Below are positions 1-62,674 of a stretch of DNA of 62,674 nucleotides, one piece after another (the first letter of the stretch is position 1; each line of letters opens with the position of its first letter). A program made the position numbers and the translations under genes. This DNA comes from a virus. The notes beneath the pieces were generated by a model. It had not been told where the DNA came from and did no database searches. It saw nothing but the letters and a program-made list of their open reading frames with translations. The stretch spans positions 1-62,674 of IMG/VR virus record IMGVR_UViG_3300006802_000103, one strand, 5' to 3'.

Positions 1-17
1 GCGATGGAGAGGCTCAT
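1..17 (-). CDS. Start of next minus-strand gene, cut by the window edge
   Basis: An ATG at 17 overlaps the TGA of the preceding gene in an ATGA arrangement, the usual coupling in this late block. Only five codons (MSLSI) and part of a sixth lie inside the window, so the product is unknown. Position suggests another tail or appendage gene. Confidence 0.45.
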
Positions 18-1072
18 GTGTATGCCAAAAAGAGAGCTACCGCAGTGTTACTCCCGAAGCAGTGCCACATGTGGGAGTCGAAGGAAGTCGTTACATCGAT
101 TGAAATTTGTGGGGTTCCATTCACCAGGGCCGCGTTGAAGAGTTGAAACTGTATCTGTTTCGTCCCGCCTGTTGTGATAGACCCCATGACGTATGGTTCG
201 GTTATCGAGAGACGCGACTCTCGCCAGGGGTATGTGTTGGATTGTGTGTATAGGAGTAGGTCAGTCGGGTTTCCAGAGTAAGCGGCGTTATTGAGAACAA
301 TCAGTCCTCTTCCTCGGGTTCCGGCGGAGCCAGTGCCGTCAAGTGTTCCGCGCCAAGTCGGAGCATAGTAGACAAAGCCTCCGGTGAAGTTGTTATTTAT
401 CGCGAAGAACGCGCGGGATACTCTCTCCGTGGTTCCGACGCGACCACCGGAGGTATAAGCTCCGTTTCCGACGGATGTATTGAGTGTGAAGGTCGCCGCC
501 CCCGTGACAGTGACTTGAAAGTAGCCATTTGCTGCTGTATTCCCCAGTACGCCATCAAGGAAGACATAATCTCCCGTCATGAGATTGTGGTCGGCGGTTG
601 TGGTTACCTCAATTGGTGTTGCGTTCGTTGCTCCGGAAACCGCGAGCGGCTGGACAGGTTCAGGTAACCAGGGAACTCCGCAGTAGTAGACGGTGGCAAG
701 CGAGCCGGGGGCGATGTAGGTGATTCCTGTTTGAAAGAGGAAGAATCCGAATTTGTGACAGATTATGTCGTATGTGGTCGCGGCGGCGGTGTAGAACTGG
801 GTGAGCGTGTTACCCACCGTTCCCTGTGCGGTCAATGTTCCCGCGACATTTTGTGCGTTGAGGTAGGCAACCCCGCCGGAAGCGTAGATGTCTACTCGGA
901 AATCAAGTCCCTGTGAAGTCGTCGCGGAAAACATAGACCAACCGCCGGAGATCGCGGAGGAGGTCCAGCCGGAGGTTTCCAGCGTGGTCTTCATATCGGC
1001 GACGAAGTTAGCGGCGGAGGAACCGTCGATTGTGGTGCGTTGGAGTGTGCCGCCTGAGTAAACGAGTCCCAT
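14..1072 (-). CDS. Tail appendage protein with E1-FCCH-like module, copy 2
   Basis: 352 residues. The middle (roughly 140-215) holds the pattern NATPI-x-VTTTADH-x-L-x-TGD followed by GN-TAANG and T-SVGNGAYTSGG. This is the small beta module that databases label ubiquitin-activating E1 FCCH-like and that is common in phage tail and fibre proteins. It is a clear paralog of the next upstream gene: both open with YSGGTL and share the spacing of the flanking domains. The start codon overlaps the stop of that gene as TAATG, implying coupled translation. It probably sits on the tail or a distal appendage. The FCCH label does not imply ubiquitin chemistry. Confidence 0.75.
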   Translation of the reverse strand: MGLVYSGGTLQRTTIDGSSAANFVADMKTTLETSGWTSSAISGGWSMFSATTSQGLDFRVDIYASGGVAYLNAQNVAGTLTAQGTVGNTLTQFYTAAATTYDIICHKFGFFLFQTGITYIAPGSLATVYYCGVPWLPEPVQPLAVSGATNATPIEVTTTADHNLMTGDYVFLDGVLGNTAANGYFQVTVTGAATFTLNTSVGNGAYTSGGRVGTTERVSRAFFAINNNFTGGFVYYAPTWRGTLDGTGSAGTRGRGLIVLNNAAYSGNPTDLLLYTQSNTYPWRESRLSITEPYVMGSITTGGTKQIQFQLFNAALVNGTPQISIDVTTSFDSHMWHCFGSNTAVALFLAYT

Positions 1073-2142
1073 TATGTTGTCACCACGGCGAGGCAGAGGA
1101 CGCCGGAGCCGCCTTCGTTATACACGACCCAGTTGTGTGAGTCGGCTGTGAATACGGAGTCGCCAGCGGGGGCTACGGAGCCGGTTACGATTGCGGCGTT
1201 ATAGAGTTGCGCTTGCACCAGTGCGTTACCGGAGCCGGTGTTGGTTGCGCGGAGGTATGGTTCGGTGATTGTGAAGCGACCGCCGCGCCAAGGGTAAGAG
1301 GAGGCGGCGAAGAGGACGGGGTTAGTGCCGACTACTCCGTAGTTCTGTTCATTGACACAGAAGGAACTGATGGAGGAACCGCCAACTCCGGACGCGGATG
1401 AGTCGGGGAGGTAGCGCCAGCCGTTGCAGGGGAGGGTGTAGGATCCATCTTGTCCCCAGACGTAGAAGCATCTGGAGATGCGTTCGCGGTTCCCGACGAT
1501 GCCGCCGCTTGTGTACACACCGTTGCCAACGGAGGTGTCTAGTGTGAAGGCGGTATCAGAGGTCTTTGTGATCGTCCAAAGGCCGTTCGCCGCCGTATTG
1601 CCGCCTGCGTTCTGGATATAGCAGCTATCGCCAGTGAGCATTCCGTGATTTGCAGTCGTCGTGATGGCGATGGGGGTTGCATTTGTCGCGGCGGAGATTG
1701 AGAGGGGTTGCACAGGTTCCGGTAGGTAGGGGACCCCGGCAGCGAATGCGTTGGAGACTCCGTTAACGATGTCAATTGCGTTGTTGTAGCGGAATGAGCC
1801 GAGGAGGTAGAGCCATACGGAGTAGCGGTTGGCGATGAATTCGTAGGAGCGGCCCGAGGTGACGTAAACGTGCTGGAGAGCGGTTACTGCGGAGCCGTCG
1901 ATGGAAGTTCCTTGGATGGCGGGGTACCCGTTGTACGTTCCGGAGGTTTCGGTATAGACTTTCAGCTTCATCGCGAGGCCGGAGGGGGTTGTCGCGGAGG
2001 TGAGCGAGTAGCCGTTTGCGATGGCGGCGGAGGTCCAGCCTGCGGAGACCATTGCGGAGTTCACCGCGCTGACGAATCCCGCAGCGGTCGCACCAGTTAC
2101 GGTTGTTTTGACGAGTGTTCCTCCGGAGTACGCTATGGCCAT
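1072..2142 (-). CDS. Tail appendage protein with E1-FCCH-like module, copy 1
   Basis: 356 residues. It shares with its downstream neighbour the opening YSGGTL, the LPEPVQPL linker and the central beta module (GNTAANG, SVGNGVYTSGG). The ATG lies 8 bases after a TACAATAG late box with no Shine-Dalgarno, so the message is probably leaderless. No catalytic motif is visible. The role is inferred from the module and the late position: a virion surface or tail appendage component, possibly one of two variants from tandem duplication. Confidence 0.75.
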   Translation of the reverse strand: MAIAYSGGTLVKTTVTGATAAGFVSAVNSAMVSAGWTSAAIANGYSLTSATTPSGLAMKLKVYTETSGTYNGYPAIQGTSIDGSAVTALQHVYVTSGRSYEFIANRYSVWLYLLGSFRYNNAIDIVNGVSNAFAAGVPYLPEPVQPLSISAATNATPIAITTTANHGMLTGDSCYIQNAGGNTAANGLWTITKTSDTAFTLDTSVGNGVYTSGGIVGNRERISRCFYVWGQDGSYTLPCNGWRYLPDSSASGVGGSSISSFCVNEQNYGVVGTNPVLFAASSYPWRGGRFTITEPYLRATNTGSGNALVQAQLYNAAIVTGSVAPAGDSVFTADSHNWVVYNEGGSGVLCLAVVTT

Positions 2143-2148
2143 TCGAAT

Positions 2149-2156
2149 CTATTGTA
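2149..2156 (-). promoter_or_regulatory. Late-type -10 box TACAATAG
   Basis: Minus-strand TACAATAG, 8 bases before the ATG at 2142. No TTGACA-like -35 lies 16-18 bases upstream. The 16 bases GTTCCCGCTACAATAG recur exactly at the 41015-41022 box. Confidence 0.65.
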
Positions 2157-2191
2157 GCGGGAACCCGAGGCCACGCCTCGTTTTGGCGGAC

Positions 2192-3142
2192 CTACTTCGG
2201 GGCGGAGAACTCGGCTAGCTCGTCGAGAAGTCGCGAAAGGGTAATTTCGCCAGTTCGCTGCGCTCTCATTGCTCGCTTTTCGATTGGCGCTTGGAGGTAC
2301 TTGATGAAAGAGGATTCCGGTGTGGTGTAGGTCGGTGTTGTGTCGAGGCGAGTAAGCGCGGCCTTCCTTCGTGGGTGCGCTTTTCGATACGCTCTCTCGA
2401 CGATCTGGTCAGCGCCTTCTGCGTATTGATAGAATTTTTCAAGGGCGGCAGTATCTTTATTCGGGTTGAATGTTCCGGGGAACCTTTTCTCGAAGCTTTC
2501 GGGACTTTCGATGAAGTCTCCGATGGAGACTCGCTCTTTCGTTCCCGGACGATTGATATTCCCCAGGCGCATGAAGTCGTTGGAATGTTGCATTTCGTGG
2601 GCGAGAAGACCGGGGAGGGTGGATGGATTCCCGTTGATGGGGAGGGCGACAGTGCCAGTACCTGCGTTGAAGGCTCCCTCGTTGGACGGGGTTATGAATG
2701 TCCGGCTGTGACCCTGCCCTTGAATTCCTTGTTTGTATAGTGCCGGATATTTTGCGGCGTATAGCGCCTCCGCCATATTCTGATTGGGGTGCTGCGGGCG
2801 GCGATAAGCCAGTTCATCGAGTTTGTTTTGGAAAAGTTCGGCAAGTTTTGCGATATTGCGTTTGTTGACAACAAGACCCGCGCGCTGTTCCTTTCGTGTC
2901 TCCCTCGTCTCCGGACCGGAGAAAAATTTCATAGCGGCGTCCGAAGCAAAATCGCCCAGGACCATCCCCGGTTTCGCAAAAAGCGAAGCATCCCCAACAC
3001 CGAGGGATTCACCAAGTTTCGCTTTTCGCTTCTCCTGCTCACCTTCGAGAAACGCTTCTAGTTCTTTTCTTCCGCGAACACGCTCTTGTATTTCCGCTAA
3101 AAGCGGATCTTTACGCAGTACTTGTTCGAGGAGGGAGTCCAC
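2192..3142 (-). CDS. Putative virion protein with HEMQH zinc-peptidase-like motif
   Basis: 316 residues from a GTG start lying 6 bases after a TACAATAG box, so probably leaderless. The charged helical N-terminus (1-40) leads to KLGESLGVGD at 42-51, which recurs in the neighbour at 3688-4677. HEMQH at 182-186, within LLAHEMQHSNDF, matches the HExxH zinc-binding signature of gluzincin-type metallopeptidases. A third ligand cannot be assigned with confidence. The C-terminus LSRLLDEL is also shared with the neighbour. Likely an internal or ejected virion enzyme, for example one acting on cell-wall peptides or virion proteins, but this is inference. Confidence 0.6.
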   Translation of the reverse strand: MDSLLEQVLRKDPLLAEIQERVRGRKELEAFLEGEQEKRKAKLGESLGVGDASLFAKPGMVLGDFASDAAMKFFSGPETRETRKEQRAGLVVNKRNIAKLAELFQNKLDELAYRRPQHPNQNMAEALYAAKYPALYKQGIQGQGHSRTFITPSNEGAFNAGTGTVALPINGNPSTLPGLLAHEMQHSNDFMRLGNINRPGTKERVSIGDFIESPESFEKRFPGTFNPNKDTAALEKFYQYAEGADQIVERAYRKAHPRRKAALTRLDTTPTYTTPESSFIKYLQAPIEKRAMRAQRTGEITLSRLLDELAEFSAPK

Positions 3143-3146
3143 ACAA

Positions 3147-3154
3147 CTATTGTA
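3147..3154 (-). promoter_or_regulatory. Late-type -10 box TACAATAG
   Basis: Minus-strand box 6 bases from the GTG at 3142, immediately downstream of the bidirectional terminator at 3166-3197. It restarts transcription after the preceding gene. No -35 is visible. Confidence 0.65.
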
Positions 3155-3165
3155 GTGGTGGTGGA

Positions 3166-3197
3166 GAAAAAGCCCCGGTTGGTTACCGGGGCTTTTT
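3166..3197. terminator. Bidirectional intrinsic terminator
   Basis: A perfect inverted repeat with an AGCCCCGGT stem and short TGGTT loop is flanked by A and T runs on both sides. It lies just after the stop of the minus-strand gene at 3215-3655, isolating that gene as a single-gene unit. Confidence 0.85.
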
Positions 3198-3214
3198 CAG
3201 TCGGGGGAGGGGGA

Positions 3215-3655
3215 TTAGTTGCCAGCGGTGATGTCGTTCTGGATCGCTCGTTTACACGCATCACATGCGAGGTACAGCAGTTTGGTCGTGGTGGCGGTTG
3301 CCCCGGCGAAGAGTTCCGAATTAGGGATGGTCAAAGCGGTGCCGCCGGAAGGGGTGGTCGTTGGGGCGCGCCGGACTACTGGGGTGAGGACGCCCGCGCC
3401 GTCATTCGTGACCATGATGGAGTAGGAGTTGGTTTCCTTGTTCGTGGTGTCGTTTTCGATGGCACGCTTACAAGCGTCAACCGCGAGGTACATGAGTTCC
3501 GTAGTCGTGGCGGTCGAGCCTTTGAAGAACTCCGAGTAGGGGATGGTCAGAGCAGTCCCGCCGGAAGGGGTCGTGGAGGGGGAACGCCGCGCGACGGGGG
3601 TGAATGTTCCGGCACCGTCGTTGGTGAGCATGATCGAGTAGGACGAGTTGGGCAT
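3215..3655 (-). CDS. Two-repeat abundant virion protein candidate
   Basis: 146 residues made of two tandem units of about 72 residues. Each runs SYSIM-x-TNDGAG, then P-V-x-RR, TTPSGGTALTIP, S-x-x-F, ATTT-x-L-x-YLA-x-DACKRAI. The gene has its own late box, a strong Shine-Dalgarno (AGGAGAAAA) and its own terminator, an arrangement otherwise seen only for the capsid protein and the gene at 18148. That points to high-level late expression of a structural protein such as a capsid decoration or spike subunit. Each unit has one cysteine-containing helix (DACKRAI). No family is recognised. Confidence 0.65.
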   Translation of the reverse strand: MPNSSYSIMLTNDGAGTFTPVARRSPSTTPSGGTALTIPYSEFFKGSTATTTELMYLAVDACKRAIENDTTNKETNSYSIMVTNDGAGVLTPVVRRAPTTTPSGGTALTIPNSELFAGATATTTKLLYLACDACKRAIQNDITAGN

Positions 3656-3677
3656 GAGTGCGGGTTTTCTCCTATGT

Positions 3678-3685
3678 CAATTGTA
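3678..3685 (-). promoter_or_regulatory. Late-type -10 box TACAATTG with leader
   Basis: Minus-strand TACAAT followed by a short leader containing AGGAGAAAA, 24 bases before the ATG at 3655. The leader resembles that of the gene at 18148-18630. Confidence 0.6.
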
Positions 3686-3687
3686 AC

Positions 3688-4677
3688 TTAGCGTCCGGCG
3701 GTTTTCGATTTACGGTTTGCCGCGCGCTCGTTTAGGATTTCGTTGAGGAAACGGGAGAGTTGGGAGCGTTCCTTCTGCGCGGCGGTTTCGGAGAGTCGAG
3801 GGAGGGGAATTTCGGCTTGTTGCTTGCTATAGTCCCTATTCGTCCGAACCCCGGTGATACGGTGGCCGCCGACTCTTGTCTTCTCGGGGTAAAAAGCAGC
3901 CAACCCGCGACCCAGTGCCTTTATGGATGCTGGCTCGAAGGGAGTTTGCCATATAGTCGCATAGTTATGCGTTGGTGGAATTGTCGGGAATCGAGGGAAT
4001 TCCAGACCAGCACGTTGTTCATACGGAATGCTGTAGTAGTGGTCTGCGGACTCTTGGTACTTCTTGAAACTTTCATCCCACTGCCTGCGCTCAAGCTCCA
4101 TCTTTCGCATCTCCGGGAGATTCGGACGACGGCTTACGTCGATAGTCAGCTTGTCTATCTCAGAGGCCGGGGTGTATCGTCGAGGATTTTCCTTAGTAAT
4201 CGAGACTCCCGCTTTTGGATAACCTCCGACGAGGAAGTCTAGGTTGCGTGAGTAGTTCGGGTTTCCGAAGAAGCTGCGTTCATCTGGCTCCAGGTATTTC
4301 TCCCCCAGTTTTGCTGGCCCGTACTTGTCGTAGATTCTGGGAGCAACTAAATCCCGGCGAGGAGTCGAATCGGGGGGTCGCGCCGCAACCGCACTTCTCC
4401 GCGCAACTTTGACGGCCCGAGGGACCACCCCCTGCATGTACTCCTCATTCGCGGGAACAGAGAGGAGGCGGTTTGCGGTATCTGCGAGGAAGGCAACTGT
4501 GGTTGCTGCCGGTTTTGCGAGCAGTGCTAGATCACCCACACCGAGGGATTCACCAAGTTTCGATTGCCGTATTTCTTGTTGTTCTGAAAACCAATCCCGC
4601 AACTGCTCCGACTCGCGCCGCCGCGCCTCCTCCGGACTCATCCGGAGGTACGCTTCGAGTAGTCGGGGGTCCGCCAT
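3688..4677 (-). CDS. Virion-associated protein sharing the KLGESLGVGD tag
   Basis: About 329 residues from the ATG at 4677, which lies 6 bases after GACAATAG. A TTG start at 4695 is possible but would overlap the promoter box. Residues 40-49 read KLGESLGVGD and the C-terminus has LSRFLNEIL, both shared with the protein at 2192-3142, while the central regions differ. The two genes share an identical 25-base stretch over the tag (2997-3021 and 4538-4562). The shared ends look like a targeting or packaging module joined to different cargo domains. The centre is charged and proline-rich without a recognised fold. Confidence 0.6.
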   Translation of the reverse strand: MADPRLLEAYLRMSPEEARRRESEQLRDWFSEQQEIRQSKLGESLGVGDLALLAKPAATTVAFLADTANRLLSVPANEEYMQGVVPRAVKVARRSAVAARPPDSTPRRDLVAPRIYDKYGPAKLGEKYLEPDERSFFGNPNYSRNLDFLVGGYPKAGVSITKENPRRYTPASEIDKLTIDVSRRPNLPEMRKMELERRQWDESFKKYQESADHYYSIPYEQRAGLEFPRFPTIPPTHNYATIWQTPFEPASIKALGRGLAAFYPEKTRVGGHRITGVRTNRDYSKQQAEIPLPRLSETAAQKERSQLSRFLNEILNERAANRKSKTAGR

Positions 4678-4681
4678 ATCT

Positions 4682-4689
4682 CTATTGTC
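4682..4689 (-). promoter_or_regulatory. Late-type -10 box GACAATAG
   Basis: Minus-strand box 6 bases before the ATG at 4677. It differs from the consensus by T to G at the first base, as does the box at 52770-52777. Confidence 0.5.
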
Positions 4690-4702
4690 GCGCAAAGTTT
4701 GC

Positions 4703-4708
4703 TACACT
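4703..4708 (+). promoter_or_regulatory. Plus-strand -10 box TACACT, divergent
   Basis: TACACT lies 6 bases before the ATG at 4715, matching the leaderless spacing seen elsewhere. No -35 box is found at the expected distance. It is back-to-back with the minus-strand box at 4682-4689. Confidence 0.4.
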
Positions 4709-4714
4709 TTCTTC

Positions 4715-4957
4715 ATGCGCCTATATCCACTCTGTCAAACATTTCTGGTCCCCGACCGTCCGTCTCTAAACCTATACGTCGAAGGTCGCTACATGGGGCA
4801 GGCGCAGATTGTAGGCCCCTACACTCTCGTCGGCCCGATACCAGATCCGGCAACGGCGTGGCGTGACGAAGATCCCTACGCCGAATCTGTTCGGCGGATT
4901 TTTAGGAAGTTACTTCCCGCGCCCTGTTCACGCTCCGCGAACACAGCCAACTCCTGA
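4715..4957 (+). CDS. Small hypothetical protein
   Basis: 80 residues from the ATG chosen for its position 6 bases after TACACT. The longer open frame upstream runs through the divergent promoter and is not credible. No domain is recognised; a possible turn-rich YVEGRYMGQ segment precedes a charged C-terminal half. It is the only plus-strand gene at this end of the late block and is separated from the control region by its own stop. Confidence 0.45.
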   Translation: MRLYPLCQTFLVPDRPSLNLYVEGRYMGQAQIVGPYTLVGPIPDPATAWRDEDPYAESVRRIFRKLLPAPCSRSANTANS

Positions 4958-5673
4958 ACGTGAGCCTCCGGCGGGCCGCGCTCGGGGTTCCGGCAAAAAG
5001 GAAAAGCACGCGGGCCACGCCCGCCCTATCCGCGCATTTCTAACTCCTTTATAATCAATAAGTTGCGCGGGACTGGCGGGGCACTAGAGAGGAATTCGCT
5101 GCATGAAATAGTGGGCACTTTTCCCTCACCCCGGCGCATATTTATATAAAACCCCCGACCAAAGAGGCGTGGCCTCCGTACTCCCAAAAAATGCCCCCGC
5201 CCTCCCCAAAATGGGTCCCATCCCCACTCTCAAAAGCCCCCTCCCCCCAAAAAGGGTCCCCTTTTTCAAAATCCGCGCGCAAAATTTTTGGAACTCGTGT
5301 CCGTCTCCCGACACCAGAAGGACGTTCCGTCCTTCTTTCCGGCCCGGTACTATATGTACTAGTACCCCCGGGGGTCGGTACCCCACCTTTGGGCGGTGGA
5401 ACCTTCTTGGTACTACCAGTACTCCTGGGTGGCTTGGGTGTACTGCGAGTACTACTGGTGCTACCTATCTTCCGATGGGATCTTAAAAGAGATTGACTTC
5501 ATCGATAGATAGGTAGGACGGGATCTTTAGATAGGCTGGGATTAAAAGTAAGTACTATTTCGACGCAATTAAGTACATAATGATGCAGAGTAGGCAGTGG
5601 TACAAAGTGCTTTGTAGTGCAAAGTAGTAGACCTGAAAGAAGCCGCCTCGAAGGGCGGCTTAACTTTGGTTAA
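4958..5673. other. Non-coding, repeat-rich control region
   Basis: About 700 bases with no credible gene. It holds homopolymeric C and A tracts (about 5190-5300) and a cluster of short palindromes: a GTACT-based inverted repeat near 5346-5366, CCCCCGGGGG near 5366-5375, and repeated GTACT/AGTACT blocks at 5409-5458. There is a 10-base inverted repeat CTACCTATCT (5461-5470) with AGATAGGTAG (5507-5516), and TACAAAGTGCTTTGTA at 5601-5616. AT-rich TATAAT-like strings occur near 5050 and 5140. The arrangement suits an origin, a regulator-binding array or a packaging site; the sequence does not say which. Confidence 0.5.
5640..5661 (-). terminator. Intrinsic terminator
   Basis: The AAGCCGCC stem pairs with GGCGGCTT around a six-base loop. 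Read on the minus strand it is followed by TTCTTTC. It lies just past the stop of the gene at 5674-5919. Confidence 0.65.
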
Positions 5674-5919
5674 CTACGCGGGAATATGACACTCAAACGA
5701 GTCCAAATCACGATATCGAGGCGCTGACTCACCGCCACCTGTTGGCCACGGTGCAAGGGCAACGAATAGCTCAACAGCGGGGCCGGAAGTGGCATCGAGC
5801 AGGGCGACAGCGGGGGAGCGCAAGTCCTCCCACTGCGACGGGCGGTAGTTTCGCAAAGCGGTTCTAACGCGCGTTGCAACTTCAACTTGTTCTTCATGGG
5901 GTAGTTCGTGGAATAGCAT
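5674..5919 (-). CDS. Small acidic hypothetical protein
   Basis: 81 residues. The ATG at 5919 is preferred because GAAGGAG precedes it at good spacing; the frame extends further to 5961. The N-terminal half is helical and charged (MLFHELPHEEQVEVATRV) and the C-terminal half is rich in Pro, Gly and Ala. No family is recognised. Together with the next two genes it forms a minus-strand group transcribed away from the early operon, in the place where phages often carry early host-takeover genes. Confidence 0.5.
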   Translation of the reverse strand: MLFHELPHEEQVEVATRVRTALRNYRPSQWEDLRSPAVALLDATSGPAVELFVALAPWPTGGGESAPRYRDLDSFECHIPA

Positions 5920-5998
5920 TTGTGAATCCGCTCCTTCTACGGATAGAGTAGCGTACCACACTCTCGCCTATTCTGTTTCCGCTATTTTGCTGCTATCC

Positions 5999-6052
5999 GT
6001 ACTTCGACAACTATCGAAGTACGAAGGGCTTCGTAGTACGAAGGGTTTCGTA
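5999..6052. repeat. Palindromic and tandem 17-base repeats
   Basis: A 9-base perfect inverted repeat (GTACTTCGA and TCGAAGTAC, 5999-6022) runs into two direct copies of GTACGAAGGG-C/T-TTCGTA at 6019-6035 and 6036-6052. Each copy is itself palindromic, and the period is 17 bases. This resembles a regulator operator array or iterons. Confidence 0.65.
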
Positions 6053-6088
6053 GTATAAGGAGGGCTTATTCTGTGAGGGGGCGTAATA

Positions 6089-6119
6089 AAAGCCAGTAGC
6101 GGATTAGGCTACTGGCTTT
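6089..6119. terminator. Bidirectional intrinsic terminator
   Basis: A perfect 12-base stem (AAAGCCAGTAGC with GCTACTGGCTTT) has a 7-base loop and A/T ends on both sides. It ends transcription of the minus-strand gene at 6146-6577. Confidence 0.8.
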
Positions 6120-6125
6120 AGTGGG

Positions 6126-6139
6126 ACACGGCGCGCCGT
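6126..6139. repeat. 14-base perfect palindrome, copy 1
   Basis: CACGGCGCGCCGTG, followed by GGA. The same 17 bases recur inside the gene at 7348-7824 (about 7423-7439). Here the palindrome sits just outside the 3' end of a minus-strand gene. Confidence 0.6.
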
Positions 6140-6145
6140 GGGATT

Positions 6146-6577
6146 TTATGCTCCGCGCGTGTAGAGGCGATTGGGCGATTGTCCCACGGGTAGCGGTTCC
6201 GATTCTCCCGCGCGGTAGATGGGGTTTGGCGTGTGCGTGCGGTATGACGGTACGCGGAGTCCTTCGTGTCGCGGGGCAATTGCTAGCACGTCTTCCGGAG
6301 TCAATCGGCCAGCTACAGCAGCGGCGTAAACTTCGCGGGATGGCCAGAGCCGCTTGTCTGCGTAGGTAAGGCCCGCGAGTTCCTCAGCGCCACTGATGAG
6401 TGACTCGGGATCGTATGCGACGCCGTAGCTATTCGGGCCACCCGTTCGACGTACGGCAAAGTTGTCCGCTTCGAACCCCGTTGGTAAGATCGGGGCTATA
6501 TCGGTAACGGCATGGCCGTCAAACGGCTGAACTGCGTCAAGCAATTCGTCGGTAAGAGTGCTTTCGGAAAAGTCCAT
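6146..6577 (-). CDS. Hypothetical early protein
   Basis: 143 residues with an AAAGGA ribosome site 8 bases before the ATG. It is acidic at the N-terminus (MDFSESTLTDELLDAVQPF) and Pro- and Arg-rich towards the end. No catalytic motif or membrane segment is visible. The C-terminal half contains short Pro-x-x-Pro-like turns. It ends right at a strong bidirectional terminator, so it closes its unit. No family is recognised. Confidence 0.55.
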   Translation of the reverse strand: MDFSESTLTDELLDAVQPFDGHAVTDIAPILPTGFEADNFAVRRTGGPNSYGVAYDPESLISGAEELAGLTYADKRLWPSREVYAAAVAGRLTPEDVLAIAPRHEGLRVPSYRTHTPNPIYRAGESEPLPVGQSPNRLYTRGA

Positions 6578-6628
6578 GATGAGAATCCTTTATCGTTAGT
6601 GGGTTTCGGGTGAGTTTACCGGAGTAAA

Positions 6629-6934
6629 CTAGATGAATTCGCTGTAGTCAAGTTTCTGGATTGAGAGTAGCACGCAAATTTGCTTGAATGCATCCTTGAG
6701 TCGCGCGGCCAATTGCAGCGCCTTTTCGCGTGGAGTTAAGCCGCCGTACACGATGGAGACCTGCAATCCCGCATCCAAGTATAGAATGCCGTCTTCACTC
6801 CATGCGCCTTGAGTCGGGACGACCGTGCCCGCGCCGAACACCTCGACGCAGTGTTCTAGAGCCAGTTTGATATCCTGCGCTTGAATGTCGCGCGTTTCGC
6901 TTACTCCAACATTGATCACAATTAAGTGTTTCAT
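6629..6934 (-). CDS. Hypothetical early protein, leaderless
   Basis: 101 residues from the ATG 7 bases after a TAGAAT box; an in-frame ATG lies two codons upstream inside the promoter spacer. The sequence alternates beta-prone strands (LIVINVGV, GILYLDAGLQVSIVYGG) with helices (ALQLAARLKDAFKQICVLL), suggesting a small alpha/beta fold. No family is recognised. It is first in the minus-strand early group, diverging from the gene at 7124. Confidence 0.55.
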   Translation of the reverse strand: MKHLIVINVGVSETRDIQAQDIKLALEHCVEVFGAGTVVPTQGAWSEDGILYLDAGLQVSIVYGGLTPREKALQLAARLKDAFKQICVLLSIQKLDYSEFI

Positions 6935-6941
6935 GAGATCC

Positions 6942-6970
6942 ATTCTACGGTACACCGCGAACGAATGCAA
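6942..6970 (-). promoter_or_regulatory. Early sigma70-type promoter, minus strand
   Basis: TTGCAT (6965-6970), 17-base spacer, TAGAAT (6942-6947), then 7 bases to the ATG at 6934. A CCTATC-TTTC-GATAGG palindrome lies just upstream at about 6972-6987 and may be an operator. Confidence 0.65.
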
Positions 6971-7088
6971 GCCTATCTTTCGATAGGTATCTTCTGATCG
7001 ATGCAAGGCGTGGCTTCTAAGGGCAAGGCGTGGCCTTGGTACTTCCGTACTACGGCAATTTTGTTACTTCTGGTACTCCACTTTTCTC

Positions 7089-7117
7089 TTGCAATTGGGC
7101 GGGAACAAGCGCATACT
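7089..7117 (+). promoter_or_regulatory. Early sigma70-type promoter for the left early operon
   Basis: TTGCAA (7089-7094), 17-base spacer, CATACT (7112-7117), then 6 bases to the ATG at 7124. Upstream (about 7039-7080) are GTACTTCCGTAC and TACTTCTGGTACTCC, related to blocks in the 5.4 kb repeat region. Confidence 0.6.
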
Positions 7118-7123
7118 GAACCC

Positions 7124-7351
7124 ATGAAGAAACAAGAGTACACAACAAAGGCCGGGACAAAGCAGTACATGCCTGTCCTGTCCATCCGTCAGATGATGGT
7201 GCGGGATACTACTGGCTGGTGTCTCAAGTGCGGGCAAGAGGTTCCGAATGTGGAACCGGATGCGCGGAAGTATGTTCATGAGCGGTGTGGTGAGCCAAAG
7301 GTTTATGGATTGCAGGAATTGCTTTTGCTGAACCTTGTGAGGGTGAAATGA
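7124..7351 (+). CDS. Small zinc-binding protein
   Basis: 75 residues. Residues 32-60 hold WCLKCGQEVPNVEPDARKY and then H-x-RCGEPKVYG, giving a C-x2-C pair and a later C close to H, as expected for a small zinc knuckle. Similar short proteins with CGEPKVYG-like endings are common in phage early regions, without known function. The start is set by the promoter, 6 bases after the -10 box. It opens a chain of overlapping genes. Confidence 0.6.
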   Translation: MKKQEYTTKAGTKQYMPVLSIRQMMVRDTTGWCLKCGQEVPNVEPDARKYVHERCGEPKVYGLQELLLLNLVRVK

Positions 7352-7824
7352 TAATTATTGATACGAAAATACTCACGCGCGACGGCTTGGAGATCCTGAT
7401 ACAGCACGTCCATGACGAATACCACGGCGCGCCGTGGGACAACGAAGATGGTCATGGTCCTGTAAGCAAATGGACGAATCGCGACAAACACGCGGGCGAA
7501 CTGGTCCTCTGTAGTGATCGTGACTCGAAGCGCTACTACGACTACGCCGAAGCGGTCCGCATCGCCAAGCGCGATGGATGGGGACCCGGTAAGCCTCATG
7601 AGGCGGCACGCGCTGACTATGACCGCTTGCGGGCGTGGTGCAACGATGAATGGTATTACATTGGCATCGTGGCCACGATTGGCAACGTGGCGCGGGCGTC
7701 GTTGTGGGGGATTGAGTCGGATTCCAGCGACGATTACTTGGCGGAGGTGGCTGACGATCTAGCCAGTGAAGCGCTATATGACTTGCGGCAGGTGGCCTTA
7801 ATTGAGGTGGCAGCGTGCGAATAA
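7348..7824 (+). CDS. Conserved phage hypothetical protein
   Basis: 158 residues, ATG overlapping the previous stop as ATGA. It contains HGAPWDNEDGHGPVS, then GELVLCSDRDSKRYYDYAEAV, then RAWCNDEWYYIGI. These are hallmarks of a family seen in many phages of Proteobacteria and others, with unknown function. The aromatic and acidic motifs suggest an enzyme or nucleic-acid-mimicking protein. The CACGGCGCGCCGTGGGA string that also occurs at 6126 encodes its HGAPW segment. Confidence 0.65.
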   Translation: MIIIDTKILTRDGLEILIQHVHDEYHGAPWDNEDGHGPVSKWTNRDKHAGELVLCSDRDSKRYYDYAEAVRIAKRDGWGPGKPHEAARADYDRLRAWCNDEWYYIGIVATIGNVARASLWGIESDSSDDYLAEVADDLASEALYDLRQVALIEVAACE

Positions 7825-8486
7825 CCTACCGAACCGCACTACGAAACATTCGCAAACTGTACGCGGAGATCCCGCAAGCCGACCGGGATGCTAGCGTAAA
7901 CTGGTATCTCCGAGCGCACAATGAGATCAAGGCGATTGGCGCGCGCTATCCCTGGTACGAAGCGCCGATTGAGGCGTACTGCCATGTAGTCGCGGCATTG
8001 TCCCCCGGTGTGAAGTGGCAGAGCAATCTTGAGGACTTCGCCAAACTACTCGAATTGATGGAGGGTGACCCAAACGGCACGCTACTGCCGTGGTTCAAAC
8101 CCCGTACCTACCCCGCGCAGAAGGATAAGGCGATTACGATATTGTCCCGCGCTCGGCATTGGGATAAGAGCGGGCATTGGTCCGAAGTCTTGAAGGGACC
8201 GAAGGAACGCGCTTTCGCGCACAATCTAGCCTACCCTGAAGCCGAACGGGAACTGACTCTCGACTTCCACGCCTACTCCATTGCGTGCAATACCAGATGG
8301 ACTTCGCAATCAGTCCCGCAATTCAAGGTTGCCGAACGCGCCGCAATTGACCGGGCATACCGCAAGGTGGCAGAAGAAAACAAGCTGAAAGCGTGTCAGT
8401 TGCAAGCAATCACTTGGGAGTGGTGGCGTAAGACTCGCCCCGCGCCAAGATTTCACAAAACGAAAGGAAAGGTTATCGAAGCATGA
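7815..8486 (+). CDS. Conserved phage protein, possible HhH-like fold
   Basis: 223 residues. Key blocks are YCHVVAALSPGVKWQSNLE, YPAQKDKAITIL, GPKERAFAHNL, ELTLDFHAYSIA and LKACQLQAITWEWWR. This order matches a family found next to replication genes in many phages. The AALSP, PKxxAF and LDxHAY steps recall helix-hairpin-helix glycosylase folds, but no catalytic Lys/Asp assignment is possible by eye. It overlaps both neighbours by several bases, so it is translated within the operon. Confidence 0.6.
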   Translation: MRITYRTALRNIRKLYAEIPQADRDASVNWYLRAHNEIKAIGARYPWYEAPIEAYCHVVAALSPGVKWQSNLEDFAKLLELMEGDPNGTLLPWFKPRTYPAQKDKAITILSRARHWDKSGHWSEVLKGPKERAFAHNLAYPEAERELTLDFHAYSIACNTRWTSQSVPQFKVAERAAIDRAYRKVAEENKLKACQLQAITWEWWRKTRPAPRFHKTKGKVIEA

Positions 8487-8695
8487 ACTCAACATACTTG
8501 ACCGTATCCCCCGCCTATGGGCGCGATTACAAGACGAAAAAAGAGGTCCTGGCCGCTTGGGAAGCAGGAAAGGACTTCATCATTCAAGACCTGTTCCGCT
8601 CGGGATATATCAACAAGGATGACGCGCCCAAAGGTGCGACTATCAATATCCGGTACAAGCGGTTGACACAGGTTTGTCCGGTGAAGGTGGTTTAG
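8483..8695 (+). CDS. Conserved small phage protein
   Basis: 70 residues starting at an ATGA overlap. It contains YLTVSPAYGRDYKTKKEVLAAW-x-x-GKDFIIQD and ends with INIRYKRLTQVCPVKV. This compact pattern is widespread among phage genomes as an uncharacterised protein, probably a small alpha/beta single domain. It closes the first overlapping gene cluster; a 120-base gap with no recognised feature follows. Confidence 0.65.
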   Translation: MNSTYLTVSPAYGRDYKTKKEVLAAWEAGKDFIIQDLFRSGYINKDDAPKGATINIRYKRLTQVCPVKVV

Positions 8696-8816
8696 TTCCG
8701 TCGATCTTTGCACGCAGCTACTCCGGCTAAGTGCGAGCACCCCGAGCACGAGGTGAGCGCCGGACATGACCCCGTATAACTCGGTAAGCCGGGGGCTAAA
8801 ATTTCAGGAGATCAAA

Positions 8817-8969
8817 ATGGAAACCGACATCAGAGAACAATACCGCGCCCTGATCGAAGAGTCCGAGCGCGTTCGTAAAGAAAACGACCGATTCTGGCGA
8901 AACCTGGGTCTGCGCGGGTTCGTCTTAGCCCTAGCCGCGCTTGCGTGGTTGGAGTGGGTGACAGCTTAG
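8817..8969 (+). CDS. Small single-pass membrane protein
   Basis: 50 residues from the ATG behind CAGGAGATCAAA. The charged N-terminal helix (1-30) is followed by LRGFVLALAALAWLEWV, one hydrophobic segment at the C-terminus. It is tail-anchored in layout. Its early-operon position suggests an inner-membrane role in host takeover or replication anchoring, though this is only inference. Confidence 0.55.
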   Translation: METDIREQYRALIEESERVRKENDRFWRNLGLRGFVLALAALAWLEWVTA

Positions 8970-9010
8970 GAGACAAATGGACATGACAAATCAAAAGAAA
9001 GAGGCCCGCA

Positions 9011-9262
9011 ATGGCTAGCCATACGCGGGGAATTGATGACACTATGCGCCTTGACGGCATACCGTTCCGCGCAACACCAGGAGCGGAGGAGAGATCGGCT
9101 AAACTTGCGCAAATACGCGCTGCCGCGCCGGAGTTGGCTGAGGCGTTGAGATACCTACTCAGTTTCTATTCGTACCACGACGAGAAGCTACATCACAGTG
9201 GCGACAACCAGCGATGCGGCGTATGCAACGCCCGCGCCGCGTTGCGAAAGGCGGGACTGTGA
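9011..9262 (+). CDS. Small hypothetical protein with a Cys/His end
   Basis: 83 residues with AAAGAGG upstream. A helical middle (ELAEALRYLLSFYSYHDE) leads to H-x-GDNQRCGVCNARAALRKAGL. The C-x2-C with nearby histidines may bind zinc. This kind of ARAALRKAG ending is frequent in small phage proteins of unknown function. The stop overlaps the GTG of the next gene. Confidence 0.55.
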   Translation: MASHTRGIDDTMRLDGIPFRATPGAEERSAKLAQIRAAAPELAEALRYLLSFYSYHDEKLHHSGDNQRCGVCNARAALRKAGL

Positions 9263-9516
9263 GCATCGAATTCCATCAAACCGTACCCTCCCGCTACAAA
9301 GGCCCGTTCCCGATGATCGCCATTCGGGACCAGTGGGAAACATACTGCACACCGCTCGAAGGCTACGATCCCGAAGAGGTCCTGGAGTATTTCCGCGTGA
9401 CCTATGATTGGAACCCCGACCTGGATCTCACGGCGGAAGAGTTTGAGGCTGTGCGGCGACACGATCCGGTATCTGGCTTCCACATCTACCTGACCGAAGC
9501 CGAACTCGACGACTAA
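9259..9516 (+). CDS. Small acidic hypothetical protein
   Basis: 85 residues from the GTG forming a GTGA overlap with the previous stop, chosen over an upstream ATG at 9214 that would overlap deeply. It is rich in acidic and aromatic residues (GYDPEEVLEYFRVTYDWNPDLDLTAE in part). No motif is recognised. Strong acidity could suit a DNA-mimic role, but there is no further support. Confidence 0.5.
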   Translation: MSIEFHQTVPSRYKGPFPMIAIRDQWETYCTPLEGYDPEEVLEYFRVTYDWNPDLDLTAEEFEAVRRHDPVSGFHIYLTEAELDD

Positions 9517-9537
9517 TTAACCAAAGAAAGGACTGAA

Positions 9538-9798
9538 ATGTATTTCGAATTTGAGTATTACAATGGCGACACCACGGGGTGCATCATCTACCCCGGAGGG
9601 AAGGGGACACCAAAACGAGACTCCCTCGCTACCGGAGTTGCCACCCGACACCCAATGGACAACCCCAACAAACGCAAAGGCCGCAACCTAGCCGCCGCCC
9701 GCGCGATCCGCAACCTGATCCCAGGTGATCGAAAGGATGTTTTACAAGAACGACGGCTGGCGTGGGATGCTTTGAGGGCACAGGGGGTGCGGGTGTGA
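9538..9798 (+). CDS. Small hypothetical protein
   Basis: 86 residues with AAAGAAAGGA upstream. It opens MYFEFEYYNGDTTG. The C-terminal half NKRKGRNLAAARAIRNLIPGDRK is basic and helical, a possible nucleic-acid contact. No family is recognised. The stop overlaps the next GTG as GTGA. Confidence 0.5.
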   Translation: MYFEFEYYNGDTTGCIIYPGGKGTPKRDSLATGVATRHPMDNPNKRKGRNLAAARAIRNLIPGDRKDVLQERRLAWDALRAQGVRV

Positions 9799-10007
9799 AG
9801 AACCTTATCTACTCAAACCCCTGCCCGCACGCCGAGCACCTCACGACGGAGCTTCGCGCTTACGCCAAGTTCGGTCCTGGCGTCCCGGAGAACACGCCCA
9901 TCTTCTTCGAGGGCAAGCAAGTCACCTCGTTCGGAGTGGAGGAGGAGACACTGAGCGACGGGTCGAAAGCCTACAACATCGTCCTTACCGGAGGAAGCCC
10001 GCAGTGA
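9795..10007 (+). CDS. Small hypothetical protein
   Basis: 70 residues from a GTG overlapping the previous stop. It contains YSNPCPHAEHLTTELRAYAKFG followed by beta-prone segments. No motif beyond one Cys/His pair. The following gene starts at another GTGA overlap, so translation is coupled along the string. Confidence 0.45.
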   Translation: MKNLIYSNPCPHAEHLTTELRAYAKFGPGVPENTPIFFEGKQVTSFGVEEETLSDGSKAYNIVLTGGSPQ

Positions 10008-10294
10008 CACTAATAGAAGCCGCTGTTAAAGACGGCCAATTTCGCGGATTATCGGAGGCATTCTCCCAAGTTCGAGTCTTGAAACAAATCAAGAATTTAA
10101 CTCAACTAGGACCAGAATCCTGGGAGAGAATCGGAAACCGCGCGGGGGCGCTGGATACGCCCCCAGTTGCGGGCAACCCTCAATTCATCGCAGTCCCGCG
10201 CGAGTTGGTGATAGCCGCGATAGATGCCTTCGCCGAACTCGGGCATTCAATGGACGCGGGGGAGTTGCAGAACATACTGGAGGAGGCGAGATGA
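10004..10294 (+). CDS. Small helical hypothetical protein
   Basis: 96 residues, GTG start overlapping the previous stop. The middle is glycine- and proline-rich, and the end AIDAFAELGHSMDAGELQNILEEAR is helical. No recognised family. It is part of the uninterrupted overlapping early operon. Confidence 0.45.
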   Translation: MTLIEAAVKDGQFRGLSEAFSQVRVLKQIKNLTQLGPESWERIGNRAGALDTPPVAGNPQFIAVPRELVIAAIDAFAELGHSMDAGELQNILEEAR

Positions 10295-10620
10295 AGTATC
10301 CCCTCGGTCCCTACCCCAACACGGAAATAGCCGTCGCCTCCCACCTGCCCCCGGATGGCCGATGTCTCGCCGTCGCTTTCACCGTCGTCGTCGTCGTCCC
10401 GTTGGCGGGGAAAACGACTGACCCGCTATCGAAAAAAGACGCCCTCGCTGCCCTCGTCAGGTTGAAGAAGGAGGCAGAGCGGAAACTAACCGACCGGACT
10501 TTTGAAATCGCCCAAGGCCAATTCGCCCTCGGAGTTGTAAATCTTCCAACGGGTGAGGAGACGGTGGTTGACATCAAGTTGGAATTACCTGAATATAGAA
10601 CAGGAGAGGAGATTCAGTAA
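10291..10620 (+). CDS. Hypothetical protein
   Basis: 109 residues, ATGA overlap at the start. Beta-prone and hydrophobic near residues 26-38 (AVAFTVVVVVPLAG), then a basic helix with KKDALAALVRLKKEAERKL. It might be a short membrane-associated protein or simply a beta strand core; there is no diagnostic motif. Confidence 0.45.
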   Translation: MKYPLGPYPNTEIAVASHLPPDGRCLAVAFTVVVVVPLAGKTTDPLSKKDALAALVRLKKEAERKLTDRTFEIAQGQFALGVVNLPTGEETVVDIKLELPEYRTGEEIQ

Positions 10621-10850
10621 TGCAAACCAGACACAGTAGCAAAGGCCGCGCCCGCTCACGGAACTCGGATGCCCACTGGAATGAGAGATGGGAGATGTTG
10701 AAGCGAGAGGGCCGGGTCGAAGTAGAGAACCCCGAGTCTTACCCTCCCCCGCCCCTCGCTTCATCCTCCAACTTCCTCTCCCGCGTCTCCTCCGTCTGGT
10801 GGAACGAGGAGGACGTGACCTATCTCACGACTAGGGGAGCGCGTAGGTGA
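10620..10850 (+). CDS. Small basic hypothetical protein
   Basis: 76 residues, TAATG overlap with the previous stop. The N-terminus is Arg/Ser-rich (TRHSSKGRARSRNSD), followed by an acidic stretch and a Pro/Ser-rich linker. It sits directly before and overlaps the AAA+ ATPase gene, so it may be a partner or adaptor for it. That is inference from position only. Confidence 0.45.
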   Translation: MQTRHSSKGRARSRNSDAHWNERWEMLKREGRVEVENPESYPPPPLASSSNFLSRVSSVWWNEEDVTYLTTRGARR

Positions 10851-11908
10851 AGCGAACAAAATACACACCCTTGGGGCGAAATGGCGAGGCACTCAATCGC
10901 GACCTCGCAGCCCGCATCGTAGGTCAGCCCTCCGCACTGAATGCAATAATCCCCTACGTCCAGATGTACCAAGTCGGACTCGCGCCGGAGGGCCGCCCGG
11001 TCGGAGTCTTCATGCTCCTCGGGCCGACAGGTAGCGGCAAGACCCGAACGGTGGAGGCGCTGGCGGAAGTGATCCATGGATCGCCGCGCAATGTCCTCCG
11101 TATCGATTGCGGCGAATTCCAACTCGACCATGAGGTGGCTAAGCTGATCGGTGCGCCACCGGGCTATCTCGGACACCGGGAGACGGTCCCGCTACTCAAC
11201 CAATCCAAACTGACCCAGATAATGAGTGACCGCGCCAATCTCGCCATCGTCCTTTTCGACGAAATCGAGAAAGCCGCGCCCTCCCTGACCCGCCTCCTCC
11301 TCGGTATCCTGGATAAAGGCGTCCTCCGCCTAGGGGATAACACAACCGTCCACTTCGACCGCAGCCTCATCTTTATGACTTCCAATCTAGGAGCAAAGGA
11401 GATGTCCCGCGTCGTTCAGCCCGGTTTCGGCTTCGACGCCCTCACGGCTGGCGAAGGTGCGGATATGTCCGACGAGTCCTTCTCGCGACTGGAAGAGGTC
11501 GCCGTGGCGGCGGTGAAGCGGAAGTTCGCGCCGGAGTTCGTCAACCGCATCGATGCGATGCTGACCTACCGCCCGCTCAACGCAGATTCCACCGATAAGA
11601 TCCTCGATCTCATCCTGGATGACATCGGCAACCACGTCCGCCGACGCCTTGGGGACCGCATGTTCTATATCGAAGTCCCGAAGTCGGTGCGGAAGTTCCT
11701 CATTCAAAAGGGTGTCAGCGCGGAGTATGGAGCGCGCGAACTGCGGCGCACCCTACACCGCCACCTCATGCAACCCCTCGCCGCCATGCTCGCCGATGGT
11801 GAGATCAGGCCCGGGGCGGTAGTAGTAGTGAAACCCCATTCGAGCGGGGAGCGGTTGGAATTTAGAGTGAAAGATGAGAGTTCCGCTTCGGCGAAGGGAG
11901 ATAGGTAA
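10847..11908 (+). CDS. Stand-alone ClpB/ClpA D2-type AAA+ ATPase
   Basis: 353 residues. Walker A GPTGSGKT at 59-66, Walker B IVLFDE ending at 139, sensor-1 MTSNLG near 177-182, the arginine-finger block KRKFAPEFVNRIDA, and sensor-2 YGARELRRTLHR. This order and these sequences are those of the second AAA+ module plus small D2 domain of Clp/Hsp100 unfoldases, which are normally 700-860 residues. The N-domain, first ring and middle domain are absent. It may form a single-ring unfoldase or loader acting on host or replication complexes, or pair with a host peptidase. No ClpP-binding IGF-type loop is evident. Confidence 0.85.
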   Translation: MKRTKYTPLGRNGEALNRDLAARIVGQPSALNAIIPYVQMYQVGLAPEGRPVGVFMLLGPTGSGKTRTVEALAEVIHGSPRNVLRIDCGEFQLDHEVAKLIGAPPGYLGHRETVPLLNQSKLTQIMSDRANLAIVLFDEIEKAAPSLTRLLLGILDKGVLRLGDNTTVHFDRSLIFMTSNLGAKEMSRVVQPGFGFDALTAGEGADMSDESFSRLEEVAVAAVKRKFAPEFVNRIDAMLTYRPLNADSTDKILDLILDDIGNHVRRRLGDRMFYIEVPKSVRKFLIQKGVSAEYGARELRRTLHRHLMQPLAAMLADGEIRPGAVVVVKPHSSGERLEFRVKDESSASAKGDR

Positions 11909-11912
11909 ACAG

Positions 11913-12347
11913 ATGTTCATAAAACTAGAAAACGCATTCATCAACACCGCGCAAGTCCTCGTGATCTTCGCCCCCGACGAGCAGCACCCGAACGGAGCGC
12001 TGATGTTCTCCGTCGGCAATGCTGTTGAGTTCGCCCCGGGGGAATACGAAGCCCTTTCGAACTACCTCCTAGCGACCGGCTCCCCCAACCTAGCCACCGT
12101 CGCCCAGGCCGGGGACATCTACAGAGAAGCCGCAGCCCGCGCCCCCATTGACCACGCTCTCCAAACCCAAGCGGCCACACTGCAATTCGACCGCAGTTTC
12201 GCAAAACAAAAGGAAACCACGCAATCGGCGCAGCCGTCTGAAGGAGTGCGGAGGGAGGTTAAACCCAATGTGCAAACGGAATCACCCCTCCCGCCTTCGA
12301 TAACCAACCGTCCGGGTATCTTTCCGGATCAATTTGAGGATCTTTAA
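11913..12347 (+). CDS. Hypothetical protein downstream of the AAA+ gene
   Basis: 144 residues from the ATG 5 bases after the ATPase gene. The N-terminal third is a compact beta-like domain (MFIKLENAFINTAQVLVIF, then FSVGNAVEFAPGEYEALSNYL). The rest is a flexible Gln/Pro-rich tail ending in PDQFEDL. The acidic end could be a recognition tail for the neighbouring ATPase. No family is recognised. Confidence 0.5.
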   Translation: MFIKLENAFINTAQVLVIFAPDEQHPNGALMFSVGNAVEFAPGEYEALSNYLLATGSPNLATVAQAGDIYREAAARAPIDHALQTQAATLQFDRSFAKQKETTQSAQPSEGVRREVKPNVQTESPLPPSITNRPGIFPDQFEDL

Positions 12348-12348
12348 C

Positions 12349-12573
12349 ATGACTGATGCACTGCGTAATCAACTACGGAAGGCAAGTGTTCGGCACTCCT
12401 TGGAGACAGAAATCGAAGAAATCATTGCCGAACTCGACCGCTATGAGAAGGCGCTGCGGGAGATCCATGAAGGCGCTTGCAGGACCGCACAAGATAGCCG
12501 TAGTCGAGACGATGATCGGTATTGCTTAGCAAGGGTAATAGAGTGCGCTGAGGAGGCGCTGCGATGCGAGTAG
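12349..12573 (+). CDS. Small coiled-coil-like hypothetical protein
   Basis: 74 residues from the ATG behind GAGGATC. It is predominantly helical with heptad-like leucines (LETEIEEIIAELDRYEKALREI) and ends EEALRCE. Two or three cysteines are scattered. Similar EAALREI helices are common in phage early proteins of unknown role. Confidence 0.5.
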   Translation: MTDALRNQLRKASVRHSLETEIEEIIAELDRYEKALREIHEGACRTAQDSRSRDDDRYCLARVIECAEEALRCE

Positions 12574-12584
12574 AGGAGGCAACG

Positions 12585-13070
12585 ATGAGAACCACCGCTG
12601 ATCTGAAGCCAGTTGACCTGGACGCGCTGGAAAAGCTGCACGCGGCGTCTACCCAAGGGGAGTGGCGAGTTAACTACTTATCTAATAAGTGGATACTACT
12701 CCCAACCAACACGGAAGGCGACGATAACCGCATCGATAATGCAGAGTTTGTCGCCGCCGCTCACAACGCCCTGCCCGCGCTCATCGCCGAACTCCGCGAA
12801 TTGCGGGAGTTGGTGGGGCGAAAGGTCGTGACAAAGATCATCTGCCGCATTGACGTAGGAAGTCGTCTTGGATGGGGTGTGTTCCGATTTCGCGAAACGA
12901 AACGAGAAGTGCGTATTTACGAGCCTGCTGGCTTGAGCAGTAGTGACCTTGATCCGCTATTGAACTTTTGTATTAACAGCAACGCCGCCGCGCGGAAGTG
13001 GGAGCCGGAGACCGAAAAATGGTGGCGGGACCAGATTAAGAATGGAATCCTACCCCCCCGGCGGGCCTGA
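12585..13070 (+). CDS. Ead/Ea22-like protein with an extra C-terminal domain
   Basis: 161 residues from the ATG preceded by GAGGAGG. Residues 1-75 match the Ead/Ea22 pattern: a start domain with LEKLHAAST-GEWRV, then N-A-x-FVAAAHNALPALIAELRELRELVG. The remaining 85 residues (SRLGWGVFRF to the end) are unusual for this family. Ea22-type proteins are accessory early proteins of lambdoid and other phages. The 3' end overlaps the next gene by about 30 bases. Confidence 0.65.
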   Translation: MRTTADLKPVDLDALEKLHAASTQGEWRVNYLSNKWILLPTNTEGDDNRIDNAEFVAAAHNALPALIAELRELRELVGRKVVTKIICRIDVGSRLGWGVFRFRETKREVRIYEPAGLSSSDLDPLLNFCINSNAAARKWEPETEKWWRDQIKNGILPPRRA

Positions 13071-13446
13071 GGATGAACTCGCTATTCTCTCCGCTTTCCG
13101 CGCGGAGATCGAACACCTGCGGGAGATTACAAAGACCGAAAAAGTTCTCTTCATCGCTTACCCAGCCGGGTTCGAATACTCCTTCCTACAATCAATGCGC
13201 GCCCGCCTTTCCGCCCAGCGGAATGAAAGGTGGGATGACCAATTTACCTTCATGGATCTCCGGACGGCATTTGCGGACTACTCCGGGATACCCGTGGAAG
13301 ACGCCTCGCACGCGAGAGTACCCGACTATATGTGCGGGGGTTTGCGGATTACCCATAATGCACTGGAAGATGCGCTGTGGCAGGCGGCGTTGTGGAAGTA
13401 CTTGACACTATCCTCCGACGAAGCTACCCCGGCCCGACCCCTATGA
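13042..13446 (+). CDS. DnaQ-like exonuclease fragment lacking the first motif
   Basis: 134 residues. LFIAYPAGFEYSFLQ resembles the second exonuclease motif (normally PA-x-FD, here FE), FMDLRTAF a linker strand, and ITHNALEDALWQAALWKYL the third motif (H-x-A-x-x-DA-x-x-QA). The first DxE motif, which should precede residue 30, is absent, and no matching codons lie upstream in frame. It is either a truncated and inactive RNase-H-fold nuclease or a divergent one that lost one metal ligand. Confidence 0.55.
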   Translation: MESYPPGGPEDELAILSAFRAEIEHLREITKTEKVLFIAYPAGFEYSFLQSMRARLSAQRNERWDDQFTFMDLRTAFADYSGIPVEDASHARVPDYMCGGLRITHNALEDALWQAALWKYLTLSSDEATPARPL

Positions 13447-14051
13447 CCGAAAATCTACTACTCACCTCCGACTGGCACCTCGGGCACCACAACATTCGGT
13501 TTCTCTGCGACCGGCCCTGGGATTGGCCGCTGCGACTGGAAGTGAACCACCGCGCGGCTTTCGACTCAAACCCGGAAGCCACCCTCCTCCATCTCGGAGA
13601 CGTACTGTTTGCGAAGTACTGGAGCCGCAGCTTGAAGGAAGTGTGGCCGGGGCGGGTTATTTGTACTCTTGGGAACCATGATCGGAAGAAGGAGCAGTCG
13701 CGGATTGAGGCGGAAGGATGGGGCGCGACTGATTCCCATTCGACGATTGACGGGTTCCGGCGGATACTATTCTGTCACCGACCGCAAGATCTTCGACGGA
13801 AGTTCCTTTCGGACATTGGTGTCTACGGCCACAAACACAATTCACCGCTAACTGAATACGAAGCCGAGCCAGTGCCTCGATCAATCCGCATCTCCCCGGA
13901 ATTCATGGACTACCGACCAATTCACTTGAACGACTTACTGAAAATAGGGGAAACCCCGATCTGGCACGCCGCGTCTCAGAAGTGGTACGGGGCATCAACC
14001 TACCCGGAGAAGTTGCCGGTGAAGGAAATGGGGCCAAATCATCGTGATTGA
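13443..14051 (+). CDS. Calcineurin-like metallophosphoesterase
   Basis: 202 residues from the ATGA overlap at 13443. It shows the full motif series: TSDWHLGHHN near the start, LHLGDV, LGNHD, FCHRPQ and YGHKHN. These supply the two-metal site of the superfamily. It is a short phage type of the kind annotated as phosphohydrolase or phosphodiesterase; the substrate (nucleotide, cyclic nucleotide or RNA end) cannot be read off. The last 50 residues are a non-catalytic extension. A second, unrelated-length phosphoesterase is encoded at 32314. Confidence 0.85.
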   Translation: MTENLLLTSDWHLGHHNIRFLCDRPWDWPLRLEVNHRAAFDSNPEATLLHLGDVLFAKYWSRSLKEVWPGRVICTLGNHDRKKEQSRIEAEGWGATDSHSTIDGFRRILFCHRPQDLRRKFLSDIGVYGHKHNSPLTEYEAEPVPRSIRISPEFMDYRPIHLNDLLKIGETPIWHAASQKWYGASTYPEKLPVKEMGPNHRD

Positions 14052-14442
14052 CAAAGAACAAATCGAAACCGACCTCCTCGACCTACCCTGCCTCGTCCTT
14101 CCCCCGGAAGTTGTCCGGGTCATGCGCGAGGAGGGGAGAGTTCCGGGAGTCCACTCCCACCACGAATACCTCATGGAGTACTTATTCGGAACTCCGGCGC
14201 TAAAAGGAAGAAGGAAGAAGATGACACATCAGGAGCTAATTGAATTACAAAGAGACCTCTACCGGCTAGAGCGCGAATCACGCAACCGATCATTCGACGA
14301 GGAGTCCTATCAACCGCATGAACTCCAGCGGTTCGCGGTAGTTGCAGAAACCATCCGCCGCGTATTCCCCCTTGTAGATGAAGCGCAGAGAAAGGCGGGG
14401 AGGCGGGAGGAGCAAGGGGAAGGAAAGCAGAATGCCACTTAA
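14044..14442 (+). CDS. Hypothetical helical protein
   Basis: 132 residues from a GTG overlapping the previous stop. A hydrophobic acidic N-terminus (ETDLLDLPCLVLPPEVV) is followed by long charged helices (LIELQRDLYRLERESR) and a basic tail. It overlaps the next gene by 11 bases. No recognised domain. Confidence 0.5.
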   Translation: MIDKEQIETDLLDLPCLVLPPEVVRVMREEGRVPGVHSHHEYLMEYLFGTPALKGRRKKMTHQELIELQRDLYRLERESRNRSFDEESYQPHELQRFAVVAETIRRVFPLVDEAQRKAGRREEQGEGKQNAT

Positions 14443-15415
14443 CATCAGCTACTACGAAACCGAGGACGGCTATCTCCTCCGTAAGATTGACGGCTACGGA
14501 CAGACCGCGCTTGGCGGCTACCTCCTCAACGGAGGAGAAGCGCAGACGACCTGGGACCCCTCCTGGTGGCGCTTCGTCTGTCCGAAAACCGAAACCCCTG
14601 TCCTCGAAGGTCCGGTCTGGTATGAGAATAAACCTCTGTACTGGGAGCGGCTTGAAGGGACCCCTGCATCCTTCCCGGAGCGACTGGAGTATGAAGAGGG
14701 GAAAACAGCCGCCGACAATCTCTACCGTCTCGTGACGGAGAAAGTTAACCGAGGCCGGAAGGTCCAAGACTGCATCTTCACCCGCCTCGGGGAAATCGTC
14801 TGGGCAAACCTGGAGAAGCCGGAGGAGTTCTCTTTCAAGTTAGCGAAGGAGTCTTCCTGGTCCGGGGATGCGAATGAGCGGTTACTGGAAATCAAAGATA
14901 TCTTCTCCAGCAACATCTGGGCCGAATCCTTTATCCAAGTCGCCGACATCCAGCGCGCAATGACTCCATCCTTCGCGTGGCACCTTGGTCCTTGCACCCT
15001 TCCTTCCAACATCTTCTACCGAGTCGTCCGTGCGTGGGTTAAGGAGAATTTGAATGGGAAGTACGCAACCATCACCTCTGACTATGATTTCGTGTTCGAA
15101 GTGAAAAAGATTCTTCCCTGCAAGCCGCATGAAGTCAAATACACCCGTCCATTCGGGCGAACGAAGAGGGAGCGGAGTAAAGTGTATGTCCAGTTGGAGA
15201 AGGATCGGAAGGTTTCGGTATTTCACATCACACACAAGCAGAAGGTCCACGGCACTGAATACGGAGCGAAGATACTCCCGGACATCACGGGGGAGTCGTT
15301 AAATGACCTTCTCCTGAATATCAAAGCCTACCTCGACGAGACAATGACAATGATAAACGCGCCACTGCAAATCTGCCCGCACTGTGAAGGATCTGGGATT
15401 GCGGAGGAAAAGTGA
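14432..15415 (+). CDS. Large hypothetical early protein with CPHC-x-GSG end
   Basis: 327 residues from the ATG behind GGGGAAGGAAAG. It opens ISYYETEDGYLLRKIDGYG and contains W-rich blocks (TTWDPSWWRFVCPKTET). A central helical part is followed by a beta-rich part (YATITSDYDFVFEVKKIL). The last residues CPHCEGSG form one DnaJ-type half zinc site. No catalytic signature is recognisable. Its size among tiny neighbours and its operon-final position mark it as functionally important but unassigned. Confidence 0.55.
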   Translation: MPLNISYYETEDGYLLRKIDGYGQTALGGYLLNGGEAQTTWDPSWWRFVCPKTETPVLEGPVWYENKPLYWERLEGTPASFPERLEYEEGKTAADNLYRLVTEKVNRGRKVQDCIFTRLGEIVWANLEKPEEFSFKLAKESSWSGDANERLLEIKDIFSSNIWAESFIQVADIQRAMTPSFAWHLGPCTLPSNIFYRVVRAWVKENLNGKYATITSDYDFVFEVKKILPCKPHEVKYTRPFGRTKRERSKVYVQLEKDRKVSVFHITHKQKVHGTEYGAKILPDITGESLNDLLLNIKAYLDETMTMINAPLQICPHCEGSGIAEEK

Positions 15416-15639
15416 CTAAATACCGCATGAATAAATACCGAACCATCTACGTCGACGGCACTAAGTTCCGCTGGCGTCTAAGTGGGGAACTAATGCAAAT
15501 CCTTCGCCCTGGAATGAGGCCACCTTACCAGTTTCGCCTCTCACAAATACCTAACGACCCCTTCCTCCAGCCTCGCGCTAAGTCCGACTATGGAGACGAC
15601 CACGCGGCTTGGGTGGTGGGGAATTGTATTTTGGTGTAG
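15412..15639 (+). CDS. Small hypothetical protein
   Basis: 75 residues from a GTG overlapping the previous stop. Basic N-terminus (TKYRMNKYRTIYVDGTKFRW) with beta-prone strands. Its stop codon directly abuts the stop of the opposing gene, with no intervening base. No family recognised. Confidence 0.45.
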   Translation: MTKYRMNKYRTIYVDGTKFRWRLSGELMQILRPGMRPPYQFRLSQIPNDPFLQPRAKSDYGDDHAAWVVGNCILV

Positions 15640-16284
15640 TTACAGATCCCGGACGGAGAGAGGCATCCGAATCATATGATGCGCCTCAATCGTAGTTCCT
15701 AAAACCGCCCTCTCCCCCATCTCCTTCAGCCGCCGGAAGAATGAGTAATCCTCCGACAACCCAGGGATGATTTGAAAAGGCTCGCACTGGAACTTAGCGC
15801 GCATCCGGTTAAATACCGATCTGTGAACCAATAGCGCCCCCGCCCCGCACGGCCCGACATCATCAATCCACCTACCAGACTTATCCCAACTCGTAATCGG
15901 CTGCACCTCGCAATTCGGCCCCCACATATTCGCCACCGCTCGATGCTGCATGTTCGGCGACTTATACTGGTAAATCCCCGTAACCACCCCCGCCTGGGTC
16001 TCTTCCGCCAGCAGTAAGAGGCGCTCCAGTAAGTCGGGGCGGAACATATGATCCGTGTCCAGGGATAGAAGCCAATCCCCCTCCATGTGCTCGACCAGCC
16101 AATTCCGCGCCATCTCGTGATACGACATAGGGGCTTTGATGTAGTGGATGAATTCGTCGGGACCGCATAGTCGCCGCTGCGAATAGAGAAGGAGTTCGGA
16201 TAGACTATCAACAAACTCCGCCATGCAGTTATCGGCCCACATTCTCCCAACCGTCAACTTAGCTTTTTGATAACGTAGACTCAC
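15640..16284 (-). CDS. Glycosyltransferase, GT-A fold (family 2-like)
   Basis: 214 residues. LLSLDTDHMF at about 72-81 gives the DxD metal/sugar-nucleotide motif (D76, D78). Later come GACALLVH-like GAGALLVHRSVF and SEDYSFFRRLKEMG, the usual acceptor-site ED and helical block. There is no membrane segment, so it acts in the cytoplasm. It is the last gene of a minus-strand unit that also has a GT-B enzyme, suggesting stepwise glycosylation of a virion protein or of phage DNA. The acceptor is unknown. Confidence 0.8.
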   Translation of the reverse strand: MSLRYQKAKLTVGRMWADNCMAEFVDSLSELLLYSQRRLCGPDEFIHYIKAPMSYHEMARNWLVEHMEGDWLLSLDTDHMFRPDLLERLLLLAEETQAGVVTGIYQYKSPNMQHRAVANMWGPNCEVQPITSWDKSGRWIDDVGPCGAGALLVHRSVFNRMRAKFQCEPFQIIPGLSEDYSFFRRLKEMGERAVLGTTIEAHHMIRMPLSVRDL

Positions 16285-16467
16285 CTACCCCACCTCCTTA
16301 TCCCGCCCCAGAAAGACCCATGCCGTTGCTTCGCCCATATCGTAATCAAAATAGCGATTTCCCGCTGCGACTAGCTCAATCTCGCGCGAGGCCCCATCGT
16401 ACTCCATCCGAACCTCCGCACTGGGCGGAAACCGCTTTAACTGCACAATCATTTCCGCGACTGTCAC
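16285..16467 (-). CDS. Small hypothetical protein
   Basis: 60 residues, one base from the glycosyltransferase gene. It has the common short-phage-protein layout: MTVAEMIVQLKRFPPSAEV, then DG, then a beta strand pair. It is often seen in phage accessory regions, function unknown. Confidence 0.55.
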   Translation of the reverse strand: MTVAEMIVQLKRFPPSAEVRMEYDGASREIELVAAGNRYFDYDMGEATAWVFLGRDKEVG

Positions 16468-16691
16468 TTCTTAAAATCCTCCTCCGGATAGTAGAAAGCA
16501 TCCTCCACCAACTGCCCCTCCTCCAGCGGAATCACACACTTCGGATCTTCACCCGCAGCAATCGCAGCGTCCATCGAGGAAAACACTCTCATCACAATGA
16601 AATCCGGATTTCCTTCGCAGTAGGTCTCGCTGCCGACCATGTAGAAAGTAGCCGGGGACGACTTCAACTTCTGCATTTTCTTCTTTTTCAT
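16464..16691 (-). CDS. Small hypothetical protein
   Basis: 75 residues with a lysine-rich start (MKKKKMQKLKSS) followed by a small alpha/beta domain with SSMDAAIAAGEDP and an acidic end. Overlaps the next gene by 4 bases. No family recognised. Confidence 0.5.
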   Translation of the reverse strand: MKKKKMQKLKSSPATFYMVGSETYCEGNPDFIVMRVFSSMDAAIAAGEDPKCVIPLEEGQLVEDAFYYPEEDFKK

Positions 16692-16699
16692 AGACTTTC

Positions 16700-16897
16700 T
16701 TATCCCTCACGATCCGTCTCGCGCCGCCGCAATGATCCCCAGAAATCGGGCCTGTCCGCATTTGGCGACCGGGACAATTCTTCATCCCGCTCCCGATCTC
16801 GAAGGTACTGCGGATAGTCTGGTCGATCTGAGTTCGGTGAACCGCAACCACTCTGGTGTTGGTTCAAGTTTGCTCCGCAATTCGGACAGTAGTTCAT
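16700..16897 (-). CDS. Zinc-ribbon hypothetical protein
   Basis: 65 residues beginning MNYCPNCGANLNQHQSGC, a C-x2-C zinc-ribbon half with a later Cys/His. The rest is two copies of an Asp/Arg-rich repeat around SPN-S/A-DRPD. It overlaps the upstream glycosyltransferase gene by 4 bases, so it is coupled to it. Confidence 0.55.
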   Translation of the reverse strand: MNYCPNCGANLNQHQSGCGSPNSDRPDYPQYLRDRERDEELSRSPNADRPDFWGSLRRRETDREG

Positions 16898-18042
16898 TTC
16901 TTAAGATCCTCCTCTAACCAACCGGACCACTGAGAAACCGTCCTCTCCCAATCAAACTGCTTCAGCGCCCACTCTTGCATCTCGCACCTCCAGTCCTTCC
17001 GCTCCCAGGTATTCTGATCCGCAACCATCTCATCGCAGAGAGCGGATAGCATCGTATGCAACAACACCTGGGACTTCTGGGGGACACCTTGAAACTTCCG
17101 CCCATACTGCACAAACTCCCCCGGTGCCCAGAGATCGTTAGAAACCGGCCACGCGCCCAAAGCCTGCGCCTCCTGGCAGCAGATCATGTTCGTCTCGGGG
17201 AAATCCGTAAAGATGGGACAAACGCCCGCCTGCAACCACTCCTCATAGACCCGCCCCTGATCAATCCTCCCGGTAAACTGAACCCCCTCCTGCTGGAAGA
17301 GAGACTCAAGTTCCCTCGCGTACTCAGCCCTCCAGTCCCGCCCCGCCATCTTCCGGATGATGACTTCCATGTTATCCAAGCCATACGCAACGACAATTTC
17401 CGCATCCGGAACCCGCTCCTTAATCCGGAACCAGTTCTCCAGGATGAGCTTAATCCCCCTGTCGGGGGAAGAAGCGTAGAACATCCTCTTCGGGTTCCGC
17501 TCCTGCGGCTTGATCGCCACACCTGTAACCGGATTCCGGACCTCGCGCCCCGCCACAAGTTCGCGAATCAACTCGGACCTTACCCCGTTGGAGGAAATGT
17601 AAGTCTTCCCCCGCAACGCGGGGTACTTCTCCTGCGTGTACTGCGCGTGCTTCTTACACAGGCAGATATACCTGTCGATCTTCTCAATCCGCTCCGGAGT
17701 CAGCGTCGGATAATCCGTATCCTGCGCGACCAACCACCACTTAGCCCCCTTCGGCTTTCGGGTGTCGAACAGTTCCGGGGACCGGTAGTTGATTAAAACT
17801 TTGTAATCCCGCGCCCGGAAGCCGCCGCCCATTGAATCGTACCAGGGGATCGGGGGTTCGGTATCGTGGAAGTCAATTCCACCCAAGGGAGACCAGGATT
17901 CGATCGCAAATCCCCTCCGGCGCAACCTGACCGCGCACTCAATATGGCTCGTCTCACTCCCACCAATCCCCTTCGTCCAGGGGTTCCGCCAGTCCCAGGT
18001 CTCTAAAGTGGGGGCGGATACAATAGCGACATTGCTGTTCAC
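16894..18042 (-). CDS. Glycosyltransferase, GT-B fold (group 1-like)
   Basis: 382 residues from a GTG 6 bases after a TACTCT box (leaderless). The N-domain has the GIGGSET loop near residue 25; the C-domain has YASSPDRGIKLILE, a VVAYG strand, FTGRIDQG and ETNMICCQEAQALGAWPV, the nucleotide-sugar site of GT4-type enzymes. Domain length is normal for a complete enzyme. The substrate is unknown. It heads the unit with the GT-A enzyme and lies beside a late virion gene. Confidence 0.82.
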   Translation of the reverse strand: MNSNVAIVSAPTLETWDWRNPWTKGIGGSETSHIECAVRLRRRGFAIESWSPLGGIDFHDTEPPIPWYDSMGGGFRARDYKVLINYRSPELFDTRKPKGAKWWLVAQDTDYPTLTPERIEKIDRYICLCKKHAQYTQEKYPALRGKTYISSNGVRSELIRELVAGREVRNPVTGVAIKPQERNPKRMFYASSPDRGIKLILENWFRIKERVPDAEIVVAYGLDNMEVIIRKMAGRDWRAEYARELESLFQQEGVQFTGRIDQGRVYEEWLQAGVCPIFTDFPETNMICCQEAQALGAWPVSNDLWAPGEFVQYGRKFQGVPQKSQVLLHTMLSALCDEMVADQNTWERKDWRCEMQEWALKQFDWERTVSQWSGWLEEDLKK

Positions 18043-18048
18043 GTACCG

Positions 18049-18078
18049 AGAGTACCACTACTCAGGGGTGGAAGTCAA
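18049..18078 (-). promoter_or_regulatory. Early sigma70-type promoter for the glycosyltransferase unit
   Basis: TTGACT (18073-18078), 18-base spacer, TACTCT (18049-18054), 6 bases to GTG 18042. This places the glycosyltransferases in the early/middle class rather than the late class. Confidence 0.7.
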
Positions 18079-18083
18079 CAACA

Positions 18084-18113
18084 AAAAGAAAACCCCCGCC
18101 TTCCGACGAGGGT
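18084..18113 (-). terminator. Intrinsic terminator
   Basis: On the minus strand an ACCCTCG stem pairs with CGGGGGT and is followed by TTTTCTTTTT. It lies 35 bases after the stop of the gene at 18148-18630. Confidence 0.7.
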
Positions 18114-18147
18114 CTTCCAAAATCCACCAATGCCGTGCCTTGCCGAA

Positions 18148-18630
18148 CTAAACAGCCGTATACCGAACGCGAACGCCGACGTACAGACCCGTGCCCGCCG
18201 AAGTCGCCGCAGCCGAACCGACCGAGCGAGCGTTGTAATCCACGGAAATGCAGTCGCCCGCGCTGAAGTAGCACGAGTTCTGATTGACAACTGCGGACGT
18301 GCCGCCGCCGGTCAAAGTCGTCTTCCTCGTCGCCGCCCCAGCCGATCCCGCCATGGCAATCGCCGGGAGGGTCGAGAGGACAGCCGCTGAATTGATATTC
18401 ACCTGCGCGTCAACCGTACCTGACACAAAGCCGGAAGCCGAAACCGCCGGAACCGGGACGCCAATCGCGACATCCAAGATCCGACCTGGGCGGAAAACCG
18501 GGCCGATAACCGCGCGGAGAGTGCCGGAGTTGCCGTGGACACTCGATTCACCGACAAGGGCAAATGTAAACGTCTCCTCGTCCACCGTGTAGCCAGCAGC
18601 CGCGTTTGACAGGAAATTGAGGTCAGCCAT
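18148..18630 (-). CDS. Abundant late virion protein candidate
   Basis: 160 residues, rich in Ala, Gly, Ser, Thr and Val, with beta-prone strands throughout and a YVGVRVRYTAV end. It has its own late box, a leader with the Shine-Dalgarno displayed in a hairpin loop, and its own terminator, so it is a strongly expressed single-gene late unit. A capsid decoration or fibre-head subunit is the best guess. Its Ser/Thr richness and position beside two glycosyltransferases make it a possible glycosylation target. No family recognised. Confidence 0.65.
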   Translation of the reverse strand: MADLNFLSNAAAGYTVDEETFTFALVGESSVHGNSGTLRAVIGPVFRPGRILDVAIGVPVPAVSASGFVSGTVDAQVNINSAAVLSTLPAIAMAGSAGAATRKTTLTGGGTSAVVNQNSCYFSAGDCISVDYNARSVGSAAATSAGTGLYVGVRVRYTAV

Positions 18631-18632
18631 GT

Positions 18633-18660
18633 GTCGCAGTTTTCTCCTGCGACTATTGTA
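18633..18660 (-). promoter_or_regulatory. Late box TACAATAG plus hairpin leader
   Basis: TACAATAG at 18653-18660. The message then begins with GTCGCAG, loop GAGAAAA, CTGCGAC: a perfect 7-base stem whose loop carries the ribosome-binding purines. Such 5' hairpins usually stabilise messages. Confidence 0.65.
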
Positions 18661-18676
18661 TCTCAGCTAGACAGGA

Positions 18677-18790
18677 CTACTTCTCCCGCAACCTCCTAAA
18701 CCCCTCCGCTACCAGCCCGAAAGCGGCTAGTATTCCCATAAGGAGGAGGAATCCGACTATCTCCGCACCCCGGATGTTCGCTAACCCCAT
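18677..18790 (-). CDS. Small single-pass membrane protein
   Basis: 37 residues starting at a TGATG overlap with the upstream gene. GAEIVGFLLLMGILAAFGLVAEG is one hydrophobic helix flanked by a basic tail (FRRLREK). Too small to classify; coupled to the two-helix protein before it, so the pair may act together in the inner membrane. Confidence 0.5.
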   Translation of the reverse strand: MGLANIRGAEIVGFLLLMGILAAFGLVAEGFRRLREK

Positions 18791-18984
18791 CAAATCCACC
18801 CCAGACCGCGCGCAAACGCCGCACAACCAGCAGCCGCCAGTGCCGCCTGGACTGCGAGCATGGTGTGGAATCCGAACCAATGTCCGGGCCACTCGTCTCG
18901 TCGGTCCCAGTCGTCCAACACCGCCAAGACCATCCCCGCAGCAGTTGCCAGCCCGCTCACGATAACGCAGATGTCGATAAGCAT
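18790..18984 (-). CDS. Small two-helix membrane protein
   Basis: 64 residues from the ATG 6 bases after a TACAGT box. Two hydrophobic stretches (IDICVIVSGLATAAGMVLAVL and MLAVQAALAAAGCAAFA) are separated by a charged DDWDRRDEWPGHW loop. Early-type promoter. Holin-like topology, but the early promoter argues against lysis and for a membrane role such as superinfection exclusion. No family recognised. Confidence 0.55.
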   Translation of the reverse strand: MLIDICVIVSGLATAAGMVLAVLDDWDRRDEWPGHWFGFHTMLAVQAALAAAGCAAFARGLGWI

Positions 18985-19214
18985 GGTCTTACTGTACCCA
19001 AAACCCGCCGAGAAGTCAACTCCAAAACCGAAAAACCCGCCGGAGCGTGAGCGGAGGGCGGTCTTCTCTCTCTTATTACCAATTCTCTTATTAGTGTTAT
19101 CTGTCTCTCTACTCTGTCTGTGTTTATTATCCGACTCGGGTGGGGTTGTAGGGGAGGGTATCTTTTTCCCCCGAACAGTTGACCCAGAAGCCAAAATCGC
19201 CTATAATCCCCGGT
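18985..19214. promoter_or_regulatory. Divergent early promoter region with AT-rich island
   Basis: Minus strand: TTGACT (19014-19019), 17 bases, TACAGT (18991-18996), 6 bases to ATG 18984. Plus strand: TTGACC (19179-19184), 17 bases, TATAAT (19202-19207), 7 bases to ATG 19215. Between them (about 19060-19130) is a pyrimidine-rich, low-GC island with repeated CTCTTATTA and TCTGTCT blocks, the most AT-rich stretch near the replication genes. Confidence 0.75.
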
Positions 19215-19667
19215 ATGGCATCGCTCCCCTCGACCCATGTGGCTGAAGTCGGCCCGGTTAAGGTCCAGTTCTTTAACTTCTGCGAGTACCCGGTTGAGCC
19301 GGGACAGGTCGCGCATCCGACTCTCTACATGAACGTCGGGGTTCGCTACGGCGAGGGCCACTCCTTCATCTTCTACAACGTCCGGCTGACCCAGGGGCAG
19401 TTTGTCAACCCCTACTACCGGAGCGGCCCCGCGACTAAGGCGGCGGGCTACGTCGGCCCGGAAACGGCTAAAGCGATTGCCGCCGCGTGGGAGGCAGGTC
19501 CATCCTCCCTGATCGGACGCTGGCCGCTTATGGAAGGCCCGGAGGCGTGGAAGAGACTTTGCTTCGACGTGGAAAGAATGGCCGCGCTGACGAAGAAGCC
19601 GTATGCGATCTTCGAGGCGAAGAAAGAGCGTAAGAAGCGCGCGGCTTCGACTGGTTTGGAAATTTGA
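19215..19667 (+). CDS. Hypothetical protein, first gene of the replication block
   Basis: 150 residues from the ATG 7 bases after a perfect TATAAT box. It contains VGPVKVQFFNFCEYP, YMNVGVRYGEGHSFIFYNVRLTQGQFVNPYYRSGP and a lysine-rich C-terminus. The beta-rich first half with aromatic residues could be an OB-like or single-strand-binding fold, but no signature confirms it. Strong promoter and first position suggest a very early product. Confidence 0.5.
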   Translation: MASLPSTHVAEVGPVKVQFFNFCEYPVEPGQVAHPTLYMNVGVRYGEGHSFIFYNVRLTQGQFVNPYYRSGPATKAAGYVGPETAKAIAAAWEAGPSSLIGRWPLMEGPEAWKRLCFDVERMAALTKKPYAIFEAKKERKKRAASTGLEI

Positions 19668-19691
19668 GCTAATTGAGAAAGGATTATCAAA

Positions 19692-20300
19692 ATGCCTACT
19701 GGCTACACATGCGATGTTGTTAATGGGAAATGCACTGACTTTCCCACATTCCTAATGAGGTGCGCCCGCGCCTTCCTCCCCGACTGCCGCGACTCCTCCC
19801 TGGATTCGCCAATCCCAGATGAGCCGTCGGGGGATGATAGCTACTACGAGAAAGCTGTCGTGGCGGCGCAGGAGAAGCTACAGGGCCTCCTCGCGATGAC
19901 AGATGAGGAGAAGGGTAAGTTGGTCCGAAAGATGGACGCTGAGGCGATTGAATTTGCCCAGAGGGGAATAGCGGAAGCCCGATTGAAGCGACAGCGGTTA
20001 GAGGAGATGGAGAAGGCTGTTGAAAAATGGCGTCCTCCTTCGGACAAGCACCGGGACTTGAAGAAATTCATGCTCGAACAACTACAGCAGACTATCAACT
20101 TTGACAGCTCGACGGATTACTATGAAGCAATTCTGAACAACAAGCGGGAGGCAAGCGCCGAGGAGGTCTGGCAGCGGGAGGTCCTTTACGCCAGTACGTC
20201 GGTACAGCGGCGGGAGGAGGATCTGGCGAATGTGAAGAGACGGCGCGAGGAGGGAAGGCTGTGGATTCGGCAGTTGAAGGAGTCCGTTGCGGCTCTATGA
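19692..20300 (+). CDS. Conserved phage coiled-coil protein (MPTGYT family)
   Basis: 202 residues behind AAAGGATTATC. It opens MPTGYTCDVVNGK and F-x-TFLMRCARAF, the trademark of a family found in many phages and prophages, then continues as long charged helices (residues 55-120 and 160-200) with heptad character. Function unknown; often next to early DNA metabolism genes, as here. Confidence 0.7.
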   Translation: MPTGYTCDVVNGKCTDFPTFLMRCARAFLPDCRDSSLDSPIPDEPSGDDSYYEKAVVAAQEKLQGLLAMTDEEKGKLVRKMDAEAIEFAQRGIAEARLKRQRLEEMEKAVEKWRPPSDKHRDLKKFMLEQLQQTINFDSSTDYYEAILNNKREASAEEVWQREVLYASTSVQRREEDLANVKRRREEGRLWIRQLKESVAAL

Positions 20301-20314
20301 TACGCTATAGATGA

Positions 20315-20743
20315 ATGGTTCTCCAAGATTTCGAAATCACCCTTTCCCCGCTCGAACCGAAACTGAGCAAGTCCAAGTTTGTCGGCAATGGCCGACCTAA
20401 GGATGAAAAGCTCTGCTACCGGTTCGACTTCTCCTGGACCGGCTCCATCGACGGCTCCGAGGATACCTGGGGTATTAAGTCCAAGGGCTGTCTCCTCTTT
20501 ATCAACCGCGAAGGGGAACTCGACTGGTCCCTCGCGAAGATCGTCACCGGTTTTCGCTCGTATGAGGTCCACATCCCCACGCCGGGGCTGAAGAAGGCCG
20601 TTCTCCGCGCTATCCAAGCTGACCGCGCGGGGCAGATCGCGGCGGAGAAGTTGTTCGCTCACGAAGCGGCGCGTTCTATTGCCAACGGGAAGGACCCGCA
20701 GTTTGTCATCGACGAAGCGGATTTCATCAAGGTCGGGGCGTAA
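20315..20743 (+). CDS. Hypothetical protein
   Basis: 142 residues. TACGCT lies 8 bases before the ATG, a possible leaderless start, but no -35 is visible. A beta-rich domain with FEITLSPLEPKL, YRFDFSWTGSIDG and GCLLFINREGELDWSLAKIV is followed by helices. No family recognised. The next gene begins at the base after its stop. Confidence 0.5.
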   Translation: MVLQDFEITLSPLEPKLSKSKFVGNGRPKDEKLCYRFDFSWTGSIDGSEDTWGIKSKGCLLFINREGELDWSLAKIVTGFRSYEVHIPTPGLKKAVLRAIQADRAGQIAAEKLFAHEAARSIANGKDPQFVIDEADFIKVGA

Positions 20744-21217
20744 GTGGAGGGGATTACCTTAGAGCAGCGGGGGAAGCGGAACACGCCGAAGAGTAAGGTG
20801 GCGAGAAAGCTGGTCGAACTAGTGAAAGAAGGCGCGACCCCAGATAAGGCCGCGCGACTCTTGGACCTGGACCTCAAATCCCCCGACAACTGGGCTATTG
20901 TCGACCAAGTGCGGGGGCTTTTGAAGGATTACGCCGCCAAGCCGGAGTTGGATCGTGAGTTGGTACGGGCAACTCGTAGAAAAGCTATGCTGGAAAGCCT
21001 CCGCCCCGATGCCACCGAAGAAGGTCCCAACTTCGACATCGCGTTGAAAGCCGCGAACCAAATAGCCTCCGACCCGGAAGTCGGCCTGACCGCACCTCCC
21101 CAACCAGTCGTCTCAATCAACCTCCAAATGCTTGAAAATATCCTCGACTCCGTTAAACTGGAAGATGTGATCGATGTAACGCCGGAGGCGGGGGAGAAAG
21201 ATGCCGAGGAAGCGTAA
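20744..21217 (+). CDS. Putative small terminase or helix-turn-helix protein
   Basis: 157 residues from a GTG. KVARKLVELVKEGATPDKAARLLDL looks like a helix-turn-helix with the usual GATPDKAA turn. It is followed by PELDRELVRATRRKAMLESLRPD and DIALKAANQIASDPEVGL, a pattern seen in small terminase subunits and related phage DNA-binding proteins. No other small terminase candidate is seen, and the large subunit lies far away at 58068. A transcription-related role is the alternative. Confidence 0.45.
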   Translation: MEGITLEQRGKRNTPKSKVARKLVELVKEGATPDKAARLLDLDLKSPDNWAIVDQVRGLLKDYAAKPELDRELVRATRRKAMLESLRPDATEEGPNFDIALKAANQIASDPEVGLTAPPQPVVSINLQMLENILDSVKLEDVIDVTPEAGEKDAEEA

Positions 21218-21425
21218 GGTGAAAGTTCAGATACTCCAACCGGGGCCGAACTTCGATGTGTTCCAACGGAATGCCTGGGATAAGTCCTTCGGGACAACCG
21301 GCTCTCTTGTTTCCGTATCTCGCGACGGACACACCGCTTTTGGGCAACGCCCGAGAGTGACGCTCGCGGAGCAGTTGGCGAACCGTTTGGAAGTTGCGGC
21401 GGAACTGCTGCGGCGGAGGTCGTAA
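21201..21425 (+). CDS. Small basic hypothetical protein
   Basis: 74 residues overlapping the previous gene by 17 bases. The basic start (MPRKRKVKVQIL) is followed by a small domain ending with LAEQLANRLEVAAELLRRRS. Likely nucleic-acid-associated, but unassigned. A TAATG overlap leads into the next gene. Confidence 0.5.
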   Translation: MPRKRKVKVQILQPGPNFDVFQRNAWDKSFGTTGSLVSVSRDGHTAFGQRPRVTLAEQLANRLEVAAELLRRRS

Positions 21426-21682
21426 TGGGGTTCAAGAAGTTCTTCAAGGGCGTCTGGAAGGGAACGAAGGAGGTGGCACCGTTCATCCTCCCCGCAGTCC
21501 CCGGCGGCGCGGTTGCTCAAAAGGTGATCGACGCGGCGGATCAGAAGTTCAGTCTTCGCGGTCTGGAGTATGATGCGATTGTGGATAGGCTGTGCCGGGA
21601 GTGGGTGGAGACGAGAGCGCCCGAGGCTTACAAAGAGATCCAAGCTATCGCCCGGATCGAGTCCGCGAAGCTGCCGAAGTAG
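21425..21682 (+). CDS. Small hypothetical protein
   Basis: 85 residues starting MGFKKFFKGVWKGTKEVAPFILPAVPGGAVAQKVID, an amphipathic basic helix followed by a hydrophobic Pro/Gly segment, then a soluble helical end. The layout recalls small membrane-active phage proteins. No function known. Confidence 0.5.
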   Translation: MGFKKFFKGVWKGTKEVAPFILPAVPGGAVAQKVIDAADQKFSLRGLEYDAIVDRLCREWVETRAPEAYKEIQAIARIESAKLPK

Positions 21683-21711
21683 TTGACTTTTCACCCGAAG
21701 TCGTGTAGACT
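21683..21711 (+). promoter_or_regulatory. Early sigma70-type promoter
   Basis: TTGACT (21683-21688), 17-base spacer, TAGACT (21706-21711), then 7 bases to the ATG at 21719. Leaderless arrangement. Confidence 0.75.
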
Positions 21712-21718
21712 TTAGGGT

Positions 21719-22186
21719 ATGAACTTAAAACTAAGACCAATCGAAGAAGCACCAGCAGGGCGACCGCTGCTTGCCATATGGCGTAGTCCATCAGGCGCGG
21801 GCGAGGTTCGAGAAGTCGAATATGCCCTGGTGTCGAAATATTGCGGAGCGAATCATGCTGTTGGCTTCTACCTTATCGATGAACTTATAGAAGCCGCCAA
21901 GATTCTGGACGCGATCACACCTGCGGGGTATGAGTACGACTCGCACGAAGACTCGACGAAATGGCCGAGCGGATTGCACTGCCAGCGCGTCGTGAACTTC
22001 CGCCGCGTCGTGCCGCCCGTGGAGTACGAGTATGTGACGGATGGGAAGATCCGAAAGCCGGAAGCGAACGACTGGGTGCTTGATGATGAAGGCGATGGCG
22101 TAATGGTGTGGAAAGAGGTTCGCCGATGCGTGACGGGACTACTCCCGCCGCAACTCTGCTACCGCCGCATCGAGGTCAAGAAGTAG
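21719..22186 (+). CDS. Hypothetical protein with PIEEAPAGRPLL start
   Basis: 155 residues, leaderless. LRPIEEAPAGRPLLAIW resembles the start of a family of short phage proteins; the middle repeats aromatic beta strands and the end is CVTGLLPPQLCYRRIEVKK. Function unknown. Its stop overlaps the start of the nuclease gene by one base (TAGTG). Confidence 0.5.
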   Translation: MNLKLRPIEEAPAGRPLLAIWRSPSGAGEVREVEYALVSKYCGANHAVGFYLIDELIEAAKILDAITPAGYEYDSHEDSTKWPSGLHCQRVVNFRRVVPPVEYEYVTDGKIRKPEANDWVLDDEGDGVMVWKEVRRCVTGLLPPQLCYRRIEVKK

Positions 22187-23046
22187 TGGCCGCACAAACC
22201 CAAGAACAACGCGCCACCGAAAGCTGGGAAAAGGCGCAACAGAATCTCAACTGGGCCGCAATCCACGAAGAGATGGCCAAAACGTCCGACGCCCGTCTGT
22301 CCCCCTACGACTGGGACGACGCTCGAACGGCGGTCTTTGACGGTCTCGAAAGCTGGCTGGGATCGGACCTTTTGAACTTCGAAATCCTGGAGGTTGAAAA
22401 GTCCGTAACCACCCCCCTTGTCCGTGGCGTCTTAGATTTGGTCTTCCGTGTCCGGCCAAAGCCGCTCATTGGTGCATACGCGGCTTGGGCTGGCCGGATT
22501 CTTCTATCGGACTGGAAGACGAGTAAGAATACTCTGTCAAACGACTGGCGCGGGCGGCACATAGCTTCCTGGCAGGCTCCGATTTACGGAATTCTGACCG
22601 AACATGAAAACGGCTTCGGAGAAATGCCAGCGGCCTTCGAGTTCCGGGGAATTTCCCGAGCGCGGGAGACTAAACCGATCCTGTTGGAATACGGCCCCGC
22701 CTCCTCCGACCTCGCCTACACCTTCCTCTATCAGATTGATCGGATGAAATCTACTCTAGGAGACGGGAAGACGAAAAGGTGGCCGCAGAATCGTCCACAT
22801 GCATGTAACGCATACGGTCGAGAGTGCGTATATATTGAGGACTGCGACAACGGCGTGGAGAGGCTGGTTCAAATCGGGACCAAGCCGCTCTCCTACTCCG
22901 GCGTCTCGACATTCATGTTATGTCCCGAGAAGTTCCGGCGGCAGCAGGCTGACGGATCTCAGGACTCGGACGAAACAATCTTCGGCTCCGTGGTTCACGA
23001 GGGCTTGGCTGAAGCGTATCGGCAGGCAAAGAATTGGACACTTTAA
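22186..23046 (+). CDS. RecB/Cas4-like PD-(D/E)XK nuclease, apparently permuted
   Basis: 286 residues from a GTG overlapping the previous stop. The nuclease core reads EVEKS, GVLDLVF, ILLSDWKTSK (D-x-K) and WQAPIYG (Q-x3-Y), followed by a cysteine run HAC, REC, EDC like an iron-sulfur cluster end. The protein then finishes with LSYSGVSTFMLCPEKFRR and FGSVVHEGLAEAY, which is normally the N-terminal start of this domain class (the CP cysteine and G-x-x-x-H). The order is therefore rotated, or a second domain is truncated. It lies directly before the Sak4-like ATPase, fitting recombination or end processing. Confidence 0.75.
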   Translation: MAAQTQEQRATESWEKAQQNLNWAAIHEEMAKTSDARLSPYDWDDARTAVFDGLESWLGSDLLNFEILEVEKSVTTPLVRGVLDLVFRVRPKPLIGAYAAWAGRILLSDWKTSKNTLSNDWRGRHIASWQAPIYGILTEHENGFGEMPAAFEFRGISRARETKPILLEYGPASSDLAYTFLYQIDRMKSTLGDGKTKRWPQNRPHACNAYGRECVYIEDCDNGVERLVQIGTKPLSYSGVSTFMLCPEKFRRQQADGSQDSDETIFGSVVHEGLAEAYRQAKNWTL

Positions 23047-23050
23047 CAAA

Positions 23051-23506
23051 ATGACACCCGAACTTCGAGATTCATACAAAATCGACCGCACTGGTTGGGC
23101 TTCCGGTCCCTGGGATGGAGAACCGGATCGAATCGACTTCACCCACGCCGGATTGAACTGCCTGATGCTCCGCGCACGATCTGGTCACTGGTGCGGTTAC
23201 GCTGGTTTGCCGCCGACGCACAAACTGCACGGGAAAGACTACTGGGGCGTCGATGTTGACTGCCACGGCGGTTTGACGTATGCTGATGCGTGCGCCGGGA
23301 ATATCTGCCACGTCCCCGCGCCGGGAGAACCGGAACATCTCTGGTGGTTCGGTTTCGACTGCCATCATTCGAATGACATGGCTCCGGAAGACACCACCGA
23401 GCGGATGCGGCAGTTCGCATGGGGACGCGGTGGAAGCTACCGAGACGCTGGATACGTCCGTCGGCAAACGGAAAGGCTCGCAGAACAACTCAAGGAACTG
23501 AATTAA
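23051..23506 (+). CDS. Conserved phage protein (GHWCGYAG family)
   Basis: 151 residues. Signature blocks: SGHWCGYAGLPPTHKLHGKDYWGVDV, CHGGLTYADAC, ICHVPAPGEPEHLWWFGFDCHH, and YRDAGYVRRQTERLAEQL. These are typical of a family widespread in phages and prophages with unknown function. Conserved Cys, His and Trp residues suggest a metal site. It is co-transcribed with recombination genes. Confidence 0.7.
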   Translation: MTPELRDSYKIDRTGWASGPWDGEPDRIDFTHAGLNCLMLRARSGHWCGYAGLPPTHKLHGKDYWGVDVDCHGGLTYADACAGNICHVPAPGEPEHLWWFGFDCHHSNDMAPEDTTERMRQFAWGRGGSYRDAGYVRRQTERLAEQLKELN

Positions 23507-23511
23507 AGAAA

Positions 23512-24510
23512 ATGACACTAACAACACCAAAACCACAAACCCCCGCGCAACCCGCGCCCAAGACGGCTGATGAGTTCAAAGCGGGAGGCGTTTCGGCAGT
23601 CCGAGCACCTCGCGTACTCGTTCGCCGCCTTTCCGACCCGTCGAAGACCGGATTGCGTATTATGCTTTTCGGCCCCGCCGGATCGGGTAAAACGTACTTC
23701 GTCAAGGACCTCTTGAAGAACGGCTGGAAAGTCCTCTTCATCTCCACCGACATCGGCGGCTCCGGCACTTCCGCACTGGAAGCCCCGCTGCGCCGCGAAG
23801 GTGCTGGTTTCGCGCTCGATAACAGCGTCGATGTCACGGTTAACGGCTTCGAGGACCTCCAATCCTTCATCCGCAAACCCGCCGACTATCTCAAGCCCGC
23901 CGGGATCGATCTTCACTCCTGGGACCCGGATATCGTCTACTGGGACGGATTCGGCGCATTCCAGCAGATTGAGATTTCCGAATTCGTCGGCTCGATGGAA
24001 GCGGAATCGAAGAAGGGTCCGAGCGAACAGCGGGGGTCGGGGCTGAAGCTCGAACAGAGCGACTGGGGCCTCGTCCGCAACGCCACCATCCGCATCCTGG
24101 ATGAATTCTGCGCCATGCACAACCCGAAGACTGGGAAGGTGTGGCACAAGATCGTCTCCGTACACGAGAGCGTCAAATCGAAGGAAATCGCCCCCGGCAA
24201 AACCAGCCTCGCGGAGTCCAAGGAGCCGCTGCTGACCGGTGCGGGTGGGATCCTGGCGCGCGGCGCTTTCGATCTCATTCTGAAGACCCAAGTCCGCAAG
24301 GCGAAACCGAACGAAGAGGGCGATGGCGGCGGGCGCGTCTTTGAATATGTGGTCTCCGGCCACGAAAATCTGGCTGCGAAGAATCGCGGCTTCGACTTCG
24401 GCCCCGATGCAGTGATTCCCGGCAACGGCTACGAGGTCTTTCAAAAGATGCTCCAGCAGCGCGGGTTCACCAAAGATCAAATCGACGAAAAATTGAAGTC
24501 CAGCAGTTGA
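23512..24510 (+). CDS. Sak4-like RecA-fold ATPase (AAA_24)
   Basis: 332 residues. Walker A GPAGSGKT at 54-61 follows RIMLF. A DIVYWDGFGAF strand is the probable Walker B, and later blocks include WGLVRNATIRILDEFC and a C-terminal helical part. Single-domain RecA-like ATPases of this type (Sak4 group) promote strand annealing or exchange with a cognate SSB. The N-terminal 25 residues are a Pro/Thr-rich linker. The nuclease upstream and SSB candidate downstream support a recombination role. Confidence 0.75.
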   Translation: MTLTTPKPQTPAQPAPKTADEFKAGGVSAVRAPRVLVRRLSDPSKTGLRIMLFGPAGSGKTYFVKDLLKNGWKVLFISTDIGGSGTSALEAPLRREGAGFALDNSVDVTVNGFEDLQSFIRKPADYLKPAGIDLHSWDPDIVYWDGFGAFQQIEISEFVGSMEAESKKGPSEQRGSGLKLEQSDWGLVRNATIRILDEFCAMHNPKTGKVWHKIVSVHESVKSKEIAPGKTSLAESKEPLLTGAGGILARGAFDLILKTQVRKAKPNEEGDGGGRVFEYVVSGHENLAAKNRGFDFGPDAVIPGNGYEVFQKMLQQRGFTKDQIDEKLKSSS

Positions 24511-24570
24511 CTTCTTCCGCGAAATGAAGTAAGCTAATAACAGTTGAGAGACGGGGGCACGGCCCCCAAC
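24507..24570 (+). promoter_or_regulatory. Early promoter with leader hairpin
   Basis: TTGACT (24507-24512), 17-base spacer, TAAGCT (24530-24535). The leader then forms GGGGGC-ACG-GCCCCC (24553-24567), extended by GTTG/CAAC, before AAAGGAAATACACAAAAATG. The -35 overlaps the stop of the upstream gene. Confidence 0.7.
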
Positions 24571-24591
24571 TACTAAAGGAAATACACAAAA

Positions 24592-25332
24592 ATGTCAGCA
24601 CAAGCACAAGCTGTTGAGTTGGATCTCGGTTTCGCGGCGGTTCCGCCGATGCCGACGAAGTTTTGCAAGGGCCGGGTTTCGGAAGTCGGTGAGGCGAAGG
24701 TCTCTGAATACTCCCCCGGCTTCCTCCAGTGGCCGATCACGATTGATGGTTATGGAGCCGCGCCGCGCGCGTGGTTCTACCTCGAACTGGCCCCGGATTG
24801 GATTCATCTGAAGGCGGACGGCACCCCGTTCAACCCCGCGACGGATATCAATTTTGAGTCGAAGGAAGAGACCAACCGACACAATCGCACCTGGAACAAG
24901 AATGTGAACGCGAAGGATTCGGTCGCGGCGCTTCTGGCCTTCTGCGGTTGCGATAAGTCGGTTCAGGCGGCTTTGATTACCGAACTCCGCCAGATTCCGG
25001 CACCCCCGGTCACGAAGGTCGATGGTGAAGAAGTTGTTCAGATCGAGGAATTCGCGCGGCAGGTCACGGACACCCTCCGGAACCACATTGTCGGCAACGA
25101 CTTCGGCTACACTCTCGTTCAAGCCCAGACCAAAGCGGGCGTGAAGGAGAACGGGAAACCGAACTACATCCCGACGAACAAGTACAAGATCGGCGACTCC
25201 TACTACAACGTCGGCGATGCCTTCTTCGATGTCAACAACGAGAAGTTCGTTGAGTCGCTCCGGAAGAAGTGCGCGAAGGAAGGGAACGAGGGTAAGTATC
25301 AGTTCCTCGTTGACGAAGAGGTCGCTTTCTAG
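24592..25332 (+). CDS. Candidate single-stranded DNA-binding protein
   Basis: 246 residues with a good ribosome site and its own promoter, implying high expression. The core has beta-rich segments (KGRVSEVGEAKVSEYSPGFLQWPITI, RAWFYLEL) and many aromatics, as in OB-fold proteins. The end is acidic only in part (LVDEEVAF). Position next to a Sak4-like ATPase and nuclease is the main argument; phage Sak4 proteins are usually paired with an SSB. No sequence signature proves it. Confidence 0.45.
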   Translation: MSAQAQAVELDLGFAAVPPMPTKFCKGRVSEVGEAKVSEYSPGFLQWPITIDGYGAAPRAWFYLELAPDWIHLKADGTPFNPATDINFESKEETNRHNRTWNKNVNAKDSVAALLAFCGCDKSVQAALITELRQIPAPPVTKVDGEEVVQIEEFARQVTDTLRNHIVGNDFGYTLVQAQTKAGVKENGKPNYIPTNKYKIGDSYYNVGDAFFDVNNEKFVESLRKKCAKEGNEGKYQFLVDEEVAF

Positions 25333-25396
25333 CATTCACGGCGGGGGTTACTGTTCCCCGCATACACAGAGACGAATGTGCGCCGTGAAATCGTCC

Positions 25397-25426
25397 AAGG
25401 CGGTGAAAAGCCGCCACCTTTTTTTT
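25397..25426 (+). terminator. Intrinsic terminator just before the sigma-like gene
   Basis: GGCGG, loop TGAAAAG, CCGCC, ACC and eight T residues. The ATG at 25432 lies 5 bases past the T run. It ends the SSB-candidate message and would block expression of the sigma-like gene unless read through. Confidence 0.8.
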
Positions 25427-25431
25427 CCAAA

Positions 25432-25890
25432 ATGCACCTCGACAAAGATGAAATCCAGCAACGACAAACAATCGCGACATGGAAGGCTGAGAAAACCTGG
25501 GATGGAATTCACGACCTCGAAAGTCGCATCGACTATCGCCGCCGGATGGAATTTCTGGACTACTGTCGCGAGGAGCTTCGACGCGCGCAGCGCCTTGGTT
25601 GGTTGTTGGACGAGGAGGGAAATAGCCGACTCGAAGATGCAATCGAAGCGTCTGTCACGCCCGCCGACGTGGTAAGCCGGGTGTTGATACAAAGCGCAAT
25701 CGAGCAGTTAAAACCGCGCGAACAGGAAATGCTAACTCTCTTCTACTTCCAAGGCTGGTCCCAAGCTGAAATAGCCAGGAAGTACGGAATCGGGGAAAGC
25801 CGGGTAAGTCAAATCTTCAAACACGCCTACGGGCGGATGAAAGGGTATTTATGCCAAAGTTCTTCTTCACAGTCATCCTTGGCGCGGTAG
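25432..25890 (+). CDS. Sigma70 region-4-like transcription regulator
   Basis: 152 residues. Residues 88-140 read AIEQLKPREQEMLTLFYFQGWSQ, then AEIARKYGIGESRVSQIFKHAYGRMK, a clear region-4 helix-turn-helix of FliA-type sigma factors. The first 80 residues are helical and acidic/basic mixed, with no recognisable region 2. Phage late activators with a region-4-like fold (RinA/ArpU type) are the closest comparison. The ATG at 25432 has no Shine-Dalgarno; a GTG at 25378 would place the terminator inside the coding region. Candidate late-gene switch. Confidence 0.8.
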   Translation: MHLDKDEIQQRQTIATWKAEKTWDGIHDLESRIDYRRRMEFLDYCREELRRAQRLGWLLDEEGNSRLEDAIEASVTPADVVSRVLIQSAIEQLKPREQEMLTLFYFQGWSQAEIARKYGIGESRVSQIFKHAYGRMKGYLCQSSSSQSSLAR

Positions 25891-26204
25891 GTTTGGCAGC
25901 GCAGGATTCAGTCACGCTCACGGTTACCGAGGGAGGGGTGGCGAAAACCACCACCATCACCGGGAACGCCGCGACGGAGACGATTAAGGTTTTGAAACAC
26001 CTGAACGGCGTGTTTAACACTGGCGAGACGACTGTCATCCAGGCCATCCGCCGTCTTGTATACCTTCAGATTCAAGCCAATGCGTATGAAGCCACCGGGA
26101 CCGCTATCAAAGCCGCGACCGATGCGGAGAAGCAGGCGGCTACAGCGCGCGTGGCGGCTGAGAAGACCCTAGAGACGGGGTTCCTGACCGCGCCGGTTCA
26201 GTGA
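25851..26204 (+). CDS. Small exported protein
   Basis: 117 residues overlapping the sigma-like gene by 40 bases. MPKFFFTVILGAVGLAAQDS is a standard Sec-type signal with a cleavage site after LAA. The mature part is beta-rich at first (VTLTVTEGGVAKTTTITG) then helical and Ala/Thr-rich. No family recognised. An exported product encoded overlapping a transcription regulator is unusual and may be a host-envelope effector. Confidence 0.5.
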   Translation: MPKFFFTVILGAVGLAAQDSVTLTVTEGGVAKTTTITGNAATETIKVLKHLNGVFNTGETTVIQAIRRLVYLQIQANAYEATGTAIKAATDAEKQAATARVAAEKTLETGFLTAPVQ

Positions 26205-26243
26205 GTTTTCTGTGTTCAAAACTGAGAAAGGAGAACAATCAAA

Positions 26244-26456
26244 ATGCCACGTCGTCCTCAGAACGTAGTTGACCGCTTCGTCGGTGACTACTCCAATCTG
26301 ACCGAGAGCGAGCGCACGCAGGTCAACGCCGCTATTCGCGGTTATGACATTGCAACCGGAACCACCGGCTCAATTTCGAAAGCAGCGCCTCGCCGGGTTC
26401 GCAATTCGCGAATTTCGAATTCAGGCGTAACCTCCGGCCAGTCGTCCGCGTCCTAG
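26244..26456 (+). CDS. Small basic hypothetical protein
   Basis: 70 residues with a strong AAAGGAG site. The N-terminal half NVVDRFVGDYSNLTESERTQVNAAIRGYD is helical; the C-terminal half is Ser/Arg/Gly-rich and probably disordered. The final gene before the tRNA terminator. No family recognised. Confidence 0.5.
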   Translation: MPRRPQNVVDRFVGDYSNLTESERTQVNAAIRGYDIATGTTGSISKAAPRRVRNSRISNSGVTSGQSSAS

Positions 26457-26562
26457 TTTGTGAAGGCGGTTTTGGAATAACAGTTCCAACTAGCAGAAGC
26501 CCACTGGCTGCCTTCTCCCTCTCCCTAAAATGGCCGTAAAAAGCCAAAACTGCAACCAACTG

Positions 26563-26593
26563 AAAGCCCCGTATTCCCCCGTGCGGGGCTTTT
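26563..26593 (+). terminator. Intrinsic terminator before the tRNA
   Basis: AAAGCCCCG pairs with CGGGGCTTT and TTCTC follows. It lies 7 bases before the tRNA 5' end, so the tRNA needs read-through or processing from a longer message. The 100 bases before it also contain TTGGAA/TTCCAA and other short inverted repeats but no gene. Confidence 0.75.
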
Positions 26594-26599
26594 CTCTTC

Positions 26600-26677
26600 G
26601 CGAAGGTAGCTCAAATTGGATAGAGCAGCGGTCTGCCAGTCCGCAGGTTCTCGGTTCGAATCCGAGTCTTCGCTCCA
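26600..26677 (+). tRNA. tRNA-Gly (GCC)
   Basis: The acceptor stem GCGAAGG pairs with TCTTCGC (one G-U). The D arm is GCTC/GAGC, the T arm is CTCGG-TTCGAAT-CCGAG, and CCA is encoded. The anticodon loop CTGCCAG gives GCC. The discriminator base is T, as expected for glycine tRNAs. Position 31-39 is a T-T mismatch, so the anticodon stem has four good pairs. Confidence 0.85.
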
Positions 26678-26691
26678 ATTTCTAAAGCTTG

Positions 26692-27010
26692 CCCAAACCA
26701 ATTTACGAGTGAAACCTGGGGAGGTGTTCAGGATCGGGTTGGTTTGGGTAATAAGTTATGGAGGAATTGTTTGCATGGCGGTCGGTGTAAAAACCGACTG
26801 CAATGTTGCACGGTTCCTCCACCAGTACCTAGGGGTGGTCGGTCGTCATAAACGTAACCCCGGAGGGCAACCCGCTCCGCAAGAACTGGGTGGCTGGTAA
26901 CTCAGTGCTGATGTAATCGAAACGCTAGCAAGCGCTGACAACCGGGTACAGGGAAAGCCGCCGCGATCCAGGCTTGACTTTTAAGCTGGGGTTTCAGAGG
27001 AAACTCGGCA
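26692..27010 (+). ncRNA. Unidentified structured RNA next to the tRNA
   Basis: About 320 bases without a gene. It is full of nested complementary segments: CCCAAACCAA (26692-26701) with TTGGTTTGGG (26739-26748); GGAGGAA (26760-26766) with TTCCTCC (26814-26820), enclosing GGTCGGT/ACCGACT; and ACCAG (26821-26825) with CTGGT (26894-26898), enclosing CGGAG/CTCCG. It also has CAGTGCT (26903-26909) with AGCGCTG (26931-26937), and GCCG (26957-26960) with CGGC (27006-27009), enclosing CCAGGCTT/AAGCTGG and GTTTC/GAAAC. It ends 10 bases before the start of the next gene, so it is either a separate RNA processed with the tRNA or a large 5' leader of the polymerase operon. It matches no RNA class I can name. 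Confidence 0.65.
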
Positions 27011-27020
27011 AGAAATCAAA

Positions 27021-27248
27021 ATGAACCGCTACTTCCTAAAATACGACGACGGCATCTGGATTGAAGTTCAGGAGAAGAAGTACGCGAAGGAAATGCGCGA
27101 GTATTTGGAGTACGCTCCGAAGTCTTCAATCAGCTTTTTCCACACCTCCGGGGGTAAGTCAGTCTCCGGTCGAGTCATACATTCCTGGCGGAAAGATGCT
27201 TACTCGTGGGATGAGGAATTTATGCGGTTAGTCCGGAGGGCGGAGTGA
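27021..27248 (+). CDS. Small hypothetical protein
   Basis: 75 residues directly after the structured RNA. MNRYFLKYDDGIWIEVQEKKYAKEM and an aromatic Ser-rich middle; ends FMRLVRRAE. No family recognised. It opens the operon that carries the DNA polymerase. Confidence 0.5.
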   Translation: MNRYFLKYDDGIWIEVQEKKYAKEMREYLEYAPKSSISFFHTSGGKSVSGRVIHSWRKDAYSWDEEFMRLVRRAE

Positions 27249-27451
27249 AAAGAGTCGAGCGCGTTACAGAAATCCGGGAATTCGCGAACATCAACACCTG
27301 TCCAGAGTGCCCAGCCTTCCGCGCAATTCAACTGGAGCATGGCCCTCGCTGGGTTTGCAGTGACTTCCTGCCGGTGATGGTGATAAAGAGTTCGACGGAG
27401 CCGGAGCCGACGAAGATACCTGATTGGTGCCCGCTGCCGGAGGTCGAATGA
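27245..27451 (+). CDS. Small Cys-rich hypothetical protein
   Basis: 68 residues, GTG start overlapping the previous stop. The CPEC pair, a later Cys (WVCSDF) and WCPLPEVE at the end are typical of a short phage family that probably binds zinc. Four cysteines in total. Function unknown. Confidence 0.55.
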   Translation: MKRVERVTEIREFANINTCPECPAFRAIQLEHGPRWVCSDFLPVMVIKSSTEPEPTKIPDWCPLPEVE

Positions 27452-28197
27452 AACTCTCCACCGGCACCAAACCACCACCCAAACTCCTAGCGCACAAGTC
27501 CGGATCGCAGGATAAGAAAGGCGCGTGGCAGTCTATGGGAGTTCGGCAGAAGCCGGAGACTTGCAAGTTTTGTAAGTACTCCCAAGTCGGGACAGCCTTC
27601 GTCGCCGACTACTTCCCCCCGGACCCCAAAATGGCCTTCGTATTCGCGCACCCTCGGCCAGATGATATAGCCGAGCAAAAGCCCCTCTCCGGCAATTGGG
27701 GCGGCGCGATGAGGGCGATTCTCTCCGAGGCTTCATCCATTCCCCTTGAGGAAATCGCCCTCTGCCATATCGTCCGCTGTATGCCGCCGAAGAAGTACGC
27801 GCGGATGGGAGGGTTGGAGTTCGTGTGGCCAACCGGGGCTAATAAGTGGGCCGCAGAATCCAACTGCCGACAGTACGATGATTCTCGGTTCCGCTCTGGG
27901 ATTTTGGAGTCGGGGGGTCTGATCTCCTGGCAGCCGAACGTTGCCGTAGTTGCCCTCGACCTCGATTCTGTGCTAGAAGTAGAAGCATACAAGTTCATGG
28001 TGCAGAAGGATGTTGAGAAGGCTTGCCGTTTCGCTCTACATGGCTATCGTCCGGTTGTCCTATTTGGCACCGAGGTTCTTTCAATAGTTGCGGGGCACCT
28101 TCAGGGTGGGAGTAAGAAGTGGCGCGGCCATTTTTGGGAGTTGGAAGGGTGGCCGTTTGAGGCGAGAGTGAGGGAGGAGGTTATTGGATGGGTGTGA
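27448..28197 (+). CDS. Uracil-DNA glycosylase superfamily-like protein
   Basis: 249 residues from the ATGA overlap at 27448. CKFCKYSQVG supplies a C-x2-C; MAFVFAHPRPDDIAEQKPLSGNWGGAMRAIL corresponds to the first glycosylase motif region (normally GEAPG-x-xED); ALCHIVRCMPPKK matches the N-V-V-K-C-R-PP strand; NCRQY and RPVVLFGTEVL follow. The four cysteines (two early, RC, NC) fit the iron-sulfur family 4 type. The catalytic first motif is altered, so it may bind DNA without excision. It overlaps the DNA polymerase gene, and such pairing is common in phages. Confidence 0.65.
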   Translation: MKLSTGTKPPPKLLAHKSGSQDKKGAWQSMGVRQKPETCKFCKYSQVGTAFVADYFPPDPKMAFVFAHPRPDDIAEQKPLSGNWGGAMRAILSEASSIPLEEIALCHIVRCMPPKKYARMGGLEFVWPTGANKWAAESNCRQYDDSRFRSGILESGGLISWQPNVAVVALDLDSVLEVEAYKFMVQKDVEKACRFALHGYRPVVLFGTEVLSIVAGHLQGGSKKWRGHFWELEGWPFEARVREEVIGWV

Positions 28198-30320
28198 AGA
28201 AACTCAAATCAATTAATCAAGACCTCACGGAAATCCAAGGCTCCCTATTCGCCCCAAATTCCGTCAAATTCGGCGGTCTGGAGGAGTCTGGATACCCGGA
28301 GTTGCGCGGGGACGCGATTGGTTGGCGAGAGGTTATTCGTCGCTCTTTACAATCTGGTTACATCGGAATCGACTACGAGTTTAAGCGTTTCGACCGTCCG
28401 ACAATTATGGGGATTGCGGATAGGACGCTTGCCGTCGGGCTGAAATTCGACCGCGCGCTGCACGGGGAGTTGGAGCCGCTGCGGAAGGCTGGGGTGAAGT
28501 TTGTCGCCCACTCCGGATACGGCGCGGATAAGCCGGTTTACGATTGGGTAGAGGGAGTTGAGTCCGATCCACTCGAATGGATCGATTCCATGCTCCTCCA
28601 CTGGTTCCAGAACGCGCATCTGACGAAAGCGCCGCAGAAGGATGAGTCGGATGATGCCGGGGCCTTGGGATTCATGGACCTCTACTCTGCCGCTTCCCTG
28701 GTCGTGGATGTCCCGAACTGGAAAGCCTGCCGGGGTTCCGCTTGTCAAGGTCCCTGTCCCACGCATGAGCCTTTTAACTACTGCGCGGTCGACGCTTGGG
28801 CGGGTTTGGAGATCGCGCTCTCCTGCCTCCACGCACTGCGGCAGCGCGGCTTCAACTGGTCAACCTTCACCGACCGGTCTCTCCTCGCCTACTACCTGGA
28901 GAAAATGCAGTCGCGGGGGATGCGCGTCGACTGGGACTACTTGGACCGATTCAATGCCCGATCAGAGGAGATCAAAGAGGGTCTTTTCCCGCTGAATGAG
29001 GAAGGCGGCCAGACTCCCTTCAACCCCCGGTCCTCGGATCAAGTCCTGGCGTGGGCGAAGGCGAATGGGATTTCCCTCTCCTCGAACCAGAAGAACGATG
29101 TTCGGAAGACGCTGGAGAAGACGGCGGCGCGGTTTGGTTTCTCCGATTTGAAAGAATTGGATGAAGCAGACGAACTCCCCCCGGTCGTCGAAGTTCTCTA
29201 CCGGCTGGACCAGTTTAAGGGATCGGGCAAGGGGAGCGATGCGTGGTTCGACCGGCGTTATGTTTCAAAAGAGGATGGGCTTCTCCACCCACGCTACATC
29301 TATGTCGGCACCTCTACCTCCCGGCTGAGTTGTGCCAAACCGAACTTCACCAATCTCCCCTCACGCGGATGGGGCGACTTGCTCAAGGGCGCGGTCATTC
29401 CGCACGATCCGGAAAAGTACGACATCATCGACGCCGACCTCGGGCAGCTTGAACTGCGCGCCGTCCTCTACCAAGCGGGCTATCCCGTGGAGACGATCAA
29501 AGGAGATGCCCTCTCTGCCATATTGGAGAAGTCGAAGGAGCCGCTACAGCGGGCGGCGGAGATTGCCGGGGGGACGGCTCGGGACATTCTCAAAACAGTC
29601 GTCTACGGCGGTCAATACGGCGAAGGCGTCCAAATCTACACCCCGGACGACATGCGATCCCCTGTCTTCCAGCGAATGCTTTCAAAAGGTGCGATTCGGC
29701 TCTACACTCCGGAGTACGTCAAATGGCTCGACCACCCCTGGGAGTACGCGGGCGGGATTATCGGGTTCACCGGGGCGAACCTCGCCGAACGCCTCTTTGG
29801 GGACAAGAAGGAGGAGTCTCGTCGGAAGGCTCTGGAGATTCAGGACGATATCATCTTCGCGGGCGACCTTCGGATTATCCGAGAGTGGCAGATCAAGGTG
29901 AGCCGGGAGATTGAGTCCAAAGGCTTCCTCCAACTCCCCAATACGCACGGTTTACGGATGCTCGGGTCCGCGCATAAGAATTTCAAAGTCGGCCTCGCCT
30001 TCCTCGGTCAGGGCTTCGGAGCGATGCACGCGCAGGCGACCATGTTGGAGATGATCCGGCGGTCGGAAAAAAATCACCTCCCCCTATTGCAAGTTCATGA
30101 CTCTTTGGTGTATGCTGTCCTTAGAGAGTGGCCAGATCAACAAGTCCGCGAGTTCATGGTCCCCCTCTTCTCCGAGACACCTTTGATCCCTGGTTTCAAA
30201 GCTCCGGGGAAGGTGAAGCGGGGGCGGAACTACGGTTCGTACCACGCGGAACATAACTCCGGTGGGTTGAGACAGATTTGGGATTCTTCGAAGGAGGATG
30301 TATGCGGGAACAAGTTGTAA
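28188..30320 (+). CDS. polA: DNA polymerase, family A, with 3'-5' exonuclease domain
   Basis: 710 residues. Exonuclease domain: IDYEF (D62, E64), FVAHSGYGAD (D114) and YCAVDAW (Y198, D202). Polymerase domain: motif A DADLGQLELR (D417; usually DYSQIELR), motif B R465-x3-K469-x3-Y473-G, motif C QVHDSL (H637, D638). Tyrosine at the O-helix position normally occupied by phenylalanine resembles T7 polymerase and predicts weak sugar discrimination. The N-terminal 5' nuclease of bacterial Pol I is absent. It is the replicative polymerase of this phage, with a RepA-like helicase downstream. Confidence 0.93.
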   Translation: MGVKKLKSINQDLTEIQGSLFAPNSVKFGGLEESGYPELRGDAIGWREVIRRSLQSGYIGIDYEFKRFDRPTIMGIADRTLAVGLKFDRALHGELEPLRKAGVKFVAHSGYGADKPVYDWVEGVESDPLEWIDSMLLHWFQNAHLTKAPQKDESDDAGALGFMDLYSAASLVVDVPNWKACRGSACQGPCPTHEPFNYCAVDAWAGLEIALSCLHALRQRGFNWSTFTDRSLLAYYLEKMQSRGMRVDWDYLDRFNARSEEIKEGLFPLNEEGGQTPFNPRSSDQVLAWAKANGISLSSNQKNDVRKTLEKTAARFGFSDLKELDEADELPPVVEVLYRLDQFKGSGKGSDAWFDRRYVSKEDGLLHPRYIYVGTSTSRLSCAKPNFTNLPSRGWGDLLKGAVIPHDPEKYDIIDADLGQLELRAVLYQAGYPVETIKGDALSAILEKSKEPLQRAAEIAGGTARDILKTVVYGGQYGEGVQIYTPDDMRSPVFQRMLSKGAIRLYTPEYVKWLDHPWEYAGGIIGFTGANLAERLFGDKKEESRRKALEIQDDIIFAGDLRIIREWQIKVSREIESKGFLQLPNTHGLRMLGSAHKNFKVGLAFLGQGFGAMHAQATMLEMIRRSEKNHLPLLQVHDSLVYAVLREWPDQQVREFMVPLFSETPLIPGFKAPGKVKRGRNYGSYHAEHNSGGLRQIWDSSKEDVCGNKL

Positions 30321-30547
30321 CAAGGGAGGAAGCTCTCAACAAGGTGCTCACCGAAACCGAAGACGGTCTACCGCTCCACTTCTTCTCCGGAATGCCTTGT
30401 GTGGAATTCGAAGAGGCGTGTGAAAAGTATCCTGATTTACGGAAATGGATGAGAGGCCAAACTGGACTCGGACCGATTGGTGGGAAGTGCTACATCTACC
30501 TCTGGGATTACGACAATTTTCTGAAGGGCGGAAAGGTGGTTGACTGA
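30302..30547 (+). CDS. Small hypothetical protein
   Basis: 81 residues behind AAGGAGG, overlapping the polymerase 3' end by 19 bases. It contains REEALNKVLTETEDGLPLHFFSGMPCVEFEEACEKYPDL and an aromatic end. No family recognised. It starts a string of small accessory genes after the polymerase. Confidence 0.5.
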   Translation: MREQVVTREEALNKVLTETEDGLPLHFFSGMPCVEFEEACEKYPDLRKWMRGQTGLGPIGGKCYIYLWDYDNFLKGGKVVD

Positions 30548-30885
30548 TGACACTGCGAGAGGCTATCATCGAGGCGCAAAAGATGAAGGGCGCGCGTGTG
30601 TACCTGGAGCGCGGTTTGCTGTCGTTTCAAATCTGCTATCCCTCATTAACTGATGGGGCATTCATTCCGCTGCAAGATGCAGTGGCTACCGACTGGGAAG
30701 TTAGACTCCCCGCGCCGCCCCCAATGGACTTCAAGACCGCGATGGGGCATCTTCAGGAGGGGCGAAAAGTTTGGCGGCGGACCTGGATGAATTTCCATGC
30801 GTCGAAGTTCGACGACGAGGAACTCTGCGTTCGGTGTTTCGACCGAGAGGATATTGAAGCAACCGACTGGGAGGTTGTTCGGTAA
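30547..30885 (+). CDS. Tad2-like (DUF2829) protein, tandem domains, copy 1
   Basis: 112 residues, TAATG overlap. The second half MDFKTAMGHLQEGRKVWRRTWMN followed by LCVRCFDREDIEATDWEVV has the DUF2829 layout: F-x-x-A-x-x-x-L-x-x-G-x-x-V-x-R-x-x-W, then a beta strand and ATDW. The first half is a diverged version (LREAIIEAQKMKGARVYLER to AVATDWEV), so the domain is duplicated. Tad2 proteins sequester the signalling nucleotide of Thoeris defence. A sister gene lies at 31190 and a macrodomain gene follows at 31561. The function assignment is by family only. Confidence 0.65.
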   Translation: MTLREAIIEAQKMKGARVYLERGLLSFQICYPSLTDGAFIPLQDAVATDWEVRLPAPPPMDFKTAMGHLQEGRKVWRRTWMNFHASKFDDEELCVRCFDREDIEATDWEVVR

Positions 30886-31193
30886 TGGCAAAAGAAAAAG
30901 TACCAGCGCAGAATTCAACAGCGAAGGAGACTTTAGTCGCGATCAATAACGCAATCGCGCTTCTCCAGAGCGATTCGGATATCTCGCAGCAGAAAATGTC
31001 TCGATTGGCCGCATTTACTCGCGCGCTCTACGCACCGATGAAGGAGTACTTGGATGAGGGCCTCTACACCCCGGCGGAGTGTGTTCTGGTCCTCCTAAGT
31101 TGCGCCGCATTGACGCAGCAAGCACGACTGGCGGAAGATGACCGGAAGATTCCGGCACAGAAGGTTTTGGATGTATTCTTTGGAGGTGAGTGA
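30885..31193 (+). CDS. Helical hypothetical protein between two Tad2-like genes
   Basis: 102 residues, TAATG overlap. All-helical with Ala/Leu/Gln-rich heptads (SAKETLVAINNAIALLQSD-like, CVLVLLSCAALTQQARLAEDD). Nothing catalytic. Its position between two Tad2-like genes makes it part of the same cassette. No family recognised. Confidence 0.5.
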   Translation: MAKEKVPAQNSTAKETLVAINNAIALLQSDSDISQQKMSRLAAFTRALYAPMKEYLDEGLYTPAECVLVLLSCAALTQQARLAEDDRKIPAQKVLDVFFGGE

Positions 31194-31561
31194 TGACTTT
31201 TCAGGAAGCCTTGAGGAAGGCTCGTGAGAAAGATGTTACATCGAATCGGAAATTCGGGCGAAACGGACTATTTCGCAATGAATGCGGGTGGGCGACATAC
31301 GCCGAAGCGACACCTTATTCTTTCTTTGCGCACCTCCTTCAAGACGATTGGGAAGTCGAAGAATCCAAAATGGACTTCGCCACCGCGATGAAGTACGTGC
31401 AGGAGGGGCGCACGGTTAGGCGTAGAAGTTGGCCCGCTGATGCGCCTCGCGCTCTCGGGGCGAAGGAGAAGCATGAATCGCTCGGAGGTAAGGAGCGGAA
31501 TGGTTTCCTCTATCTCACGAGCGAGAATGTCAGCGCAACCGATTGGGAGGTTATCGACTAA
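31190..31561 (+). CDS. Tad2-like (DUF2829) protein, tandem domains, copy 2
   Basis: 123 residues. The second half MDFATAMKYVQEGRTVRRRSWPAD, then FLYLTSENVSATDWEVI, is a good DUF2829 match. The first half (MTFQEALRKAREKD to LLQDDWEV) is a diverged repeat. Same two-domain layout as the gene at 30547, so the pair arose by duplication. An insert rich in Lys and Gly lies between the W and the strand. It might bind a different signalling nucleotide from its sister. Confidence 0.65.
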   Translation: MMTFQEALRKAREKDVTSNRKFGRNGLFRNECGWATYAEATPYSFFAHLLQDDWEVEESKMDFATAMKYVQEGRTVRRRSWPADAPRALGAKEKHESLGGKERNGFLYLTSENVSATDWEVID

Positions 31562-31992
31562 TGCATCGCCCAAATCTGCGGCTTCGTGAACTGTACGGTC
31601 CGAACGTCATTTTTGTTTTCGGCAGTAATGAAAAGGGCATGCACGGCGCGGGTGCGGCTTTGTGGGCGAAGCAGAAGTATGGGGCGCTTTCGGGTCGAGG
31701 CGAGGGGGGGCAGGGGTATGCCTATGGAATTCCGACCAAGGCTAGCCCTTCGGAAAGACGATCCTTGACAGCGATTAAGAAATCAATCGCCCGTTTTCAT
31801 GAAGCTGTTCTGGCTGCCGGATCGGAGCAGCCTTGGTTCGTGACTCGCGTGGGGGCCGGGCTAGCGGGCTTTTCGGAAAAAGTAATGAAGGGCCTATTCG
31901 ATCAATTCGACTGGCCGTCCAATGTCCACTTCAGTTGGTTTTCGGATTTCTACGATTACGAAACAAAAGGAGCGAGCGGAGAAAATGTGTAA
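31561..31992 (+). CDS. Macrodomain-like phage protein (A1S_2505 type)
   Basis: 143 residues from the TAATG overlap. VIFVFGSNEKGMHGAGAALWAKQKYGA, then GEGGQGYAYGIPTK, then WFVTRVGAGLAGFSEK is the pattern of the phage-associated A1S_2505-like macrodomain group. Macrodomains bind or hydrolyse ADP-ribose derivatives. Directly after two Tad2-like genes it may take part in handling NAD-derived defence signals. That link is inference from neighbourhood. Confidence 0.75.
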   Translation: MHRPNLRLRELYGPNVIFVFGSNEKGMHGAGAALWAKQKYGALSGRGEGGQGYAYGIPTKASPSERRSLTAIKKSIARFHEAVLAAGSEQPWFVTRVGAGLAGFSEKVMKGLFDQFDWPSNVHFSWFSDFYDYETKGASGENV

Positions 31993-32317
31993 CGAATGCA
32001 AGAAAGAAATCAAGCACCTCAAGGACCTAATCGGAGTCGACGGCGAGGACTTCCTCGAACGGCACGATTTTTCGAACATCCTCCAGGCGCTTTCCTACCT
32101 CCTGACGCACTCGAAGCCGCCGGAGCCGGTGAATGCGAAGATTGGTGCGGTGCGACCGAGGGATGGTTACTTTACGCAAGTGGACGCGAGGGGTACATTG
32201 CAGCACGTTTCCCCAACGCAGCAGGTTACGGTATCGAAGCCGCTGGAGTACCTACCGCCGGATCGTAAGCGCAACTCAGGCAACTGCGCCGACCTACCAA
32301 GCGAAGGTGCCGCTTGA
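31985..32317 (+). CDS. Hypothetical protein
   Basis: 110 residues from the ATG 8 bases before the end of the macrodomain gene. MCNECKKEIKHLKDLIG starts with a C-x2-C; the middle is helical, the end Pro- and polar-rich. Possible small zinc-binding adaptor. No family recognised. Confidence 0.5.
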   Translation: MCNECKKEIKHLKDLIGVDGEDFLERHDFSNILQALSYLLTHSKPPEPVNAKIGAVRPRDGYFTQVDARGTLQHVSPTQQVTVSKPLEYLPPDRKRNSGNCADLPSEGAA

Positions 32318-33195
32318 GCGCGAAGCCGCTGCACAGTGATTACCGAAAAGAAGGGTATGAGTCCCTCCTTGTTCTACCAGATACTCATTTTGACCAACGC
32401 AACGGCGAGATCGTCGGAATCGATCACCCGGCTTTCAATGCGGTGATGATGTTCGCGGCTTCGCAGCGGTGGGAACGATGGGTCCAGCTTGGCGACTTCG
32501 GCGATTGGGATTGCGTATCGTCGCACAACAAAGGAAACCTGAGAGCGGTAGAGGGACAGAGAATTAAACAATCCGCCGCCGCCTGTAACGTTGGTCTCGA
32601 TACGATTCAAGCCAACGTCCGTAAGCACGGAGAGCCGATTGAAGAGGTCCTGATATCAGGGAATCATGACTATCGGCTCGTCGCCTGGGCCAACGCGCAG
32701 CCGGTTCTCGAAGGCATGATCGAGTTCGAGGATCTTCTCCACTTGAACGAACGCGGTATCACCTACGTCGACTACTGGGGGAAAGGCGAGGTCTGGACCT
32801 GCGGCAAGGTCAGCTTCATTCACGGCTTGTACACAGGATCAACTGCCGCCTCCCGCCACGCCGTCGACCATGGGTGCAATATCGTAGCAGGCCACACTCA
32901 CGGATTCGGAATGACCCCCGTCAAGACGCACGGCAACGAGATTCGCATTTCACTAATCCTCGGATGCCTCTGTGATCTTTCCCCTGTCTGGATGCGAGGG
33001 AAACCGGCGGCCTGGACCCATGCTTTCGGCGTTTTCTACATACGGAAGGAGGACGGGCGTTTCACCTTCTACACGCCGCTTTTGTTTGACGGTCAGTTCG
33101 TCTCACCCGATGGTCGGTATTTTGACGGCAGATCGCCTCGTGGTTGTGTGGTCCTGCCGAAGAAACTACCCTCGGGAGCGAGGAGAAGTGTATGA
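32314..33195 (+). CDS. Calcineurin-like metallophosphoesterase, larger type
   Basis: 293 residues from a TTG overlapping the previous stop as TTGA. Motifs in order: LVLPDTHFD, QLGDFGDWD, ISGNHDYR, FIHG and AGHTHGFG. All metal ligands are present. This longer type, with inserted helices, is common in phage replication blocks and may act on nucleotides, cyclic nucleotides or DNA ends. Here it follows the Tad2/macrodomain cassette, so turnover of a defence signal is one possible role. Confidence 0.82.
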   Translation: MSAKPLHSDYRKEGYESLLVLPDTHFDQRNGEIVGIDHPAFNAVMMFAASQRWERWVQLGDFGDWDCVSSHNKGNLRAVEGQRIKQSAAACNVGLDTIQANVRKHGEPIEEVLISGNHDYRLVAWANAQPVLEGMIEFEDLLHLNERGITYVDYWGKGEVWTCGKVSFIHGLYTGSTAASRHAVDHGCNIVAGHTHGFGMTPVKTHGNEIRISLILGCLCDLSPVWMRGKPAAWTHAFGVFYIRKEDGRFTFYTPLLFDGQFVSPDGRYFDGRSPRGCVVLPKKLPSGARRSV

Positions 33196-33716
33196 GCGAG
33201 GAGAAGGTGTGTTCTTGTTGCAAGAAGCTGCTTCCGGTGGTACGATTCAGTCGTGACGCGCAGAAGGCTGACGGGCTTCGTCCGAATTGCCGCGATTGTC
33301 GTAGCACGCAACGAGCACTTGCCTACCGGGAGAATCCGGAGCCGCAGAAAGAACGGAGTCTCGCGCACTACTATCACAATCGCGAGTCGATTTTGCAACG
33401 AGTTTTGAGTTATCAGGCAAGTCATCCTGCGATTGCCCGCGCGACATCTCGTCGTATGCGAGAAAAGTATCCGGAGAAGGTTACTGCCCGCAGCATTCTG
33501 AATCGCGAGATTCTATCAGGGCGTATTAAAAAACAACCATGTTCGGTTTGCGGCGCGGACAGAGTGGAGGCGCATCATCCGGATTACGCGCAACCGCTTC
33601 GTGTGCAGTGGCTTTGTCCGGCGCATCACAAGGAACTACACCGACGTGAAAGAGTCAATCGAGAAAGCTCGAATAGAACAACTACGCTCCCGCGCAGATT
33701 ACCTAAGGGCGTGTGA
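33192..33716 (+). CDS. HNH-type zinc-finger nuclease-like protein
   Basis: 174 residues, ATGA overlap. The N-terminal CSCCKKLLPVVRFSRDAQKADGLRPNCRDCR is a four-cysteine zinc domain. The C-terminal CSVCGADRVEAHHPDYAQPLRVQWLCPAHHKELHR is an HNH/His-Me-finger-like unit with C-x2-C, HH-x-DY and C-x2-HH. Such proteins are free-standing homing-type or recombination endonucleases in phages. A long Arg-rich linker joins the domains. Confidence 0.7.
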   Translation: MSEEKVCSCCKKLLPVVRFSRDAQKADGLRPNCRDCRSTQRALAYRENPEPQKERSLAHYYHNRESILQRVLSYQASHPAIARATSRRMREKYPEKVTARSILNREILSGRIKKQPCSVCGADRVEAHHPDYAQPLRVQWLCPAHHKELHRRERVNRESSNRTTTLPRRLPKGV

Positions 33717-33891
33717 AGCCGGAGTTGAAGGTTGGGAGCGGGATGGGGCTTTGCTCGGTTTGTCCGACTGGTTCCATGAAGAGATTTTAATTCTGGAAGA
33801 GGAAAGAAATGGCAGACCTAAAAGGACTCCGTCTATGGTCAGTCGACCAGACGGCACAGATGTACAAGAAGGCTCTCGCAGTTATGGTTGA
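33646..33891 (+). CDS. Small hypothetical protein, overlapping both neighbours
   Basis: 81 residues from a GTG at 33646. The helical acidic core ARIEQLRSRADYLRACEAGVEGWERDGALLGL looks protein-like, and the frame fills the gap between the HNH gene and the next gene. It overlaps the former by 71 bases and the latter by 83, which is heavy. Real but uncertain. Confidence 0.4.
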   Translation: MKESIEKARIEQLRSRADYLRACEAGVEGWERDGALLGLSDWFHEEILILEEERNGRPKRTPSMVSRPDGTDVQEGSRSYG

Positions 33892-34267
33892 GCGGTCGTT
33901 AAAGTACGCGAGTAATGAGAACCCGTTCGAGAACTTCGAGTCTTCCGCACAATTTGCCGGGACTTCGGTCGAACAGGGTATCCTGACCCGCCTCGGAGAC
34001 AAGTTCTCTCGCTTACGCAACACGATCTCCCGCGAGGAGTCCGATGGTGTGTACGCGGACGAGAGCTTCGACGACACAGTTGTTGACATCTGTAACTACA
34101 TCGTCCTCTTGAGAAACTACCGCCGGTACGTTCGCGGCGATGTCGACCTCGGGGACGTGCCGGGGGTTGCGGAGAATCTTCTCCCGATCACCGCAGAAGT
34201 TGCGGAGGAAGAGTCCAAACCGACCTACTTCCAGAAAGTCATCAAAGCGCTTGCTGGCGTGGACTAG
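33809..34267 (+). CDS. DUF1599/MazG-type nucleotide-modification protein
   Basis: 152 residues. The block KYASNENPFENFESSAQFAG, then GILTRLGDKFSRLRN, then DESFDDTVVDICNYIVLLRNYR matches the DUF1599 (nucleotide-modification-associated domain 1) pattern, all-alpha relatives of MazG pyrophosphohydrolases. The acidic residues of the last helix would bind magnesium. A role in cleaving or sparing dNTPs or alarmones during infection is likely, but the substrate is unknown. Confidence 0.7.
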   Translation: MADLKGLRLWSVDQTAQMYKKALAVMVERSLKYASNENPFENFESSAQFAGTSVEQGILTRLGDKFSRLRNTISREESDGVYADESFDDTVVDICNYIVLLRNYRRYVRGDVDLGDVPGVAENLLPITAEVAEEESKPTYFQKVIKALAGVD

Positions 34268-34297
34268 TTGTGCCATATTGAAAGGAGGGGTTTCAAC

Positions 34298-34633
34298 ATG
34301 TGTGTTGTTTCGATGGTTACTGAGCAGGCTTTCCGCGCTCCTTGGGAGTATCCGACCCGGCGGCCCTGGGATAATCAACCTTCGCTGCCGGGACATCTCT
34401 TCGACCCCCGCACTCCGGAAGAAATTCGGGAAGAGAACCAGCGGCTTGCCGACTTCATCACCCGGATGCTGAAAGGCGCGGCGGATTACGACAAGCGGAC
34501 TAACCAGCCTCGCTGCGAGGACAAGGAGAAGCGGTTAAAGCTGCTCGAATTGGCGAATGAACTCGGAGTCCGAATCACCTTTCCCGATGAGGTGAAGGAG
34601 GGGAGCACCCCGAGTGAATGTCCGGTCGACTAG
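34298..34633 (+). CDS. Hypothetical protein before the helicase
   Basis: 111 residues behind AAAGGAGG. Opens MCVVSMVTEQAFRAPWEYPTRRPW and continues with long helices (TPEEIREENQRLADFITRML, KEKRLKLLELANELGV). It overlaps the helicase gene by 16 bases and may be a loader or partner. No family recognised. Confidence 0.5.
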   Translation: MCVVSMVTEQAFRAPWEYPTRRPWDNQPSLPGHLFDPRTPEEIREENQRLADFITRMLKGAADYDKRTNQPRCEDKEKRLKLLELANELGVRITFPDEVKEGSTPSECPVD

Positions 34634-35529
34634 TTCTGGGAGCACAGACAAGCCGCGAGCCGAAGAGGGTATCCTACCTTGCCGACCTACTCGACCGGGA
34701 GGTGGAGAAGGTCTCGTCCTGGATCGAGCCGGGGATTCTACCGAAGAGTGGAATTATGGTCCTGGCGGGGGAGGCGAAGATTGGAAAGTCGCTTATCTTG
34801 GGGTCACTAGCCCGTTCCCTTGCCACTGGAGAGGCTCCCTTTATGATGGATGGCCTGCACACGCCCACTCGCGCCAAGGTCCTTTTAGTCGATCAGGAAG
34901 TCGGGGAGTATGGTCTACAAAAGAGGTGCCGCCCGATGCTCCAGGATCTCGCCCCGACTGACTACGCATCGAATTTGATGTATGTAACGAAAGATCCGGA
35001 GTTGATGCTGGATCAAGCGGCGGGGATTCGTACTCTATGGGAGTACGTGGAGAGTGCTCAACCGAACGTCTTGATCCTCGATCCGGTCGGCAAAATGCTG
35101 TCGGAATCGGAGAATGACGCGATTGAGGTTGCCAAAGTCTTCCATACTCTTGAGAGACTACAAAAGGACTTCCGACACCTCGGTCTCTCGATAATCCTCT
35201 CCCACCACTTCATGAAGCCGCCGAGGACCGCGCGCGATAGAGAGGGCTTCGACCCACTGGACCCGTACAATATGCGCGGGTCGGGTAAGTGGAAGGACGC
35301 GCCGGACACCTTGGTGATGGTCTCGCGGGGGGATAAGTTGCCCTGCCCACATCAAGCCTGGAAGATTGACATGCGGATCTTGCCGAGGCACGCAGAGGAG
35401 CCGCCCGATCTGCACCTGAACGTGAACGAGTTCAAGGACTTCCGGGTTCGGATCGCGTCTCAGACGAAGAGGACTGCGCCACGTTTAGGTGGTGGGGCGA
35501 TTCAGACTACTCCTTCGATTTTTCAGTAG
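34618..35529 (+). CDS. RepA-like hexameric helicase (AAA_25, RecA fold)
   Basis: 303 residues. Walker A AGEAKIGKS at 50-58, a LLVDQE strand, Walker B VLILDPVGK (D155), and the following IILSHHF motif, in the order of RSF1010 RepA-type replicative helicases. There is no zinc or TOPRIM primase domain in this gene or its neighbours. The C-terminal 40 residues are a disordered tail ending IFQ. It completes the replication set with PolA and SSB candidate. Confidence 0.8.
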   Translation: MSGRLVLGAQTSREPKRVSYLADLLDREVEKVSSWIEPGILPKSGIMVLAGEAKIGKSLILGSLARSLATGEAPFMMDGLHTPTRAKVLLVDQEVGEYGLQKRCRPMLQDLAPTDYASNLMYVTKDPELMLDQAAGIRTLWEYVESAQPNVLILDPVGKMLSESENDAIEVAKVFHTLERLQKDFRHLGLSIILSHHFMKPPRTARDREGFDPLDPYNMRGSGKWKDAPDTLVMVSRGDKLPCPHQAWKIDMRILPRHAEEPPDLHLNVNEFKDFRVRIASQTKRTAPRLGGGAIQTTPSIFQ

Positions 35530-37657
35530 CGTCGGCTCGCCGATTCTGCGCTTGTTGAGAAATCGTTATCATGTTGACGATGTTGGGGACAGATGGGTTG
35601 AGTGCATACTTTTGCCAAGCCTTTCCTACAGGGTTCCCCTTCTCCATCCAGGCATCGATGACTTGGGGGGCTATCTGCTTGGTTCGCATTGCCGCAGAGA
35701 CCATAGCTGTTGTCCAGAGACCGGCGGTGTTACTGTATTCTTTGTTTCTGCCGCTGATAGCATTTGCCATCGATTGCGGCGTCCAACTGAACCGGAAGTT
35801 CGCACCACCTCTACCCTCGGCTGCGTGAGCAAGTCCTTCCTGGATACTGCGTAGCGTCTTGAATGCTTCTGGATTCTGAAAGAGAGCGTTCCAGGCGGTT
35901 TCGTCCAGCGATTCCAGCGTCTTTCCGAACTTCGCCGGATCAATTCCACGACCTGTAAATGGGCCGGATTCCTCAAGGGAGCCGGAGAAGAGTTTGCTGA
36001 TAAGTGCGTGGCGAATGTTCTTGACTTCGGTGGAGTTGGGCTGGAATAATGAAATAATGCCGATTGCGCGAGAGGTTGATTTCGCCTCATTTCCGAGGAA
36101 ATCTTTGATGAATTCCTCGGGACTATCCTGAGCGAGCAGCTTTGCGGCGGCCTTTTCGTCCGGAGTCATTTTGGCGGGGTTGAAACCCGTTTCAGTGCGA
36201 ACCTTCTCGCCCATTTCCGCATAGGCGCGTTTCTTGAATTCAATTTGCTCTAAGTTTCCACCTGTTTTCTTCGCAATTGAATCGATTTCTTTCTTCAGGG
36301 CTTCTGCTGAAGAAAGGTCAGCCTCCGCTCCCTCACGAGTTACTCGCGCACGGAAGGTCTGCTCGCTCTCCCCCGGACGTTGATAGACCGCACGTCTCTT
36401 TGTGTACAGGAGTTGGAGCATTTCCTGGTCGGCGATATTGTTGCGGATTTCCTTTTCGAGTTGTTGTCCGGCCTCGTAATTGTATGCGGAAGGCGTTTCC
36501 GCATTGTGCGCGGCGAGACGTTGGCGGAGTTCTTTCTCCTGCTCCTTCAACGCTATTCGGGTCTTGTTCTCCTCAAGTCGCTGGACGGCCTCCGCACGGC
36601 GTGCATTCCGCGCAGTCAATTTATCCTGCCCCTCGGCGGCGTTCACTCCTATTTCGGCTTCGCGAACTGCCTTTTGTGCGCGGGCGACCTTTGCACCTGC
36701 TTGGGCAGCGGGGAGTGTTTTCGCCTTTTGAATCCGAAGAGCCGTTTCGACAAGTTGCTCCTCCGGTGAGAAGACTTTTTCCCCCAGTTCAAGATGCTTG
36801 GCGGCAGGTTTTACATTTTGCATCCGCTCAGCAAGCGAGGCCCGCTGTTCGGCCTGAAAAACAGGATCGCTGTAGTGCGGATCGAGAGGATCAGTTCCGA
36901 TCTTCTCCGTTGCGACCCCGCGAGCACGTTCGTTTGCAACTCCGGGGGTCGAGTTGAGCACTTTTTGCGCGCCCTTCGCGAGGAGTCCTCCCAGAAGACC
37001 ACCACCAGCACCCCAAATTACGGCCTTGTATGGATCTTCGTTGTCAATCTTGGCTCCCGCAAGATTTGCCAGCAGCCCTGTGCCCCCGCTTGTGATGATG
37101 GGGCTCCGCTGAGCAGCGGAACCGAGAGCGTTGAGCTTTGCTCCAACAGTGCCTCCCATCTTTCGCGAGGCAGCTAACCCCAGTCCACCTGGAATCAATC
37201 CACCGAGGACTTCCGCCGTACCCTCACCGAGTGTCAGCGGTGCTTCTCCGCCTCCGGTGTAGTCATCAATCAGGTCGCCGATGAGTGTTCCAGTGAGAGC
37301 GCCCTTCCAGCCGCCACCAACCAGTCCGGCACCTCCACGAAGTACGCGACGTTTATTTCGATTTGCCTCTCCCTCGGTTGCTTTTGGAAGTACCGGAATT
37401 CCCGGCTCGCCGCCCCTCCAGTTGCGGGGACGATACGTCGGAATTTCCGCAGCGGGAGGAGGACTGAAGTAGTTCTGGAAGAACGACACATCCGTTTCGG
37501 GGATGGACGACCCTTCGATGCTGAAGGCCCGTTTTGTCGTCTGTTTGTACTTCCGCATCGCATCAGCGAGTTTTTGCCGGTCGTCTCCCTCAAATACGAG
37601 TTCCTGGTCAGGCTCATCGTCGAAGGTTGCGCGGATTTTGTATTTCGGCTCAGGCAA
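35507..37657 (-). CDS. Large internal virion protein with membrane-active glycine segments
   Basis: 716 residues from a TTG. Residues about 100-230 alternate Gly-rich hydrophobic helices (GGAGLVGGGWKGALTGTLIG, LGGLIPGGLGLAA, AVIWGAGGGLLGGLLAKG) of the sort found in podovirus ejection proteins. From about 260 to 480 come charged coiled-coil helices; the end is soluble. Last of three large consecutive late genes, the usual place of ejection (internal core) proteins. Its 3' end overlaps the opposing helicase gene by 23 bases. Confidence 0.6.
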   Translation of the reverse strand: MPEPKYKIRATFDDEPDQELVFEGDDRQKLADAMRKYKQTTKRAFSIEGSSIPETDVSFFQNYFSPPPAAEIPTYRPRNWRGGEPGIPVLPKATEGEANRNKRRVLRGGAGLVGGGWKGALTGTLIGDLIDDYTGGGEAPLTLGEGTAEVLGGLIPGGLGLAASRKMGGTVGAKLNALGSAAQRSPIITSGGTGLLANLAGAKIDNEDPYKAVIWGAGGGLLGGLLAKGAQKVLNSTPGVANERARGVATEKIGTDPLDPHYSDPVFQAEQRASLAERMQNVKPAAKHLELGEKVFSPEEQLVETALRIQKAKTLPAAQAGAKVARAQKAVREAEIGVNAAEGQDKLTARNARRAEAVQRLEENKTRIALKEQEKELRQRLAAHNAETPSAYNYEAGQQLEKEIRNNIADQEMLQLLYTKRRAVYQRPGESEQTFRARVTREGAEADLSSAEALKKEIDSIAKKTGGNLEQIEFKKRAYAEMGEKVRTETGFNPAKMTPDEKAAAKLLAQDSPEEFIKDFLGNEAKSTSRAIGIISLFQPNSTEVKNIRHALISKLFSGSLEESGPFTGRGIDPAKFGKTLESLDETAWNALFQNPEAFKTLRSIQEGLAHAAEGRGGANFRFSWTPQSMANAISGRNKEYSNTAGLWTTAMVSAAMRTKQIAPQVIDAWMEKGNPVGKAWQKYALNPSVPNIVNMITISQQAQNRRADATEKSKE

Positions 37658-37658
37658 T

Positions 37659-39479
37659 TTAGTTCACCGGGATGCGAATTGGGGCTTTCTTCGGAGTGGG
37701 TGTTTGGGCGGGAGCGGCGGCAGCAGTGCTCCGACTGACAGGTCGGCTTTTTGAATCCGACGGCTCCTCTCCGGTCTCCGCGCGGTACAGATCGTTGAAG
37801 ATACGTTCGGTATCTAATTCGAAGCGTAGGTTTTGCTCAAAATCTTTCCGTATTTGCTCTCGCGCCTTCGCCGTTTGTCCGCGTGCGGACATCTGCTGAT
37901 CGTACTTCTTGTAGAGGTTGTTTACCTTGTCTATCTGCTGCGCAATGGCACCGTTGGCAGAGACGAAGGACGCCTTGTCGATATCCTTCTGCTTCATATT
38001 CCACATCGCCTTTGCTGCGGCGAACTGTAGGGCGACAGTAAGGCCGAGGTTGTCCTGTGCCGCGACGGGCATCAACGAGGAGGACTGACCGAGCTTAGGG
38101 AAGAGACTCTGTAGGTACTCAAGCTCCTTATACCCAGCGCCCGCGCCAGTGATGTCGTGACGAAGTTGGTTGGCGAGCTTGAAGATTTCACTTTCTGTAA
38201 CGAGGAGCGCGCCTGGACGCCCTTCATTGGCCTTGGAGATCCAAGTGTTCAACTTAGCGCGTGTGCCTGTTCCGAATCTCCGAAGGCCGTTATCCCCATT
38301 CGCGTCGACATCGAGCATGAGGGAGGTCATGCTTTGCATCATATTATTCGTTGCGATTGCCGCGTCTCGCGTCTTCTTGAACTCCGTCACAAGACCAGGA
38401 GAAGCCATTCGGTTTTGATACTCGGGGATATTGTCCCCGTAGCTTTCTGCAAACGATTTCGAGACGACACTTCTCGCTGACGGCGAGGGCTTCGTCTTCG
38501 CCCCTGTCGGGTTGACGTAGGCGGATGCGGGCTTGGCGGGCGGTGCGGTGGGGGCTTCGGTGGGGGGAATGGCCGTCTCCGAGGGTTGTCCCCCTCCGGT
38601 TCGACGAAGGAAGTCGTCGATTACTGAGTTGGTGTCCTTCCCAGGTTGCCCGCCACGTTGGACTACGGAGGTCGATCCGCCGGGGGCCTGGACCCACTTC
38701 TGGTCTCCATTCATCATCGTTTTAACCGACCACGCGGGGGAGCGGGTGGTTACAGTTGGTCCGCTTGATCCACCACGACCTTTTCCGATATCGGAAAGGA
38801 CGCCCATCGTGCGGAGGAATTTTTCCATTCCTTCGGGAGATTGATTGGATAGGCTGGTGGCGTCGTTGTACTGGGTCGAGTGACCCTTCAAGGTTCGCGT
38901 GTACAGTTCGTTAGCTTCCGTGTACAGCTTCTGCGCTTTTAGGTTCTCGATCTGTTGTGCGATTAGCGGATCTTTCTGGCGGATTTTAGCCATCTCTGCG
39001 TCGAATTTATCGCCAGCCAGCCTGCCCTTCAGTTCCCGATCCGCCTCCCGCTGCTTCATCAAGTCCTGCGACTGTTCAAACAGCCGAAGCTGTTTCATCA
39101 AATCCGACTCTTCCGTCTTCGTCGCCGCAGTTTCCGCAGCGTACTCCTGTCGGGCGCGGTCTGCTATCTTCTCATAGTAATTCGGCCCGCCGCGTTGTGA
39201 ATCCGCCGCGCCCATTAGGAATTGGAAGATTCCCGTCCCGACCTTCGCCAGCTTACCCCGATTCGGGTCGGATTTCATCCACTTGTGGGTGAGTTCGTCC
39301 TTCCGTTTTTCAATAGGTTTCGCCGCCGCTTCCTTACGCACCCGTGCGTCCTCCAGCATGGCGAGGAGTCGGGCGCGGATCGGGTCTTGTTCCTCTTCCG
39401 GCGGCGGTCCCATCGCGGGCTGCCCCTGTTCGAGAATCGGATTCCCCTCGGTGTCGTAGCCTATGAATTGTTCTGGCAT
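37659..39479 (-). CDS. Large internal virion protein
   Basis: 606 residues behind GAGGTAAG. Pro/Glu-rich N-terminus, a helix bundle (IARLLAMLEDARVRKEAA-like) with GIFQFLMGAADS, coiled coil to about 210, a Gly/Thr/Pro linker, then a helical domain and a Pro/Ala tail. No enzyme motif. Between two other large internal-type genes; ejection or core protein most likely. Confidence 0.55.
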   Translation of the reverse strand: MPEQFIGYDTEGNPILEQGQPAMGPPPEEEQDPIRARLLAMLEDARVRKEAAAKPIEKRKDELTHKWMKSDPNRGKLAKVGTGIFQFLMGAADSQRGGPNYYEKIADRARQEYAAETAATKTEESDLMKQLRLFEQSQDLMKQREADRELKGRLAGDKFDAEMAKIRQKDPLIAQQIENLKAQKLYTEANELYTRTLKGHSTQYNDATSLSNQSPEGMEKFLRTMGVLSDIGKGRGGSSGPTVTTRSPAWSVKTMMNGDQKWVQAPGGSTSVVQRGGQPGKDTNSVIDDFLRRTGGGQPSETAIPPTEAPTAPPAKPASAYVNPTGAKTKPSPSARSVVSKSFAESYGDNIPEYQNRMASPGLVTEFKKTRDAAIATNNMMQSMTSLMLDVDANGDNGLRRFGTGTRAKLNTWISKANEGRPGALLVTESEIFKLANQLRHDITGAGAGYKELEYLQSLFPKLGQSSSLMPVAAQDNLGLTVALQFAAAKAMWNMKQKDIDKASFVSANGAIAQQIDKVNNLYKKYDQQMSARGQTAKAREQIRKDFEQNLRFELDTERIFNDLYRAETGEEPSDSKSRPVSRSTAAAAPAQTPTPKKAPIRIPVN

Positions 39480-39488
39480 TAGCGATTC

Positions 39489-41000
39489 TTACCTCGGGGC
39501 CTGGACGAAATCTTGAACCGGGCCATTGCGACCGGGGAGTTGCGAGGAATTCTGCGCGAACCGGCCTAGGATGTCGTTGGCCTGGGAGCCGATTTGTAGT
39601 GATGGGTTCGTGAACTGTTGGCCGAACCAGTTGAACCCGTTATTCATCGCCGAACCCTGAGCGCCGAGAGCGCCGAGGTACGCCTGGAGCATACTTTCGA
39701 AGTTCTGCCGACCGGCTTGTTGAGAGCCGAGTGCGAGGGTGCCGCGATTGGCCCCGGCTTGGTTAGCGAGAGTGCCCGCGCCGAGAGCGTATTGGTTCAT
39801 GTCGCGGAGTGTGTTCTGCCCGAGATTCCCGCCGCCCAACTGCGCCCCGAGGTAGTTGTTCAGAAGGCTGCCCCCGAGAGACGCGCGGCCTAGATCGGCG
39901 GCTTCTCCACCCAAACCCAAATTGCCCGCAGCGGACATTTGTCCCGTGGCGGCGCGCTGAATCTCCGGGAATAGTTGAAGTGCCGTCAGGAGTCGAGTAT
40001 TTTCGAGGCCCTGCGAACCCTCGCCGATCTTCGCCGACTGCAAGAGATCCTGGAGACCAAGCTCCTGCTGCCTCTGCATGGCATCCCGGCCAGCACCGGC
40101 TTCCGCCTGCATTGCTTGGTCCGCGAAGTCGCCCATCGCCTCATTCGACGATCCGTTCGCAACCATCGTCCCCGGCCCGCCACCGCGAGCAAGGGCTTGT
40201 CGACGCACCGCACGAGCACGTTGGCTCGCAGCGGTTCCGGCTTGGTCGCGGGACATGGCAACGGCGTCTTCCATTGAGAGGATTGGGTTCGAACCGAGCT
40301 TATCAATCGCCCGTGCCTGAGCCGCCTTCGTGAAATCCGTCGCGCCGCCGGTCTGGAAGATCGAATCCGCGTAGTTACCTGCATTCCGGAGTAAATCGGT
40401 CTGCCCGCCGAAGCGGACATCTGTCGCGGCTCGGTCCCTGAGGGCATTGGTGAAGTCCGACTGGCCCCAGTTTTCCAACATCCCCTGGCCGGTGCGGGAC
40501 ATCTGGCCCATTTCGGGCGTTTCACCATTCTGGAGACGGGAGGCGAAGTCCATCAAATTCTGTCCCGGCTGTGACCAACCGCCGCCACGGAAGATACCCT
40601 TTCCGCCGTCAGCCAGTTCACCGAAGTCGTCTAGGGAGTTGGCAATCCCGCCGCCGAAGTAGGGTTGGCCGTACTGTTCCTGAAGTCCGGGGATCTGGTC
40701 GTAAAAGCCAGAAGCGCGGTTCAGATATGGCGAAAAACCCTCGTAAAGAGGGGTCGACATGTACTCGTTCGCGCGGGCAGCGTTACCGAATACCGGATTC
40801 GTCCGATCCTGCCAGAGGCGGTTCCAGTCGTCATAACCCTGCCGACCGAAGTTGAGGTTGTTTACATACGCCCCCCGCCACCAGCCGCGATCTCGGGAGT
40901 CGGCGAAGTTGGAGAAGATGCCCGAAGTCAGGTCGGCGAGACTCAGCAGGTTGCCCATGCTAAACGGACTGGTTTGGTCTGATTTCGCGCTGTCGGCCAT
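39489..41000 (-). CDS. Large Gly/Gln/Asn-rich internal virion protein
   Basis: 503 residues with a late box and AGAGGATTTTC leader. Rich in Gln, Asn, Gly and Ala with helical blocks (TAASQRARAVRRQALARGGG, ADLGRASLGGSLLNNYLGAQ). Compositional bias and position as first of the three-gene set fit an internal core or portal-proximal ejection protein. No catalytic motif. Confidence 0.55.
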   Translation of the reverse strand: MADSAKSDQTSPFSMGNLLSLADLTSGIFSNFADSRDRGWWRGAYVNNLNFGRQGYDDWNRLWQDRTNPVFGNAARANEYMSTPLYEGFSPYLNRASGFYDQIPGLQEQYGQPYFGGGIANSLDDFGELADGGKGIFRGGGWSQPGQNLMDFASRLQNGETPEMGQMSRTGQGMLENWGQSDFTNALRDRAATDVRFGGQTDLLRNAGNYADSIFQTGGATDFTKAAQARAIDKLGSNPILSMEDAVAMSRDQAGTAASQRARAVRRQALARGGGPGTMVANGSSNEAMGDFADQAMQAEAGAGRDAMQRQQELGLQDLLQSAKIGEGSQGLENTRLLTALQLFPEIQRAATGQMSAAGNLGLGGEAADLGRASLGGSLLNNYLGAQLGGGNLGQNTLRDMNQYALGAGTLANQAGANRGTLALGSQQAGRQNFESMLQAYLGALGAQGSAMNNGFNWFGQQFTNPSLQIGSQANDILGRFAQNSSQLPGRNGPVQDFVQAPR

Positions 41001-41014
41001 GAAAATCCTCTACC

Positions 41015-41022
41015 CTATTGTA
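41015..41022 (-). promoter_or_regulatory. Late-type -10 box TACAATAG
   Basis: Minus-strand box 16 bases before the ATG at 41000, with a short leader carrying AGAGGATTTTC. Shares GTTCCCGCTACAATAG with the box at 2149. Confidence 0.65.
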
Positions 41023-41039
41023 GCGGGAACTGCCTGAAC

Positions 41040-42620
41040 CTATTGATCTTCCCGTGTATTCAACGACATAATCGTCCAACTGGAGGTTCCAGTCACAGTT
41101 TGCGCCGCGAGGGTGACTGTCTCCCCCGGCTGTAGTGTTATATCGTCCTCGAACGCGAACAGCGACGACCCGGACGCGCCGATAGGCATGGAGAAGATGA
41201 TCTGTTCGTTATTCGTGATTGTACAAGTCGTCGCCGCAGTGTCGACATAGGTAGAGCTATTCGTCGACCAAGCGGTAAAACTGGGTGTTCCGACGAGAGT
41301 TGCGTTTCGGATTAGGAATAGGGTAACAGGTGTCGTATCATCGTGCGCGCCGCCCGCCGAGAGTAGGCGGACAACGGACTGATTCGCGCGGCCCCCATAG
41401 ACACGCTCGTTCCGAATCGTCATGAGGCAGTAGTAGGAAGAGGTACTGACGGCGGTCGAACTGCGCGTATACGTCATGCGCGGGCCGATTAGCTTTTGCT
41501 TTCCCTCGACAAACCCCGCGAAGGATCCGCAGGAGACGCTCACGTCCGTTGTCGAGCCACCGGAATATGCCGCCATCGTGAATGGAAAGGAGGGTTGCGA
41601 GACGCTGGTTGTCGTACTGGAGTTCGGGAAATTGATCGTATGGCAGGTTACAAAGGTGCCATTATTTCCGTCGGAAGCGGGCACCTCGACCTGGAAGGTG
41701 ATACACCCGGCCCCGAGGTATTGGATTCCGATTTGGAAAACGTTCAAATTGGTCTTTGTCAGGGTAAAGCCGGAAGGCCCGGTGCCGTCTAACTTATCCC
41801 CGTTCCAGGAGGATTGCGCTGTCCAGGTGTCAGTTGATGCAGCGCCGGACAGGGTTTCGACGTTCGATCCAACTGCCGGGGTTCCCGCGCCCGATTGTCC
41901 TAGGGTTATCAGCGCCTTCGTCCCAACATCATTCGCGAGGAAGATAACCGTTGCTCCCCGTTGCGTGGCAGTCCATCCTGGATAGGTTCCCTGCGAGATT
42001 TCATATGCCGTCTTCGTCGTAGAGCCGTTATTTGTCGCGGTTACGTTGACTGTCTGTCCCGACGGTAGGGCGATGTTGTAGTCGTTTGTCGCCGTTGACG
42101 CCGTGGTAATCGTCATCGTCTGAATTTCGCGCACGCCACCCGTGGAGCGGAGAATACCGAAGGAGGTCCCGTTGTATCCGAAATAGAAGCCCGATTCCCC
42201 TGTACCATATCCGGCGACGAGGATGGAGTTTGCAGCGGGTGCTGAGAATTTTGCGGTGAAACGACCAACAACCCCCTGCCCAGGACGGTAACGGAGACGG
42301 CGGCGCGATTGAAGAGTTCCGAAGGAGTAGATAGTTGTTCCCGTGGAGCAGGTGAAGAGGTTGCTCGCGGCGGTTGCTGTGGCGGAGTTTGCGCCGTAGC
42401 TCACAGCGAGTCCGGTTACTGCTGAAACTTCACTCGTGTTCAATCCGTATATTGGATCGCATTGGAAGATGGGGTCGAGGCTTTCTGTGTGCAGCGCGCC
42501 GAAGGGGAGTGTGGGTGAGTGGACGGCGACCTCTATATGCCCCTCGGGGGTGATTGCGACCGGACTGGTCGTTCCGTCGTCAAAGGTGCCGTCGATTGTT
42601 ACATTCTTGAAATAGGACAT
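41040..42620 (-). CDS. Virion appendage / fibre protein with RYRPGQG motif
   Basis: 526 residues, beta-rich throughout. QSRRRLRYRPGQGVVGRFTAKFS near residue 105-125 and ESLDPIFQCDPIYGL near 47-61 are marks of a structural family widespread in environmental phages. The end GETVTLAAQ-x-VTGTSSWTIMSLNTREDQ is typical of trimeric surface proteins. Likely a tail or capsid-associated fibre. Confidence 0.65.
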   Translation of the reverse strand: MSYFKNVTIDGTFDDGTTSPVAITPEGHIEVAVHSPTLPFGALHTESLDPIFQCDPIYGLNTSEVSAVTGLAVSYGANSATATAASNLFTCSTGTTIYSFGTLQSRRRLRYRPGQGVVGRFTAKFSAPAANSILVAGYGTGESGFYFGYNGTSFGILRSTGGVREIQTMTITTASTATNDYNIALPSGQTVNVTATNNGSTTKTAYEISQGTYPGWTATQRGATVIFLANDVGTKALITLGQSGAGTPAVGSNVETLSGAASTDTWTAQSSWNGDKLDGTGPSGFTLTKTNLNVFQIGIQYLGAGCITFQVEVPASDGNNGTFVTCHTINFPNSSTTTSVSQPSFPFTMAAYSGGSTTDVSVSCGSFAGFVEGKQKLIGPRMTYTRSSTAVSTSSYYCLMTIRNERVYGGRANQSVVRLLSAGGAHDDTTPVTLFLIRNATLVGTPSFTAWSTNSSTYVDTAATTCTITNNEQIIFSMPIGASGSSLFAFEDDITLQPGETVTLAAQTVTGTSSWTIMSLNTREDQ

Positions 42621-42621
42621 C

Positions 42622-43461
42622 CTAGATAATGCTCCATTCGGTGCCGTTGTACATTACTGTTACCGAGGTGTACTGTGTAGTGATTGCGAGGGATGCCGCG
42701 CCGTCGATATTGTTCCCGTTCCCCGAAAAAGTGAGGGTATTCGCCGCGACCATCTTCTTAATCGCGTAGCTGTCGCCTGCGGTGGGTGTAGCGGGGAGGT
42801 TCACGGTGAAGGACCCCCCGGTCGTATCCCCGCAGACGAGGTAGTCGGTGGCGACAATCGTATAAGGTCCGGAGGTCTCAGTTCGGACAGGCAGGCGGAG
42901 CCGGTCGAGGTAGATTTGGGTGTTCGCCGCCGCAGTGAGGACGCCCGCCGCGCTGACTGTAAAGCTGCCGACTTGGGAAGCCGTCCCGTAGCTACCCGCA
43001 GTTACTCCAGAAGGTCCCAGGCCGGACGAAGGGATGACGGGGAGAATGGTGGTCCCGACCACGGAAGGGCTGAAATTCAAAGGAGTAACGAAGCCCGAAT
43101 TTAGCTGTGTTTGGACGAAAAAGGTGACGCGACCTGCGTGATTATTCACAAGGCGGACGACAATAGGGGACCTGCTTGTGGAAAAAGGCCCCATTGGAAT
43201 TTCGCTGAATTCCAGTCCGACGACGTACACGTTGTACTGAGAAATGTTCCGAAATCGGTCCTCCGGCTCCGTCCAGTTCAGGGTGAACGAGGTCCCACCG
43301 AGGTAGGATTCGGTTTTCACAATCCGGAGATTGGAGACGAAAGGGAGACGATAGTCGCCCCTCTGCTGCGGGGGCAGCAGAGTTCCTTCAGCCGTGTTGG
43401 TCTCATTCACAATACGGTCGACGATGAACTGGGAGACTCGATTTGGTGAGATGTTACTCAA
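42622..43461 (-). CDS. Tail fibre with FN3-like domain
   Basis: 279 residues from a TTG behind GGAGGAG. Residues 38-130 form a fibronectin-like strand set (VSNLRIVKTESYLGGTSFTLNWTEPEDRFRNISQYNVYVVG). The C-terminus (GPYTIVATDYLVCGDTTGGSFTVNLP then SVTVMYNGTEWSII) is the common fibre head ending. Tail or capsid fibre. Confidence 0.7.
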   Translation of the reverse strand: MSNISPNRVSQFIVDRIVNETNTAEGTLLPPQQRGDYRLPFVSNLRIVKTESYLGGTSFTLNWTEPEDRFRNISQYNVYVVGLEFSEIPMGPFSTSRSPIVVRLVNNHAGRVTFFVQTQLNSGFVTPLNFSPSVVGTTILPVIPSSGLGPSGVTAGSYGTASQVGSFTVSAAGVLTAAANTQIYLDRLRLPVRTETSGPYTIVATDYLVCGDTTGGSFTVNLPATPTAGDSYAIKKMVAANTLTFSGNGNNIDGAASLAITTQYTSVTVMYNGTEWSII

Positions 43462-43720
43462 TTTTCGGCTCCTCCAGTTGGAATAGTTCAGCGGCGGCGT
43501 GTCTTGCTTTCTTGTACGAGTTGCGGTCGACTATTCCTAGCGCCGGGTTACACTGCTCCGGGTCGGTCAGGGTAACCTTCAGCGGGCACCCCAGCATCTT
43601 CCGGATGAAGGTATCCCAGTGCATCTCGAAAGCCATTATACGTTCGACAAGGAGGTCACCGGTTGGCGGCGGGGGTTGTGCTCCTGCTGCTAGGAGAATG
43701 AAGAGAAACGGCTTCTTCAT
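43454..43720 (-). CDS. Small protein with signal-like start
   Basis: 88 residues. MKKPFLFILLAAGAQPPPPTG is a short signal or anchor followed by a helical soluble part with two cysteines and an acidic end (LFQLEEPKIE). Starts at the base overlapping the nozzle gene stop (TAATG). Could be a spanin-type or envelope protein; unassigned. Confidence 0.5.
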   Translation of the reverse strand: MKKPFLFILLAAGAQPPPPTGDLLVERIMAFEMHWDTFIRKMLGCPLKVTLTDPEQCNPALGIVDRNSYKKARHAAAELFQLEEPKIE

Positions 43721-46047
43721 TACGGCCCACTTCCAGCCTCGGGTTCAAATATGAAGAGGAGGTTTTCGATTGAGATTAGATCGGGGGTCGGGGTCCGGCG
43801 CATTCCGACGGCGAACCGGTGGCCGACTCGGTTGTATTTCAACAGCCGGGTAGCATAGGCGGTTGAAATCGGGCGGCGGGAGGGGTCGTATTCCACGTTG
43901 AGTGAAATGGGAGTCGACCAGAGATCGTCCTGGTAGAGATTACAGATCGGCTCCTTATCCCCCGGGTAGAGGATGCGGTCGAACTGGATCGCATAGAGAG
44001 AGGGGTCGAGCGCGGGGGATCGGAGGGCGTTGACGTGGTTTCCGGCTGGAATGGTTAGCAGTCCGGTTACAACTTCCCAATCGATATTTTCCGCGCCGTC
44101 GATGAAGTAGTCGGTTCCGGTCTCCAAATCCGCATCTAGGTAGGCTAGTGCGGAAGTCAGAGAGGCGTCTGCATCGTCGTACATCGAGAAGATGAGATAA
44201 CGGCGGGAGGAGGTTTCGGAATTCCGGCCAGACACCAGGGAGGAAGCCCGGATCTCCCAGGGCGTATTCCAGAAGTCCATTTGCAGCACTTTCGACTTCC
44301 GGAGGTCGTAAACCCAGGCTTTCGATTCCGCCGTGTCGTCTAGGATTGCTCCGAGGACGACGATCCATTCCTTCTCATTATCCGCCCAGTACTCCAGGTT
44401 AAACTCGCAGGAAGACACAACCGCCTGTGTCGGGAGGTCGTCCCCGAGGGGGTCGCTGATAGACTGCGGTTGATCGGAATTGATGTCCCTGATGAGGCAG
44501 ACTCGATAGTCATTGGAGAGGAAGGCGACGGAACCGCCGAATCGAATTACTCCTTGTGGGTGACTCGGTGCCATTCCGATGTTTTCGTAGAGGGGCCGGA
44601 TGTTGAAAGTCTCTTTCGTCGAACCCGTGATGACGTAAGTCGTCGAATCGGTAAACGCGAATACCGCCTCCGAGGTCGCTACGATACTAATCCCAGGCTC
44701 CTGAGCACGGAAGAAGTTTCCGAAGAGTCCAGAAGGGAAGCTCTCTTCAGGGATTCCCTCGTTGAGTTCTTCCTGCGCGGAGTAGACGATGATGTTGTCG
44801 ATCCAGTACCAGTGTCGGCCTTGGTAGTAGGCAATTGGGGAACTTCTCTTGATGGCGTCGACTCCGACCACTTCGGGCGTGATCGTTGAGGGCGGGGGAG
44901 AGTTCGAGGTAAGCGAGGGTGCGATTTCCGCAGTGTCGAGGAAAGCATCGGGGATCGGGTCTTGTTCGGTCGTGCCGGAGGGGTCGGAGGGGAAATGTTT
45001 GTCCTCGTAGGTTATATCCCCTGCGCCGGTATTGGGGATTTCGTCCAGCTTGAAGAAGGTTCCGCCGCCGTCCGTGGTCCGGTAGATGCAGATGGTCGGG
45101 ACGTTGGTTGTGTCTGCCGTGCCCTGGACGGTGATTTTAGGGCAGAGGTCCGCGAAAGGGCCGGTGTTCGAAGGCGCGATGTCGGGGTTTTCTTCAACCG
45201 GCGCGCGGTTTGAGACTTGATCTGTAATGGTCTTCCAGGCGTAGGTGTAAAACCAGCCCTGGGAAACGTCGACGCGGTGGTTAGCTGCCGCCCAGCCGCT
45301 TCGGTAGAGGACCAGGGTGTCGGTATCGTGGGTGGCGGCGGTCGTGCCGTTGTATCCCCGTGTGACGGTGAATTGGTTCGCCCCTGGAGATCCCGTCACG
45401 TTCATCTGCTCATACTCGACCTGGATGACGAAGGGGTAGCCGCCGGGGAAGGAGGCGATTGAGTCGAGGGTGATCGTAGTCGTGCTGGCGTTGATCGTGC
45501 CGTTCAGTTGTCCGACTACCGCAGAGATCCGGGCAGCGGTTGTCGGGCCGAGGAGTCCCCAGGGTTTCGTGGAAGGAGTGGCCCCGGAGCCGTCGAAGAT
45601 TACGGAGCCGAGGAGTTCGCCGGTGCCGATAGCCGGGGTCCCTTTGATGTAAGCTAAACCGCGCGCCAGGGAGCATTCGTGGGGGTAGTCCGAGGCGTTC
45701 AACTGGCGGTAGCTGCCCATCGATGTCCACAAGGATGTTGTGAGGTCCATCCGTTTGTAGTACATTGCGTACTTATTCGTCGCCATGTTCCGCACGGACG
45801 CGAGGTGGAAAACCTTTTGCGGGGTTTCCATTGTCCGATAGACCCACTGGCGTTCTATCCGACCGGAGAGGGAGCTATTCGTAACCCCCAGCGTCCCCGG
45901 GCGCTTCTGTAACGCCCCGCCGTAGGTTACATAGGAGTTATGCCCCGAGCGCAGACGAGGCATGTCGGATAGGTCGTGGACGACCTTATTGTATGGAAAG
46001 TTTAGGTCGTCGAACGCCCGGGTATCGAATGCGGAGTTGGAGGGCAT
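43720..46047 (-). CDS. Tail nozzle / tubular protein B-like
   Basis: 775 residues, almost all beta. Repeated strand blocks such as HNSYVTYGGALQKRPGTLGVTNSS at the start, ISIVATSEAVFAFTDSTTYVITGSTKETFNIRPLYENIG and SVAFLSNDYRVCLIRDINSD later are the propeller-like pattern of podovirus nozzle proteins (T7 gp12, P22 gp10 class). Next to fibres and upstream adaptor genes as expected. Confidence 0.7.
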   Translation of the reverse strand: MPSNSAFDTRAFDDLNFPYNKVVHDLSDMPRLRSGHNSYVTYGGALQKRPGTLGVTNSSLSGRIERQWVYRTMETPQKVFHLASVRNMATNKYAMYYKRMDLTTSLWTSMGSYRQLNASDYPHECSLARGLAYIKGTPAIGTGELLGSVIFDGSGATPSTKPWGLLGPTTAARISAVVGQLNGTINASTTTITLDSIASFPGGYPFVIQVEYEQMNVTGSPGANQFTVTRGYNGTTAATHDTDTLVLYRSGWAAANHRVDVSQGWFYTYAWKTITDQVSNRAPVEENPDIAPSNTGPFADLCPKITVQGTADTTNVPTICIYRTTDGGGTFFKLDEIPNTGAGDITYEDKHFPSDPSGTTEQDPIPDAFLDTAEIAPSLTSNSPPPSTITPEVVGVDAIKRSSPIAYYQGRHWYWIDNIIVYSAQEELNEGIPEESFPSGLFGNFFRAQEPGISIVATSEAVFAFTDSTTYVITGSTKETFNIRPLYENIGMAPSHPQGVIRFGGSVAFLSNDYRVCLIRDINSDQPQSISDPLGDDLPTQAVVSSCEFNLEYWADNEKEWIVVLGAILDDTAESKAWVYDLRKSKVLQMDFWNTPWEIRASSLVSGRNSETSSRRYLIFSMYDDADASLTSALAYLDADLETGTDYFIDGAENIDWEVVTGLLTIPAGNHVNALRSPALDPSLYAIQFDRILYPGDKEPICNLYQDDLWSTPISLNVEYDPSRRPISTAYATRLLKYNRVGHRFAVGMRRTPTPDLISIENLLFIFEPEAGSGP

Positions 46048-47031
46048 TTAATACCATGTGAAGGGCATTTGAGATTGACGCGGCTGGAACCGGGGAGCCG
46101 CTCCCAGTCCGGGGTAATACCGGCGGTTTCCGTAAGGAATGCGGTAGTTGGCGTACCTCGATGCCCAGCCCCCCGGGGATTGCATGGGCGGTCTGCCGCC
46201 GTAGAATTGCTGCGGTCCGAAGTTCGGAATCTGTGATCCCGGACCTCCCCCGAGGTTGAACCCAGTCGGTCGCGCGGGGGGTGCGATATTGAAATTTGAA
46301 CCGACCGACGAACCGAGGTTCGCACCTTGTCCGAGGAAATTCTGACCGCCCGAGACGGGCTGGTAGAAGGATCGGGTGCCGAACTGTCCGCCCTCCTCGC
46401 CCTCCGCCATCCCACTCGATCTCGGACCCATCTGCGCGAGTTCCGCGCGGGTCATCGCGTCTGCTGTCGCGCGGTCGTACTTCGCATACCTCTCCGCCAG
46501 GAGTCCGGCGTTGAGCATATCCGCGCCGCCGAAGTCGATCATATTCTGCGGCGGGGGGCCTGTTGGAGACCCAAATGCGTTCCTGGTCTGGTTTACACTC
46601 CCGCCCAACTGCTGTGCGAGGTTGTTTGCCGTGGCCATATTCGCGTACTGCGATTGGTTATACCCCGGGTAGTTGTCAAAGCCCGGATCCGCAAAAGCAT
46701 TCCGTGCCGGTTGATTGGTCGGGGGGACAAAAGCGGTTGGGTTCGTCTGGGCGTTGATCTCATTCTGGTTGCCGAGGTAATTCCCGCCGAACGGATTGAA
46801 ACTCGTCTGCTGCGGCCCCTGTGCGGGAATACCGGCTTGTGAGGCAACGAATTGTTCGATATTCGACTGTCCCGGTTTCGGGTCAACCGCACTCGGTCCG
46901 GGACCGTCCACCGAAGCCTGCGCGACATTATCCCGTGTTGCCCCGGCGAATCCCTCGCCAGGGTTGTAGGGAACCGCCTCGCCGCCGAAGGTTGGATTCG
47001 TGCTCTTTAGAAATGGTGTTACTGAGAACAT
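46048..47031 (-). CDS. Low-complexity Gly/Asn/Pro-rich virion protein
   Basis: 327 residues behind AAGGAGTTGTA. Strongly biased to Gly, Asn, Gln, Pro and aromatic residues, ending RFQPRQSQMPFTWY. One helical patch (DMLNAGLLAERYAKYDRATADAMTRAELA). Probably a disordered virion protein near the tail. No family recognised. Confidence 0.55.
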   Translation of the reverse strand: MFSVTPFLKSTNPTFGGEAVPYNPGEGFAGATRDNVAQASVDGPGPSAVDPKPGQSNIEQFVASQAGIPAQGPQQTSFNPFGGNYLGNQNEINAQTNPTAFVPPTNQPARNAFADPGFDNYPGYNQSQYANMATANNLAQQLGGSVNQTRNAFGSPTGPPPQNMIDFGGADMLNAGLLAERYAKYDRATADAMTRAELAQMGPRSSGMAEGEEGGQFGTRSFYQPVSGGQNFLGQGANLGSSVGSNFNIAPPARPTGFNLGGGPGSQIPNFGPQQFYGGRPPMQSPGGWASRYANYRIPYGNRRYYPGLGAAPRFQPRQSQMPFTWY

Positions 47032-47040
47032 TACAACTCC

Positions 47041-47421
47041 TTAGAACAAGATTCCAGCGGTTTTCAAATCGACCTTGAGCGCGTCAAGATGCCCCGTGCG
47101 GATGAGGGAGTTGGCAATCAATCCGGCGTTGAAGGATTCCGAAATCCCAAAGCGGGACACTTCAATCTGCCAAGACGCCGGTGGCTGAACCGGGCCTTCC
47201 GGTTTCGTCTTCACAGCCTTGAACGAGATATCCGAAGGTAGCGCCTTCTTCAGTACGTCCACTATCGCGTCTGCGGTCTTTTCCGTCGCGTACTGAAGGG
47301 GGTTGTAGCCTTCGTGGTCCTCGAAGGTGAAATCCGCGCCGACAGCCGGGGCCTCTCCGTCTTCGAAAGTGACTTTACCCGTTTTCGGGTTGTACAGAAG
47401 GCCGAAAATGTTGCGTTTCAT
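47041..47421 (-). CDS. Small virion-region protein
   Basis: 126 residues from the second ATG (47421), chosen because AAAGG precedes it and the first ATG lies directly against the late box where the transcript would not yet include it. Beta strands (FGLLYNPKTGKVTFEDG) then helices and SRFGISESFNAGLIANSLI. No family recognised. Confidence 0.5.
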   Translation of the reverse strand: MKRNIFGLLYNPKTGKVTFEDGEAPAVGADFTFEDHEGYNPLQYATEKTADAIVDVLKKALPSDISFKAVKTKPEGPVQPPASWQIEVSRFGISESFNAGLIANSLIRTGHLDALKVDLKTAGILF

Positions 47422-47439
47422 CCTTTGGATTCCTCGCAT

Positions 47440-47447
47440 CTATTGTA
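47440..47447 (-). promoter_or_regulatory. Late-type -10 box TACAATAG
   Basis: Minus-strand box 18 bases before the preferred ATG at 47421. The intervening RNA has CGAGGAATCCAAAGG as ribosome site. Confidence 0.6.
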
Positions 47448-47571
47448 GCCTTGCCGCCGATAAGGACTGGTGGAATATGGCGGATTTGGACATTCTTCCG
47501 GATTTTGAAAGTCGGGGCGTATCCGAGGAGTATATCCGTCGGTTTGAGGAACTCAAGGAGGGTCACGGGGG

Positions 47572-48285
47572 TTACCAGCCACCGGTCAGGGGGTAGAGTG
47601 CCATCTGCTGCCCCCAGCCGGGGACAAGTGCCTGGGAGGGGGCTACAGTCGGGTCGCCGAGTTCAAATCCCTCATCCCGGCCCATTCTTTCAATCTCAAA
47701 ATCCGCCATTGCGATCAATTCCCCCACCTTCGGGGAACCGGTCGCGACGGCTGCGGCCCACCGGAAGACTTGGGTCACTCCAGCGAGGTGTCGGTCGTCC
47801 CAGGGGAGGAGGGTAGTACCCATAGTCGCGGCGGTCACCTTAGTCGGGTTCTTCTTATAATCCCCCGTGATGATCCACTCGTGCCCCCCGACGTTCCCCG
47901 GACACGGGCGGTCGAGGCGGAAGGTGGCGGAGGCCGGGTCGTAGCTTATGTAGGAACAGAAGTCGCAGACGTGGGTCTTCCGGACATCTTTACGAACTTG
48001 CAACTCGTACACCTGCGGCGGGAAGACGGAGGTCCGGGTTAGGTAGGCGAGGTGGAATCCCGCGAAGTCGGAGGGGACCGCTACTTGAGGAGCGCCGTAT
48101 TCCTGTTTATATGGGACGAGGCAGAAGGGGCGGAGTTTCCCGAGAGTTTGACGGAAGGGACCGTAGTTCCAAATCCGCTCATTCGCCATGTTACAAATCG
48201 CAACCGCCTTGATGTCCTCCTCCGCGAGTGAGAACTGTCCCCGGACGAGGTTGAAGACATCTTGGTATTTGTAAGTGGAGGCCAT
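47572..48285 (-). CDS. Tail adaptor-like protein, copy 2
   Basis: 237 residues, TAATG overlap with its paralog upstream. Opens MASTYKYQDVFNLVRGQFSLAEEDIKAVAICNMANERIW, shared layout with the next gene. Later an HVCDFCSYI and DRPCPG cysteine set may bind zinc. Head-tail adaptor or tail tubular A-like role is inferred from neighbours (nozzle downstream). Confidence 0.5.
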   Translation of the reverse strand: MASTYKYQDVFNLVRGQFSLAEEDIKAVAICNMANERIWNYGPFRQTLGKLRPFCLVPYKQEYGAPQVAVPSDFAGFHLAYLTRTSVFPPQVYELQVRKDVRKTHVCDFCSYISYDPASATFRLDRPCPGNVGGHEWIITGDYKKNPTKVTAATMGTTLLPWDDRHLAGVTQVFRWAAAVATGSPKVGELIAMADFEIERMGRDEGFELGDPTVAPSQALVPGWGQQMALYPLTGGW

Positions 48286-48968
48286 TATTTAGTCAGCGGC
48301 GGAACCGGCGGGACGAGGAGCGGCTCCCTCATCTTCATTATCGCAAGGTTCGCCTCGACAATCCCGCGCTGGCCGGTGTAGGTCGCGGATTTCCCGTCCG
48401 ACTGCGAACCGCCCGCGCGCTGGTCATCCGTGTAGAGGTAGGCGAAGTAGAGGACAATCGACTTGTAAACCCAAAACCACTCGTCGTCGAATACCTGAAC
48501 ACCTGTAGTCTGGGCGTTCGCGGCTGTGATCGTGGGACACGTCTTCTTATACATCGCAATGATTTTCGTACCCGATGTAACAGAACTTCCCGGCTTCGGG
48601 AACACTCGGTAGGTATCTGTCGCAGGGTGTGATATCTGGGAAGGCTGTCCACCTATCTGCTGCACAGTGGAGTGGATGTGCGAAGTGACTTCAATGTACC
48701 GACCAACGTCCGAACCGCCTTCGCTCAGGTAGACTGACCCCGGTTGGATATAGAGGAAGTCTGCCGGGTCGGTAATTGTGTAGTCGGAGGTGTTCGCGGC
48801 TAGCGTCAGCGCCGTGATATTCCCCAACGTCCACCGCCAGGGGGCCGCCATCCAGAAGAAGCGTGCCGCATCGTCTAAAATCTGCGGCATGACTGGTTCG
48901 AGATTGGGGTACTTGACGAATGCGTTGATGTAATCGAATCCGTCGCGAGGGCAGTAGGTGGAGGCCAT
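48285..48968 (-). CDS. Tail adaptor-like protein, copy 1
   Basis: 227 residues. MASTYCPRDGFDYINAFVKYPN, then ILDDAARFFWMAAPWRWTLGNITALTLAANTSDYTI, then DEWFWVYKSIVLYFAYLY. The WMAAPWRWTLG block is common in connector/adaptor proteins of podovirus-like phages. Paralog of the downstream gene by start and general layout. Confidence 0.55.
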   Translation of the reverse strand: MASTYCPRDGFDYINAFVKYPNLEPVMPQILDDAARFFWMAAPWRWTLGNITALTLAANTSDYTITDPADFLYIQPGSVYLSEGGSDVGRYIEVTSHIHSTVQQIGGQPSQISHPATDTYRVFPKPGSSVTSGTKIIAMYKKTCPTITAANAQTTGVQVFDDEWFWVYKSIVLYFAYLYTDDQRAGGSQSDGKSATYTGQRGIVEANLAIMKMREPLLVPPVPPLTK

Positions 48969-48971
48969 TTC

Positions 48972-49415
48972 TTAGTACTGGGGTCCGCCGACAGCTTCCA
49001 TCGCGGGCCGGAGGTGGGGAGGGCAGTCTGCTTCCGACCACATCTTCATACAGTTCTGGCAGTTGAAGATGTAGTGGTTCTGCGAGTCCCGGAGGCCGAC
49101 GATGGCGGTTTTCTTATTCTCCTTCTCATGCGGGCAGGAGAGTTGCGCGGCTTGCAGTTCCCGATCCCGCTTCCGGTGCGCGGCCATCATGGAGAGTTGA
49201 AGCGCGCGGCGGTTCTCCTCTTCCATAAGGATCTTCGCTGCTTCCTCATCCGCCTTCGCTTCGTCCCGGTTCAGCGCGCGGAGTTGCTTCTGCGCGATTT
49301 CCAAATCGAGGGCCGCTTTTAGCCTTTGGAGTTCTTCGAGGGATTGGATTTTTTCCGATACGGAAGGAGGCGGGGCTTTCGGTTCGCCGGGGGTTACTTT
49401 GATTTGCTCTGGCAT
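48972..49415 (-). CDS. Coiled-coil protein with a zinc-like end
   Basis: 147 residues. Pro-rich start, then a coiled coil about 25-90 (LEELQRLKAALDLEIAQKQLRALNRDEAKADEEA), then CPHEKENKK and FNCQNCMKMW, a likely zinc site of three Cys plus His. Leaderless behind TAGAATAG. Role unknown, perhaps a scaffold for lysis or tail assembly. Confidence 0.5.
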   Translation of the reverse strand: MPEQIKVTPGEPKAPPPSVSEKIQSLEELQRLKAALDLEIAQKQLRALNRDEAKADEEAAKILMEEENRRALQLSMMAAHRKRDRELQAAQLSCPHEKENKKTAIVGLRDSQNHYIFNCQNCMKMWSEADCPPHLRPAMEAVGGPQY

Positions 49416-49422
49416 TTCACGC

Positions 49423-49430
49423 CTATTCTA
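49423..49430 (-). promoter_or_regulatory. Late-type -10 box TAGAATAG
   Basis: Minus-strand box 9 bases before the ATG at 49415, lying over the 3' end of the endolysin gene. No -35. Confidence 0.6.
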
Positions 49431-49881
49431 ACCTATACCCACTGGCATCTGGAAGTGACTCCCAACGCCCATCCCAACCGACCACATCCGCCATCTTCGC
49501 ATACGTCCAGCGGGTCACTTTCGCCCGCGTGTCCAGGTGGATGTAGGAGCGCCAGGGGTCGACACCTATCCCGTGGAACTCAGGAAATCTGAGCACCGCT
49601 TTATAAAGTTCCTTGAGTGGGAGCTTGTCAACCGAGATGTCCGCTGCGATTCCGTAAGTGTGCGCGGAGTAGGTCCCCGGAGCCTTCGCCCTCTCCACGG
49701 GATGCGCCATGCAGCGGAATCCGGAGTTGATCTGAATGGGCCGCGCGATGGAATCGCGTAACCTCTGTAACAAACGGACGAAATCCAACTGAATTCCCCG
49801 CGACCGGCAGTGGTGGCAAAGGAATTCAGATTCCCGAAAGGAGTCGGTGAGGAACTTATCCTCCCTCTGAAATTCGGTCAC
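49423..49881 (-). CDS. Endolysin, peptidase M15 family
   Basis: 152 residues, GTG start overlapping the previous stop. INSGFRCMAHPVE, SAHTYGIAADIS (H74, D81) and YIHLDTR (H115, D117) are the zinc ligands and catalytic block of M15A/DUF882 LD- or DD-carboxypeptidase-type lysins. No signal peptide, so it needs a holin or pore. Two small membrane proteins (50555 and 57828) are candidates. Confidence 0.85.
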   Translation of the reverse strand: MTEFQREDKFLTDSFRESEFLCHHCRSRGIQLDFVRLLQRLRDSIARPIQINSGFRCMAHPVERAKAPGTYSAHTYGIAADISVDKLPLKELYKAVLRFPEFHGIGVDPWRSYIHLDTRAKVTRWTYAKMADVVGWDGRWESLPDASGYRLE

Positions 49882-50555
49882 GCGGGGGCCTCCATTCCCG
49901 TCTGGTCCTTACCGGTGGCGACTTTCCATCCTCGGGTGTCGGCGGATCCGAATTCCCGCTCCACGTCACCGAGGAAGAGTTCTCCGGCAGCTAGGAGGTA
50001 GAGGAGGACTGTCCGCCACCCCCGCTTGACCTCACGCCACGGGAGTTCAACCTCCTCCTCGCCCGGAAGCAACCCATGAAACCGCGTCTCCCCCGCCTCC
50101 GGGTCCCACTCCGACTTCGGCATATCTTTTGAATTGATGTGCATAACCGCCTGCTTCCCATCCGCATTCCGGTTATCCGGGTTGAAGAAGGGGAGGGGGT
50201 TGAATTCGATTTCCGTCTGCCGTGCGCGGAGGCTAAATTCGGGAATCCAAGGGTTCTCGTAGACACAGAGACAGACCGCCTCGCCTAGCCGCCAGATGTA
50301 GCAAACTCGCTTATCCGGCTTCAGCGGGAGTGTTTTGAACTTCAACCTCGGGTTCAGTTTCAGAAGCCGCTTCTCAAACTCCTCCGTCAGACAACCGCGC
50401 GCCGCCCTGTCCGCATTCGTCGGGTCGTCGGCGGTATCAATCCAAACCGCCTGGGAGTGGCACCTCCGGTAGTACTCCTGGAGGTCCTCGTAATACTTGT
50501 CAATCAAAGCCTCTTGAGCGAGACGGTCAAGCGCCGCCTCATCACGAACCAACAT
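49878..50555 (-). CDS. Hypothetical late protein
   Basis: 225 residues behind AAGGAGCAG. Acidic/basic helices at the start, a central beta region (VCYIWRLGEAVCLCVYENPWIPEFSLRARQTEIEFNPLPF) and an aromatic end. No family recognised. Coupled to both the membrane protein upstream and the endolysin downstream. Confidence 0.5.
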   Translation of the reverse strand: MLVRDEAALDRLAQEALIDKYYEDLQEYYRRCHSQAVWIDTADDPTNADRAARGCLTEEFEKRLLKLNPRLKFKTLPLKPDKRVCYIWRLGEAVCLCVYENPWIPEFSLRARQTEIEFNPLPFFNPDNRNADGKQAVMHINSKDMPKSEWDPEAGETRFHGLLPGEEEVELPWREVKRGWRTVLLYLLAAGELFLGDVEREFGSADTRGWKVATGKDQTGMEAPA

Positions 50556-50839
50556 TACTGCTCCTTACGGCGCTCGATTGATGTTCGCAATTCTGTGACC
50601 GCGATCCGGAGATCGATGGAGGCTTTCGTAAGTTCCCCGATTGCCGAATCGTGTTTCGCCACAATAGTTTGCAACTCCTGCACCTGTTGAGATTTTACAC
50701 CATAGGCGTAAGAGGATGCCCCGGCGATTGAAAGAAGAGTGACTGTCGCCGCGATTGCTTCTCTCAGGGAAATCTTAACCGGCGACTCGGGGGACATCGG
50801 GGATGTTGGCGGGTTGATGACGGAATCGAAAACAGGCAA
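50555..50839 (-). CDS. Membrane protein with coiled-coil tail (holin or spanin-like)
   Basis: 94 residues from a TTG behind AAGGAAAAG. One transmembrane helix (residues 27-48, EAIAATVTLLSIAGASSYAYG) follows a Pro-rich start, then a heptad coiled coil (SQQVQELQTIVAKHDSAIGELTKASIDLRIAV). This layout, one gene from the endolysin, fits an i-spanin or holin-like lysis protein. Confidence 0.6.
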   Translation of the reverse strand: MPVFDSVINPPTSPMSPESPVKISLREAIAATVTLLSIAGASSYAYGVKSQQVQELQTIVAKHDSAIGELTKASIDLRIAVTELRTSIERRKEQ

Positions 50840-50848
50840 AGCTTTTCC

Positions 50849-51253
50849 TTAATTTGGAGTAAACGGCGTAGTACCAGCAGTCGGGACCGTCAGCGTGGCG
50901 CTCGGCGGGGATGCAGTCGAGGAGGTAACAGTCCAGACTGCTGAAGGGCCTGCTACTTGACGACCGGTGGAGTCGTAGTACCAGGAGATGTATTTCGTGT
51001 TCGGCGGCGTGATGTCGGCGTTCCAGAGAATGCCTATGCCGGAGGAGAAGGTCCCGTTTACGATGGGGCAGACGAGGAAGTCGGGGACGGGGACTTGGGG
51101 GAAGGAGTTGGAGAAGACGGCTTCAGTGTATGAGCCGGTGGAAGGGAGGACTAGGGAGACGAGGAGAAAGCCGTTGAAATTGGTCGCGTCGGACCACTGG
51201 ACTACGGTTGATTGGTCGAAGGTTGCGTAGCGCGTGGGGGAAGCGGCGGGCAT
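50849..51253 (-). CDS. Small beta-rich tail protein
   Basis: 134 residues, leaderless after TACAATAG. All-beta pattern with aromatic residues (VQWSDATNFNGFLLVSLVLPSTGSYTEAVFSN, YISWYYDSTGRQV) and a Ser/Thr/Pro-rich end. Resembles small fibre-associated proteins. Probably virion surface. Confidence 0.55.
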   Translation of the reverse strand: MPAASPTRYATFDQSTVVQWSDATNFNGFLLVSLVLPSTGSYTEAVFSNSFPQVPVPDFLVCPIVNGTFSSGIGILWNADITPPNTKYISWYYDSTGRQVAGPSAVWTVTSSTASPPSATLTVPTAGTTPFTPN

Positions 51254-51260
51254 TGCATAT

Positions 51261-51268
51261 CTATTGTA
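51261..51268 (-). promoter_or_regulatory. Late-type -10 box TACAATAG
   Basis: Minus-strand box 9 bases before the ATG at 51253. It restarts late transcription after the exported-protein cassette. Confidence 0.65.
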
Positions 51269-51276
51269 TCGGGACG

Positions 51277-51462
51277 CTAGTCGATTCTATTTATCATCGC
51301 GATATCGACGTACTCGCTCCCCTGAATCCCGAGAAAATGAGCGAACTCTTCCATCGACAGCGAGCATTTGACGATAGTCATGGTCAGTCTCGGATAGGTT
51401 GGTTCGGGAACCCAAGCGCCGGGACAAACTGCGAGGAGTCCGAAGAGTGAGCGGCGGGTCAT
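51277..51462 (-). CDS. Small protein with RR signal, exported cassette member
   Basis: 61 residues, ATGA overlap. MTRRSLFGLLAVCPGAWVPEP is a twin-arginine-like signal (TRRSLF). The remaining 40 residues contain MTIVKCSLSMEEFAHFLGIQGSEYVDIAMIN, a small alpha/beta piece. No family recognised. Last gene of the cassette. Confidence 0.55.
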   Translation of the reverse strand: MTRRSLFGLLAVCPGAWVPEPTYPRLTMTIVKCSLSMEEFAHFLGIQGSEYVDIAMINRID

Positions 51463-51704
51463 TTTGAATACCGGTACCAATAAAGCGTCTTGCCCGAGGC
51501 AGGCGGGAATCGAACTGTCCTCTCGCATACTTCGCGGAATAGGAATTTCTTCTGCAATCGGTCCCGGGCTTTCTGGCTTATGTACAAAGTCCAGGCTGTC
51601 CGTAGCGGCGGGATCGACTGAACTACAGCCGGAGGTAATTTTGCGATGACCGTTTGGGCCGCCGCTGTGCCGAGAAGTGCTGCTAGAAATCCGCGTCTTT
51701 TCAT
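51459..51704 (-). CDS. RR-signal protein carrying a capsid N-arm-like segment
   Basis: 81 residues, ATGA-type overlap. MKRRGFLAALLGTAAAQTVIA is a Tat-like signal. The end KARDRLQKKFLFREVCERT followed by GKTLYWYRYSK aligns with the major capsid protein (KALSRLQKKFRFRDLC, then GRTAVWFRYAN) with the same spacing. The match covers about 37 residues and stops at the end of this protein. It may be a truncated capsid-gene copy fused to an export signal, or a capsid-interacting decoy. Confidence 0.6.
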   Translation of the reverse strand: MKRRGFLAALLGTAAAQTVIAKLPPAVVQSIPPLRTAWTLYISQKARDRLQKKFLFREVCERTVRFPPASGKTLYWYRYSK

Positions 51705-51856
51705 TTCTGCTTCGGCTCCTTCCAGATAAACATCGAAGCCTCAATCCGCGCCAGATCCATTTCGTTAATCGCGAAAAGTTCAGGTAGCGGCTCGACCATT
51801 CCTTCGAGACTCTTTACGGCTTCTCGGATCTGTTCAATGGTTAGCTTTTCAGGCAT
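51701..51856 (-). CDS. Small helical protein of the exported cassette
   Basis: 51 residues from the ATG MPEKLTIEQIREAVKSLEG; the frame stays open to a TTG at 51985 and an ATG at 51889 that overlaps a 14-codon upstream frame as TGATG. Purely helical and acidic, ending FIWKEPKQK. The start is uncertain. A sigma70-type promoter lies about 130 bases upstream. Confidence 0.45.
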   Translation of the reverse strand: MPEKLTIEQIREAVKSLEGMVEPLPELFAINEMDLARIEASMFIWKEPKQK

Positions 51857-51981
51857 GTGAAAGAGCGAGGAGCGGGGGCTTATTCTCATCAGACGGCAGG
51901 TCGGCCCAAAGTAGGTCGACCAAGCTGAACCCGCATCCCTCCGGTACAACCCGGAGATTCTGCTTAAACTATCCTCGCTTT

Positions 51982-52419
51982 TCAAGTGTAGCGTGGCGGC
52001 GGTTGGAAGTCAACCTCCCTCCACTCTCCCGCGAAGCCCTTCCAGTTCTGGAGTGGAAATTCGACCGCCGGTAGGTCTTTCGACTGTCCTATAAGTTTCG
52101 CGGGATCGGGATTCCGCATCGCAGCCCATCCGCCCGACTCGAATCCGGTCTCTGTGGCCCATTTATGGACGCAGGAGGCCGAGCAGAAGTATCGGCCATA
52201 CGGTTGTTCATAAAGGCGCGGGAGCGGAACAGTAAAGCCCTTCGGAACCCACGGCTGCGGTCTTGTATCCAAAAGTACCCCGCAGCAGGAACAACCCCGG
52301 ACATACCCTGGCGGCGGCGGTGGTATGAATTTATCTCGGAGTTTACCTAATTGCGGAACCAAAAGCGCCTTCCCGATAACCGGAAGGCTGAGGAGGGAGA
52401 GGAAGAAGCGTCTTTTCAT
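51982..52419 (-). CDS. RR-signal zinc-binding exported protein
   Basis: 145 residues. MKRRFFLSLLSLPVIGKALL is a Tat-like signal (KRRFFL). CSCCGVLLD and, about 40 residues on, RYFCSASCVHKW form a treble-clef or TRASH-like zinc site. The rest is Pro/Trp-rich. The Shine-Dalgarno GAGG lies in an inverted repeat (TTGAGG with CCTCAA) abutting the ATG. A folded metal-binding exported protein is what Tat substrates usually are. Confidence 0.6.
   Translation of the reverse strand: MKRRFFLSLLSLPVIGKALLVPQLGKLRDKFIPPPPPGYVRGCSCCGVLLDTRPQPWVPKGFTVPLPRLYEQPYGRYFCSASCVHKWATETGFESGGWAAMRNPDPAKLIGQSKDLPAVEFPLQNWKGFAGEWREVDFQPPPRYT
51985..52013 (-). promoter_or_regulatory. Early sigma70-type promoter inside the late block
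   Basis: TTGACT (52008-52013), 17-base spacer, TACACT (51985-51990) on the minus strand, overlapping the stop of the gene at 51982. It serves the genes at 51856 down to 51277. Its leader contains CTCCGG-GTTGTA-CCGGAG. Confidence 0.65.
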
Positions 52420-52446
52420 TGAGGTCTCTGCCTCAACGATAGCAGA

Positions 52447-52716
52447 TTACTTCCCCAACCACAACAGGGAAGCCCAAATTCCCACAGCAGTCCCGGTCGC
52501 TCCACCCAAGGTGTACCCCGCGAAACCCCAACCGCCGCTCTCCTCCTTCGCGATCTTCTTAATCACAAACCAGTTTGCTGCGCCGAATATGACATCAACT
52601 AGGACTGACTTTGCGATATCTGCTTGGGCAACTGCTCTCCAGGAGATGCAAACGACTCCGTAGGTCCAGAACTGGAGGGCGAAGAAGGTGAGGAAGTTTT
52701 TGATATTGGTCGACAC
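52447..52716 (-). CDS. Small multi-span membrane protein, cassette first gene
   Basis: 89 residues from the GTG 6 bases after a TACACT box. Hydrophobic segments FLTFFALQFWTYGVVCISW, SVLVDVIFGAANWFVI and a Gly-rich YTLGGATGTAVGIWASLLWLG give two or three membrane helices. The host-type promoter, right after the capsid terminator, marks it as a moron-like gene. Holin is an alternative. Confidence 0.6.
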   Translation of the reverse strand: MSTNIKNFLTFFALQFWTYGVVCISWRAVAQADIAKSVLVDVIFGAANWFVIKKIAKEESGGWGFAGYTLGGATGTAVGIWASLLWLGK

Positions 52717-52722
52717 GATTGA

Positions 52723-52751
52723 AGTGTAGCAAATCTGCGCGCGGGAGTCCA
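52723..52751 (-). promoter_or_regulatory. Sigma70-type promoter of the exported cassette
   Basis: TGGACT (52746-52751), 17-base spacer, TACACT (52723-52728), 6 bases to GTG 52716. Confidence 0.6.
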
Positions 52752-52769
52752 GAGGAGGGGCATAGGAGT

Positions 52770-52777
52770 CTATTCTC
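52770..52777 (-). promoter_or_regulatory. Possible late-type box GAGAATAG
   Basis: Minus-strand variant of the late motif between the capsid terminator and the cassette. It could give late read-in to the cassette in addition to the sigma70-type promoter. Confidence 0.35.
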
Positions 52778-52790
52778 CCACGGATGGAGA

Positions 52791-52819
52791 AAGAAAAAGC
52801 CCCGACCGAAGCCGGGGCT
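52791..52819 (-). terminator. Intrinsic terminator after the capsid gene
   Basis: AGCCCCG pairs with CGGGGCT, and the minus strand continues CTTTTTCTT. It ends the single-gene capsid message about 20 bases after its stop. Confidence 0.85.
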
Positions 52820-52840
52820 AAATCCTTTGTTTTGTTGCGG

Positions 52841-53824
52841 TTAGGCGATTGTCGATTGCGCGTCAATCGTCTTGGCGCGGAAGGAACCACCGATACCCGT
52901 CGGACCATCCAACCAAAGCGCCGAGTAGAGGTAGCGGTACGATACCCAGCCACCGATCATCCCTTCCGGATCGAACCCGGACGGGACGCCGCCCTTGACG
53001 ACCTTGATGTTGAAGTTCTCCTTCGACGGGTCGGTCACCTTCGCGGGGGCAGCACCGGCCAGGGTCAAGCAGCCGAAAGCGCCGTTGCCGAAGATATAAG
53101 TGCGCCATTTGTTCGGCGAGGTCGAGGAGTAGACATTCGTGGACTCGATGACCTTCGCACCGGCGACATGGGTCACAACGCCCCGGTCGTCGCGGGAGAC
53201 GAGGTTGGCTTTCTGCGGAGTCGTGTATTTGAAGATATCCGCGAGACCATTGGCCGCAGGGTCGGACACGAGGTCGTAGGAGTTGTACGGCGAGGTCAGG
53301 ACCTTGAACTCACCGTCTTCGAACGGTTCGACATCGATGGCTTGCAGAGTGTGGACCGCCGCGCGGATGTCGCTGACACGGAGGTAGGTCGCGATGGGGG
53401 ACTGATTGGTGTTCGAACTCTCAGCGTCAATAGCCGCGCGGGTGATATTGTCTACCGACAAACCGCCACGATAACCCAAGAGAGTGCCAGCGGCTTCCAA
53501 CTGCGGGTCGGGCGCGGTCTCTTCGCGAAGGGTCGAGACGGAAATGAAGTTCGAGAACTCCGAAACCGTAGCCGCGACCTTCGTCGAGGTCATCGTGAGG
53601 GAAGTGCCGACTGCGCCTTCGGTGGAAGGAGTCGTCCCGGCGGCGAGGTTGGCGTAGCGGAACCAGACAGCCGTCCGGCCTTCGCGCATTCCCAACTGAT
53701 CCTCAACGCAGAGGTCGCGGAAACGGAACTTCTTTTGAAGCCGGGAAAGCGCCTTTCGACGGATTGCTTCCGACTGAAGATGGGCTAGGCCGAGGGTAGT
53801 ATTACCTGCGGGAGCGTAAGCCAT
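52841..53824 (-). CDS. Major capsid protein, N4-gp56 type
   Basis: 327 residues. N-arm with RRKALSRLQKKFRFRDLC, then GRTAVWFRYANLAAGTTPSTEGAVG, VAATVSEFSNFISVSTL, DPQLEAAGTLLGYRGGLSVDNITRAAI: the order and motifs of the HK97-fold N4-gp56 capsid family. The scaffold gene is upstream. Own late box, strong AGGAGATTT site, 5' hairpin and own terminator imply the highest late expression. No delta domain or protease site is visible. Confidence 0.88.
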   Translation of the reverse strand: MAYAPAGNTTLGLAHLQSEAIRRKALSRLQKKFRFRDLCVEDQLGMREGRTAVWFRYANLAAGTTPSTEGAVGTSLTMTSTKVAATVSEFSNFISVSTLREETAPDPQLEAAGTLLGYRGGLSVDNITRAAIDAESSNTNQSPIATYLRVSDIRAAVHTLQAIDVEPFEDGEFKVLTSPYNSYDLVSDPAANGLADIFKYTTPQKANLVSRDDRGVVTHVAGAKVIESTNVYSSTSPNKWRTYIFGNGAFGCLTLAGAAPAKVTDPSKENFNIKVVKGGVPSGFDPEGMIGGWVSYRYLYSALWLDGPTGIGGSFRAKTIDAQSTIA

Positions 53825-53830
53825 ATCTGA

Positions 53831-53871
53831 AATCTCCTGTGCGGTTAAACAATGTCCGCAGAATTATTGTA
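53831..53871 (-). promoter_or_regulatory. Capsid late box TACAATAA with hairpin leader
   Basis: TACAATAA at 53864-53871. The message starts with TGCGG, an 11-base loop, CCGCA, and then CAGGAGATTT. A 5' hairpin ahead of a strong ribosome site. Confidence 0.65.
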
Positions 53872-53921
53872 TCGCAGGAGTTTCGGTGGATATGGTATTT
53901 TCAGTAAATGCTGAAAAGAGG

Positions 53922-54710
53922 CTAGAACCCGCCCCGGAAATTCTGCCCGTGGGCCTTCGCGTAGACTTCATTGAACTTATCATCCGGTAGGCTGCGGTAG
54001 AAAGCGGCCCATTCCTGGTCGGTCTGGGGCATTCCGTTACCGGTGGATGGGGCTTGGCGACCGGGGGACGGGGGCGCGGCGGGGCGTCCATTTTGCGTTT
54101 GCTGCGTTTGCTCCGGCCCTTTGATATGCCCGGTGCCGCGAGCGTAGTGGTAGGCCGCTTCGAGACCTTCCGCAGTATTCCCCAGGCCCAGGTATTCCCG
54201 CGCCTGCTGGACGATTTGGAACTGCTGGGGATCCTTCTGCAAGTCCTCATGCCGCTGGAGGAAGGAGGTCTCCGCGAGCGAGCGGTCCATGAGGGCGGTC
54301 TTCGTAGTGAGTTCACGGAGGAGCGCCGAGGCATCGTCGACTTTACCGTCGTAAACACCGGTGCCGATGAGGAGGTTCGCGACCCCCCGCATATCCCCCT
54401 TCTCCAAGAGTTCAACGAATTGCTTCGTGGCTGCGGGGACTTCACCCGGCTTCGGAGGTTCCGGCTCTTTGACAACCGGTTTCTTCGCCTCTTCCAATCG
54501 GGCCTGGGCGGCGGCGAGTTCGGCTTGCTGCTTCGCAAACTGGCCTTCGAGCGCGCGCTCAGCCTCCGCTTGGGTTGGGAAGGTGTAGTCCTTCCCGCCG
54601 AGGTGGAGCTTGAACCCCTGGGCCTCCTTGGGTTTCTCCCCGTCTGTCTGCTCGGAAGCGAGTTGCGCGACGAGTGCGTCGAAGTCTTCGAAATTGAGAT
54701 TATCGGCCAT
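53922..54710 (-). CDS. Scaffolding protein
   Basis: 262 residues, leaderless after TAGAATAA. Acidic N-terminus, GKDYTFPTQAEAERALEGQFAKQQAELAAAQARLEEAKKP coiled coil, a helical middle, a Pro/Gln linker and a C-terminal helix (QEWAAFYRSLPDDKFNEVYAKAHG) that would bind the capsid. Located between portal and capsid genes as usual. Confidence 0.75.
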   Translation of the reverse strand: MADNLNFEDFDALVAQLASEQTDGEKPKEAQGFKLHLGGKDYTFPTQAEAERALEGQFAKQQAELAAAQARLEEAKKPVVKEPEPPKPGEVPAATKQFVELLEKGDMRGVANLLIGTGVYDGKVDDASALLRELTTKTALMDRSLAETSFLQRHEDLQKDPQQFQIVQQAREYLGLGNTAEGLEAAYHYARGTGHIKGPEQTQQTQNGRPAAPPSPGRQAPSTGNGMPQTDQEWAAFYRSLPDDKFNEVYAKAHGQNFRGGF

Positions 54711-54716
54711 GCGAGA

Positions 54717-54724
54717 TTATTCTA
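54717..54724 (-). promoter_or_regulatory. Late-type -10 box TAGAATAA
   Basis: Minus-strand box 8 bases before the ATG at 54710, overlapping the stop of the gene upstream. Confidence 0.6.
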
Positions 54725-55031
54725 CTATAGCCAATTCTTCCGCCGCCCCCTCCTGCACAGTAGCAGGCCCTTCAACATCATACTTCGACCGGAACTCCTC
54801 TACAAGCTGTCGCTCGTGGGATTTGAGAACCCGCAAGATGTGGCGGTAGGCTTTCATGAAGGAGACGAGTTTCCGCTCCTCTTCCGCGCTCATCTCCCAC
54901 GACTCCAGCCGGGTGACTAAGTTGTCCGCTTCCGATTGGAGGACATCGAGGATCAGTTTACCTCCGGGGGAGGCGAGGGCGAGGTACATTTGCTCGCGGT
55001 CGTAGGTGGTTATTTCGCGTGGTTCAGCCAT
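54717..55031 (-). CDS. Small helical protein between portal and scaffold
   Basis: 104 residues from the ATG at 55031, overlapping the 3' end of the exported protein gene. Long charged helices (LILDVLQSEADNLVTRLESWEM, RHILRVLKSHERQLVEEF) and an acidic end. Possibly an assembly cofactor. No family recognised. Confidence 0.5.
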   Translation of the reverse strand: MAEPREITTYDREQMYLALASPGGKLILDVLQSEADNLVTRLESWEMSAEEERKLVSFMKAYRHILRVLKSHERQLVEEFRSKYDVEGPATVQEGAAEELAIVE

Positions 55032-55525
55032 TTGCTTAGTGTATTCTCCAGCCACTCTTTTCTTGCACGCGCCATTTCTGGTGCTCCGGAGTCGGTTATT
55101 TCCGCAGGAGAGGGGATTCGGTCAGCACGCCAGCTACCTAAGCAAACACTTGACCTAATAGGCTCTCCGTCGGCAGTCAGAATCCACATTTGTTCCCCCC
55201 GCGACCCTTTTTTGACGATAACAACTCTCGCGCGATACACCCCCTCGGGGTCATCCATGCAAGGCACAATCGGCGCGTAGGTGCAATTTTCAAACACATC
55301 CGTCCTTCGGAAATTGTGTGAGTGAATAATGGTTTCCTCAGAAACCCAAATTATTTTAGGAAACTTAGCCTCCCACCGGAGTTTTTCGACGAAGGCACAG
55401 TTATAGGTGTGTTCTTCGATTGTGGATGCGCTGTAGTTCCATCTGGGCAGGGAGCGCTGCGTGGTTGCTGCGGCGGGTAGGAGAGAGCAGCCGAAAGCCG
55501 CTCGTAGGAAATTTCTTCGAAGCAT
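55010..55525 (-). CDS. RR-signal exported protein, moron-like
   Basis: 171 residues from the ATG at 55525. MLRRNFLRAAFGCSLLPAAATTQ is a Tat-like signal (RRNFL) with AAA cleavage. The mature part is beta-rich with Cys at several positions (YNCAFVEKLRW, FENCTYAPIVPCMDD, SSVCLGSW), probably disulfide-bonded in the envelope. Its own TTGACA promoter inside the late block marks it as a moron. No family recognised. Confidence 0.6.
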   Translation of the reverse strand: MLRRNFLRAAFGCSLLPAAATTQRSLPRWNYSASTIEEHTYNCAFVEKLRWEAKFPKIIWVSEETIIHSHNFRRTDVFENCTYAPIVPCMDDPEGVYRARVVIVKKGSRGEQMWILTADGEPIRSSVCLGSWRADRIPSPAEITDSGAPEMARARKEWLENTLSKWLNHAK

Positions 55526-55531
55526 ACCTGG

Positions 55532-55561
55532 AGTATACCCCGGCCACGCCGGGTCTGTCAA
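55532..55561 (-). promoter_or_regulatory. Sigma70-type promoter of the moron-like gene
   Basis: TTGACA (55556-55561), 18-base spacer, TATACT (55532-55537), 6 bases to the ATG at 55525. The best consensus promoter of the late block. Confidence 0.75.
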
Positions 55562-55562
55562 G

Positions 55563-57827
55563 TTAGGCCGGTCGCGGCTTCTTCTCCGCCTTCTTCGGCC
55601 CCGCTTCGCCACCCGGTTTCGCCCCGGCTTTGGCTGCGGACATTTTCTTCATCTGTTCGAGTTTGACGGAGTGTTCGGCTTCCGAGTGCTCACGGGAGAT
55701 TTGGGCATCCAGTTCGGCGTTATATCGGTTCAACTCCGAATCCTGTGCGGCGGAGGTCATTTTGAACTGATGCTCCTGCTGCTGGCCCGCGAGCTTCATA
55801 GCGTTCGCCTGCGCGTCGGATTGCATCTTCATCTGCGCCTTCTGTTGTTCGAGTTGTATCCGCATCGCTTCCGACTGAATCTTCATCTCGGCAAGCTGCT
55901 GCTCGACTTGCAGTTTCATCTGCTCCAGTTCCATCTGCATCTGGTGCTTTTCCTGCTCCATCTGCATCTTGGCGGCTTCGGCGTACTGCTGCGACTCGTC
56001 CGGCTGCTTTTTGATGATCTCTTTCTGTATATCCGACTGCGCCTTCATCTGCCCCATTTGCAGCCGGACTTGGTTGGAGCGGTCAGCCATCTGCATCTGC
56101 TGCTGCTTCTCCTGTTGCGCGGCTTGGATCTCCTGCGGGGACATCTGGCGGTAGAGGGGGTATTGTTCGGAGGTCCCGGTGGCGTCCTGGAGGAGCCGGG
56201 TGATGGAATCGGTGTCGAGGGTGATGTTTGTGGAGTTTAGATTGCCGAGGAGCGGGCCGGACATTCCGTATTGGAAGACGAGGGGAAGGGCGGCTTGCAA
56301 CTGTTCCCTCCGGAGCATTCTGGAGGCCGCGACGATTCGGAAGCTGACTTCATTCAGGAAGACCGCGCCGGAAACCTTCCGCGCCGGGGCCGACATGGAT
56401 GAACGTGCGTTAACCATGTCCGTCGGCTGGAGGTGGTAGCGGTTGATCTTGGTCATCCCGTAGAGCATGGGGATGATGAGGTAGTCTTCGATGTTGGCGA
56501 TGATTTGGAAGAGACGGAGGGATGCGCCGGAGACTTGCGCGTTTACCCCAGTCGCAGTTCGGGACTGATTCGTGGAGCGTGGAATGCCGGATCCGCTTAT
56601 TCCAGTGAGCCTCTCCGCCGACTGATCGATGTAGGCGAGTTCGGAGTAGACGTTCGCAGTGACATCCTGGGGAGCGAGGGAGAGGATGTCTTCCTTCGGG
56701 TTCTGGACTTGATACGTCTGCCCCGGTGCCCAACGCTGCTGTGCGGGGGTTAGGAGCATTCCGTGGGAGGTTGCGCGCGGCGGGTTTAGGGTGAGGTTTA
56801 CGTTGTCCAGACGGGCGTTGAAGAGGGCTTCCTTATACCGCTGGTAGGAATCCTGCTCGTCCGCGACACCCCTGGCGTAGAAGCGACCGGGGACCTCATA
56901 ACAGGGAGCGAAGAAGTAGGGGATGAAACCGTAAGGGTTCCGCTCGTTATACATCACCCAGGAGCGGCCCAGGACCCAGATGATGCGGTTGGCGGAGTGG
57001 TAGATGAGGACTTCAATCTTTCGGTCGGCGGGGTTGGGTTGGAAATCGGACGAGCCGGGGGCGTAGAACATTCCGCGCGTGGCTTCGGAGTACTGCATCG
57101 TCATATCCCCCGCAGTGTAGGGGTTCATCCCGGCGAGGGCATATAGCTGTTCGTCCGAGGGAACGTCCATTCCCTGTGTGCCCCGGTAGGAGCGGATTTC
57201 GGCCAGCGGGAGGGAGAGTTTCCGGATGACGGAGGTCGAGGAGGAGATGTCCGGGGACGGCGTGCCGGGGTCGATGTAGATGTCGCGGATGTCGACGAAT
57301 TCAGGGACAGTGCGTTGCTTCTCTGCGTCCCAGCGGACGGTCACCCCGCCGTTGCCGTGTTGGAGGATTTGTTTGATCGCGGTTACAACTTCCGGTCTGG
57401 CCGAACCGCGAAAGTCCCCCCGCGCGTGCTCGAAGTCGTAGAAGAGTTTGTCCCGCACTGCTTGGACATCTTCCGGCTTTCCATCCTCCTCCCCGATGAC
57501 CTGAAACCAGTCGTCGGAGGGGAAGATCGCAGTCACCAGGGAGGGAAGCGCGGTTTCCACCTGTTCAAAGACTAGGGGGAAAGGGAGAGAGGAACGCGGA
57601 ACCGTAGTCCCCGGCCAAGTCCTCTGAGCCATCGCGCCGAAGTATAAAGCGTCATGATTCTTCAACTTCGGGTCCACATTGGACATTCGCCAAGTTTCCC
57701 ACGCGGACATGGACTTCGTTACCAGGGAGAGAGCGGTCTCCGCCGTTAGGCTCGAATCCGGCTTGATTAACGGCGCACTATCCAGGTCGGTCTGTTGGAG
57801 ACTCGGAACTTGTTCAATATTCGGCAT
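55563..57827 (-). CDS. Portal protein with a long Gln/Met-rich coiled tail
   Basis: 754 residues behind AAGGAATAA. The first 550 residues have the portal pattern: VFEQVETALPSLVTAIFPSDDWFQV, PEFVDIRDIYIDPG, YGFIPYFFAPCYEVPGRFYARGVADEQDSYQRYKEALFNARLDNVNLTLNPP, SGIPRSTNQSRTATGVNAQVSGASLRLFQIIANIEDYLIIPM. The last 190 residues are an uninterrupted coiled coil of Met, Gln, Lys and Glu, much longer than the usual barrel, with a Lys/Pro end. The tail may line the DNA channel or contact internal proteins. Confidence 0.85.
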   Translation of the reverse strand: MPNIEQVPSLQQTDLDSAPLIKPDSSLTAETALSLVTKSMSAWETWRMSNVDPKLKNHDALYFGAMAQRTWPGTTVPRSSLPFPLVFEQVETALPSLVTAIFPSDDWFQVIGEEDGKPEDVQAVRDKLFYDFEHARGDFRGSARPEVVTAIKQILQHGNGGVTVRWDAEKQRTVPEFVDIRDIYIDPGTPSPDISSSTSVIRKLSLPLAEIRSYRGTQGMDVPSDEQLYALAGMNPYTAGDMTMQYSEATRGMFYAPGSSDFQPNPADRKIEVLIYHSANRIIWVLGRSWVMYNERNPYGFIPYFFAPCYEVPGRFYARGVADEQDSYQRYKEALFNARLDNVNLTLNPPRATSHGMLLTPAQQRWAPGQTYQVQNPKEDILSLAPQDVTANVYSELAYIDQSAERLTGISGSGIPRSTNQSRTATGVNAQVSGASLRLFQIIANIEDYLIIPMLYGMTKINRYHLQPTDMVNARSSMSAPARKVSGAVFLNEVSFRIVAASRMLRREQLQAALPLVFQYGMSGPLLGNLNSTNITLDTDSITRLLQDATGTSEQYPLYRQMSPQEIQAAQQEKQQQMQMADRSNQVRLQMGQMKAQSDIQKEIIKKQPDESQQYAEAAKMQMEQEKHQMQMELEQMKLQVEQQLAEMKIQSEAMRIQLEQQKAQMKMQSDAQANAMKLAGQQQEHQFKMTSAAQDSELNRYNAELDAQISREHSEAEHSVKLEQMKKMSAAKAGAKPGGEAGPKKAEKKPRPA

Positions 57828-58040
57828 TTATTCCTTATCCAAGTCCACACCGATCTTTTTCTGAAAGGAGACGTTGGTGAGCAGAAGGTAGACATCTTTC
57901 GCGGCCCCGATGAGCATGAGAGCGCCGATTTTCTTCCAATCCGTGAGGAGTTCCGGCGCGACGACACTGAAGATGAAAGCACCCAAGGCACCCGAGAGGG
58001 CGACGTAGAAGGTGGTTTCTCCAAACTTGGTCCAGTTCAT
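57828..58040 (-). CDS. Holin-like two-helix membrane protein
   Basis: 70 residues with GAGGAAACCCGC upstream. Two hydrophobic segments (FYVALSGALGAFIFSVVAPELL and IGALMLIGAAKDVYLLL) joined by a short charged loop, with a charged C-terminus (KKIGVDLDKE). Class II holin layout, between terminase and portal. Late-box promoter fits lysis timing. Confidence 0.6.
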   Translation of the reverse strand: MNWTKFGETTFYVALSGALGAFIFSVVAPELLTDWKKIGALMLIGAAKDVYLLLTNVSFQKKIGVDLDKE

Positions 58041-58056
58041 GCGGGTTTCCTCTTCT

Positions 58057-58064
58057 CTATTCTA
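58057..58064 (-). promoter_or_regulatory. Late-type -10 box TAGAATAG
   Basis: Minus-strand box 18 bases before the ATG at 58040. Read-through would also serve the portal gene. Confidence 0.6.
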
Positions 58065-58067
58065 CGA

Positions 58068-59861
58068 TTAGAGACCTCCGGTCAGGGGGTGGTTGGTGTC
58101 ATAAGCAGGCCCGCCTGCCCCTTCCCCAAACTCCCCGCTGAGACCAAGAGCGTGCTCGAAAGACTTCTGCCGCCGGAGGGTTTCTTTGTCGTAATTGACG
58201 GGGAGTTCGAAGGGGCGGGTCTCGGGTCTCTGTTGCAACCGACCTAACCACTCCTTGTCCTTGTAGAAAGCCGCGAGGGTGTCGAGGATGTCGTCGGTGG
58301 GCGGGAAGGGGGCTTTCTTCAATTCCTCTAAAAGTGCCTCCTTCTCCTTCAAGTCGTCCAGGAAGATGATCTGGCCTGTCTTGTAAGGCATCTGGAGGGT
58401 ATTCGTGATATTCTCCGCTTTCGACTTCTGGTTGTTGATCTTGAAAGGCTGGATGTCCATGTACAGCCCCCGCTGGTCGAGGTACTGCTTCAGCCCGTAC
58501 ATAAGGCCCCGGACGTAGCCGGTTTCTTCAATCCGCACCCGCACATACCCATTCTTCGAAAGCGCCTTCGTCTGCAACCAAACCGCTACGAGGTTGGCGA
58601 TGAGTTCCGCCGCGAGCCATTTTCCCCGCTTAATCTCCGCGATGTACAAACGCCCCGCTTGGTCCCAGGCACCCACGGTGATTACGGAGTAGTTGGACCG
58701 CAAATTGGTCGTTTCCGCCGTATCCACCGTAATCTCCCAGTGGGAAACCCACACATGGTCCCTGAAATCCTTCCGGGACTTCCACTTCGGCAAACTGTCG
58801 TTAATCGGGAAGACCGTCTGCCCACCAATCGCGCGGTTCGGGTAGTTGTACATCTGTGCGGAAGTGATGTAGGGGTTGAGGAGGTATCGGGACATAATCT
58901 CCTCCACCTTATGCCTCTCCGGCCAGATTGAGATGGGTAAACCGTTCTCATCGAGTAGATCCGGAAGCTCCACCTCATCCGGAGAGTACCGGCGCGGTTT
59001 CCCCCCGGTATCCTTCTCGAAAACCCCGCGCACGAAGATATTCCAGTCCCTTTTCTCCTCTGGAATGACCAACTGTCCCTTGATAATCTCCCCATAGGCG
59101 TCGGCGTCGTCATACCGGGTGCCTTCGACATCGGCCCAGTGGGAACCGGACACCAAAAGGTTCAAGGAGAGTGCGAATTTGTCGAAAATCGACTTACAGG
59201 AGATCGCATTCAGAGAATTCGTCTCGTCCACGATGTCCGAGTACTTAATGAGGTCGAAGTGGGACCCCGCGAGACCCTTTTCGATGGACGCGGCTCGCAC
59301 GGTCGGCTCTCTTCGGGTACAAGCGAGGCCTCTTGCTTCAGTTACGAACGATTCAGCCGTCCCCCAGTCATTCGCCTTCTTCAAAATCGGGCAGTGTTCG
59401 GGAAAGAGTTCGCGAAAGATCGGATTCCGGGTGAAGTGGTTCTTGATTTCCCTCGTGAAGTCAGAGGCTTTGTCTAGATTGGACTGGATTACCGCGATTG
59501 CGATGTCGGGGTAGTTTATGATCCACTGGATCGTGTGCGCGATGACGTTACATGAGGTCTTTAGGTTACCGCGCGGGTCCAAAAGGAGCATCCGGCGCTT
59601 TCCCTCAAGCTCCAACATCGGTCGGAGTGGTTTGTACACCCACTTCCCGTTGATGTACTGGTCGTTCTCGGTTAATTCTTTCTCCGTCGGCTTCGGAAAC
59701 TTCTGTAAATTCTTGATAAAAGGCCCGTGGACCTTCTCGTTGATGTCAGGATAGCTCAGGACGTTGTTACAGAACCAAATCAGATCAGTTCTGGCCTTCC
59801 ACCGTAGTAGCCGAAGCCGATCAATGTGACTCGAAGACAAACCGCCCGCGCGCTCAATCAT
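58068..59861 (-). CDS. terL: Large terminase subunit
   Basis: 597 residues behind GGAGAAAAG. ATPase: MLLLDPRGNLKTSC (deviant Walker A, about 92-104), LIKYSDIVDETNS as Walker B region. Nuclease: ITVDTAETTNLRSNYSVITVG with the catalytic Asp, and DDILDTLAAFY near 540. A complete two-domain packaging motor. No adjacent small subunit; the candidate is at 20744. Confidence 0.85.
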   Translation of the reverse strand: MIERAGGLSSSHIDRLRLLRWKARTDLIWFCNNVLSYPDINEKVHGPFIKNLQKFPKPTEKELTENDQYINGKWVYKPLRPMLELEGKRRMLLLDPRGNLKTSCNVIAHTIQWIINYPDIAIAVIQSNLDKASDFTREIKNHFTRNPIFRELFPEHCPILKKANDWGTAESFVTEARGLACTRREPTVRAASIEKGLAGSHFDLIKYSDIVDETNSLNAISCKSIFDKFALSLNLLVSGSHWADVEGTRYDDADAYGEIIKGQLVIPEEKRDWNIFVRGVFEKDTGGKPRRYSPDEVELPDLLDENGLPISIWPERHKVEEIMSRYLLNPYITSAQMYNYPNRAIGGQTVFPINDSLPKWKSRKDFRDHVWVSHWEITVDTAETTNLRSNYSVITVGAWDQAGRLYIAEIKRGKWLAAELIANLVAVWLQTKALSKNGYVRVRIEETGYVRGLMYGLKQYLDQRGLYMDIQPFKINNQKSKAENITNTLQMPYKTGQIIFLDDLKEKEALLEELKKAPFPPTDDILDTLAAFYKDKEWLGRLQQRPETRPFELPVNYDKETLRRQKSFEHALGLSGEFGEGAGGPAYDTNHPLTGGL

Positions 59862-60336
59862 CTTTTCTCCAAACTATGTCAATTTCGTGCCAAACTGGAA
59901 AGAATTTGACATCTGATCTCAGTTTAACCGGTCCCGCGTTCAAACTCATGACCCCCATGAAGCTGTAGAACGGTCCCAGGAGCCTCCGGAAGTGGTGGAC
60001 CGACTCCCAATCGCCTTTAGACGGCACCGGTTCGGCGTAGTTGACCGCTTTCAGCGGCGCGCAGTGGGTGTGGATGTCGCCTAGGGGTCGGAGACCGGCG
60101 GATTTTGCCTCCCTGGCGACCTTCTGTAGCCACATATTCGGAATAGTGACCTTCCACTGGGAGGCGGAGGTCAATTCAAATGGGCAGATCACCAGTTTTT
60201 CCACCTCCAGGATTTGATTCTCGACCATCTCACCCAAGAACACACCGTAGATTTCGTGGGGAAAGCGCTTTTTGGCCTCGGAGCGGAACATCTTGAGCCA
60301 CTTCGGGTCGCAGTGGATGGAGAAGAGGCCGTTCAT
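59854..60336 (-). CDS. JAMM/MPN-type metallopeptidase
   Basis: 160 residues, leaderless 6 bases after TAAAATAG. E28 in HEIYGVFLGE, H89-x-H91 in GDIHTH, and S106-x-x-D109 in PSKGDW make a JAMM set, with a longer loop than usual between the second His and Ser. Phages use JAB domains in tail assembly; here it overlaps the terminase gene by 8 bases. Prohead or tail maturation is likely, removal of ubiquitin-like tags is possible. Confidence 0.7.
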   Translation of the reverse strand: MNGLFSIHCDPKWLKMFRSEAKKRFPHEIYGVFLGEMVENQILEVEKLVICPFELTSASQWKVTIPNMWLQKVAREAKSAGLRPLGDIHTHCAPLKAVNYAEPVPSKGDWESVHHFRRLLGPFYSFMGVMSLNAGPVKLRSDVKFFPVWHEIDIVWRKDD

Positions 60337-60340
60337 GGGC

Positions 60341-60348
60341 CTATTTTA
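60341..60348 (-). promoter_or_regulatory. Late-type -10 box TAAAATAG
   Basis: Minus-strand box 6 bases before the ATG at 60336, overlapping the stop of the gene upstream. Confidence 0.55.
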
Positions 60349-60801
60349 GCTTCTGACGGAACTCCTCTGCGGGTCCGATCCCAGATTCAGAGCCGCATCC
60401 GGCTTTTCCAGATCGGTAATCTGCCCGCCGGGGCTTAGGGAGTAGTAGTAGGCGCGCGGGTAGAGGTCGCCGCTGAACTCCCCATCCCTCGGCCCGGGGA
60501 ACCAGGGTGGAATCGGGAGCGGCCAGAGAAAGGCGAACGGATAATCCGCAGTTCGGAGAGTTGGATGCCCGAGCGGAGTCGCGGGAGGGAATGGGTTGAA
60601 GTCGAAACCGAACGGCGGGGGGTTGCCGGTTGAGATCGAAGGGGTGACGAAGAAGGTCCGGATGAGTGCCGGGTTGACTTTTCGGTATGGGTAGGGATTT
60701 TCGAGCGGGGGTTGCCACCAAGCGGGACTCGGCGGGGGGTTGCTGACTTCCAGATTGGTGAAAGCGATTGCCGGGTATTGGTAGCGGCGGATGTAGATCA
60801 T
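60346..60801 (-). CDS. Proline-rich virion-region protein
   Basis: 151 residues. Unusually Pro-, Phe- and Tyr-rich (NPPPSPAWWQPPLENPYPYRK, GFDFNPFPPATPLG, FLWPLPIPPWFPGP). No fold recognised. Frame chosen by its position 8 bases after the upstream stop; an alternative frame over the same region (60341-60721) is Arg-rich and less likely. Confidence 0.5.
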   Translation of the reverse strand: MIYIRRYQYPAIAFTNLEVSNPPPSPAWWQPPLENPYPYRKVNPALIRTFFVTPSISTGNPPPFGFDFNPFPPATPLGHPTLRTADYPFAFLWPLPIPPWFPGPRDGEFSGDLYPRAYYYSLSPGGQITDLEKPDAALNLGSDPQRSSVRS

Positions 60802-60809
60802 TGGCTACT

Positions 60810-61652
60810 TCACTTCGCGAGTCCGTAGCAGCGGATTGTACCGCTGGCGATGTTGCCGCTCGAAAACAGGAAGCGAAATGCGTTGACGGCGGTTGCCGCT
60901 TCGTAAGCGCCCGACACGATTACCGCTGATCGGATATCGCCATTAACAAACCCGCGCAAAGACCCCAAGACTTGTTTGTATATCGAACCGCCTGGGTTAC
61001 GTAGAGTTATGTTACCGTCAACGCCCCAGTTTGAGTTATTGTCCCAATTTACCCCACCGATTAGCTTTATCGATGTCTGGGCTGTTCCAGAAATAACACC
61101 GGTTCCGCCAGCGCTATATCCGAAATTCATGTGTGAGTAGCTACCCGTACTCACATACGTACTACCGCCGTCGGTCGAAACGCGGAAGTTTAACTCAACA
61201 TTGTCGGTAGCCGGGATCAGTTGGATTATTTCAATCAGGTAATCGTCGTGCGCTGTGGTGATACAGGTCGTAAAATCCAGCGAAGACGACGCGGAAGCTG
61301 TGTGGGATTCTAGCAGGACTAAGCCTCCCGCCACACGAATATCCTCGCGTAGTTGAACAAGTGCGTCATACGTCAGCGCCCACCGCAAGGTTTCACCGGA
61401 ACTAATATTCCCATCGCCAGAACCCTCTCCGGAGACAGCAACTACGGTCAGGGTGTCCGTCGACCGCGCGGTAACTTTGAACAGCCGGATAGTGCCGGAG
61501 CCGTTGTTGTATGCGAGCCAGAAGTCTCCGGAGGAGGGGAGGTAGGCTCCGTTTCCGGCGGTGAGTGCCATCGTACCCGAACCGGAGGTGTACCCAGAGG
61601 CGAGAGTGACCGTCTGGAGGGTGGAGGATTGGATGTATTTGAGGGATGCCAT
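60810..61652 (-). CDS. Tail appendage protein, paralog B
   Basis: 280 residues. Opens MASLKYIQSSTLQTVTLASGYTSGSGTMALTAG and has SGDFWLAYNNGSGTIRLFKVTARSTDTLTV, then LLESHTASASSSLDFTTCIT, LNFRVSTDGGSTYVSTGSY and a FRFLFSSGNIASGTIRCYGL end, the standard C-terminal beta sandwich of phage appendages. Paralog of the next upstream gene. Confidence 0.75.
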   Translation of the reverse strand: MASLKYIQSSTLQTVTLASGYTSGSGTMALTAGNGAYLPSSGDFWLAYNNGSGTIRLFKVTARSTDTLTVVAVSGEGSGDGNISSGETLRWALTYDALVQLREDIRVAGGLVLLESHTASASSSLDFTTCITTAHDDYLIEIIQLIPATDNVELNFRVSTDGGSTYVSTGSYSHMNFGYSAGGTGVISGTAQTSIKLIGGVNWDNNSNWGVDGNITLRNPGGSIYKQVLGSLRGFVNGDIRSAVIVSGAYEAATAVNAFRFLFSSGNIASGTIRCYGLAK

Positions 61653-61655
61653 TAG

Positions 61656-62507
61656 TTAGCTCTTAGCGATTCCGTAGACACGCACGGTCCCGCTGGCAAT
61701 GTTACCCGTGGAGGCGATAATCTGAAAGGCATTGATCGCGGTCGTTGCGCCGTTGTAGTATCCGGTGAAATTGTACATCGCATAAGCCCCGGCTGCCGAG
61801 TATTCCGTATTCTTTCCTTCGATTGTTTTCTTATCCGAACTTCCCAGAGGATTGTGGAAGTAGAAGTTCAGAGTCGTGGGTGGTTCTGTTGCGGTGCTTT
61901 CTTGACCATTACCACTAAGACGCACACTTGTGTCTGTCGTGGAGGAGGCCCGATTCGTTCCCGCCGTATCAACAAACCAGTAGAGCCATGTGTAGCTTCC
62001 TGTCGAGATATAGGAAGAACCGCCGTCAGTGGAAACGCGAAGCCTGAAAAGAGCGCCATCTGTAGCTGGCCGTAGATCAGATGAGGTGATCCAGTAGGTG
62101 TCGTAGCTGCTGGTGATACAAGTTGTGAAGTTGAGGGACGCCGAGGAACTAGCTGTGTGTTGTTCCAGCAGGACGAGTCCCCCCTGGGCGACAATATCCG
62201 CCTTCAGTTGTGTCAAACCCGCACACGTCAACGCCCACCTCAACGTAACCCCGCTCGACAAATTCGCATCCCCCGAACCCTCAGTCGCATCCGCAGTGAT
62301 TGTAAGAGTATCCGTACTCCTTGCAGTCACCTTGAAGATCCGCACAATCCCCGCGTTGTCATCATACGCAAGCCAGAAATCCCCCGTGGATGGAAGCCGC
62401 GCCCCATGCCCCGCCGTCAAACTCATCGTCCCCGACGCAGCGGTATAGTTACTCCCCAAAGTCACCGTCTGGAGGTAGGCGTTCGCTTCGTATTTCAGAG
62501 ATGCCAT
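61656..62507 (-). CDS. Tail appendage protein, paralog A
   Basis: 283 residues, TAATG overlap with the gene upstream. Same layout as its neighbour: MASLKYEANAYLQTVTLG, GDFWLAYDDNAGIVRIFKVTARSTDTLTI, LLEQHTASSSASLNFTTCIT, LRVSTDGGSSYISTGSY and IASGTVRVYGIA. The central receptor-facing region (about 165-235) differs most from paralog B, consistent with diversified binding. Confidence 0.75.
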   Translation of the reverse strand: MASLKYEANAYLQTVTLGSNYTAASGTMSLTAGHGARLPSTGDFWLAYDDNAGIVRIFKVTARSTDTLTITADATEGSGDANLSSGVTLRWALTCAGLTQLKADIVAQGGLVLLEQHTASSSASLNFTTCITSSYDTYWITSSDLRPATDGALFRLRVSTDGGSSYISTGSYTWLYWFVDTAGTNRASSTTDTSVRLSGNGQESTATEPPTTLNFYFHNPLGSSDKKTIEGKNTEYSAAGAYAMYNFTGYYNGATTAINAFQIIASTGNIASGTVRVYGIAKS

Positions 62508-62674
62508 TAGTATCCTTCCACTTCAATTATCGGTCGGGCGGGTTGGCTCATTGCGATGTACCACGTGGACATGTCGGGGACCGCGCCGCCGGGGGAGGCA
62601 GTTGTGGGGTCGACGTAGCCCAAAGCGGCGAGACCGAGGAGGACAAAGGCAAGTTGACTGGACGGCGACCACGA
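62507..62674 (-). CDS. C-terminal part of a further late gene
   Basis: The last 55 codons of a gene cut by the window edge. They read SWSPSSQLAFVLLGLAALGYV, then a Pro/Gly linker, then MSTWYIAMSQPARPIIEVEGY. The stop overlaps the next start as TAATG. Probably another tail appendage component. Confidence 0.45.
   Translation of the reverse strand, partial: SWSPSSQLAFVLLGLAALGYVDPTTASPGGAVPDMSTWYIAMSQPARPIIEVEGY

Follow-up and report, generated by a model that had tools for sequence, protein, structure and literature searches.

Analysis of the window, a 62,674-nt stretch of viral DNA (IMG/VR record IMGVR_UViG_3300006802_000103), showed five small minus-strand genes between the terminator of the major capsid gene (52819-52798) and a late-type box (51268), as originally predicted. 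The predicted content of this cassette was likewise found: three genes for proteins with an RR-type signal at the start (RR1, RR2 and RR3) and a gene for a small membrane protein of roughly three spans, accompanied by one signal-less gene. The last three genes (the signal-less gene, RR2 and RR3) are joined by 4-nt stop/start overlaps. With TTG 51985 as its start, the signal-less gene would share 4 nt with RR1 as well. A second insert, absent from the original prediction, consists of the RR4 gene, which separates the portal gene from the next head gene. Judged by its sequence, the phage is otherwise standard and podovirus-like, with an SU10-type portal. The features are collected in Table 1.

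Table 1. Features of the two inserts and their surroundings in the window, and signal-bearing proteins in relatives
Feature	Coordinates	Strand	Description
Portal gene	57827-55563	-	SU10 portal (Pfam, 2.2e-24)
Sigma70-type promoter	55532-55561	-	TTGACA-18-TATACT, 11/12; directly past portal stop, 6 nt before RR4 ATG
RR4 gene	55010-55525	-	171 aa; MLRRNFLRAAFGCSLLPAAATT...; second insertion
Major capsid protein (MCP) gene	52841-53824	-	phrog_1357 major head protein, 3.5e-15; backbone neighbour of the cassette
Intrinsic terminator of MCP gene	52798-52819	-	9-bp stem, loop 4, T-rich tail TTTTTCTTTCT; left border of the cassette
Putative sigma70-type promoter	52723-52751	-	TGGACT-17-TACACT, TG before -10; 6 nt before membrane-protein GTG
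Small membrane-protein gene	52447-52716	-	89 aa, GTG start; about three hydrophobic spans in the sequence
RR1 gene	51982-52419	-	145 aa, MKRRFFLSLL; RR-type N-terminus MKRRFFLSLLSLPVIGKALL, then Cys-rich domain (CSCCG...YFCSASC)
Promoter-like site	51985-52013	-	TTGACT-17-TACACT; inside RR1 end
Signal-less small gene	51701-51985	-	51 aa (ATG 51856) or 94 aa (TTG 51985)
RR2 gene	51459-51704	-	81 aa, MKRRGFLAALL; RR signal (about residues 1-21) and capsid-arm copy (residues 39-81)
RR3 gene	51277-51462	-	61 aa, MTRRSLFGLL; MTRRSLFGLLAVCPGAW...; mature part short, acidic
Late-type box	51262-51268	-	TACAATA; precedes next backbone gene (51253)
Backbone gene past cassette	50849-51253	-	34-50% identity to genes in L014, L015, L030, L038 and L040
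Sec-signal tail-fibre/tailspike-like proteins of relatives	L014 15510-17693; L015 14731-17145; L030 2927-4084, 5445-7409; L038 11475-12536

The GC content of the inserted genes was somewhat lower, at 0.48-0.57 against 0.54-0.62 in core genes. Their codon fit was below that of core genes and lowest in RR2 and RR4. Searches of the inserted genes against PHROG, Pfam, PADLOC and NCBIfam gave no match above noise to an exclusion or defence family, so that the superinfection-exclusion identity first suggested for them is not tied to any specific family. The membrane protein matched no family, holin families included, and had no phage homologue; it is possibly a holin or a membrane protein of the superinfection-exclusion type. 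No family match was found for the signal-less gene or RR3. RR1 reached zf-FCS in Pfam at E = 0.8 only, and its Cys-rich domain is perhaps metal-binding. Homologue searches with RR1, RR4 and the membrane protein in phages, and with RR1 and RR4 in IMG/VR as well, returned only the same virus or nothing. The RR genes are known from one genotype; an identical contig, 3300025889_001157, may share or be linked to its sample. The backbone gene past the cassette gave no match in a family search, and its position suggests a tail-fibre adaptor-like protein.

Transcription signals and the same region in relatives

Within the late block, the late strand carried eight matches to the pattern TA[CGT]AATA, and seven of these stand a short way ahead of backbone genes. 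The opposite strand had two over its entire length, and chance predicts about three for each strand across the window. A sigma-factor-like protein encoded at 25378-25890 (+) (phrog_351, 4.8e-10) might read these late boxes. No such box was found before the inserted genes, whether in the cassette or at RR4. The box at 51268 suggests that backbone transcription would restart past the cassette.

Two sigma70-type promoters had been proposed to drive the cassette, and of the predicted features these were the least secure. The putative site before 52716 had some support: its score of 9, including the extended -10, was reached in 1 of 300 simulated upstream regions. The site at 52013-51985, presumably the second one proposed, did not rise above chance, the scan having returned two such sites where 1.1 were expected in shuffles. 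The best sigma70-type score of the late block belonged to the RR4 promoter, and a score above 9 was not reached in any of 300 simulated regions. In both RR4 and the membrane-protein gene, 6 nt separate the end of the -10 element from the start codon, so that their transcripts would be leaderless or nearly so. A terminator was sought at the right border of the cassette and none was found; the one at the left border belongs to the capsid gene.

Three relatives (L013, L014 and L015) have portals 58-59% identical and the same backbone order, an order kept in about 20 relatives where it could be read. The gap from the portal to the next gene is about 12 nt in these three, and here it is filled by RR4. 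The gap between the MCP gene and the next gene is about 218 nt in L014, compared with 1587 nt here. The RR genes were absent from L013-L015 and from some 20 more relatives identified by their capsid protein, as far as the stretches present in these often short contigs reach. Another contig, IMGVR_UViG_3300042691_030931, shows 90% terminase identity and breaks off within the portal gene. The relatives show short gaps or unrelated genes at both spots, which indicates that the two inserts are accessory. The moron-like character originally assigned to the cassette agrees with these gaps, short or differently filled, and with the lower GC, the host-type promoters and the lack of late boxes.

In L030, L038, L014 and L015, proteins with Sec-type signals were encoded past the capsid gene or past the next backbone gene. 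Their sizes were 385, 88, 45 and 654 aa in L030, 353 and 103 aa in L038, and 727 and 804 aa in L014/L015. Several contain domains of tail-fibre or tailspike-like type (phrog_9942, 6e-17; Beta_helix, 2e-9; K1-lyase_C, 7e-6, just under the cut-off). Across the relatives, signals called by a crude predictor were modestly enriched downstream of the capsid gene (18 of 202) over upstream (3 of 147; p = 0.01, an optimistic value because the contigs are related). The presence of Sec-signal proteins at the same region in several relatives suggests that envelope-directed accessory genes recur there. Different RR proteins had been anticipated in the same slot of relatives and were not found; Sec-type signals, or nothing, occupied it.

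Two further observations were made in these contigs. The L014 and L015 spikes have differing signal sequences and share the end AQSSTKVTIVP, as if signal function alone were conserved. Directly past the capsid gene of L030 (2463-2828) lies a gene whose product has a Tlde1 domain of the L,D-transpeptidase type (Pfam, 3.4e-14).

Phage_integrase and Resolvase domains were sought in the record, which may be incomplete, and none was found; the phage may be lytic. The classical, prophage reading of a moron is weakened by this result. Lysogenic conversion was down-weighted for the same reason, and expression in lysogeny, originally envisaged for the cassette as an alternative to early expression, is doubtful. 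The closest cultivated MCP was that of Tunturiibacter phage Tunturi_3, and its 28% identity was judged too weak for an Acidobacteriota host link. Two bacterial-genome scans, with the capsid and the terminase, found no relative.

Export signals and the role of the inserts

The N-termini were examined with a motif test rather than a trained predictor. The test combined the TatP expression, RR.[FGAVML][LITMVF] (PMC6085387), near the N-terminus with at least 13 uncharged residues. Applied to all ATG ORFs of the 62.7 kb, it returned three matches, RR2, RR3 and RR4, all of them within the two inserts; 0.18 ± 0.43 matches were expected in simulated sequence. The RR starts are thus more frequent than expected by chance. 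RR1 has the Tat motif but only 12 uncharged residues, one short of the threshold. Of the Tat-type starts claimed for the cassette, those of RR2 and RR3 passed this motif test, as did that of RR4, whereas RR1 narrowly missed. On this evidence, Tat would be the most likely route of the RR2, RR3 and RR4 proteins into or through the inner membrane, and the inserted genes appear to encode proteins addressed to the host cell envelope, probably via Tat.

The N-termini could instead be Sec signals or signal anchors in which the twin arginines are incidental, a possibility to be taken seriously at somewhat less than even chance. It concerns the route only and is compatible with an envelope-directed role. 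Sec-type signals are found in the same region of relatives, RR1 is strongly hydrophobic (mean 2.3 over 9 residues), as Sec signals are, and the small mature parts of RR2 and RR3 need no folding before export. However, the arginines are set in RRxFL in RR1, RR2 and RR4 and in RRSLF in RR3, the RRNFLR of RR4 is near the S/TRRxFLK consensus, and the crude predictor did not score RR2-RR4 as Sec-like.

Signals of these kinds were also seen elsewhere. An unrelated viral contig (L005, 5995-6213, +) encodes a 70-residue protein with the signal MKRRGFLASLLATA followed by a tail-fibre-like segment (AGAISGSEIAACAVTADKIAAGSIVSAKLNI). The resemblance of its MKRRGFLA signal was put down to convergence between signals. 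In the early region of the window, a protein at 25851-26204 (+) has an apparent Sec signal (MPKFFFTVILGAVGLAAQDS...).

On balance, we consider it probable, with some reserve, that the five genes and RR4 form a moron-type, envelope-directed accessory set within the late block. Host RNA polymerase would transcribe the inserted genes early, with no dependence on late transcription. The RR proteins would pass through the inner membrane or lodge in it and, together with the membrane protein, would alter the envelope of the infected cell. The likeliest role that we infer, by analogy with known exclusion proteins of the envelope, is superinfection exclusion at that level, or host takeover. No family, structure or phage homologue pointed to a particular envelope function.

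The main rival is lysis regulation, because an endolysin gene (49881-49423; Peptidase_M15_3, 1.6e-11) and a gene for a one-span coiled-coil protein (50839-50555) follow 0.5-2 kb downstream. The cassette would then be a lysis-accessory module, with the membrane protein as holin and the signal-bearing proteins as antiholin or spanin-like regulators. The 89-aa membrane protein and its roughly three spans are compatible with a class I holin, and the T4 antiholin RI, which has a cleavable signal peptide, offers a precedent for an exported lysis regulator (PMC8385771). We regard this as unlikely, however. L014 and L015 retain the coiled-coil gene and the endolysin without any of the five cassette genes, between the cassette and the lysis genes stands a backbone gene that has a late box itself, and RR4 is at least 3 kb away. 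A host-type early promoter would also be odd for lysis genes, and the proposed holin matches no holin family.

RR2 and the arm of the capsid protein

Behind its RR signal, RR2 carries a divergent copy of the N-terminal arm of the MCP: its residues 39-81 align to about residues 20-59 of the MCP. BLASTP gave 5e-8 to the phage's own MCP and values down to 1e-11 to MCPs of relatives, and a search against a capsid-arm profile gave 9.8e-13. When IMG/VR was scanned with a degenerate DNA pattern for QKKFxFR[DE]xC, only RR2 and the capsid genes of this family matched. Ten aligned capsid proteins have 13 invariant positions between residues 26 and 59, of which RR2 keeps 10, and the conserved MCP residues retained include RLQKKF.F, G49, R56 and Y57. 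It differs from the family MCPs (phrog_1357) in the signal placed in front and in the absence of the other 268 residues. As RR2 holds about 40 of the 327 MCP residues, and no complete capsid protein, its sequence indicates that it is unable to form a capsid subunit. No RR2-like protein was found in other relatives.

RR2 and capsid genes use the same codon at about 30-70% of their shared residues, a level roughly as low as that among capsid genes themselves. With so few shared codons (codon change being near saturation), the similarity appears old and held at the amino-acid level. Retention of 10 of 13 invariant residues despite scrambled codons argues for selection on RR2. RR2 also scored higher against MCPs of other lineages (51 bits with that of L038) than against the phage's own MCP (35 bits). 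AlphaFold models of the capsid protein from 6 and 10 sequences were unusable (pLDDT 28.6 and 27.8), so that assignment of the segment to the N-arm rests on its position and on a weak PDB profile match to 9d82 (E = 0.0014 with 6 sequences, 0.47 with 10).

In two distant relatives (L081, 3234-5295, and L076, 3445-5286) the capsid gene is broken near codon 57 by an insert of about 0.8-1.1 kb. The insert has a LAGLIDADG-like ORF and is intron-like by eye, had no Rfam match, and lies near the end of the RR2 homology. We considered that RR2 may mark an intron boundary; the same site also falls within a highly conserved stretch of the capsid gene.

The similarity to MCPs raises the alternative that RR2 is a capsid-assembly inhibitor or decoy, which would block the assembly of competing phages or occupy a host sensor that recognises capsid protein, while its RR segment would tether it to the membrane. 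The conserved MCP residues kept in RR2 and its closeness to the MCPs of other lineages would suit such a function, and prophage-encoded interference with virion assembly is known from Tab (PMC10884400). This reading nevertheless seems improbable. The positive N-terminus and hydrophobic stretch predict that the capsid segment would not end up in the cytoplasm, where capsids assemble; no more than about 40 residues are left, in one known genotype; and Tab targets tails rather than capsids. More speculative still, and doubtful in our estimation, is an exported or membrane-tethered mimic of the capsid arm, derived from another lineage and held under selection as an inter-phage weapon or decoy.

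It is also improbable that the RR genes are neutral recombination debris including a broken capsid gene copy, with RR stretches arisen by chance: RR1, RR4 and the membrane protein have no homologues, RR3 has no family match, RR2 is a truncated copy and codon fit is under that of core genes, but the RR starts cluster far beyond chance, several frames are open and tightly joined by ATGA overlaps, the RR4 promoter is near consensus, and RR2 keeps its invariant residues at a codon sharing as low as that between capsid genes.

Comparison with known phage systems

As a proposed moron-type, envelope-directed set, the inserts share several traits with the morons of lambdoid phages and P22 pid: extra genes in a late operon, a host-type promoter, a lower GC content, and absence from close relatives; one border of the main insert also has a terminator, that of the capsid gene. 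They differ in that no sign of lysogeny was seen here, several RR-signal genes are present in two separate inserts, and the promoter geometry is of a leaderless type. P22 SieA and the Ltp lipoproteins of Streptococcus thermophilus phages are likewise small phage proteins aimed at the membrane or cell surface. No sequence relation to them was detected, and the signals here are of RR type, whereas those systems use lipoprotein signals or plain membrane spans. T4 RI resembles the RR proteins as a phage protein with an N-terminal export signal that is expected in the periplasm, but it uses Sec, and the cassette is missing from relatives that keep their lysis genes. Like the role considered above for RR2, Tab involves an accessory gene interfering with the virion assembly of another phage, although it acts on tails. 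To our knowledge, Tab is neither a virion-protein fragment nor an exported protein.

In the open-access literature searched, neither a group of Tat-type accessory proteins encoded by a phage nor a chimera of an export signal and a piece of capsid protein was described; export signals on several accessory genes of a phage are rarely reported. If the RR proteins are real, they would provide short proteins for directly testing the use of Tat by phages and the role of virion fragments in competition between phages. Should the capsid-arm mimic prove true, export signals on pieces of virion proteins would be a way of excluding competitors, and the Sec-signal tail-fibre/tailspike-like proteins of relatives would represent the same strategy applied to other virion parts. 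For this uncultivated phage family, the comparisons suggest that the stretch past the capsid gene is a changeable slot, often with envelope-directed genes.
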